Part shown: piece after piece, positions 1-64,000 of the stretch
How the letters are laid out: each line of letters opens with the position of its first letter
Numbering within the stretch: position 1 is the first letter of the stretch
From: Bugula neritina
Taxonomy: Eukaryota > Bryozoa > Gymnolaemata > Cheilostomatida > Bugulidae
Reading direction: 5' to 3'
Length of the DNA stretch: 64,000 nucleotides
Assembly: GCA_964035545.1 (NCBI GenBank)
Contig: OZ037769.1
Location: 4,277,929-4,341,928 of the forward strand
Notes under the pieces: generated by a model
Seen by the model: only the letters and a program-made list of their open reading frames with translations
The model's database searches: none
Told to the model about the DNA's origin: nothing
Made by a program: the position numbers and the translations under genes

Positions 1-143
1 TACGATATTAGTCATGATGAAAACATCCAAACTTTTTTTGCTATTAACAAGAATCAGTAAATAATGTAAAAACACGTTCATAAAATAAGCAGTATAATGT
101 CTACCTGACACAATACAGTTCAGTGTAGAATATATAAACATAC

Positions 144-3100
144 TTTCCCTGTCTCTAAGTGATAGGTGGTCTCTGTAGAATAAAGCCTGCTCAGATTAGA
201 GGCTATAAAGTCGATTCTATATTTGTAGAACTTGGGCAATTCTTTGTGTAGTTCTGTGTTTAAACTGTTGTACATTCGCTCAGCTTCCTGTAAGCTCTCG
301 GAGGCCTAAGACAAGGAAATGGTGCAGATATTACTTTCTCACACCATACAGGCAAATCATTTCACATTACTCAATACACAAATCATACAACACTGCATAT
401 AATATTATGTATTTGATAAAATAACATATAATACACACGCGACACAATAATACATATAAGAATATATATTATATAACACAGCAACAGATATAAAAACACA
501 CATATACAATATTACACATAAAATACAAAAATACATAATATATGATACAATAATACACATATGATACAATAGGAATTCATATATAATAAAAAAATTAAAT
601 GATGAGCAACTAAAAACACATCCATGATAAAAAACATAGAATACCTACAATAGCCAACATACATCGAGATTATAAAATGAAACGACAGGAAGTTTGAGAT
701 AACAGACCAGATTACCTTACCCGGGATATCCTAATATCATCTGGTTTCTTAGCATTGCATGCAGAATCATAGCTGTGTTTGGCATCGTCATAGTCTAGAA
801 GCTTCCTTCTCCATTTACTGATCTTCTCTTTCATTGGATTAAAGAGTTCTACATATGTGTGAAGGTCAGAGGTCACTCGTTCTAGCAGTTCAGCCTCATA
901 GTTACATTGTAGCATGTCTAGTGACTGAAACAGTTACATCGAGGGCTTTTAATTTTGCAAAAAAAACAGTTTTTTATTGTTGCAAGACCCCCTCTCAACC
1001 TTTTCTCATGAATATTGGGACTCCGCACATGAAATTATCCCCAAATAGTGAATTTTCATGAATTTTGAACCATTTTCAACCATTAGTCCTAATCTGCTGA
1101 TGTGAACTAAACAAAGTGGAATGACCAGTGTAGGCTGTCCAGTGACTGAAGTAAAGCAACTGAATAATGAGTGAAGAAAGAAATTAAAGTTTCAGTAAGT
1201 GAAAGGAATCCCATTGTGTAGAATGATATTAGATAATCACAGCACTGCAACAAGCAATATAAACATGCCGTGAATATAATAATGCAATAATATAATAATA
1301 CAATAATATAACAATGCAATAATATAATAATACAATAACATAACAATAATATAATAATACAATAACATAACAATGCAATAATATAATAATACAATAACAT
1401 AACAATGCAATAATATAATAATACAATAACATAACAATGCAATAATATAATAATACAATAACATAACAATGCAATAATATAATAATGCAGTACTAAAAGA
1501 ACGAAATAATATAACCATGCAATAATGCAATAATATAACAGTATACTCCCATTAGGTAAATACTAGACTAACAAAAACATGTTCTAGTGTCTAGTATGAA
1601 AGACTATAACAGAAGAATCACTAACCCTGATGGAAGAGTCAACAGTGTCCAGTTCAATCCATTCAGATTCACACGCCTCTTTAATCACTGAATATAAATT
1701 CTTAGATGCTGTGGTCATCGCTGTAGATTATTAATACAATATAAAGTAACATACTATATAAAACTTAATGTACATAATATGCTGTATAATACATACTAGA
1801 TGATATAAATTATAACATAAAGTAGAAACCATGCTGTATAACATAATGAACATATAATATATTCAAGATAAAAGCACTAGATGCTTGACCACATAAATTA
1901 TAGCATATACAGTATATAAACTACAGTAAAACATACAGAGTAGATAATTTACAGTACAACGTATACAGTAGATAATATACAATGCAATGTCTACAGTAGA
2001 TAATTTACAGTATAATGTATACAGTAAAGAATATACAGTATAACGTATACAGTAAAGAATATACATTATTATGTATACAGTAGATATTATACAGTAAAAC
2101 ATACACAGTAGATATTATACAATGCAAACAACACATTTAATATACCTTTAACACAGGTGACGTAATGCTTCATTTCTTTATGTAGCTTGCATGCCATTGT
2201 CTATAATCAAAAATGTATCATGCAAGCAATTGAAACACTATAGCATCACAAGTACACAATTGACAAGCTGCATGGAATAATAGCATAAGAAAACGAGGTC
2301 AAATAAACTATGACATTGAATGAAAGACTTTCCGGGCACATACCCAACATTTAATAGGTTGCTACTCTAAATAGCCTCTGGTCCATCAACTGATTGTTTA
2401 AAAAACCTGAATAGTTATTTTAGTGTCAAATTGTTGAAAATAATTGTTTATATACAAACAATAGACAGCCTTTGCTAAAGATGCTGATATGTAACTAGTT
2501 TTAAATTGTGTTAGCAGTTGAATAACACAAGTTGAATTACATTAAAACACCTGGTGTGGTGTATATTCAACACCTGAACATATCATATCTTCCACACTGT
2601 GTGTTAGATAGATAGCCTACACTGAGTAAGCTTGGCCAAATAACAAAACTTTTCACTCCAACCTTACTATTTCTTATCAAATATTTGAAGTAACAGTTAT
2701 TTAATGCTAGAGAGAGCAATTAGAAGGCGATGACCTATGGTTGACCTTCAGTGACCATTTAAATGACTGGTTATGCCACTCGAGCATTAGTACTCAAACA
2801 GCTAGTTGACAGTGTAAAGCAGGGCTGTCCAACAGGCGGCCCTAGGGCCGGATGTGGCCCCCAGCCTACATTTATGTGGCCCTCGAAGGCATAAAGCTAA
2901 AATAATTTTTCCCTGTTTACATGAATTAAAGTGAAAAGCCACTTTTTAAATGCCTTATTTATACAAATAACACAAAAAATGCAGCTGGCAGTAACTATTG
3001 AGACTTAATTGTGTAATGATTCATAAAGTTTTGGAATAAAGTAGTTTGAAAAATACTGATGCTGTGGCCCCCAGCACAAGCTGAAGCTTACAATGTGGCC

Positions 3101-4121
3101 CTCACCATGAAATATTTCATTTCTGTGGCCCTCCGTTTGAAAAGGTTGGACACCCCTGGTGTAAAGAGTAGCTGCTGTTTGCAGTATGTATATCAGTCTA
3201 AGACCCTAACAATAGACTGAGTACAGCCTACAAAACATTACCTGCTGCCTGTTAAAGTTGGCTACATGTTCCTCAAACTGTTCATCAGTAGTTCGGTCAG
3301 CTTTGCCAAGATTCTGCAAAACCTGAAAGAAGTAACTTTAACCTTTAACCTTAACTCAATGTGAAGGAAACCCAAAAAATATTCAATACTGAAAAACCAA
3401 AGGAAAAGCAAAGCATAAGTTGATAAGTTGAAACACCAAAACAATTGACTTGCTAAAAGAAAAATTACAAAAATAATAAAGTTCAATAGTTTAGAACACT
3501 TAGAAATGCATTAAAGTTTTATTAGCTATTACTTAAACTTTGATTGCCAAAATTGTACATTTTTGGTTTACAATACTACAAAAGATAATCACAATACTAA
3601 ACTTGTTTTGAACAAATAACGTGACTAAACAATTCAAATATGTATGCATGTGGCCTTATAATAAAAAGTCATCACAACACATCTTTGCATGTGGATATAG
3701 ATACTAACTGGCATGCATTGGTACAAATTCTTGATCTAAATAAAATTTCTATCCTACCTAAACAATAGCTGAAGTCAACAAAATGGCGTGCAATAGAATG
3801 GCTTTGTTTAAAAGATGCTTACAATAAAACAAAATCAAGATTAAAAGCTTACAAGAATAATTTAAACTGTGCAGATAAGCATGAAAAAGCATCCAGTTAA
3901 TAAATTTACAACTATTTTCCAAGACTATGCAAGTTATAAAACATATGTTGATAAAAAATACTTCTTTAAGCATACTCTCTGTGCGACGACAGAATATCAT
4001 TAACTAAATAAATTAGAACTGTTTCAATATAGAGTACATCTGTCAACAAAATTCATACCTTTGCTTTTGTCCTGTTGAGTGTTTTCTGAAAAGCTTTGGC
4101 AAATGCACCTTTATGCTCCAT
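144..4121 (-). CDS. Amph: Amphiphysin (BAR domain protein), 5' part of gene, partial at left edge
   Basis: Six coding exons on the minus strand: 4059-4121, 3242-3322, 2146-2200, 1626-1720, 721-924 and 144-305. All have GT-AG junctions and join in frame to 220 residues. A donor at 143 shows the gene continues beyond the window. The protein starts MEHKGAFAKAFQKTLNRTK, a candidate amphipathic N-terminal helix, and continues VLQNLGKADRTTDEQFEEH. This matches the start of amphiphysin/BIN1 BAR domains. Further BAR blocks are RRKLLDYDDAKHSYDS (around residues 133-148) and NTELHKELPKFYKYRIDF. The family binds and curves membranes in endocytosis and in muscle T-tubules. Most invertebrates have one such gene. 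The C-terminal SH3 domain expected for amphiphysin would lie off the left edge, so membership of a related BAR family cannot be fully excluded. Confidence 0.93.
1270..1500. repeat. 32-bp AT-rich minisatellite in amphiphysin intron
   Basis: The motif CAATGCAATAATATAATAAT recurs with a 32-bp period; CAATGC occurs at about 1371, 1403, 1435 and 1467. The array lies in the intron between amphiphysin exons 721-924 and 1626-1720. The long minus-strand open frames over it come from the repeat and are not genes. Confidence 0.85.
1915..2115. repeat. Degenerate ~29-bp minisatellite in amphiphysin intron
   Basis: Repeated variants of ACAGTAGATAATTTACAGTA and GTATACAGTAAAGAATATAC follow each other up to the donor of amphiphysin exon 2146-2200. 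Confidence 0.7.
2820..3158. mobile_element. Non-autonomous hAT-type DNA transposon, 339 bp
   Basis: The ends are imperfect inverted repeats: CAGGGCTGTCCAAC on the left and GTTGGACACCCCTG on the right. They are flanked by a perfect 8-bp target duplication, GTGTAAAG, at 2812-2819 and 3159-3166. An 8-bp duplication with CAGGG-type ends is the signature of the hAT superfamily. The inside repeats the phrase TGTGGCCC and has no coding capacity. It sits in the amphiphysin intron between exons 2146-2200 and 3242-3322. Confidence 0.9.
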
Positions 4122-4417
4122 TTTCTAAGTCTAAAATATTATTTTATATGTTATATCTTATATTGTATGTAGCCTTCCTAAGCATAGTTACTAAGCAAGA
4201 CAGGTACTAGCCTCTCAGCAATGTGTATTTTAGATACAAACATTAAATTAATTACTCTAAGACAAATCACATCACTGAATTAGTACATATTGATATTCAT
4301 ATTAATTTCATAGAGTTGATACTTACATTATATACTAATATGAAAAGTAATTTGATACTGAGCATGAACAGACTGTTTAATATTTGCATACATTCACAAC
4401 TGGAGAACTGGATTTAA

Positions 4418-5217
4418 GATGTTTTAACAGATATAAAACAAAAAGTAGAACTTATTGAAGAAAAATTTTCGTCAGAGTTAGAAGTGACCTCAGGGGTTCC
4501 ACAAGGTTCAGTCCGAGGTCGAACACTATTTTTAATATACATTGATAATTTTCCACTAAAGTTGAACTGCAGTTTAAGCCTTTATGCCAATAATACGCTA
4601 CTGTATCAGGCTGTTGATACAAAGGAAGATGCTATAAGATTTCAGGACAACATTAATGCCGCACACAAATGGTCAGTTGATTGGAAAATGCCTTTCAACA
4701 AAAGTAAATGCAAAATCATGGCTTATGGCAATCAAAATTACAGAGCTAGGAAAGGTAGAGGTGAATTGGGTAGAGGCAACAAAATACCTGGGGTTATAAT
4801 GTAGTCAAACTTTAAATTTGATCAGCATACTACACTTAAAAAGATAAAGCCTCAGAAATTATGAGAGCAATTAAACACGTTCTACTTAAGGCCCCCAGAG
4901 AAGGTAAGCTACTGGCTTACGCTAGTCTGTGCCTTCCTATTCTTAAGTACACAGAAACTGTGTGGGATCCAACATTAGCTAAAAATAGGGAGTCTCTGGA
5001 AATGTGACAACACAGGGTGGTTAGATTTATTGTTATATTTAAGGGACGAGAAAGTGTCACCGAGGCATGCTCTCAGCTTAGCCTCCATCCTCTTAAACAA
5101 AGATACAGGACTCACCAACTTCATCTGCTCATGAACATTTTGCAGGAAGAAAAACACTCAACGCTTACAATGGCATATGATTGCACAAGATTGTCAAAAC
5201 AGGGCAATAACCACTAG
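4418..5217 (+). mobile_element. Fossil non-LTR retrotransposon reverse transcriptase, 3' part
   Basis: An open frame from 4418 to 4803 reads through the reverse transcriptase block SGVPQGSV and the later LSLYANNTLLY. In active enzymes the second block carries the catalytic pair in F/Y-A-D-D; here it is Y-A-N-N, so catalysis is lost. A stop at 4802 interrupts the frame. Homologous sequence continues past it with further stops, including the 5017-5217 segment (HRVVRFIV, then LHPLKQRY). The 5' end is truncated. The copy lies just upstream of amphiphysin, in opposite orientation. The clade (jockey/CR1-like) is not resolved. Confidence 0.85.
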
Positions 5218-5439
5218 GTTTGCTGTTGCGGTGAACTAACATTCATATATCAAAACTTACAAGCATATGCCTACCATGGTAGTTTCTTACCAGAAACATT
5301 AGAGACATCAGAGGGTCAAAAAATACACACGATTACCACCTAACCTTTACTTTTTAGTCTACACTGTAAAACGAATGAGGCACTTTGAGTGTTTCCAAGT
5401 ATTCTATGCATTTAAAAGTATGATAGGCTACTCAAACTC

Positions 5440-7260
5440 AAAGTAAAAGTTAAATTAAAACAAGTAAATTTAAATTTAATGATTAACTTATTATTTCTTA
5501 TTACATAGTAGTTTATATTTTATAGTATTTTACTTTCAACTTTGAGCATCAAAACAACTACGGGCAAGCTAAAAGTATTAGTATGACTATGGGTATATTT
5601 TTGCTTTCGATTAGTGCTACTATTAGTATTACTATTACTGTAATAGTATTACTATTACTGAGTATTACTATTAGTGTTAGAATTTTAGTTGCAGTGATTA
5701 TCATTATCATTATGGTTATATTTATTCAGTACAAAGTTGAAGAATAAATAAATAAATAATAATTAATAAAAAAATACAAATCTCACTTGAAGTGCAATTA
5801 ATGAGTATGTTTGTTATTAATTTTAAATTAGGATTGTAAATTCAACAAAAAAAATTAACCTGAATTTAGCATTAAATTTGATTGAATTTAAATTTAAATT
5901 TCATCTTTATCTTGACTTCCATTTTCAATAAGTACACAAATTATTGCTTAAAACTCTAGCTTTTAATGCAAAATAAAATAATAAATCAGTAATTTCAATA
6001 TACAGGTGCAATACCATTAGCATTATGATTACACTTATACTTATAGTTATAACAAATAATTATAATTGTTTTTACAGAATCTGCTTTCCTGTTTAAACGT
6101 GAAGGAAGCGGACTCAGAAAAACTAATCTCTATACCAACAATGACTCTAACTTATTAAGTTACTCCGATTGTAAATTTAAAAATAAATATTTTTTAAATC
6201 TAAATAAAATTTTAATAGTATTGGCATGTTTTCAATTTTTTTTTCAAGTTTCATTACAATGAAGATTATACAGTTGTCTAATATCATCACCGCAGCAGGT
6301 AAAATACCACATTATTGGGTAATGGAAAGTAGTAATTGACTGTCTGAACGCTTACTACTAAATTCGAATATTGCTAGAATTAGATCAAAGTCAGTGTGAA
6401 TTCGAATATAATTACTATAAATATATTAGTTATTACCATATGTATATCACACTATGACAGTATGAGTATTTTTCAAATATTTTTACAAACTCTATTGAGT
6501 AATTTAGTAATGCTAATACTAGTATACTAATACTAATAGTAATAGTAATACTAATAGTAATAGTAATAGTAATAATAATTGTGCTTGTTCAGTTGTTGAG
6601 AGTCAGATAAGAATGAGAATCAGAATGACTATCACTATGATACTGACTATCACTATGAGAATATAAAGTTATCAATATTATTATAATTGTAAGTTTGTTT
6701 ACTTTGACTTTCTAAAGTTTTGTTCTGATAGACTTGAGCATTTTTATTTTTACTCTATCCAGAATGAGATTCACACTCACAGTCACTTTCAGTTTCACAC
6801 TCACAATCTTTACAGTTTATATAGGTGCTTGACCTTGCCATTGTCATTGTGATAGTCATTCTGATTCACTGATTGTGATTGCGCTTGCAGATAATACCTG
6901 CACGGAAAGTGATTAGACTACATATACATGCAATTGTTCTTAAATTTCATCAGTTGCTGTATTAGCATACTAATGTCTGATGGTCATACTTTAACTTATA
7001 GTTATAGTGGTGATGGTGATACTCGTATCCATAGTGATATTCGTAGCGATTCTCAATCTCATAGATTTTCACTTAGTTTATTTTGATAGTAAATAGTTCT
7101 ATTGACTATCAATATCACAGTCATACTCATACTTATATTGACACTCGTAATGATAATCATAGGTATGATAATTATATAGTAGTGATAATATTAACATGCT
7201 GAATTCTTCGTCTATGAGTGATGATCATAGGAAAAGTGAATTACCATTAATATTAGTTTA
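5440..7260. repeat. Degenerate (cryptically simple) short-period tract I
   Basis: For about 1.8 kb nearly all sequence is built from shuffled short words such as AATACTAATAGTAATA, CACTCACAGTCACTTTCAG and GTGATATTCGTAGCGATT. The words often follow a loose 6-bp period. There is no gene-like open frame. A matching tract lies at about 34720-36210. The rest of the 5220-7590 gap holds only AT-rich sequence and the probable upstream region of the SNAPC2-like gene. Confidence 0.6.
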
Positions 7261-7634
7261 GCGAGATTTATGCTAATAATAACATAATACATACATACTG
7301 CTTTTACTCACGTAGCACCAACTCCAAGGTTTAATATAGCTGCAATGCAATGAAATGTTTTATAGGTCTTTAGATTTGGCACACAAGGTGGAGCTTGCCA
7401 TATTATAGTAAGATTTTATAATTACAAAGGTCCAGTAGAGATTTGTGACTTATTTTAACTTGTTTTCTTTTTAATTTATATGCAGCAGTCGTCTATTTCC
7501 AGCATCCTGATGTTTTTTTGTCAGTATTTGAGAAAAATTTTAAAAATAGCTAGCACAAATTTCATCAAATCATTTACCAAAATTCTCAATTTCAGATGTG
7601 CCAGATTTTGCTATCAATTTTTTCTAGAGTCACA

Positions 7635-8480
7635 ATGAAGCCTCCTGTTAGAGCTAATCGGAGCAATAAATTGTTGCATCAAAATGACAAGACAGAAGAA
7701 ACCGAAAAGAAAGCTAAAGCTCCTAAAAAAGCTAAAAAACCTCAACGGCCAAAATCTGATTTTGAAGATGAAAAATGGAAGTTGAAAGAGAAACGTGCAG
7801 TTTTAGAGGCAATGAAAAATATTAAACATTTTGATAAATCACGTGACCTTATTCACATTCAAAAACGAATTCCAAGACGATCTGTCGAAGAAATCAATAA
7901 ATTTTTGTTGGAGTTATCAGCCGAGAAAAACAAGCGATTAGAACGGCAAAAAGAAGAGTTTGACAAAACATATCTCAAGCAGTGGATTACATGCTGTGAT
8001 AGTCAATCTGGCTTAAGCTCCACTTGTTCTGAAGCTGGTGATGGTACAATTGGGAGCCCCCATCCAGCATTAGCATTGTCAGAAGTTATGAACAGGAAAA
8101 ATACTCAAGTGCCACAAGTGATCATCAAACACGACAAACTCACGTGTAATTTAGGCAAAGTCTATGCATTTATAGAATGCTTCCTTGCAGATAGAGACCC
8201 TTTTGATAATTGGTCTAGTGACTCTCAAATGGAATCAGCAGTGCTCATTGAATTAATGAATGACCTGCAGCGAGATGTAAGCAGCTGTTCATTCGACAAA
8301 CAACATGAACACTTTTTCAACAAGTTTCGAGAAACCAAGAAACTGCCAATCTCTGATCACGTTTTTGAAAATCCCTTTCCGAATGATGTTTGTGAATCTA
8401 AATATTTCAATCCTTTAGGCCTTACCAAAGAGTTGCTCCAGTGTGTTGAATACCAACAGGTGCCCAGCAATTCTGACTAA
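7635..8480 (+). CDS. SNAPC2: SNAPC2-like subunit of the snRNA-activating protein complex
   Basis: A single uninterrupted coding exon of 281 residues. SNAPC2 is a subunit of SNAPc, the nuclear complex that binds the proximal element of snRNA promoters for RNA polymerases II and III. Three blocks match vertebrate SNAPC2 in order. The start is MKPPVRANRSNKLL (human starts MKPP with an Arg-rich stretch). A Myb-like segment at residues 42-98 has W48, EKRAV and RRSVEEINKFLLEL. A helical block at 172-212 (GKVYAFIECF, then MESAVLIELM) is followed by NPLGLTKELL near 259-268. Residues 20-40 are very Lys-rich. I chose the ATG at 7635 because MKPP matches the family. An in-frame upstream ATG at 7596 would add 13 residues but directly follows a likely splice acceptor. 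Possible acceptors at 7595 and 7627 suggest a 5' UTR intron. Confidence 0.85.
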   Translation: MKPPVRANRSNKLLHQNDKTEETEKKAKAPKKAKKPQRPKSDFEDEKWKLKEKRAVLEAMKNIKHFDKSRDLIHIQKRIPRRSVEEINKFLLELSAEKNKRLERQKEEFDKTYLKQWITCCDSQSGLSSTCSEAGDGTIGSPHPALALSEVMNRKNTQVPQVIIKHDKLTCNLGKVYAFIECFLADRDPFDNWSSDSQMESAVLIELMNDLQRDVSSCSFDKQHEHFFNKFRETKKLPISDHVFENPFPNDVCESKYFNPLGLTKELLQCVEYQQVPSNSD

Positions 8481-8510
8481 AATTGCATTGTATTCCTTAG
8501 CTTATCCTAC

Positions 8511-8516
8511 AATAAA
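8511..8516 (+). promoter_or_regulatory. Polyadenylation signal of the SNAPC2-like gene
   Basis: AATAAA lies 31 bp after the stop codon, a usual distance for a compact 3' UTR. Confidence 0.7.
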
Positions 8517-8519
8517 AGT

Positions 8520-10016
8520 TTCACATACTCACTATACATTTTTTCATGCTTGTTAAATTTGTATTTGCTCTTATTTTTATTTCATATTTGCTTTCTTCCC
8601 ATTACTGGAGCAGTCATCTCTATTTTGTAAACGGAACTATTAATGCAATATTTTATCTATCATCAATTTAAATAAAACACTCACTGTCTAGGACCTAAGT
8701 AGGAATTCAATACTTGATTATGATAGTTCCTTTTTATCAATTAAATTATAAAACAATTGTTGAATTATTGGATACCTTGAAATTGAACTCTTCAGTTGAT
8801 ACACAAAAATCAACTGTTTTGAAGCTGCAAAGTCTGAAAACTAGTGTGATTATGCTGAATAACTTGGGATATATAAGAGGTTTCTGTTAGCAATGTTTGG
8901 TGAAGTTATGCCAGAGCTTGCGGATAGACTTCCAGTTGTTTGAGGAATAAAAGTTGCTCTCACATGCATCCAAAAACAAATTAATACCATGAGCCGCATG
9001 CACCCTCACAACTGAAGAAACTAATGACCCTCGAATTTAGGTACAGCTAGTAGAGAAATTGAAATAACTTAGCTATTAAATTGTAATAAATGTTAGTTTT
9101 GCGCACGCTTTACCGTGGTTGAAACTCTCATGAGAACATAACTTCTCATGCTAATCTAAAACACATTATACAAGATAATAATTATATGCATACCAAGAAT
9201 AATCCTACAATGCAGGCATTGCTATGCATACACGTGATCATCTCACGAGATCACAGGTTGTAAAATAATTCACTGCACAGACCATTGTTTTGTAATTGTT
9301 GCTGAGGCACACATACCTGACAGAGACTGAGGTAACTGAGGTTTAAGTATCACTACTGAGTTATATAGTGTAGATCTAGCAAGACTAAATATATTAATCA
9401 ACCGTTAATTGTTCGAAAAGATGCTTGCTTTAAACTGCATCCTAACAGCTCCTCAAAACCTCTTCCAGACAGCTGGGTGAAGCTTAGCTGTTACACTTTT
9501 ACTATGGACCTGATGAGTTACAACAATTTTTAAATTACAGTCCAGTAAACAGAGAAAGAATATGTGTATTTTGTTTAGAACCATGTAATGAATGTTGTAT
9601 TTTTGAAGAGATAATGCATTGATAAAATATAATAATATGTGAATGAGTAAATATTAGGGTAAAAGTCTACAGAGTTATATTACAACAGAAAATAATACCA
9701 ACACATTACACAATATGTACAAAAATCATAACCAATGCTAAATACATGTACATAGGATTTCAAGTTGGCAAATAAAGGTTAGCTTTACAACATTACAGTG
9801 TGCCTAGACTATACAATCCATAGAAACAGATTTGGTCAGTAGCTCGAGTGGCATGGCCCTTAATCACTGGTGTTGGAAGACTGAAAACTTCATGCTATTT
9901 GTATCCATGAATTCTATGTCCAGTTGTAAAATTAAGGCATGCATTGATCATGTCCAGTAAGTGCTTGTGTATGACAAAGAGCAATATGTGTACAGGAAGG
10001 AGTGGAGAAAATGTGT
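8520..10016. other. Convergent intergenic region and FET-gene 3' UTR
   Basis: AT-rich sequence between two convergent genes. It contains no open frame or repeat that I recognise. The right part should be 3' UTR of the minus-strand FET gene. Confidence 0.5.
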
Positions 10017-13000
10017 TTAGTACGGTCGGCTTCGCCTGTCGCCCCTATCTTGCCATCCGCCACCACCTCTACCACCGCCTCTGCCACCCCCTCGTCCGCC
10101 ACGGAATCCACCACCTGCAAGTAATCATCAGTAAAGAATCAGTCAAGTGCTCTGTCTATTACTATTATACCAATATTACAGGACTATTATAAGGCAGCAG
10201 CAGTGGTCTAGGGGTTAGAGCGTCTGCTTAGTAAACATAAAGTTATTGGTTTGAGCCCAGACAAAGGCCATTGGTGATGTTAGGAAGAGCATCCAGTCAT
10301 AATTGCTCCTGTGTCGCATATGAATAAGTCTTTAGCCCCATTCAACAAAAACCCTTTCCATCAGGACTATTATACTATCATCACACTGCTATTATGCTAT
10401 CTATGAGATCTAGTAAACAGGAAGTAAATAGTAAAATAACTCACCGCCGCCGCCACCACCTCCGCCTCCATCTTTTCTCACAGCTTTACACTTGTTACAG
10501 GAGTCTCTCCATGCAAAGTTTTCATTACCACATTCTCTAAAGAATGAGTTACAAAATACTACATGATGATAACTTCAAATACTGAATCTGATGTCATTTT
10601 ATCCTGAAATTACAATCGAAATAATTACTAGTGCAAAGATTTGTCATGTGGACGATTGATTTCCATCAATAAAAAATTCATGAATTTATTTATTCATAAA
10701 AATATTTATTTATTTATAAAAAAACTCTATACAAAACATATTGAATTTTCATGAAACTCAACAATCCCATGAGCAACAGATTTTAAACAGTTACGAGATT
10801 TCAATTCCTTAAGGCAGAAGTTTTCTGCATGTATGAGTGGGTTCCCTTAATATTCATTAAATTGTACACAAGAAACATTTTGCTGCACTCAAACATAACT
10901 AGTTATTTTTTTTCATTATAAAAACCTCCACTAGCAATTCGAAAAACTGCAAGAGAGCTAGGCTAAAATCAAACATTAGCCTTCTCGTAATATACACATA
11001 TTTACAAAAGTATCAAGACAATGTAACTATACGTACCCACAACTCCAGTCTCCCGGTCTACCACCACCACCACCATCACGGTCACCTCCTCGACCTCGTC
11101 CCCTGCCGCCGCTAAAGCCGCCGCCAAAGCCGCCTCTGTCTCCACCTCGACCTCCTCGGAAACCGCCGCCGCCACCACCACCACGAGCCCCCCTGCCTCT
11201 GCCACCCATGGAGGCCGTTGGGCGCTGAGCCAGCTCTACGTGAATCTGGCAGCCGTTGAAGTCTTTATCTACACAGTAGGCACATTGCCAGAGTAACGTC
11301 ACAGTTCACACAGCAAACAAAGCAGAGCTATTCTACATTCAATTGAATGTCCTCGGGGCAAACCAGCCTCATCTTCACAGGAGATACTGCCACAGCGCCG
11401 TGTACAGATCAAGAGGAGAGGAACAAGTGGTTTACTAGAAGATATATTGGTCTTACACGCCAATGACTCATACACTGACTAGTGATGGAGTACATTTCAC
11501 CTGCACACAGTAGGTTAGTACTGGTACTGTTACTCTGTACTCCTGTATCAGTGGATCTAAGGGGCGTGTGTATTATATAACAGAGCATCATTTTATAAGT
11601 CAAGAGAGAGAAACTTTACATTTGCATGTCGTATAGAGAGCACTGCATACCTATGGCAGCGTAGCATTGAATAAACTCATCTAAATCAAGTTACAGTTGC
11701 GTTACTCGATAAATACATAGCACTATTAGTTTAAAAGATCCGTCTACTCTGTAGCGATCATCACTTATTTCAAAGTAACAAGAGGGACAACTCACTGTTA
11801 AACCACTCGATGGCAGATGTGGCTGTGTATGCGTCGTCATATGTCACAGTAGCTTCACCTTTAGGCATGCCAGTCTGTTTGTTCTTGTATATCCATATCT
11901 TAGGTTGGCCTGTCTTTCGGTCGTTCTACAAACGCATACAGAATTCCATGTTGTATTACGGTACTGGCCTTTATAGATACACCAGACAATATATAGACCG
12001 TAATTGGCAGAATACAAATGCATGGCTAATATTTCAACAGAGGCGAGTAACCTCACCTTAATAATGCCAATTTGCCCAAAGAAAGTAGCCAGGGAACGCT
12101 CATCTATATCGGTGGGGAGGCCTTGTATGAATATCGTGTCTTGTTGGGTGGTCATCTCGGAGTCCCCTCCGCTAAACCCACCACCTCCTCCGCCACCACC
12201 ACTGGAATACCCCCCTCTGCCTCCTCTATCATATCCGCCGCCGCCGCCCCCTCGACCACGATCATATCCACCTCCGCCTACAAACCCAACGGTCATCATC
12301 AAGTGATAGGAAATACGAGTCAATGAGAAATTTCTACCAGTAAAAACTATAGTTCCAATACCAGGAATTCATTTTAAGATATTCGCATTGCCTAGAGACA
12401 AATTGAACTTAGTCAACAGTGATTCGCCTACAATCTTCATGTTATGCACCAACACTGAAGTGTTGATTAAGCTAATGACTTGGATACATATAAAACAAAT
12501 GAGACATGAGTCTAGTGTACAACCTGATAACATGCTACTATGTAGTAGCTTGACACTTAATATAGTAGAACTTAGATACTATAGCAAAATGCAAGTTACA
12601 CAACTTTTTGGATTAGATGAAACCCCCCCCCCCCTCTCACCAGCTATAACAGAGCTGGAACTACTGCTGATGAATTTTTTGGCAGCACATGATGAACCAT
12701 AAATATGTTACATGGACCAAGTTATTTGGATTCAAAATTCTGAAAATTCATCTTTTTCACAGGTTCTTTTCCTGATTAAACAGTTCCTATAAGAAATACT
12801 TATGAACTTGAAATATGCTTAGATATTTCACTTCGTTTCAACTATTGCGCATAGTGCTCGATTATTAAGGAGCTGGCAAGAATCCCTTTTTAAATATCAA
12901 AGGCCTATCCGCAGGCTCTTGGAAGTTTTAAAAAGACTTAATAGTTTGTAATTAAATTAAATCTTGTATTAGTTTTTATTTAATACTCCCCAACTATTAC

Positions 13001-16000
13001 TTGGCTACTAGAATGTGGTTGTTCATCGACAAGCCATGTTGGCCACTGTCATGGTTTTCCAAGTTTTTTAATTAGCAGGAAAAAATATGTTTCTTTAGAG
13101 AATAGAACCCGAGTTATTCCCAGCAACTTTGAATATAAAAAGATCCCTTTGTTCACGCTAGCAACCTGTATACCTATAGGTATTAGAGTTGGTACCAGTT
13201 GATTAAATAAAAAACTACTCTGTGAAAACGTGACATGCCAATTACACACAGTTTACTAGGTAAATGCATGTTTAGAAAACTTCAAATGCAAATAACCGCA
13301 ATGCGTTTTTTACTATTACAACAACCCCTTGCTGGTGAGCACAACTGATGGCTTGTGCTATTCCCATTGAATGCTTTTCTTTCTAAACTCAGCAGTGTTA
13401 GACTACAGGTTACAATCTTTAGTTTTGTTGCAAAAACTCAATTTGACACAAATGCTGAATTTTTTTAAAAGATTCAACATCGGCAAATCAACAACTTTAA
13501 CATTTTTCAAGTAACTCTAAAAACCTAGCTACCTAAAAACTGTGTATTACAGTTTCACGAAGAGGAGCACAGTTTTGTTTACCCAAAAAAGTTTTGTTTT
13601 GTTCTAGGACCAAAAAACATTTCACTTATAGTTGTGTTGTGTACTGCCACTTACCACCACCTCGCTTTTGATAGCTGTCCGCTCCACCACTGTTACTGTA
13701 AATATTGACACATTGCAGTACACCTGATACATTGGAGATACGTTTGTGACGAGCACCACACCACGGGACCACACACCACCTCTTCCTAGACTATCAACCC
13801 TGACTAATGTTGGACATTTTTCCTACTACTAGACCTTATTGCACAACACCTAGTTGTATTTAAACTTTCTTTTTAATAATCAACTCCCCAATTTATCTAT
13901 AAAAATGTGTCATATAAGCTTTTTGGTGAACACTCAAACTACCCAGCAACGTATGCCATTAGATTTAAGAATGTAACCTTGAACTCTTGATTAGAATTGT
14001 ATATAACCAACAAAAAATGTAATGTGTCCCGTGTGTGTGCGTCACCGTATCCCAGTCTGCGTACACTCTTGCCAGTTCGTATTCATGAAGTACACTTTGA
14101 CATTCAGGAATGAAACCTATTCCCAACAATGGGACCTCGACAAAAATTGAAAGCACATCTGCACAAAGCAGTATTACAACACAAATAATACATGTTGTGA
14201 CACCATAATATTGTAATTTATAGCACCCATTTAAAAAGCCTTTAAAGAAGTGGTCAATGTGTGTAATAGCCAAAGTTAACCCCTTCCCCACACATCCTAG
14301 CACTCAAGTGCTGAACATGAGCCAAAGGCATCATTTTGTGAATGAATCTGATAACCCAAAAACCTATAATATCAGCTTATAACCCTAGTGATCATTATAT
14401 ATTTAATGCAGACATTATTTTCATAACCTAACTTATACAGTCAAACGAAACCCTGGTGACGTATTTTCGCATTATTGCTTTGATTAGAGCAATTGTATTC
14501 AACTTACATGACACGTTATCAAGTCAAAATTTCTTGAAATAGACAATCTATGACAGCAGGAAAATAAGAAAATTGGGAAGAAATGTTAAGTTGAAAAACT
14601 TACCCATAGCTGTCTCTTCCACCCCCTGCAATAGAGAGCACATATTAGATAACTCCAAATTCTTACAACAAGAATAAAAGTTCGCCTAACAGAGTTAACA
14701 TTATAACTGAAATACAGCACTTATTTTATGCCGACGACGTGATTATCACATAGACATACCTCCATAGCCACCACTGTCATAACCTCTACTAGAGCCACCA
14801 CTGTCATAACCTCTGCCAGAGTTGCCACTGTCGTAACCTCTACTAGAGCTGCCACCATCATAACCTCTGCCAGAGCTGCCACCGTAACTATACCGAATGC
14901 ATATATAGTTACAAATAACTGTGACAGTGAGATATAATAAGTTAAAACAAAATAACAGTAAGCAAGTGAACAACTTACCCTCCCCCTCCTCCTCTACCGC
15001 CTCCATACCCGCCAGAATCACCACCTAAAACAATGAGTGGTAACTTAGCAACTAGTAATATTTCAGGATTCCAATGCTCAACTGATCACTATTAAAATTT
15101 CAAAAAATTGCTTGGAAAACTAGGATAGGCCTGGGAAAACTATAGACCAGAACTACAAATTTGGTTGATGATAAAAAAACAAAAGTAATATAGCTGTTAC
15201 CGTAGCCACCACCGCCACCTCCAGATGAATCTTGACCACCATAAGACTAAAAGTAAACAACACCAGTCATGTCATAACGTGAATGACAAAGGAAAGCAAT
15301 ATATAAAATATTTGAAAATTGATTTGCATAAAGCATATCTTTACAACCAATACAAACAATCAACCTTTAGTAATCATTATAGCTAACCTGCGACGAATTA
15401 TAACTGTTTCCATTATTGTAGCCACCGGAACCACTATATCTATAATTGAAAAGAACAATTTTAAATATAATCAAACACTCCTCTAAGTCTATACCCAATG
15501 AAAGGTGCATGATTTAAATATTCTGTTACAATTACTATGATCCTGAACTCAATTATAACGTAGCTGAACAATACATGTAGATACCTACCCTCCGCCGCCT
15601 CCGCCTTGCGAATAACCACCTCCACCATATCCGCCTCCACCGTATTCTGCAATACAACAAAACTAAAAGTAAAACCATTAACCAAAAGTAGAACAAACGA
15701 ACTGATGAATCAGAGATGAAATGCTTTCGCTTTAGGTAGTTTCTCCAAGTTTAGTGCAGCCCATCAAAAAATGCCACAGAATAGCTAGAATCACTATAAA
15801 AGTAATTCATAGTGTCGCCATCAGACTCAGCATGAGGCTGAGCAACAAAATGAAAATCAAAATGAAAACGATTTAAATTATTACTACTAGTACTACTACT
15901 AGAATTAATATTATCAGTAACAGTGCCATCATCGTGCGAAAAATTACAATAACAAACTAGAAATTATTTAAACAACAAATATAAAAAGAAAGCTATTTTG

Positions 16001-16014
16001 TACTTACGAGACAT
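10017..16014 (-). CDS. caz: FET-family RNA-binding protein (FUS/EWS/TAF15, cabeza-like)
   Basis: Thirteen exons: 16008-16014, 15589-15646, 15388-15439, 15201-15246, 14979-15024, 14760-14887, 14604-14625, 13655-13695, 12057-12277, 11796-11925, 11037-11268, 10445-10536 and 10017-10114. They join to 1173 nt, 390 residues. The order of domains is that of FET proteins. First is a Gly/Tyr/Ser low-complexity region (1-175) with four RGYDSGG-type repeats in exon 6. An RRM follows at about 178-266, with RNP2 IFIQGL and RNP1-like KGEATVTY. An RGG stretch (272-318) leads to a RanBP2 zinc finger (321-346: GDWSC, then CGNENFAWRDSCNKC) with all four cysteines. A second RGG stretch ends in RRSRPY, the PY nuclear import signal. 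These nuclear proteins act in transcription and RNA processing. Length is close to Drosophila cabeza. The low-complexity part is spread over eight exons, seven of only 7-58 nt. Confidence 0.95.
10192..10362 (+). mobile_element. tRNA-Thr-derived SINE, copy 1
   Basis: The tRNA-like head has an A box (TGGTCTAGGGG) and a B box (GGTTTGAGCCC). A family-specific body follows, including AAGGCCATTGGTGATGTTAG. A perfect 12-bp target duplication, AGGACTATTATA, lies at 10180-10191 and 10363-10374. This copy lies in the last intron of the FET gene and lacks the 3' extension seen in copies at 19.9, 38.4 and 49.8 kb. Confidence 0.88.
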
Positions 16015-16099
16015 GTTTGTATTGATTTCAAAACGGTCAATGCTGCGAACAGAAAGCGAGCTGAAATCAAAATGGATGAATGAATAAGATGGCCGCAAA

Positions 16100-18047
16100 G
16101 GAAGCCGCGCACGAGTCTTCTTATGTTTGATACAAATAAAATGCATTTTACATTTTAAAAACCTAAATTTTCATTATTTTCCAAAATCAAAACTAAAATT
16201 ATTAGTTTCTACCTAATTGAACCCGGTGGAAAGTTCCAAACGGGTACACAACTTCTAATTTCAATGCATTGTTTCATATATTTTTAAAAGGCAAGCATAA
16301 TTTACATATATAATTAATTATATTACTTTGAATACTTATACTATATTCACCTCTGTACACAATTACGATGTGGCCTCTATATTATACTTAATCTCAGTTA
16401 CCGTACCAGTAACCACAGCTTTATCATATACGAATTATATAAATATTATATATAACGTAACTATGTATTGCTGTTGGTAGTTGATACTCCTATATAAGGG
16501 CTATTATGATGCATGCAGCTAGCTCGTGGAACTCCGACATTCATTAACCATGGTTTCTATAATTAGTATTATGTAACTTTCAATTTAGTATTCAGTGCAT
16601 ACAATATATAATGGAATATTATACTGTGGAAAGAATTAATTAATTGTTTTTATTCATATGATGCTTTATATCTTCATTTACATGTAATTCTACTAGCTTT
16701 TACATCTTCTTTGCACACATATGCATCCTACCATAATGGCAGCCGTCACCAGCTTTGCAGACGATGATGCTGCTCAGAGACATACAACCAAGCTTCATTT
16801 GAATACAAAAAATTATATCTTACAGTGTTTACTTCATTTAGTTATAAAACATAAATTGGCGAGTTCTTGTAAAATTAATTTTGATTTTGATAGAATGTTT
16901 AAATGTTGAACACATTAAATATTCTAAGAGATAGCACTGTCAGGAATTGATCTTTCTTCAGACATAATATGTAATAACCTAGTCCTTGCCAGAATTGTGT
17001 TAAAAAATCAACTTTTGGGGATATAGCAGATAACACTGCAATAAACTACAACTTCTCACTAGGCAATTACTGATGCAATAATCATATAAAAAACAGTGAA
17101 AAATTTAACAAGTGTTTATATTTATTACTATAATATTGGACATTTGCTATCTAATATAATATATATAATCTATGCAACAAAAAGTAACAGAAGAAATAAA
17201 AACAAAACTGGAATATGTGTATAACTTTAGGTAAATATCTTTTAAGCAGTATGCCAAAAAATAATAGCGCTTTTGAATACTCAAAAACTCAAACATAAAA
17301 TAAAACAAATAATTATGCGGGAGAATAAGTTTCATGGCATGATGCTAATACTTTTCAAACAGGAAATGCTACGACTAACTAATTACACAGATGCCCTTAT
17401 ATATTTTCAGGTAAGGCTCTTCTAACCCAGCGATGACTGTAAAACAACAAGCAGAGCGTGCAACATAAATTGACAGCAAACATGAAGCCTTTAAAAGAGA
17501 GGAATGAAGGTTGATTGTATCGGCACATGGTATAAGATTATGTCATTTTGCTCGGCTATGAAGAAAAACAAATAAATAGGACTATCAACATTACATACAT
17601 CTTTTCATATTCTTTACATCTATACCAAAAATATTTCATACTGCTAAATAATAAAAGCTATAAATCTAAGGCTATTTTTATCAGATCTGAAGGCGATAAT
17701 CACAATGATTAAACGAATTTAAAGTGCAAATAACTCACTGTTCACAATTTTAATTTGTGTTTGAACAACTTTATCACAAGTGGCTAGTGGTTATACAGGA
17801 TACATGCGAGAGCTTGGTTATTTGAACAAAAGAAATAACTATATGAAAAAGTAAGGCAACACCCTGAGTCAATCATGCCTTCTCTGTAGAACTGAAACCT
17901 GAGCGGGAGTGATCAGTCGCCAAGAACGAGGAATTCTAAAGATATTGCCCAGATGCCAAATTGCTTGTCAATATTGTAAATGACTTCTAAAGAAAAATAT
18001 GCATGTCATTAGAGATCAGATATGCTGAAAGTGAAGAGCTCAAAGGG
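16100..18047. other. AT-rich intergenic region, FET 5' flank to HEX 3' flank
   Basis: This region should hold the FET promoter near 16.1 kb and the 3' UTR of the hexosaminidase gene to its right. A minus-strand AATAAA (TTTATT at 17121-17126) is a possible poly(A) signal for the latter. I see no other gene or repeat. Confidence 0.45.
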
Positions 18048-34000
<15,953 letters not shown>

Positions 34001-34719
34001 TTTATCTCAAGTTTAGAATCTTCTACCACTTGACATACTCTGCAAAGGAGTAAAGGCAGTAAAGTACTTATGCTTGTTCAGCATCACAAATCCTGTAGAA
34101 GCCAGATAGCTTTTAAAATTTAAATCATGCATGTAGTATGCCGTAGAGGCTTCAAATTAACACGGGACCAAAAGTCTTGACTTTGCTTATTAAACTTGGT
34201 AGAGACTGTACTACTAGTCTAACCAAACTCTTGCTAATCTATGGGTATATATTATGCTTCTATAACTCACAGCTATCATCACCAGATTAACATGTAAACT
34301 GTATTAAATTCAACAGCATGGCTTCAAAAAATGTAATATAATCTATCGATTACAGCATCTAAATAGAGAGAATATTAACGATAAAATGTTATAAATTCAT
34401 CAACAATTGACAAGTACCATGCTATAAAAATAAGAATAACGTTTAGAAAATATAGCCATGTTATACTAGTATTATGAGAAAGAATAGTTGATTTCATAGC
34501 TGGCTGAAAGTAAACACAACTAGCTACATTTGGCTGCAAGATATTAGCTCACTCCAACTTTGATTTTCATTCTAACTTTTAAAGCAAACAAAATACTTGG
34601 ACTTTCATTAGGATTACCAACATATAACAACTTTACATATTTGCAATACTTTTAATATTAAGAGAAAATGTAATGTTAACACTGTTAATCATACACTCAC
34701 ATATTTTAATACCTCAACA

Positions 34720-36210
34720 GCCAAACTCAAGCTTAAATAAAGTAATGGTAATTTTTATTAAAATAAAAATAAATTAGTATTGCATATAATAAATTTTAAG
34801 ATTAATTATAGCCTTTCAGCTAAGTGATTAATACTAATAGTAGTAAACTGCTAGTTTTAGTAATACAATCAACTGCAATATACTCATGCTACTAATACTA
34901 TAAATGTATAAGTTAATATTTTAGAAAACCCAATACGGCAATACCAAGAGCATTATTATCAGCATAACTAATACTACTAGTAATACAATTAGTATTACTG
35001 AACAATGATCACCACCTTAAGTCTATGAATTTATTATTTAGTGATTTACTAACTTCTTATCTATTAAATTATAAATTAAATTAAATACAAGTGATACAAG
35101 ACATCAATTGCATTCCAATATGAAGTTTAATGATATTGAGATTGACAGCCATTGGCTATCTAGTTAGGCTCTAACGCTAAGCCAATACTGATTTAAATTA
35201 TTTTCATCCTGAGATATCCACCAAACTACAAGATTAAACATCACTAATATTAAAAGTTATTATCACTATTAGTATTGCATTAGTAATAGCAATACCAATA
35301 CTATTAGTACTAATACTAATAGTATTAGTATTAGTACTAAATCAATATTTTTATCATTATTATAAATATTATTATAAGGATATCTACAGCCTGATTCTCA
35401 ATCTGAGAATTTGAATATCAGCATCAATTTGAAATTCAAAATTTATTTAAAACTTAATTTCACTATCTAAAGACTAAAAATAAACCACTAATAATATCAA
35501 TATGATATTGATAGTCATACTCAGAGTCATAGTGATGCACTTGAACTTGAAGTAAAAGTAAAACTAAATATCAATGCTGAAAGTGAATAGATTATTCATT
35601 TATATTTTATAATAATCATTACGATGATGATCATAAACTCAAACTGTCATTGATGAGACTGAGCGAATTTTATATAATACTAATACTAATATAAATATTA
35701 ATCATGATTGGTGATATTCATATCTATTTTCATATTCATATTGATCACTAATTGATGAAATTCAAATTTCTATCCATATTCATATTGAATTTGATAATGA
35801 TATAACAATGTTATTCACTTATAGTTATTCAGTTATACTTATACAGTTATACTTATACTTATAGTTATTGTAATTGTGATATTCACTTAATTTTGAGGTT
35901 ATTCTAATACTTATAGCTATACATTAACTTATAGACATAGTATTAGTTATAGTAATACTTAAGTTATTGACGTTCATATAATTATTATCATTACTATTAC
36001 TATTACTATTAGTATTATTTACACTCGAACTTGCAGTTACTGTCAGTGTTAGACTTAGTGTTACTGAGAGTGAGTGTTCGTGCTACACTTACAGTTTTAG
36101 TTTACAAGTACAGTAAATGTAATACTAGTAGTAATACTAATACTAATACTAATAGTCATAGTAATACTAATAGTAATAGTTATACTTATAGTATGAATAA
36201 ATTTAAATTA
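34720..36210. repeat. Degenerate (cryptically simple) short-period tract II
   Basis: The same texture as tract I at 5.4-7.3 kb: runs of ATTAGTATTACTAATACTAA, GATATTGATAGTCATACTCA and ACTTATAGTTATTCAGTTAT, with a loose 6-bp or 3-bp period. It has no coding potential; short open frames such as 36031-36213 follow the repeat. Confidence 0.6.
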
Positions 36211-36475
36211 TAAAGTAAGTTATCAACTTTAATGATACTGATAATAGTCACTAGTTTAACTTTAAGTAGTAGCTCTATGAGAACATTCGTTGAGGCTCAG
36301 GCTGCCTGATTACATATTGCTACGACAGGGCATTCGCAGCCCACGGATAACTTAAAGTTTAACTTGATGGTCTAGGACTCTAGTTTCTACCTCTACATAG
36401 TTCAGATGTTCTTATAATAGTAGCTTTCACTTTGTTTCGCAGCATATCTGTTTCGGTTTCGATCGTTACTTCTCA

Positions 36476-36715
36476 TTGGTACTAAATTGTTTTGAGCAGT
36501 TAACAAAAGGGCGTTATTTCAGCGACAAGCAACCAAAAGCTTGTGGAGAAGACAATACTCAGTGTTATTGCTATTGGGTAGAACACGGGTGTTCAAAAGA
36601 TGCTTGTATAGTTACATATAGGAATGGTGTTACTTTTACCGCATTTCTTTTAGTTATTAGATATTATTTAAAGACTTTAAGCACTAAGAAACAGACTGAG
36701 ACATCCTTGCGCTGA
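36476..36715 (+). other. Unassigned 79-residue open frame with clustered cysteines
   Basis: The middle of the frame is cysteine-rich (CGEDNTQCYCYWVEHGC, then KDAC), unlike the low-complexity surroundings. A possible acceptor (TTATTTCAG) falls inside the frame at about 36512-36520, so it could be a single exon of an unseen gene. No signal peptide, no partner exons and no recognised domain. It may be chance. Confidence 0.2.
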
Positions 36716-37954
36716 CTGTCATCTGCAATAGCTATCAAGTAAAAAAGTAAGCGTGTAAATGAAAAGACAACTCCCCTTTAAAATCACATTGTGTTTTAGC
36801 TATATGCTTTTGTTCACAGGCCACTCAACTCAACTGCCATTTTTTACAACATAAATAGATTTAACAAACAAGCGATTGCCATTTACTGTAAGAGATAAAA
36901 AAACAAATATATAAAAATGTGGAAGCCTAAACATTATAATCGTGGATCTTTAAGCAAGCTGCATTTGCTGCATTACAAACCAGTAATGTAGACTGCAGTT
37001 TTAGTTGGCGATACTATTGTTATAAAAATAGAAATTGTGAAATCAAAGTGAAAGTATAAATCTCGTCAGAAAACTGCTCAATCATTGGCTATACTAACTC
37101 GAAAGTTTCTTAGCCGCACAAAGTTGGTGGGCACTGAGGGCAGCAGTTGGGGATATTATAGAGTCTGGTGAAAGGGGTTTAAAATTTGAACACTTATGTC
37201 TGTACTAACGCTACATCCACTGACCCCCAACTTTGTGCTGCTTTTAGTGATTCCTATACCAATCGATTTAATATCAGCATTTGTAACTCATAGCAGTCAG
37301 CTTTAGCAGTGAATAGGTCAGAACTATGACTTAAAGCACTACAGTAGTGCAGAATGATAGGTCTAGAAGCTGCTAGTGCGGGGTTAGAACCTAGAGCATA
37401 GCTGCATGAATAGGCAAACACATGCTATTTATAGATATATTCAATATTTCTATCAATTTAGTTTTTGTAATAAAACAATTCAAGCTTGTAATATAGTTAT
37501 GTATTGCATATCATGTATGCACTTTGCATGTGCGCACTGATACCTAAAGTATGATATTCCAGTGCAACACACTTACAGCTTAATCACCCATTCATTTGCA
37601 ACTAATGAGCTTCTATATAGCTAATATTATTAAAAATTCAGAGATGAGAGGTAAATATTTCATTAAAATTTATTTTAATAGTTAATTGAATTAAATTTAT
37701 ATTAAAATTAACATTTCAATATAAAATTTTGTTCCAACCTTAGGTGTTAATGTTGAAAATAATTGGAAGAAATTATATTGTTCACATCAGTGTATAGCTA
37801 GTTAACATACACATTATCATTTAGGATTTGGTTGGATGAGGTAATATACTTAGATTATTATGCTGATGTCTATGCTCTATATGAATTGTACATCAATGTT
37901 ATTTTAAGATGCACAATTTTCTATAAGAAAGTGTAAGCATTCACTATACACACA

Positions 37955-40146
37955 TTAGTAATGAGAAGCAGGACAGCTGGATGGTATAACAGTTTTCTTG
38001 TAATCAAAGACTCGGTTATATTTGCAGACTTTAGGAAGAGCTTGGTTGATAAACAGGTCCCTGACCCCGGCAGCATATGTGCATCCTTTTTCAGCTTTCT
38101 TGAAACATTTGTCAGCTGTTTTTTTTCTGTGACTAAAAACAAAATGAGCATAAGCATAATTTAGAAATTTGTAGCAGCTATATCCTAAATTATTAACACC
38201 TATGCCAAAGATATAAATATCATACAGTAATTTGACAAGCAAATTTATGGAAGCAATAGAAACTATTATATTCTACTAAAACATTTTTAAATCAACATAA
38301 TATAGTTTTTACAGTATAGTATACAAGCTTCATGAAACTAAATTTAAGAATCAGCCATGGTCTATAGGAGTTAGAGCGTTTGTCTAGTAAACACAAAGTC
38401 ATGGGTTCGAACCCTGGTAAATGCCATTGGTGATGTTAGGAAGAGCATCCAGTCATAGTTGCTCTTGTGTCACATATGAGTAAGCGCTTAGCTTGCTTTA
38501 AAATATTCTTTCTCATCAGGGGTTTTTGCAGGAGTAGTGAATATAAACTTAAATATCAACTTTTTTAAAAAATACAATGATTGTAAATACGATACGAATT
38601 TGCATAGGACATGCTTGCGTTAATATAGGTGTATATGCTATCTCAATCATCTATAATTTGAACTGCCAACTACAAATATAAAAATGCTTGAACTGCAAAA
38701 TTCATAGAACATATTTTTGTTTGTAAAATGCTAAGATAAGTTCTTTTACTAAAAGTTTCCAAGAATAGAAGTTTTATGGTCATAATGACGAAAAAGTTGT
38801 TTATTGCATAAAAAGATTGTTTCTAATGAATAAAAAAAGGAAGTTATTTGAACGTGTTAAAGTCACTTAGCCCAGTTTGTTAAAATAGTTTTAAAGATGA
38901 CATAAAGCCAACTATAATATTAACTATGTTCTCACCCAAGTGGCATTATTAAGCATTACTTTAAAAAATATGCAAATGACTTACCAAAGGATTCTTTGTC
39001 CACTTGATTCAAACAACTTCTGAAGGCATGTTGGAAGTTGACCACATCCTAAAAAGTGGCAAATAAGATTATAAACTGTGCTTTTATTAACACTTTCCTT
39101 ATATACTCAAGCAATTTATGAATCAGTAGCACAATTTGAATTAAAAATGTATAGCAATTGTTTCTTACCATCTTGTGGAAGCTCAATGTTTGGGCAGTTT
39201 GGAGCAAAGAGTCTTACATAATGAACAGATTGTACCATCCTTTTGACAGGATCTTCCGCAACGCAATCACTGACAGCTTCGTTCAGGACATCTCTGGCTC
39301 TGAATTGAATAAGCATAACATGTAATTGTTATAACTGCAAGTTTTAATGTTTTGCGAAAATTCACTAAAACATAGAATTGCACGAAGGATATGAAATTAT
39401 TAAGCCATTTTACAAAGTAGGACATTTATTATTTTATGATTACTCACTCCAAGCATTTCTTCCGCTCCTTCGTCAAGACTAATTGTTTATACTCACAAAA
39501 TGAGTTGAAAAGTTTGTCTTCACATGCTACAAAATTATATTCAGCTGATTTAAAACATATTAAAGACAATATTAATTTGATTGCATAAAATATATTCTGA
39601 AAGCAGATTTGATGCTATAACAATTACCAACTGTTTAATAGTTGTTACACGTACAAAAAATCATAATAATATTATACGCAGATAAAAGAGAAATAAAATG
39701 TTTATATGATAGATTTTATCTGCTTCATACTTACAAGGCTTATTGTGAGTATTTCCATCGTCAGCTTTAACACTTCCTATATTTGCAAACAATGATACTA
39801 TTTCATTAAAGTTATAAAGCTTCAAATACTTAAATACTTCAATAATTGAAATATTCATACATTAAGCAGTAAAAGTATATTATGTAACGCAACCAGTAAG
39901 TTCAAATATATGTTATATAAAGCAGTTAGCATTTCTACTCACCAATAGCTAAGATAACAGCACATAATGCAATGGTAACTTTCACAGACGCTGCAAATAA
40001 CCGTAACATGTTATTATATATTATAGGAGTTTTCAAGATAATACACTTTGACATACATTGAGTAAACTGTCTTATTTAATTAAACAACACAAAAAAGAAG
40101 GTTAGCATCTAAAAAAATATTTTATCATTAGCATTTACCTACCCAT
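37955..40146 (-). CDS. Secreted cysteine-rich protein, gene A of a three-member family
   Basis: Seven exons: 40143-40146, 39943-39990, 39735-39776, 39448-39526, 39169-39299, 38985-39048 and 37955-38132. Lengths are 4, 48, 42, 79, 131, 64 and 178 nt, giving 181 residues. Exons 1-2 encode a hydrophobic signal peptide (MASVKVTIALCAVILAIG). Exon 3 is a short polar linker. The mature part carries 13 cysteines, with conserved blocks SCEDKLFNSFCEYKQLVLTK, ARDVLNEAVSDCVAEDPVKR, CGQLPTCLQKLF, an adjacent CC pair, and GCTYAAGVRDLFINQALPKVC. I do not recognise a known family. The helix-like spacing suggests a disulfide-rich alpha-helical secreted protein. Its head-to-head neighbour is gene B. A SINE sits in the sixth intron. 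Confidence 0.87.
38354..38555 (+). mobile_element. tRNA-Thr-derived SINE, copy 4
   Basis: The clearest tRNA-like head. The anticodon arm TGTCTAGTAAACA reads anticodon AGT (Thr), and the B box is GGGTTCGAACCC. The body and tail match the other copies. It lies in intron 6 of gene A, antisense to the gene. Confidence 0.88.
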
Positions 40147-40236
40147 TCTGTAAAACAGTGCAGATTGTAGGTTTCTTTGGTATGAATATAGCAATGTGCT
40201 TTGTGTAAAACTGTGAAAATTTTCAACCTATGTAGT

Positions 40237-40277
40237 CACTTATATACAAAAAATTGTGTAATAAAATTGATATAATC
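40237..40277 (-). promoter_or_regulatory. Core promoter of gene A
   Basis: On the minus strand: GATTATATCAATTT, then ATTACACAA, then TTTTTTGTATATAAGTG. The TATA motif lies about 95 bp upstream of the ATG. Both elements recur before gene B, and the TATA motif recurs before gene D. Confidence 0.7.
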
Positions 40278-40873
40278 TTATATTAAGTAAATCTGTGGGT
40301 TGTATGTTGCAGTAAAAAACAGGAGTTCCTGATGATTATATGTATTGTTATTATAGCACATCCTATTGTATTCAAACTGCTAAGTCGTTAGAGAATAATC
40401 TGTTTCGCCGGTGAACATAAATATTGACACCTTCATATACTCAGCATATGAAAAGAGATGAGAAATTATCTACATTATACCAATTTATTCTAAAAATCAA
40501 AACAATTTTATACAAATACTGGATTTTTATGGTTGACAAAGTATAAGATGATAGGTAAGCTTAAATTAATTTATTTCCTGTCATAGTATATTCTCTGCAG
40601 CAAATAATATGTTATGAAAAAGTAGTTAAATTTATATTCGGTTACATCACATAGAAAGCTGCAAGTTAAGCAATCAAAATATTTCAAGATGTTGTGTGTA
40701 GCTTTTATATTCTGTAATAATAACAATATAATAACTCCACATTAATATTATTGCAAATATTATATGTATATACATATACATATGCTTGATTTAACAGTAA
40801 GTTATATTTTTAGCAGCAAAATTTATAATTTGCAACTGTATGCATTTGACAGCATCTGCATGTTTGCATAATG

Positions 40874-41070
<197 letters not shown>

Positions 41071-41920
41071 CCTGTGTGCGTGTATGTGTAAGCCAATTTG
41101 TCAAAAAACACTTTATTTTCAGGAAACCAACTTGGGTGCATTGTATTATGTTTCACATGTTTTATGAGAAAGTGTCAGTGATGAGCAACTGTCAAGGAAT
41201 TAGATTGCTACCAAGCGTGCTATAGGAAGAGATTATATTCTAGAATGATTTAGCAGTTTGAGTACAATAGGATGAACCATAGGCATAAAGTATTAAGAGA
41301 TTAGTCACTATAACAATACTTGTAATCATAAGGAATATACCTATGACGTTTTTGTTAATACATATACTATCCACAGCATTATTAAATGCCGGATTGTAGC
41401 TATTTTAACGCACAAGTTAAAAATACGTTTAATTACTCGGAATAAAAGTGAGCACAAGGAGATGGACATGTCTTAATACTTTGCTTTGAAGACAATTATA
41501 TTGTGATTAGTCACTGTTTCACTGTCATTCACCACCTGATGAAAATCGTACGTCATTAACCCAAGCTTTTATCATCCCTAAACCAGCCCGTAACCCCTCT
41601 ATATTTGACTTCTATACTGTCAACACCCGGACATTGCAATAAGGAACAACACCTACCTAGCTCGGTGGCAACATATATCATTTGCAATATAACTATAAAC
41701 TCCTATGATTTAATTCCTCATTTTACCTGCAGCTTTATTTTATAACTTATTTCCTTATTTTCTATTGTATTGTATTCTGACATAGGAGAACTTATTTCAA
41801 TATGACACAGGAACACCTTTCTGCCCCTGCAGTTTATTTTAATTCAATGGGAAGTTTCTTTACAATACAAGGTCACCAAGATTAACCTCCGATTATCCTC
41901 TAACTTATTTAATAATCTCG

Positions 41921-41971
41921 GATTATATCAATTTGATTACACAAATACATGTTTTGGTTGGTATATAAGTG
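41921..41971 (+). promoter_or_regulatory. Core promoter of gene B
   Basis: GATTATATCAATTT and ATTACACAA at 41921-41944, followed by GTATATAAGTG at 41961-41971, about 95 bp before the ATG. The arrangement is the same as for gene A. The rest of 40250-42060 holds the TC repeat and AT-rich sequence. Confidence 0.7.
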
Positions 41972-42062
41972 GATACTCAAGTTAAATATATTCACACTTC
42001 TTCAGATAATTGTATTGCTGGCCATCTTTTAGAATTTTATAACTTTTGCAATCTGATCGAGA

Positions 42063-44245
<2,183 letters not shown>

Positions 44246-44703
44246 ATACTTATACACTATCTCATATAATCAATGCACTTTGAACTAACATTGAAATATC
44301 TCTTTATACTAGACTATAACAGCATCTTATATTGAGAGATTTTCTAACTTAAACCTTGTTAAAACACACCTATTCCAACAAGTTTCAACAGTTTCAATTA
44401 TATTTTTGCTATAGCTTATGTAAATAAACCCAAATATAGTTCTATATATACACCTAACACTCCTTTGTAGTTGATGTTAACAACTATATAATTAAAGCAA
44501 TAGTTTAGTAACCTGGCATATTTAGTTTACTATAAGCATGATACATACTATATGTTGATAATCAGATAATTTTCAGTACAGAAACAAATTGCATTCATGC
44601 AGAGCCAGTTTGTAAATTTATAATACAATAAATAATTATAATAAGACAAAACAATTACCTATAATAAGGTTCCTTATTATACTAGGATAAATGGACAACT
44701 GCA

Positions 44704-45215
<512 letters not shown>

Positions 45216-45902
45216 TGGTGTGGTGTATGTGTTTTGCTGTAATTCTGAGAATAAAAAAGTAGCATAGAAATGCAAAACTGTAAGTATTATATAGTCCTTA
45301 TTATTCACGTTTAGTTGAGAGCTTATAATGAAAACAAAGCTAATATCAACAAGATAAAAACGGTGACTTGCGTATTTGAAATCAGTAGTATGTTGACTTT
45401 GCAGTGATAAACACAATAACAATAAAGGTTAGTAATGAAGTATACTCGTATTTGACATGTTGACTGCTCAGCACGCATCAGGAAGTATGAGTTTGTTATT
45501 CTTATTATAAGAATGAAATGATTATAATCTCAAGTGGTAGCAGAAACTATATGTCATAACTGATTATGTATTATCTTAAATGTCGCAACTTAATCATGTT
45601 TCAATGACTTTGCTTTATTTTTGATTGGTTGATATTTATAGTTGGCAAAGAAAAGTCTAAGTAACAAGGAAAAGTATGTTGTCATACAGGGGCTAAAAAC
45701 ATGCTATCTTTTACATTGCTAAATGTCGGAAGCTGAGTGATATCTGATATGCCAGCTGTATATTCTCAAAGAATAAGGAAGTTTTACTTTATTATTGTTT
45801 TGCAAAGTCATGGAAATTAATCATTTTGTTTGACTAGCTACGCAGACTGATAATGGTTCCATGACAACAATAATGAATGCATTTCATGACTGCACAATCT
45901 CC

Positions 45903-45911
45903 ATATATAAA
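45903..45911 (+). promoter_or_regulatory. TATA box of gene C
   Basis: TATATAAAG about 95 bp before the ATG at 46001. Spacing is as in genes A, B and D, but the flanking GTATATAAGTG form is not kept. The 44250-46000 gap otherwise holds the GT array and a duplicated 3' flank. Confidence 0.6.
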
Positions 45912-46000
45912 GAGAAAATCTCAACATAAATTTCACAGTATTACTTTATTCCACTTGCAACATACACCTCAAAAAGAAAGATCATCTTAAAAATTCTAAA

Positions 46001-48276
46001 ATGAGTAAGTACTTATCATTTTTTCTTTCTAAATAAAGATATTTTAAACAAGCAAAGCGGGATGCTGTAACAGCAGCAATAATAGCATATATCACTATAC
46101 TATATATTATATTTATTTTCAGTGTCTGTGAAAGAGATCGTAGCATTTTGCGCTGTTGCCTTTTTTATTGGTAAGTTATATCGCTATGTGTTTTATATAT
46201 TTATAATATTTTTAAAAATACTAGATGCAGTGAATATAATATTAAACAATGCATCATGAAGTGTATTATATTAAAACATTTTCAGTGTTGATAAAATGAT
46301 AATATTGTTTGCTCATATATTATAGGGACAGTTGAAGCTGCAGGGGGAAATAGCACAACAGATGTCAGTAAGTATACATACAGTTGTGAAAACTTATCAC
46401 GATAATATTTTAGTTCTATTTATTTCCTCATAACATTATAACTATATGTGCATAATAACTATAAAAATTTTGACAAATATGATTGTATTAAATCAAAATG
46501 TACATATAATATTATAGCGCTTGAAAAATAATTTTCGGACAAAAAATATTTTTAATAACTTTAATGTATTTGTTGCAGGTTGTGAAGATAAACTTTTTGA
46601 CTCATTTTGCAAGTACAAACAACTAGTCTTGACACAGGAGAGGGAAAAATGCTTAGAGTGAGTATATAAAGCATAAGATAATAATGTCCCACTTTGTAAA
46701 ATAGCTTAATAATTTCATATCCTTCAATTCTATGTTTGAGTAAATTTTCGCAAAGCACTAAAACAGTTATAGCAATTACATGTTATGCTTATTCAATTCA
46801 GAGCCAGAGATGTCCTGAACGAAGCTGTCAGTAATTGTGTTGCGGAAGATCCTGTCAAAAGAATGGTACAATCTGTTCATTATGTAAGACTCTTTGCTCC
46901 AAATTGCCCAAACATTGAGCTTCCACAAGATGGTGAGAAACAATTGCTACATCTTTAATTCACATTGTGCTGCTGATTCATAAATTGCTTGAGTATATAA
47001 AGAAAGTGTTAATAAAAGAACAATATGTGATCTTATTTGCCACTTTTTAGGATGTGGTCAGCTTCCAACATGCCTTCAGAAGTTGTTTAACAGATCTGGA
47101 CAGAGAATCCTTTGGTAAGTCATTTGCTTATTTTTAACCTAATGCTAAATAATGCCACTTGATTGAGAATATAATTAATATTATAGTTGGATTTATACCA
47201 TCTTTGAAAAATATTTTAACAAATTGGACTAAGTAATTCTAACACATTCAAAAACTTATTTTCCTTATTGTAACACCAAACAGTAGTTTTGAAGCAGCTA
47301 TGAAATAACAAATTCTAAGCGCTATAACAGCAATACTTGTACTCTAGATTTTTAGTTAAAGATGTTATTGCAAAGTTATTTTTAGAGATATTTTTGATAA
47401 ATTCTACAGGCTTTTTCAAAAGTTTGTGGTTGACAGCCTGAATCGGTAGATTTTCCAGATGTAACATATATGTGTATATCTGTCATCTGATATATGCATG
47501 TCCCTCAAATCTTTATTGCATTTACAATAAAGATATTAAGTTCTCCACTAACAAAAAACTTTGATACGACGTTTTTTAAACATTGGAAATAAAATTTATT
47601 AAGTGTTTAAATGTGGACACCTCTTTGAACTCATACAACGTTTAGGAAAAGTTTATTTCCCAAAATATTTCACCAACGTTTCATAAACAAATTATAAGAA
47701 TTTTTTTTCCAACGTTCATAAAATGTCATATCAAAGATTTTTGTTAGTGGAGAACTTAATATATCTATATTGTAAATGCAATAATGATTTGAGTGAAATG
47801 CATATATCAGATGACAGATATAGATATATGCTATACATCTAGAATATATACAGATTTTGACTGTCAACCACAAATTATGTTTAGGCATTTTATTTATAAA
47901 CTTAGATTGTATATTATATTGAAAAAAAACTATATAATCAATTTAGTATATAATAAATGTTCAGGAAAACAAAGTTCAACAGAGTAAAATCTTTGGCCGT
48001 CCAAAACTTTTTTTCAAACCTATAACATAACATTCATCTGCAGTGGGTATGTATTATTATTGCTAAATTTAATTTATATTTATTTATTTTATATTTAGCT
48101 GCAATAAACAAGCAGCTGACAGATGTTTCGCCAGAGCTGAGAATGGATGTACATATGCTGCCGGGGTCAGGGACCTGTTTATCAACCAAGCTCTTCCTAC
48201 AATCTGCAACCGTAATCAATACTATAATTATAGGGAAACTGTTATACCATCCAGCTGTCCTGCTTCTCAATACTAA
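46001..48276 (+). CDS. Secreted cysteine-rich protein, gene C
   Basis: Seven exons: 46001-46004, 46123-46170, 46326-46367, 46579-46657, 46802-46932, 47051-47114 and 48099-48276. Lengths are 4, 48, 42, 79, 131, 64 and 178 nt, giving 181 residues. The signal peptide is MMSVKEIVAFCAVAFFIG. The mature part has 13 cysteines and is closest to gene A (VHYVRLFAPNCPNIELPQDG is identical in both). Intron 4 is also similar between A and C, so these copies are recent or homogenised. Intron 6 holds a long inverted repeat. All splice sites and frames are intact. No known domain is recognised. Confidence 0.87.
47423..47876. repeat. Long imperfect inverted repeat in intron 6 of gene C
   Basis: The left arm (about 47423-47610) and right arm (about 47683-47876) are reverse complements with scattered mismatches. 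Matching words include TTAAGTTCTCCACTAACAAA with its complement near 47740-47760, and TTGTGGTTGACAG with CTGTCAACCACAA at the outer ends. It could be a fold-back element or a local inverted duplication. Confidence 0.8.
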
Positions 48277-48758
48277 TTTGTGTATATATAAAGACTGTTT
48301 ACACTATCTCCTACAATCAATGCTCTATGAACTGACATTTTAAATATATTTTATACTAGACTATAACAGCATCTTATATTGAATGATTTTTTAATTTTAA
48401 TCTTTTTAAAACACATTTGTTCCTACCAAGTCTCATTAGTTTCAAGTATTTTCGCTATAGCTTACATACATAAATAAACCCAAATATAGTTTTATATATA
48501 CACAAACACTCCTTATGCAGTTGTTGATTCTATGATAACTATATGATTAAAGCAGTAATTTGGTGATGTTGCATATTTAATTTACTAAGCATGATGCTGC
48601 TATTTTTATAAATACACACAGTTTTCTGAACAAAACAAACTGTATCCACGAAAAGCCAGTTTGTATTTATAATACAATATATAATATAATTGTTTTATAA
48701 AAATCTTCTGTAATAACCTTTTCTATTATACATTATGCATACGTGTATAACTACATGA

Positions 48759-48858
<100 letters not shown>

Positions 48859-49837
48859 GTGTGTGTGTGTTTATATCTTTACTGATTTAGCAAAAACAAA
48901 TCATCAGTAAAAAATGGCATAAATAGCATAAAAATTCAAAGCTGTAAGCATGGCGTAAGCAGATTTGTTCACATTTGGTTGAAAACTTTTAACAAATCAA
49001 AGCTAATATACAAAAAAGATAAAAAATAGTGACTTGCATATTTAAAATCAGTAGAATGTTGGCTTTGCAGTGACAGATAAAAAAGCAACAATGGCTATAG
49101 TTAGGCAGAAAAAAGCCAATTTTTACCTAAGTTTGAAATCCCAGATAAAATTCTTTTCTCTTCCGATTATTCAAATATAGGGTCTAGGTAAATGTTTTCA
49201 GGTGGGTGTGGAACTTTTTACCCTTGAGCATTTTGAGAAATTCAAGATGGCCTCCTGGTGCCAGATGATTTATATAATTCAAGAATACCTAAATTTAAGG
49301 TTCCAATGCTTTGAAATATTTAGAAATTAATATAATAAAGGTGAATCTGCCTTCATCACGTGTATTGTTGAGTAATAGGTATATAATAGCCAACAGTAAC
49401 TAAGCAAAGCTTTAATCATGCAGTTTTTTCAACTTTAACCTAGCCTTGCCGTGTTTATAATCTCTGCATCAGTTTCTTCTAAACTCATGAAAATTCATTC
49501 TATGAGATAATTCTTTGTGCTGATTACAAATATGTCTATCAAAAAAAACTGGAGTTGGTTTTGCAATACTAAAATGCAATGTCATTGTCATATGAGCTAA
49601 ATAGCAATTTATATCAAATTGGCACGCTTATCCAAAAGTTTAGTTGAGCTGCCAATTTAAAATTTGTTTTTAGTTTTAAATGTTTACCCATGTTTTATAA
49701 CTAGGTAAAAGGGGGGGGGTCATTTCTTAAAATAATTTAATTGCTTTATTATTAACACCTCATTTATCTAAAAACACAATGAATTTAAACTCTCTGTTTT
49801 CTAATTTTAAATAATAATAAGTCTTAGTTGATATAAA

Positions 49838-50010
49838 GGAGCAGCCGTGGTCTAGGGGTTAGAGTGTTTACCTAGTAAACACAAGGCTCTGGGTTAGAGC
49901 CCAGAAAAAGGCCATTGGTGATGTTAGGAAGAGCATCCGGTCATAATTTCTCCTGTGCCTCATATTAGAGGTTTCTCACAGGGATAGTGACTATAAACTT
50001 GCGCGAGTTT
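49838..50010 (+). mobile_element. tRNA-Thr-derived SINE, copy 5
   Basis: The head GCAGCCGTGGTCTAGGGG and B box GGGTTAGAGCCC are followed by the shared body (CCATTGGTGATGTTAGGAAG) and tail GTGACTATAAACTT. A short part of the body is deleted around CTCATATTAGAGG. Confidence 0.87.
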
Positions 50011-50790
50011 TTTAGTTTATATAAGATATATAAGTTTTCAATTTAATAGTATCTTATTTTACATAGTATATTATGGCATCACCTATAGAAAAAAAAAGCA
50101 ATTATGAAATACTTTAGCTCATGAAACTTGAACAAATAAAAGCCAAAGAATGAAAGTGCAGCTTTGAGAAGGCACATGGCATAATAGTCAGCCAAGTTGG
50201 AACAGTGAATTTTATACTAGCTGCCAACTAGATACACTAACTTAGATATATACTAGCTTAGATATACTAGCTTAGATATACTCTCTTAGATATACTATAT
50301 AGCTAGTATACTAGCTTATACTAGAAGCCTAAATGTACTAAAATTTTGTTAAATTAATATCTTAATGCACAAACTGTGGGAAACACTTTTCATCTACAAA
50401 TTGTAGAAAAATACTTCAGAAATGTTATGATTAAAGCCGTATAGGCAATATATGTAGTTTCATTTTGTGAATTCAAAACAACCAAACACAACTATAAACT
50501 TTTACTTCCTATAGGGTTCTTGGTAAGAGACTCAACACTAAAAAATGTTTTTACCGATGGCCTCTTTGGCCCAGGCTTCACAGGGCTAATCTAATTATCA
50601 AAAATGCCTTTTTGTGATGCTTTTCAAATTGATTATTCCAAAAGACTAAACTATTACTTTTCTGTAGAGCATAGCCATCAAAAGGTTTAGTGCACAGCGC
50701 ATTAAATTATTCACGTTTGATGTGAGTAAATATATTTAAAACTGCAGACATATCAATCTACATTTCAGGACATTGACCGTGATTAGTGTC

Positions 50791-50880
50791 ATAACAATAC
50801 TTGTAATCATCAGGAACTCCTGTTTTTTATTGCCTCATACAGCCCAGAGCTATATTTAATATAAGATCACAGCAAATTTA
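50791..50880 (+). pseudogene. Orphan promoter fragment of the A/B family
   Basis: ATAACAATAC, AATCATCAGGAACTCCTG, TTTTTTATTGC and TTTAATATAAGATCA closely follow the upstream sequence of gene A (minus strand of about 40268-40352). The homology stops at a (TA)n tract and no gene exons follow. I read it as the remnant of a lost fourth family member. Confidence 0.6.
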
Positions 50881-50891
50881 TTACGAAACTC

Positions 50892-50910
50892 TTATATATA
50901 TATATATATA

Positions 50911-50981
<71 letters not shown>
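50892..50981. repeat. (TA)n microsatellite
   Basis: A TA run with one TGTACA interruption, directly next to the hammerhead ribozyme. Confidence 0.95.
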
Positions 50982-50984
<3 letters not shown>

Positions 50985-50986
50985 AA

Positions 50987-51033
50987 TCTGTGGACAGCAG
51001 CTGTTTCGGGATTTGTCCCCTCATCAGCACAGA
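50987..51033 (-). ncRNA. Hammerhead ribozyme (short stem III type)
   Basis: On the minus strand the order is: stem I strand TCTGTG, core CTGATGA, stem II GGGG-ACAAA-TCCC, core GAA, stem III ACAG with loop CTG and strand CTGT, cleavage base C, stem I return strand CACAGA. All invariant core bases are present. Stem I has six perfect pairs and stem III four. Self-cleavage is predicted between 50993 and 50992. This compact form with a 4-bp stem III is the one known from Penelope-like elements and retrozymes. It is flanked on its 3' side by (TA)n. Confidence 0.85.
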
Positions 51034-51262
51034 ACAGAGTACCATGGCCCACACCTTTGCAATAGTAAAACTTATAGTTTTACTGAAGCATATTCAAAAG
51101 GTGTGTAAACCCAAGCCAGAGTGCTCAAGTGACTCTAGGGGTCACCTAGGAGTCACGAGCAGTGCTAAATGCTAGCAGCTTGAGTTTGTGACCATGGTGA
51201 GAGTGCTCAATCATTTAATGTCATTGCTGAGCATTAAATGAGAGCGTAATATCTAGTAGCTA
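50987..51262 (-). mobile_element. Probable terminal fragment of a Penelope-like element or retrozyme
   Basis: The non-repetitive block bounded by (TA)n at 50892-50981 and a shorter (TA)n at 51263-51282 includes the ribozyme. No GIY-YIG or reverse transcriptase coding sequence is seen. Assignment rests on the ribozyme type only. Confidence 0.45.
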
Positions 51263-51282
51263 GTATATATATATATATATAT

Positions 51283-52640
51283 AAGTGACTCCCGAAGCTG
51301 AAAATCTTCACAAAGGTGATTGCTTTCATAAAAGTAATTACCTGGTGCTCCCATACAGCTATTTTTATAGGTCAAGACAACAGATTCGCATCATAAGTAT
51401 TCAACAAGTTAAGGGCTAAATATTGTAAATTGAGCAAATGCATAAATTTGAATGAGTAGCTGCAACGAAGATTGATTTCTTGCTACAGCTTCATGAGAGA
51501 ACTGCTGAATGTTCTTGTTGGACGGAAACATTACTTGCTTATTCATTTTGATTGCTAGCTCTGAAAATTAATATTTGAAACTATAAGGTTGGAAAATTGT
51601 TATTATTGTTCATCATTTTCATCATTGCTATCTTCGTTGGTTTTAATTTACAACTATAATGCAATAGTTTTTGTTTGTAATTATTATTTTTAGTTAATAA
51701 TTATTGATGTTTTTCCTATCATCATTTATTTGTTTATTTGTTGCCTATACTAGTAGAGAAGTAAAGTGTATAACCAGTCTCATTCTTTTACCAGTTTGTG
51801 GAGCTAAATTGTGTTTAATATAGAATATACTGCTATATGTAACTATTTCGTAGTGTTACATACATAATACTAATACAGCTATTCAAACCAAAGCATCTCT
51901 ATAGCCTTGTGTAATCAACAAGCCAATAGTTTTGATGCAAAGAAGTTCAGTTTTAATTGTTTCAAACACAAAAATGTCAAAAGAGTTGTTTTAAAAATGT
52001 AATAAGCATTGCTTTGTGCGAGAATCAAAAATTTAAATTGTTTCAATATGTTAAGATTTACCGGGTCAGTCTGAATAAATGTAGCCTAAAACATAAAACC
52101 GAAAGTTGTGAACTATTTTTTCTTTTTGTTTTGTCAAACAAAATCTGGAAGCATCTTGAGAGTTTATCACGTCCTACAAATAATAAACAAATATCAGTGT
52201 CCCAATCTAAGTTAATGTTCTATGTATAAAATAGTTTCAAACTTGCAAGGTAACAGCTTACAGCTCAAGTATATACGTGTTTTAATATTTTGGTGAAACT
52301 CAATGCTTTTGCAGTTTGAAAAATAACTCATCTATACTGAATTTGTTGGGGCACCCTTTTAACAAAATTTTTATTAGCAAAATGACCACTGATGAGTGAT
52401 AGCTACCTGCAAAATTTTTGGGCTCTAAATAAAATAAACTAAGACACACCTTGTAAAGATGATTAGCTATATAAATTATTGCATTTGGAGAAAAAAGTGC
52501 AGGTACTAGTGGCAAAAATGAGTTTTACAAAGTGCATGGTGAAATATTATATTGACACAGGAAAAAGCAGTATTATCATAATAATGAATGTGTATAATTA
52601 AAAAAATGATAAGGTTTTTGTATGAATGTGTTTACAAACC
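51283..52640. other. Intergenic sequence left of gene D
   Basis: AT-rich and without recognisable genes or repeats. The left side of gene D's 3' UTR falls here. The 48.3-50.8 kb stretch contains flank duplicated from the gene B 3' side (48277-49090) and the SINE at 49838. Confidence 0.4.
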
Positions 52641-55600
52641 TTAGATATCACGAAGTTTTCCTCTCAAAATCATTTGAAATAATTTCATCAAAATAGATTC
52701 AGAATCTGTAAAAAAAACAAGAAATTATGTTAACAAAATTTTGAAAGGTTTCTAAATATGTTAATAGTTATATATTGCATGCATTTGAACATTATAGTTA
52801 TACTTTTTGCATACGTGTTTTCCAATTATTTGAATGTAATAACATTAGATAAAAATTAGCAAAAGTTTTTTTATTATATGTAATATTTCAGATTGATAGC
52901 AAGTAGCAAATATGCATGATAAAATTTGTCAGTAACCGCACACAAAAAATGTTTTGACTAAACATCAAAAATGGCTGCATGTAAATTCAATACCAAAAAC
53001 AAATGTACATATTGATATGTGAGTAGAATATATTTACCTTGTATTCCACGGTCATATTCTTCTTCAGATTCTTCAGATTCTTCACCTCTTCCTGTATTGA
53101 AATAATTAAATTATTAAAGGTAAAACTTACAAATTAAGTACTCAGTGTACATGCAATAATAGTTATATTTTTATGTTTTTGATTCAGTGACTTTTAAAAA
53201 AAATTTTGTATTCCATCTCAACTTTATATGATGATTTTGTTTAAAAACTTTTTTTGAAGCCACAATTAGAGTAAAAAACTTATGTTACCTTAAAAAAATC
53301 TCTGCACTGTGTAAATATACAATTTTGAGAAACTAGCTATTGATATGTAATTTCAATGTAACTACTATATGTATTACGTATAGCAACAATTTCTTTCAGG
53401 ACCTATATATACCTCTTCCTGCATTCAAACAAAAATAATCTTTTATCAGAAACTACAGAGGAGCTATTCAAATAATTCATACATTTTATTACTTTCAATA
53501 AACCTTTTGTTTTAACAAACCTATGAATATGATGTATAGGCTGTAAGCTAATTTCAGCAATATATACATAATATAATAATATAACATATTTACCAGGATA
53601 TCTACGCCTATTTCTTCTAGGTCCTTCGCCTCGTCCTACATTAACAAACAATAATAATAAACTACCAAAGTCTGGCAAATATTAGGTACCCAAATGTTTA
53701 ATTCATAAATATAATATATTTTGAAAATATAATATAATATATATAAATATAATAATTATAGCTATATGTATTATTGTACATAAATTAACAATTATTTAAC
53801 AAATATACCTAAATGATTTTTCAACAAGCAAAAGCATTATAGAGATTTTGAGAATGACAAATTTATGTATAGTATAGAACCGTATTTAAATATCTTTGTA
53901 AATAAAAAATTCAATAAAATCCCACATTGAAATGTATAAAGTATACCGCATATATACTTACCATGCATTCTGCGGTCAAAATATCCCTCATTTTCTTCAC
54001 TTCTTCCTACATTTAGTCAGAAATAATATATTAGGCTTTCAAAATAGATAATATTATAGATAATTAACTAATTTACATGGTAATAAATTTGCTATTGTAT
54101 ATTATTAATTCAATAAATATTTAAGGAAAAACCTAAATTTATATTAAATATATTGATTTCTGCCATGTAAATATTAATGTTTTTGTGCATAATATCCATC
54201 AAGATGTTAGTGTTTATTTTTTATAAATACCTCTTAATTTTGGTTTTCAACAGCAATTAAATTTTACCAATTTACAAACTTACGAATTATTTTATAAAGC
54301 AGTTTATACAACTGCATATAACTATATTACATTGTAATATTATTAGGATCAATTATGTAAAAAATTTTCAAAATATTATCATTATGTAACAAATTACACT
54401 GCTTTCTGTATAAACAATGAACAAGAAATTTTAGGTCAACATTTTTTTCTTGTCACTTTTAGGTACTAAAGGTAAAAGTATATATACTCAGTGTAAATAT
54501 TGATAATTAGGTAAACACATATAAATTACCTAATAGTATTTGACGAATACTTGTTGCTGGGCTTTCATCTCTCTCTGCAATAATAAACAATAATATAGTT
54601 ACCATAAATGTTTAGTTAAGTGCTGACAAAATTTGCACATAGATGATGTAAAAACAGATCAGTATGTTTTCAATTTTATGTTAATTTGAATTAAATTCTG
54701 CCTTACTCACGCAAGAAATTAAGGCTTCTATATTAGTAATGAATTTATACTCAATTAATAAAATCTGTGTAAATATGTAAGTATAGAAAGGCTAACACAC
54801 ATTGAAATATAAATATACAATATCCTTATCTTGCATTCGGTGGCCTTCATTTTCATCACTTCTTTCACCTCTTCCTACATTTTAGCAATAAGAATATTAT
54901 ACGAAAAACAAAAACATAATTACTCAAGAATCCGTGAATACTGCTGATTGTTTAAGAGTTTTATTTTAAAAAACTTGAAATAAATAAAAGCTAATTCCAC
55001 CTCAAAATTAAATTTATTAACTCTAGCAACAATTTACTATATAGTTAGTATTTCTGTACAGCGTACTTACCAGAATATCTGCGTCTATTGCCTCTATGCT
55101 CTTCACCTCTACCTATATAATACATGTTTTAAAATTTCGGAATGAAAAACTACCAAATCAAGAAAAAATATATAAAATATATAAGCAGATCTCAAAATAA
55201 TGTGTAAATATAAAATACCAAGAAATGAATTTATTGAAATGTAGTTATTATATAATACTCACCTCGCATTTCACGGTCATATTCTTCTTCAGATTCTTCT
55301 CTTCTTCCTACATTTGAACAACAATGATAATTATCCAAATTTGATAATTCAAGTTATCAAATAATTTATATGTTAATAAATATGCTACTGTATATTAACA
55401 ATTTGATAAAATATGTAATACATCATAGAGTGTTTCTATTTCATATAACTGAATATATTTGATTGAGCATTGAAAAAAGTACATATTATTTGCTGTTTCT
55501 ATACAACATATGCCTACCAAAATACGGGAGTCTATCTTCTCCAGACTCTTCCCCTCTTCCTGTGTTTCAACAGCAAGCAGGTTTTACCAGTACTTACAAA

Positions 55601-58600
55601 TTAGGTATAAAATGTTTCACTCATTTAAATTTTTATGATAGTATAACATGGACTCAGAATAAAAATCAGTTACCCAAGTAATTTATACATCTTATTACTT
55701 CAATAGAAATTTTATTTTAGCATAGAACTATTATGGATATATATTATGAGCTAATTTCAACAATATTTATAATATAATAATATAACATATTTACCAGGAT
55801 ATCTATGTCTAGTTTCTCTAAGGCCTTCACCTCTTCCTGTAACATTCAAGCAATAATCATACATTGCAAAATTTGGCAAATTATGTACCCAAATACTTAG
55901 TTAATAAAATAATATATATAACATAGCTATGTATTATTGTACATAATTATATTAACAATTATTTAATGAATATAACTAAATAATTTTTCAACAAACAAAA
56001 AGCATTAAAGAGATTTTGAGAATGATAAATTTATATATAGTATATAGAACCGTATTTAAATATTTGTGTAAATATATAGCTGTTGTATTGTATGTTGACT
56101 GTTATTTTATAATTGAAATAATTAAATTATTTTGTAACAAACATAACATATTATAGATGCTTTAAGATAATATTATCATTTTGATATTATATAATACTGT
56201 TTGCTATTTATAGTAATAGATTTTTCTTGTATACTAGTAAATCTCAACACTTGGTGCAAGTACATGATTCTAACAAATGCACACATTAATACATCAACAA
56301 ATACATAATTACCAATAATTATTCGGTGAATATTCCTCTCAGGTTCACCTTCATCTTCTCTTCCTGCATTCAAACAATATGTTTTTTACAACCAAATCCA
56401 AGCTCTGCTCTTATAAAATAATTATTTCGAGAAATTTACATATTGAAATGTACATATACAATATATACCTACATTTGTTGATATATTATAAGTACAATTC
56501 ACTTACCTCGCATGCGGCGGTCAACAATTTCTTCACTCTCTTCACCTCTTCCTAAATTTAAACAATATTAATATCATTTTCAACAAAATCGACAAACTAT
56601 GTATTCAAATAGTGCTTACATTAAAAATTGAAAAATTTTATTTCATCAACTCAATAGTTCTTGCAAAAACTTAAGATTTTGGAATGAGAAACTACCAAAT
56701 CAAAAAAATATATATAAAATATATCATCAGATCTCAAAATGGTGTGTAACTATAAAATACTAAGAAATGTATCTATTGAAATATAGTTATTATATAATAC
56801 TTACCTTGCATTTCATGGTCATATTCTTTCTCAGATTCTTCTCTTCTTCCTATATTTGAACAACAATGATAATTATCCAAATTTGATAATTCAAGTAATC
56901 AAATAATTTGTATATATTATGTTAATAAATACGCTACTGTATATTATCAATTCAATAAAATATTTAATACATTATAGAATGTTTCTATTTCATATAATTA
57001 AATATATTTGATTGAGCATTGAAAAAAGGACATATTACTGCTGTTTCTATACAACATAGTTACGGGGATAAGGGCGTCTATCTTCTTTAGATTCTTTCCC
57101 TCTTCCTGGGTTTCAACAGCAAGCAAATTTTATCAGTACTTACAACTTAAGGTATAAAATATTTTACACATTTATAGTTTCATGGTAGTATAATATTAAT
57201 TTAAAATAAAAAAATAGTTACCCAAGTAATTTTTACATCTTATTACTTCAAAAACAATTTCATTTTACTTAAACTATTATGGGTATATATTATGAGCTAA
57301 TTTCAACAATATTTATAATATAATAATATAGCATATTTACCAGGATATCTATGTCTAGTTTCTCTAAGGCCTTCACCTCTTCCTGTAACATTCAAGCAAT
57401 AATAATAAATCACAAAAGCTGGCAATTTATGTACCTAAATATTTATTTCATAAATATGCGGTTGTAACATTGTGTAGCATAATTTAACAATTTTTTTATT
57501 GATATGACTAAATGCTTTTGTAATAAACATAACATATTATAAATACTTTAAGATAATATTATCATTTTGATATTATATAACACTGCTTGTTATTTATAGT
57601 AATACATTTTTCTTGTATATTATTAAATCTCAACACTTGGTGCAAGTACATGATTCTAACAAATGCAACCATTAATACGTCAACAAATACATAATTACCA
57701 ATAATAATTCGGTGAATATTCCTCTCAGGTTCACCTTCATCTTCTCTTTCTGCATTCAAACAATATTTAAATGTTTAAAAAAATAACACATTGATTGCTC
57801 ACACACTCAATTCGTTAATAACTGCATTGTTTTATTTCAACAATTCATCAGCTTTTCAAAACACTTATATCTTGTCTACACTACTGAGCAAATGAATAAT
57901 TCACAATTCAAGACCATTTTTAACAATAAGTCAAGACGTTTAGAGTGGCAAATTGCTCTTGTGTATAGGCAAGTCTCTACACTCTGTGTAAATATATGAA
58001 TCTGAGAAATGCTGATATTATTATGCATGTAAGTATTTTAGTATATGATATTTACCTCGCATTATGGGCTCATTATTTGCTTCAGAGTCGTCACCTCTTT
58101 CTACATTTAAACAAAAGCAACGTCTTATCAAAATTGACAAGGTAGTCAACCAAATATTTATACAATAATGAATACATAGTACTGAATACTACAAAAAAAA
58201 TGAAGTAAAGTGTTATATATAGTGTGCTTTTTAAATAATGTCATAATAAGTTTATATCAAAAATCTTTGTTGCCATGCTTTAAAAAACACAATAAACTAA
58301 AGCTTGTATATTAAAAGATGCATAATATGTTGTATAGAGCTTAGCCTAAATACTGTTTATGTATAAACAGTCTAGTGACTGCTTATAAGTGATGATGGGT
58401 AGCCAATATAAATGATACAACCTGTCAGTGACTACATATACCAACAGATTATGAACTGAATACCAAAACTATCTGTGAATTTAATACCACAAAACAAACT
58501 CACACACCAATATGTAAGTGGAAAATACTTACCTCTCATGCGGCGGCCATAATTTTCTTCATTTCTTTCACCTCTTCCTAAATTTGACCAAAAATATCAA

Positions 58601-60058
58601 AACTTGCAAAACTTAACTTTGAGAATTTCACAATTGATTTTCAAAAACCTCATGCATTGATGATTTTATTATTCTATTTCATTGATTTAATAACAATTTT
58701 AACTTCACAAACCTGTACTGAACATAAGCTAATGCAGGTAAATTATTGATTTAAAAAATTGTAGATTTTGGTGTTTCTATTTAACACACTTACCAGGATA
58801 AGGGTATCCATTTTCTCCAGATGCTTCACCAGTTTCTGTAAAATGAATTTACCAGAATTTACAAATCAGGTCATGAAATAGCTGATACATTTTGAGTTAT
58901 GTAATGGTATTTTTTCAATGTACTACAATATATTTTTAGCTATTATATGAATTATATAGCTAGAGCTGCTATTGTTATAATCTGAAAATTAAATAATGGA
59001 ATATTTAACAAATTTAAGCGTTTTCAATTCAAGAGTTGCCACAGAATTGTTTAGTATTATATGCATGATCATCTATATAATAAATATTATCATAATTATT
59101 AAAAAAAATTCCTATTAAAAATTTCATCCAAAATTTAAGCAAATCCCAACACTCTGTGTAAATTATATATAATTTTGACAGAAGCACATATTCAAAGGTA
59201 AGTACCATGTATTATTTACATGTAAGTACAACTTACCTCGCATTCTGCCGTAAACACCTCTTTCTTCTGCTTCACCACTTCCTATATTTAAAAGATACTC
59301 AAGAATTATCACAACTTTAAAACAGTTCATACATGTAAAAATTCTTTACTCTACATTGAGAGATAGGTAAAGTAGTGAAGAAATTAAGAAAAGCCTGTGT
59401 TGTTGATAAAAAATTTAGCAAAAGAAATTATATTCTTGCAAATATTTTAACCAACGCCCCAAAGCAAAATTTCATAAAATAATTAAATAACTTAGGCTAT
59501 GTAAATTTCTTTTCTACTGCTCTTTAATGCATTTTAATAGTATTTTTGACATACTATTGCCATATTTATTTTTTGTAGTTGGCAATAAGTAATACTGCAT
59601 CACATTTAAAGAAATATCATTCATATGTACTTTTGTATAACAAAATATAATAACAAAAAAATATATAACAAAATATAATTTTATAATGCATTTCTAATTA
59701 CAATATATATTAATAACAAATACCAAATTATTAAAACTTACCGGCAAACAAGGCAACTGCACATAATGCTATGATCAGTCTTACAGACACTGAAAATAGA
59801 TATCACAGTTATTAAAATTTATTGCGTATGCTGAGGAAACCAAATAAGAAGCGTTTTAACTTATAGCTTGTTATCTAATTGTTGAAAACAAAATGCTTTC
59901 TTTCTGATGAAGCCCATGCAAAATAGTTTTTTCAAAAGTTTCAAGTGTGAAGATATTAAAGGAAATTCTAGATAGATCAACAATAATTTTGAACTAAATA
60001 TATTTACTCCAGTTAAACAGCAAGATATATATATAGTGAAGAATATATACTTACACAT
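52641..60058 (-). CDS. Secreted micro-exon gene (gene D) with ~20 symmetrical cassette exons
   Basis: Exons 5' to 3': 60055-60058, 59742-59789 (signal peptide MLSVRLIIALCAVALFAG), 59237-59281, 58794-58835, 58533-58577, 58056-58100, 57699-57749, 57341-57382, 57064-57105, 56805-56849, 56507-56551, 56313-56363, 55795-55836, 55518-55559, 55263-55307, 55071-55112, [54830-54874, donor AT], 54530-54574, 53962-54006, 53594-53635, 53413-53418 (6 nt), 53038-53091, 52705-52641. Every internal exon starts and ends in phase 1 and is a multiple of three. Skipping any of them therefore keeps the frame. Without the AT-donor exon the total is 933 nt, 310 residues. Four cassette types recur: RGEESEEIVDRRMRG-like, RGEGLRETRHRYPG-like, REDEGEPERNIHRIIIG-like and RGEESGEDRLPYFG-like. 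The terminal exon encodes a hydrophobic/basic tail (SILMKLFQMILRGKLRDI). There is no cysteine outside the signal. Known schistosome micro-exon genes share this design. Function unknown. Confidence 0.85.
59363..59523. mobile_element. ~160-bp palindromic MITE, copy d (degraded)
   Basis: TAGGTAAAGTAGTGAAGAAA at the left and AAATTTCTTTTCTACTGC at the right are diverged inverted repeats. The interior matches copy a (GCAAAAGAAATTAT). It lies in intron 2 of gene D. Confidence 0.6.
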
Positions 60059-60141
60059 TCTGATTTTTAAACTCTTTGTCTTCTAAGATTTGAGAAACAC
60101 TCCTCTTTCTGAAGAAGTATGAAACATTCAACGAATCCATT

Positions 60142-60152
60142 CACTTATATAC
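60142..60152 (-). promoter_or_regulatory. TATA box of gene D
   Basis: On the minus strand TTTTTGTATATAAGTGA, about 90 bp before the ATG. It is the same motif and spacing as in gene A, and the same GTATATAAGTG as gene B. Confidence 0.7.
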
Positions 60153-61184
60153 AAAAACTTGAAAAAAATTATTTTTAGCCATCTGATGAAATTTCTATGA
60201 TCTCAGATTATTGATAAATAATTTGGAGGACAAAATACAGACCAGCTGCTAAATACTAATTATTTTATGATAAATCACAGACAATAGTACGTATTTTATT
60301 TTATATGGAATATTAGATACTGTGCTGTATATTAAATAATGCAACTGTTATATATTCATAATACTAGTATCATTGTTTGCCAGCTGTGTATCTTTGTTTG
60401 CCTACAATGTCTTAGAGCCTAGACTATAAGTATAACAGCACATGTTTCATAGCCAGCTGTCTACTTTTTATTTGTCTGCATGATAAAATTGTGGAAGTTG
60501 ATAATTAGTTCAGCGATACTAGAAGCTTGAACTAATACCATTTGATAATAGGATTATACTTTAGACTATTGTTATTATAGCTGTTATGTAATAACTACTG
60601 TGGCATTATACTGCCAGCACAAAAAAAAATTTGCAAACTTTTTCCCCTATATAGACTCGAACTACGAAAAGATAAAAGAAGTTTTAAAACTCGATGTGGT
60701 TTATAGAAACAACAGAGGTACCAGTACGAATCATTCAAAGTAGCTTATAGTTTGAAGTACATTGAGACAGACTGCTAGAAGAGTTAATGGGGACACAGAA
60801 TTGCTATGCTTCAGCATTCGACTATGGTATCTGGACAAATAAAAAATGATAAATCTCAAGTTGCATCAATCGCATGATATGCCTTTGGTAGGTTAAGACA
60901 TTATGTCTACATTTATTAGACGGGAAATAAAATAAACTAATCATGTTTGTTTGTCCAAGTTAAGAACTGCATAGTATGTTCCTTTATCAAGATTTAGGGG
61001 GGGCAGAAAAAGTACTGCTTCTTTACCGTGGGTGTACCAGTCCAACCTTGCCATCCTTTATAACGCAACAAATTGCTAAAGCCCTGTGAAGCCTATTAAA
61101 AGTTGCTTCACATTAGCTGGTGAAAAAAGCATCAAATCATATATCATAGAAATTAATTTTAAACTTAGAATTGCCCCCACCCAG

Positions 61185-61262
61185 ATTCAGGCCACAGACC
61201 TTTGGTTTACTGCAAGCAGTCGCGCTAACCAATTACACCACAGGGACTACTGGGTAAACTCA
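61185..61262 (-). repeat. tRNA-like SINE fragment (second family)
   Basis: The minus strand reads a tRNA-like 5' half, CTGTGGTGTAATTGGTTAGC, with a degenerate B-box region further on. It is too diverged to be a working tRNA gene. Confidence 0.45.
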
Positions 61263-61394
61263 AAACTATATCCCACCCAGCTCTCTAAACTCTATTGACT
61301 CTTCTACTACTCCTTCAGTCTTTAGGCTTTTCTGGCTTCTCAACTCTCAAAGAGTACTACTATTTTACTAAAAGCCAAAGTAGCTTGTAAAATA

Positions 61395-61485
61395 TTTGCC
61401 CCTACTTGGATTTGAACTGCAAATTTTTGGCATGCTATCTCACAACAAATGCTATTTGGTAATCTCCACACTACCATACTGTTTA
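61395..61485 (-). repeat. tRNA-like repeat fragment
   Basis: The minus strand has a good B box (AGTTCAAATCC) followed by AAGTAGGGGCAAAT, but the A box is weak. A similar TTCGAGTC with GGGGAAAAAG lies near 60640-60660, which suggests a small dispersed family. Confidence 0.4.
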
Positions 61486-62382
61486 CACCTAATTATTTCT
61501 GGTTCCAGACTAAAACAACTATAACTACTAGTTTTTCTCAACTTACTCTAGCACTTTTACTGCCGTGTAGATTATCTCAAATGCCTCCCTATAAAAAAGA
61601 TACAAAATGAGGTTCTGTTAAAATGAACAGGTACCCATTCCTTGCAAATTTTCAGGCCAAGTATTTACTATCCTCATTTTAGACACCCTACGTAATGGTA
61701 TGTATTATTTGCTCCACAAAGTTGCGAACAAGCACCTCTAGAATCTAAAATCTATGCGAATGGAGTGATCATTGTGAGTGCACTGTACAATCAGTATAGC
61801 TAAGAATTTATGTACACTTGCTAAATTATAGGGCAAAACCTTTACCTATCCCTATAATCAAAGAATCAGTTGGAAATGAGGCTTTAACTGTTTATTATGG
61901 TAAATATATTTCATTTTGTGCGGAACATTTAAGCTGGTTAAATAGTACAAAGTAGGTGAAAAACAACATACATAAAATATAGCTTTAGAATATATAGCTG
62001 AAAGCTTTTTATGGCTTTTCCATTAATAGCTGATATAGCTACATTAATACAATACAATATATCACATCAGCTATCATTTCCAAAAGGCTGCACATGAGAG
62101 TCCTAGATTCAAAAACTCTTAACAAATAAATTAATTTGTTAATCTTGGTGAAATTATTTTAGATTATTACTAAACAACTTAAATCAGTATAGTTTTTCTG
62201 CAAGCCATGCAAACCAGTTTCATTTCAGATAGCCAACTTTCAATTAGACGACCATCAATATTTCACTTAGACGCCCCCAACTGGACTATACTTCTATTTA
62301 AATGACTTCTTTAAAAACATTTGGAATTAAAAATTAATTATATTTGATACTAATAAGTTGCATTTATTTTGATTTTATGTGC

Positions 62383-62460
62383 ATAGGTGTTTAACTGAAG
62401 CCATGCATAGGTGTTTAACTGAAGCCATGCATGGTGTTTAACTGAAGCCATATGCATAAC
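62383..62460. repeat. ~26-bp tandem repeat
   Basis: Three copies of GTGTTTAACTGAAGCCAT, each followed by GCATAG or a variant. Weaker degenerate copies (TTGAAGCCAT, TACTGAAGTCAT) trail off to about 62505. Confidence 0.85.
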
Positions 62461-63097
62461 ATGACTCATTGAAGCCATTGCTCTAACAGTTTACTGAAGT
62501 CATGTTATCCATAAGATGTCTATTTTCTTAAATGATATAATATAATAGAATTTTATTAACTATTTTTCTACATTACATACATTCAATTTAAAATTTTGAA
62601 GTAGTCAAAGGTATTTTAATATATATATCATCTGCACACATATTTGATAGCAATATCTAGGGTCATCTCACTGGAAATATAGCCTATCTAGATTGACATC
62701 TGCAAAGCATTCCAAAAACTTGAATTATATTGATAGCTATTTTTATTCTGAAAACTGCTAAAAGTAAAATTGCGTCATAAAAAATTAAAGATTTCATTAT
62801 TTTACTCTTTTTTAGATTTTTAAAAAGTCCCACTCAAAGTTTTCATATTCAATAAATTTAATTTAGACAAAAAGCATGCAAATGCAATGCCAGTTGTATA
62901 GAGTTATGATTTGAAGTAAACATTGAATCAGTATTGGTCATGTATGTTTGTTTACGTTATATTTCAGCAACACGCAAACTTAAAGAGCTAAAAAATTTGA
63001 AGTGATAACTATTAAGGATAACATAACTTTATATAGAATGTTATTGTGTTTCTGTTAACATATATATTTCTGGTATATATATGTAATTATGCATGTA

Positions 63098-63510
<413 letters not shown>

Positions 63511-64000
63511 GATATTACCAGAAAGCAACAGTTTGCATTACTTATGTGTTATACATTGCTTTTGCATTTTGCTAAAATATACTGTTAGGTAGTTGTTTGG
63601 TATATAGTGCTACATGTATACAATACTGATCAAACTATTTAAACCAATGCAGTTTCATATAACCTACGTGATCAACAAGTCAACAGTGTTAATGCAATGA
63701 AATTTATTTGAAATAAGTTCAAATTAGTAACATGACAAAAATTTTAATAAAAGAGTTGTTTTAAATATGTAATTGATATTTTCAAGTCTATTAGATTTAA
63801 GTTAAAATAAGAGAGTTTAATCTCAACTATTTTGTTTGCAATTAAAAATATGGTTTTGAAGGGGGTTTGGGGTGATTTAATAACAATATTTTAGTCAAGC
63901 TGCCACAATTAGCCTACAGGTATATTAATAAGAATTATTATTTTTTGTAAATGGAGCAGTGGGAAGGTAAAACAAGTTTCTCATTGACATAATACTGATT

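What the first reader, a model, noticed from the sequence alone, without database searches (positions are those of the whole stretch)
52641..60058. A micro-exon gene: about 20 symmetrical phase-1 cassette exons of 6-54 nt encode a modular secreted protein
After a signal-peptide exon, every internal exon (45, 42, 45, 45, 51, 42, 42, 45, 45, 51, 42, 42, 45, 42, 45, 45, 45, 42, 6, 54 nt) begins and ends in phase 1. Any subset can be spliced together without frameshift, so the gene could yield very many protein variants. The cassettes are acidic/arginine-rich and fall into four recurring types. This is the architecture of schistosome micro-exon genes, but the sequences do not recall those proteins and the setting (next to cysteine-rich paralogs) looks new.
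Basis: partly seen in the sequence, partly recalled or inferred. Interest (0 to 1): 0.92.

Follow-up and report, generated by a model that had tools for sequence, protein, structure and literature searches.

The report
Bryozoan gene built from micro-exon cassettes
A sea-mat animal carries two neighbouring genes for secreted proteins in which one tiny exon of about 14 amino acids has been copied about 20 and 35 times, and related genes next to them still carry a single copy, so the steps by which such micro-exon genes arise can be read from the genome.

Summary
The window is chromosome 5 of the bryozoan Bugula neritina. The gene (G1) has a signal-peptide exon and 18 intact class 1-1 cassettes of 42-54 nt; any subset stays in frame. 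The last exon is the worn first exon of a cysteine-rich domain whose other exons lie downstream as relics.
G1 is one of a pair. The next gene upstream, mostly outside the window (G2), has 35 class 1-1 cassettes followed by an intact 12-cysteine domain. Both belong to a chromosome 5 family; 12 of 17 short members examined show one candidate 1-1 micro-exon of 27-63 nt upstream of the same domain exon. Five of eight GenBank family proteins carry that segment.
Best reading: amplification of one symmetric micro-exon in a phase-1 intron gave secreted proteins with long, charged, probably disordered modular tails. It works like schistosome MEGs and aphid bicycle genes but is of separate origin. Combinatorial splicing is allowed, not shown.

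The parts
60144..60151 (-). TATA box (TATATAAG) of G1
   Evidence: the two alignment blocks holding TATA box and leader (win about 60153-60043) are 98 of 110 identical to G2, against 174 of 363 in seven neighbouring non-coding blocks (blocks chosen after seeing the alignment); a TATATAAGTG lies upstream of 2 of the 7 nearest short paralogs
60055..60058 (-). coding part of first exon, ATGT, then gtaagt donor
   Evidence: same ATGT|gtaagt in G2
59742..59789 (-). signal-peptide exon, 48 nt
   Evidence: MLSVRLIIALCAVALFAG with the ATGT; homologous 48-nt exon in G2 and in 7 of 7 nearest short paralogs; signal peptide by inspection, no predictor run
59237..59281 (-). cassette 1 (GSGEAEERGVYGRMR)
58794..58835 (-). 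cassette 2 (ETGEASGENGYPYP)
58533..58577 (-). cassette 3 (GRGERNEENYGRRMR)
58056..58100 (-). cassette 4 (ERGDDSEANNEPIMR)
57699..57749 (-). cassette 5 (EREDEGEPERNIHRIII); first of duplicated block 5-8
57341..57382 (-). cassette 6 (GRGEGLRETRHRYP)
57064..57105 (-). cassette 7 (GRGKESKEDRRPYP)
56805..56849 (-). cassette 8 (GRREESEKEYDHEMQ)
56507..56551 (-). cassette 9 (GRGEESEEIVDRRMR)
56313..56363 (-). cassette 10 (copy of 5)
55795..55836 (-). cassette 11 (copy of 6, identical)
55518..55559 (-). cassette 12 (copy of 7, 10 of 42 nt different)
55263..55307 (-). cassette 13 (copy of 8)
55071..55112 (-). cassette 14 (GRGEEHRGNRRRYS)
54830..54874 (-). cassette 15, donor lost (ATAAGG in place of GT....); probably skipped
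54530..54574 (-). cassette 16 (ERDESPATSIRQILL)
53962..54006 (-). cassette 17 (GRSEENEGYFDRRMH)
53594..53635 (-). cassette 18 (GRGEGPRRNRRRYP)
   Evidence: by eye: cassette-like text with an in-frame TGA continues past it
53038..53091 (-). last intact cassette (GRGEESEESEEEYDRGIQ)
52640..52705 (-). terminal exon with stop 52643-52641; degenerate homologue of the first cysteine-domain exon (e1)
   Evidence: 66 nt against 79 nt, all three e1 cysteines of the paralogs missing, same AG|GTTTGT donor sequence; homology judged by place, donor and alignment by eye (a protein search with it hit only itself clearly)
52282..52386 (-). relic of cysteine-domain exon e2
   Evidence: 66% nt identity to G2 e2, with gaps, stop and lost donor
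52129..52179 (-). relic of exon e3
   Evidence: 84% nt identity to G2 e3 over 51 nt; donor lost
50336..50389 (-). possible relic of exon e4 (weak)
   Evidence: KVFPTVC match, E 0.35, stop in frame
63938..64000 (-). 3' end of G2 (last exon, to its stop); the rest lies at chr5:4341929-4355662
   Evidence: the model was cut 4 codons short of the stop
37960..39988 (-). short paralog M_4317 with one 1-1 micro-exon at 39776-39735 (GSVKADDGNTHNKP); 3' end approximate
42226..44242 (+). short paralog M_4320 with one 1-1 micro-exon at 42578-42619 (GTVKATDGGTLNKP)
46122..48273 (+). short paralog M_4324 with one 1-1 micro-exon at 46326-46367 (GTVEAAGGNSTTDV)

Best explanation
G1 is a micro-exon gene that arose inside a tandem family of secreted 12-cysteine proteins on Bugula neritina chromosome 5. 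The family's basic gene is a short first exon, a signal-peptide exon, one symmetric 1-1 micro-exon, domain exons of 79, about 131 and 64 nt, and a last exon. In the ancestor of G1 and G2 the micro-exon, with its flanking intron, was duplicated repeatedly inside the phase-1 intron (inferred from homology of the units and their number). Because every unit is class 1-1, copies can be gained, lost or skipped with no frame cost. G2 keeps the cysteine domain behind a 35-cassette tail; G1 has lost the domain and now encodes a 308-aa secreted protein that is nearly all tail (shown at sequence level). The tails are highly charged and probably disordered, so the genes most likely make extracellular matrix, mucus or surface secretions whose length and charge pattern are set by which cassettes are present (inferred). 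In G2 a furin-like RKRR site lies just before the last cassette, which could release the tail from the domain (inferred). Combinatorial splicing is possible but undemonstrated.
For: Species: nine chromosome lengths agree with the published table. Cassette array far above background. G2: 35 of 35 modelled cassettes 1-1 and a multiple of 3, then an intact cysteine domain (17 of the 35 also came from the blind scanner, the rest were picked by eye by the same rules). Across 54 cassettes of both genes (G1 19 including the broken one, G2 35; the 6-nt exon left out), acceptor AG in 54, donor GT in 53. Seven nearest short paralogs and G2 share exon lengths 48, 79 and 64; e2 is 131 in 5 of the 8 and 126, 134, 137 in the others. 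One 1-1 micro-exon in the same intron in 7 of 7 nearest short paralogs and a candidate upstream of e1 in 5 of 10 further ones. Five of 8 GenBank/JGI family proteins (EB796_006143, 006145, 006147, 006155, 006156) carry the matching segment; the other three lack their N-terminal part. G1 and G2 cassettes interleave on a tree. TATA and leader 98 of 110 identical between G1 and G2 against 174 of 363 in neighbouring blocks. Constraint in duplicated blocks: exon differences 16/180 against 118/886 intron in G1 (p 0.11), 36/159 against 287/808 in G2 (p 0.0017), pooled p 0.0005.
Against: No RNA or protein evidence for G1 or G2 was available, and G1 has no match in the protein search (G2's tail was not searched). 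Within G1 alone, constraint is not significant, and one of its four duplicated cassettes (7 against 12) differs more than the introns do (10/42). In G2 the duplicated exons hold 2 gap events. G1 has lost its cysteine domain, one cassette donor and probably another cassette, so it could be dying. No single micro-exon was found in 5 of 17 short members, and the filters differed between calls; several candidates passed and I chose by resemblance. In three of the further members (L067-L069) the signal exon was not located. The tail's function is inferred from composition only.
Confidence: 0.72

Rival explanations
1. Fixed splicing (a rival to the combinatorial reading, not to the origin): all intact cassettes are always included. 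Symmetric phase is just what exon duplication in a phase-1 intron leaves, and the gene makes one long repeat protein, not a repertoire.
For: The units are homologous with their introns, so equal phase needs no selection; splice sites are mostly good (donor GT 53 of 54, acceptor AG 54 of 54).
Against: Donor strength varies (GTAAGT to GTTGGT, GTATAA), some introns are only 126-150 nt, and a cassette with a lost donor has been tolerated; none of this shows skipping.
Confidence: 0.5
2. G1 is a pseudogene in decay: cysteine domain gone, cassettes going.
For: e2-e4 relics with stops and lost donors; cassette 15 donor lost; decayed cassette at 53418; G1 exon-intron contrast alone p 0.11.
Against: 18 of 20 cassettes intact with no stop in 927 nt of CDS, 0 gap events in the exons of the duplicated block against 9 in its introns, promoter and leader 89% identical to G2.
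Confidence: 0.2
3. Prohormone: each cassette encodes a small amidated peptide (for example ...LPYF-GRR, ...HRYP-GR) cut out at basic sites.
For: G[KR] occurs 15 times in 255 residues of the G1 tail and 46 in the G2 tail, with 12 and 28 dibasic pairs; 13 of 18 intact G1 cassettes begin GR.
Against: Residues before G-R differ between cassettes; 19 of 35 G2 cassettes do not begin with G[KR] (counted); G2 ends in a folded cysteine domain; the main text of a B. neritina neuropeptide paper holds no LPYF or GRGE string (PMC4990251, passages; its figures with the sequences are not held).
Confidence: 0.06
4. True relatives of schistosome MEGs by descent or transfer.
For: Architecture only.
Against: No protein match; local origin from the cysteine family; no W for the MEG post-signal motif.
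Confidence: 0.02

Closest known systems
Schistosoma micro-exon genes (MEGs)
   Same: signal peptide, many short exons of 6-81 nt mostly multiples of three, linked with alternative splicing (PMC10526429, passages read)
   Different: no sequence similarity found; MEG post-signal motif with W absent; here exons are 42-54 nt duplicates of one another and single-exon relatives sit next door
Aphid bicycle and megacycle genes
   Same: secreted, many micro-exons, internal exons starting at codon position 2 (= intron phase 1), up to over 100 microexons (PMC9168663, passages read)
   Different: cassettes carry no cysteine, so no CYC motif in the tail; different phylum
Group III phospholipase A2 (weak resemblance of the cysteine domain)
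   Same: 3 of 4 single-sequence searches hit bee venom PLA2, E 0.0007-0.0015, over 46-63 residues; profile E 0.01
   Different: no catalytic CCxxHDxC; no Pfam PLA2 match; B. neritina has group III PLA2 genes with that motif elsewhere
Vertebrate elastin and SCPP genes (recalled, not tested)
   Same: secreted, many small symmetric cassette exons
   Different: sequence, phase (SCPP phase 0, recalled) and origin

Membership tests
Schistosome MEG | most internal exons 6-81 nt and multiples of three | tested here: met
   18 of 18 intact G1 cassettes; G2 34 of 35 in that range, one of 207 nt; feature
Schistosome MEG | N-terminal signal peptide | tested here: inconclusive
   MLSVRLIIALCAVALFAG looks like one and is conserved in paralogs; no predictor available
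Schistosome MEG | hydrophobic/aromatic motif after the signal ending W-polar-(K/H/R) | tested here: not met
   no W anywhere in the 308-aa G1 product; motif
Schistosome MEG | sequence relationship to MEG proteins | tested here: inconclusive
   no protein at E <= 0.001, but the search needs shared 5-residue words and MEGs were not compared directly
Schistosome MEG | alternative exon use in transcripts | not testable with these tools
   no RNA held
Aphid bicycle genes | many micro-exons starting at codon position 2 | tested here: met
   feature
Aphid bicycle genes | CYC motif(s) in the mature protein | tested here: not met
   no Cys in the G1 or G2 tails; the G2 domain was not tested against the CYC motif
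Group III phospholipase A2 | catalytic CCxxHDxC | tested here: not met
   absent from all 10 aligned family sequences
Group III phospholipase A2 | Pfam PF05826 match | tested here: not met
   0 of 10 family members at E <= 10; none of the 11 genome matches lies at this locus
Group III phospholipase A2 | shared fold | tested here: inconclusive
Amidated-peptide precursor | conserved peptide followed by G and basic cleavage site in every repeat | tested here: not met
   cassette ends differ and 19 of 35 G2 and 5 of 18 G1 cassettes do not begin G[KR]

The most novel reading that the evidence does not exclude
An independently evolved, still growing micro-exon system in a colonial animal: G1 and G2 splice their 18 and 35 cassettes combinatorially, so one colony or its larvae secrete a large, changing repertoire of charged tails, some tethered to a cysteine domain and some (G1) domain-free. 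The single-cassette paralogs would be the preserved starting state, making this a micro-exon gene family whose origin can be read step by step.
Probability: 0.3. Interest if true: 0.88.

Novelty: new variant of a known kind. Interest (0 to 1): 0.73.

Why it matters
Micro-exon genes are best known from parasites and gall-formers, where they look like host-manipulation tools and (as far as I recall) have no visible ancestor. Here the same architecture appears in a free-living filter feeder, in a second gene beside it, and next to relatives with one cassette. That suggests a general route (one 1-1 exon after a signal peptide, amplified within its phase-1 intron) and lets it be tested with ordinary RNA and sister-species genomes. 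It also shows how easily such genes are missed: no predicted protein for G1 was found.

Tried and rejected
Pattern YAGGAAGAGGTGAA over the genome: 11 matches, 6 in G1; at the other 5 loci the exon scanner found nothing, and the two I read at the motif (L004, L005) are not cassette-like. G1 as a DNA query first returned mostly a dispersed intron repeat; without it 4 matches, itself, G2 cassette 4 and two places elsewhere that match one non-cassette stretch, so DNA search is weak for such arrays and further arrays are not excluded. Neuropeptide reading weighed and rejected. PLA2 membership not supported. Comparison with B. neritina's own PLA2 loci gave no useful match. Structural alignment gave only middling helical matches, none read as kinship. 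Intron motif like TTTACACAGAGTG after cassettes: an allied form in 23 of 54 units, taken as shared ancestry, not shown functional. Paper searches in the PMC library: among the rows listed (20 of 50; 20 of 159; 12 of 661; 12 of 102) none is about micro-exon genes in bryozoans; on elastin gave nothing useful.

Full report
WHERE IT IS. The window is C5:4277929-4341928 of a 215,847,546-base assembly. Its nine large contigs (35.64, 33.58, 32.42, 24.80, 17.72, 16.05, 15.81, 13.35, 10.88 Mb) match the chromosome table of the Bugula neritina assembly tzBugNeri2.1 (PMC11480708, passages), and the mitochondrial COX1 reads sensibly with AGR as Ser (my judgement of conserved sites). So this is a bryozoan, not a flatworm or an aphid.

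THE OBSERVATION. On the minus strand, a TATA box and leader lead to ATGT|gtaagt, a 48-nt signal-peptide exon, and a run of 42-54 nt exons that begin and end in phase 1. Eighteen are sound. The spliced CDS has 927 nt including the stop, giving 308 residues, and 10000 of 10000 random cassette subsets stay in frame. With one set of filters, 16 such exons lie on this strand in 7.5 kb, none on the other, and 8 in 140.1 kb of other sequence from the same chromosome (at least one of the 8, GTVEVESKSSKN in L059, is itself a family micro-exon). The filter does not prove the phase, since many cassettes are open in phase 0 as well; the start and signal exons set it.

WHAT THE LAST EXON IS. The cysteine-rich exons near 44 and 48 kb belong to a family with 21 e2-like exons at E <= 0.1, all on chromosome 5, 20 of them between 4.097 and 4.343 Mb; G1 and a further divergent copy come on top. 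The seven nearest short members and G2 share the exon plan: signal peptide 48, e1 79, e2 131 in 5 of 8, e3 64 nt, e4 (one of them, M_4267, is frameshifted in my model). G1's terminal exon sits where e1 should be, keeps the e1-type donor, and has lost 13 nt and all three cysteines. Downstream relics of e2 (66% identity to G2, gaps), e3 (84% over 51 nt) and, weakly, e4 follow. I conclude that G1 is a family member that lost its domain.

THE SECOND GENE. Scanning the flanks showed a dense second array. G2 starts at about chr5:4355662 and ends in the window's last bases. It has the same promoter and leader, MLSVRVTIALCAFALFAG, 35 cassettes (34 of 33-57 nt, one of 207 nt), every one 1-1 and a multiple of three, then e1-e4 intact. 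Seventeen of the 35 came from the scanner, the rest by eye. Its tail has blocks: tyrosine/arginine-rich, acidic, and lysine/histidine/glycine-rich. Of 54 cassettes in both genes, 54 have AG and 53 have GT.

THE ANCESTRAL STATE. In the same signal-to-e1 intron, each of the seven nearest short paralogs has one 1-1 micro-exon of 27-42 nt (five, two with relaxed filters; where several candidates passed I took the one that resembles the others). Of ten more distant members whose upstream region I could read, five gave a candidate of 36-63 nt (4226865, 4097152 with a weak donor, 4166004, 4160751, 4171912) and five gave none; in the last three of those with a candidate the signal exon was not located. 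Arrays were found in 2 of 19 members examined, G1 and G2; at least 4 members were not examined. Five of the eight family proteins found in the database (EB796_006143, 006145, 006147, 006155, 006156; seven of the eight are B. neritina, one is a metagenome protein) carry a 9-14 residue segment at that place. These models come from another B. neritina assembly (recalled for the EB796 tag; contig of 99,602 bases); whether RNA supported them I did not check.

HOW IT GREW. Units duplicated with their introns. In G1 cassettes 5-8 and 10-13 are copies (introns 13% different), in G2 8-11 and 20-23 (36%). On a tree of 53 G1 and G2 units (G1 19, G2 34, the 207-nt one left out) and 7 short-paralog units, G1 and G2 units of the RMR-ending type interleave, so the array probably began before the genes split, while the lysine-rich units are G2's own. 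The tree is midpoint-rooted and I read no support values.

IS IT ALIVE. Between G1 and G2 the TATA-to-donor stretch is 98 of 110 identical, seven neighbouring non-coding blocks 174 of 363. Exon copies differ less than intron copies: G1 16/180 against 118/886 (p 0.11), G2 36/159 against 287/808 (p 0.0017), pooled p 0.0005. Against this, one G1 pair differs by 10 of 42 nt and the G2 exons hold 2 gap events (17 in introns; in G1 0 and 9). NG86 dN/dS is about 0.5 in G1 (0.073/0.148) and 0.42 for two of the four G2 pairs, those of equal length. G1 alone is not proven functional.

FUNCTION. The tails are 49% (G1, 255 of 270 residues counted) and 40% (G2) charged, near neutral overall, without cysteine. 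In G2 two RKRR sites stand in the tail, one just before the last cassette. The cysteine domain, modelled from database relatives, is six helices (pTM 0.71); the signal and most of the micro-exon part have pLDDT below 50, consistent with disorder there. No clear structural relative. A weak sequence hit to group III PLA2 recurs in 3 of 4 single queries, but the catalytic motif and the Pfam match are absent. I commit to a secreted matrix, mucus or surface protein with a modular polyampholyte tail, at about 40% for that function.

RELATION TO THE KNOWN. It works like MEGs and bicycle genes; membership of either fails on a tested feature. Origin by amplification of a local exon is the new element.

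Noticed in passing
window 59359-59539: A dispersed repeat of about 170 bp lies in the second intron of G1; 39 other matches at 78-82% on C1-C9 among the 40 scored of 930 candidates.
   Followed up: partly
window 11346-11570, minus: Rfam SNORA53-like H/ACA snoRNA above the gathering score (43.1 bits), in a region that by eye holds a FUS/TAF15-like glycine-rich RNA-binding protein gene.
   Followed up: no
window 7596-8480, plus: A 294-aa ORF, lysine-rich N-terminus; identity not tested.
   Followed up: no
L049 (G2), cassette junctions 30-31 and 34-35: Two RKRR-S furin-like sites created across exon junctions in the G2 tail.
   Followed up: partly
chr5:4268278 (M_4267, L053): Short paralog M_4267 has a 126-nt e2 against 131 and a shifted frame in my model, so it may be a pseudogene or mis-modelled.
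   Followed up: no
G000 C147 (L012), C196, C17: Likely non-bryozoan contigs: C147 begins with CCCCAA telomere-like repeats as in ciliates (recalled), C196 carries a second, different COX1 and C17 a bacterial-type oxidase (my judgement).
   Followed up: no
G000 C6:11174072-11175412: A near full-length nuclear or misassembled copy of the mitochondrial COX1 (433 bits against 435 for C295).
   Followed up: no
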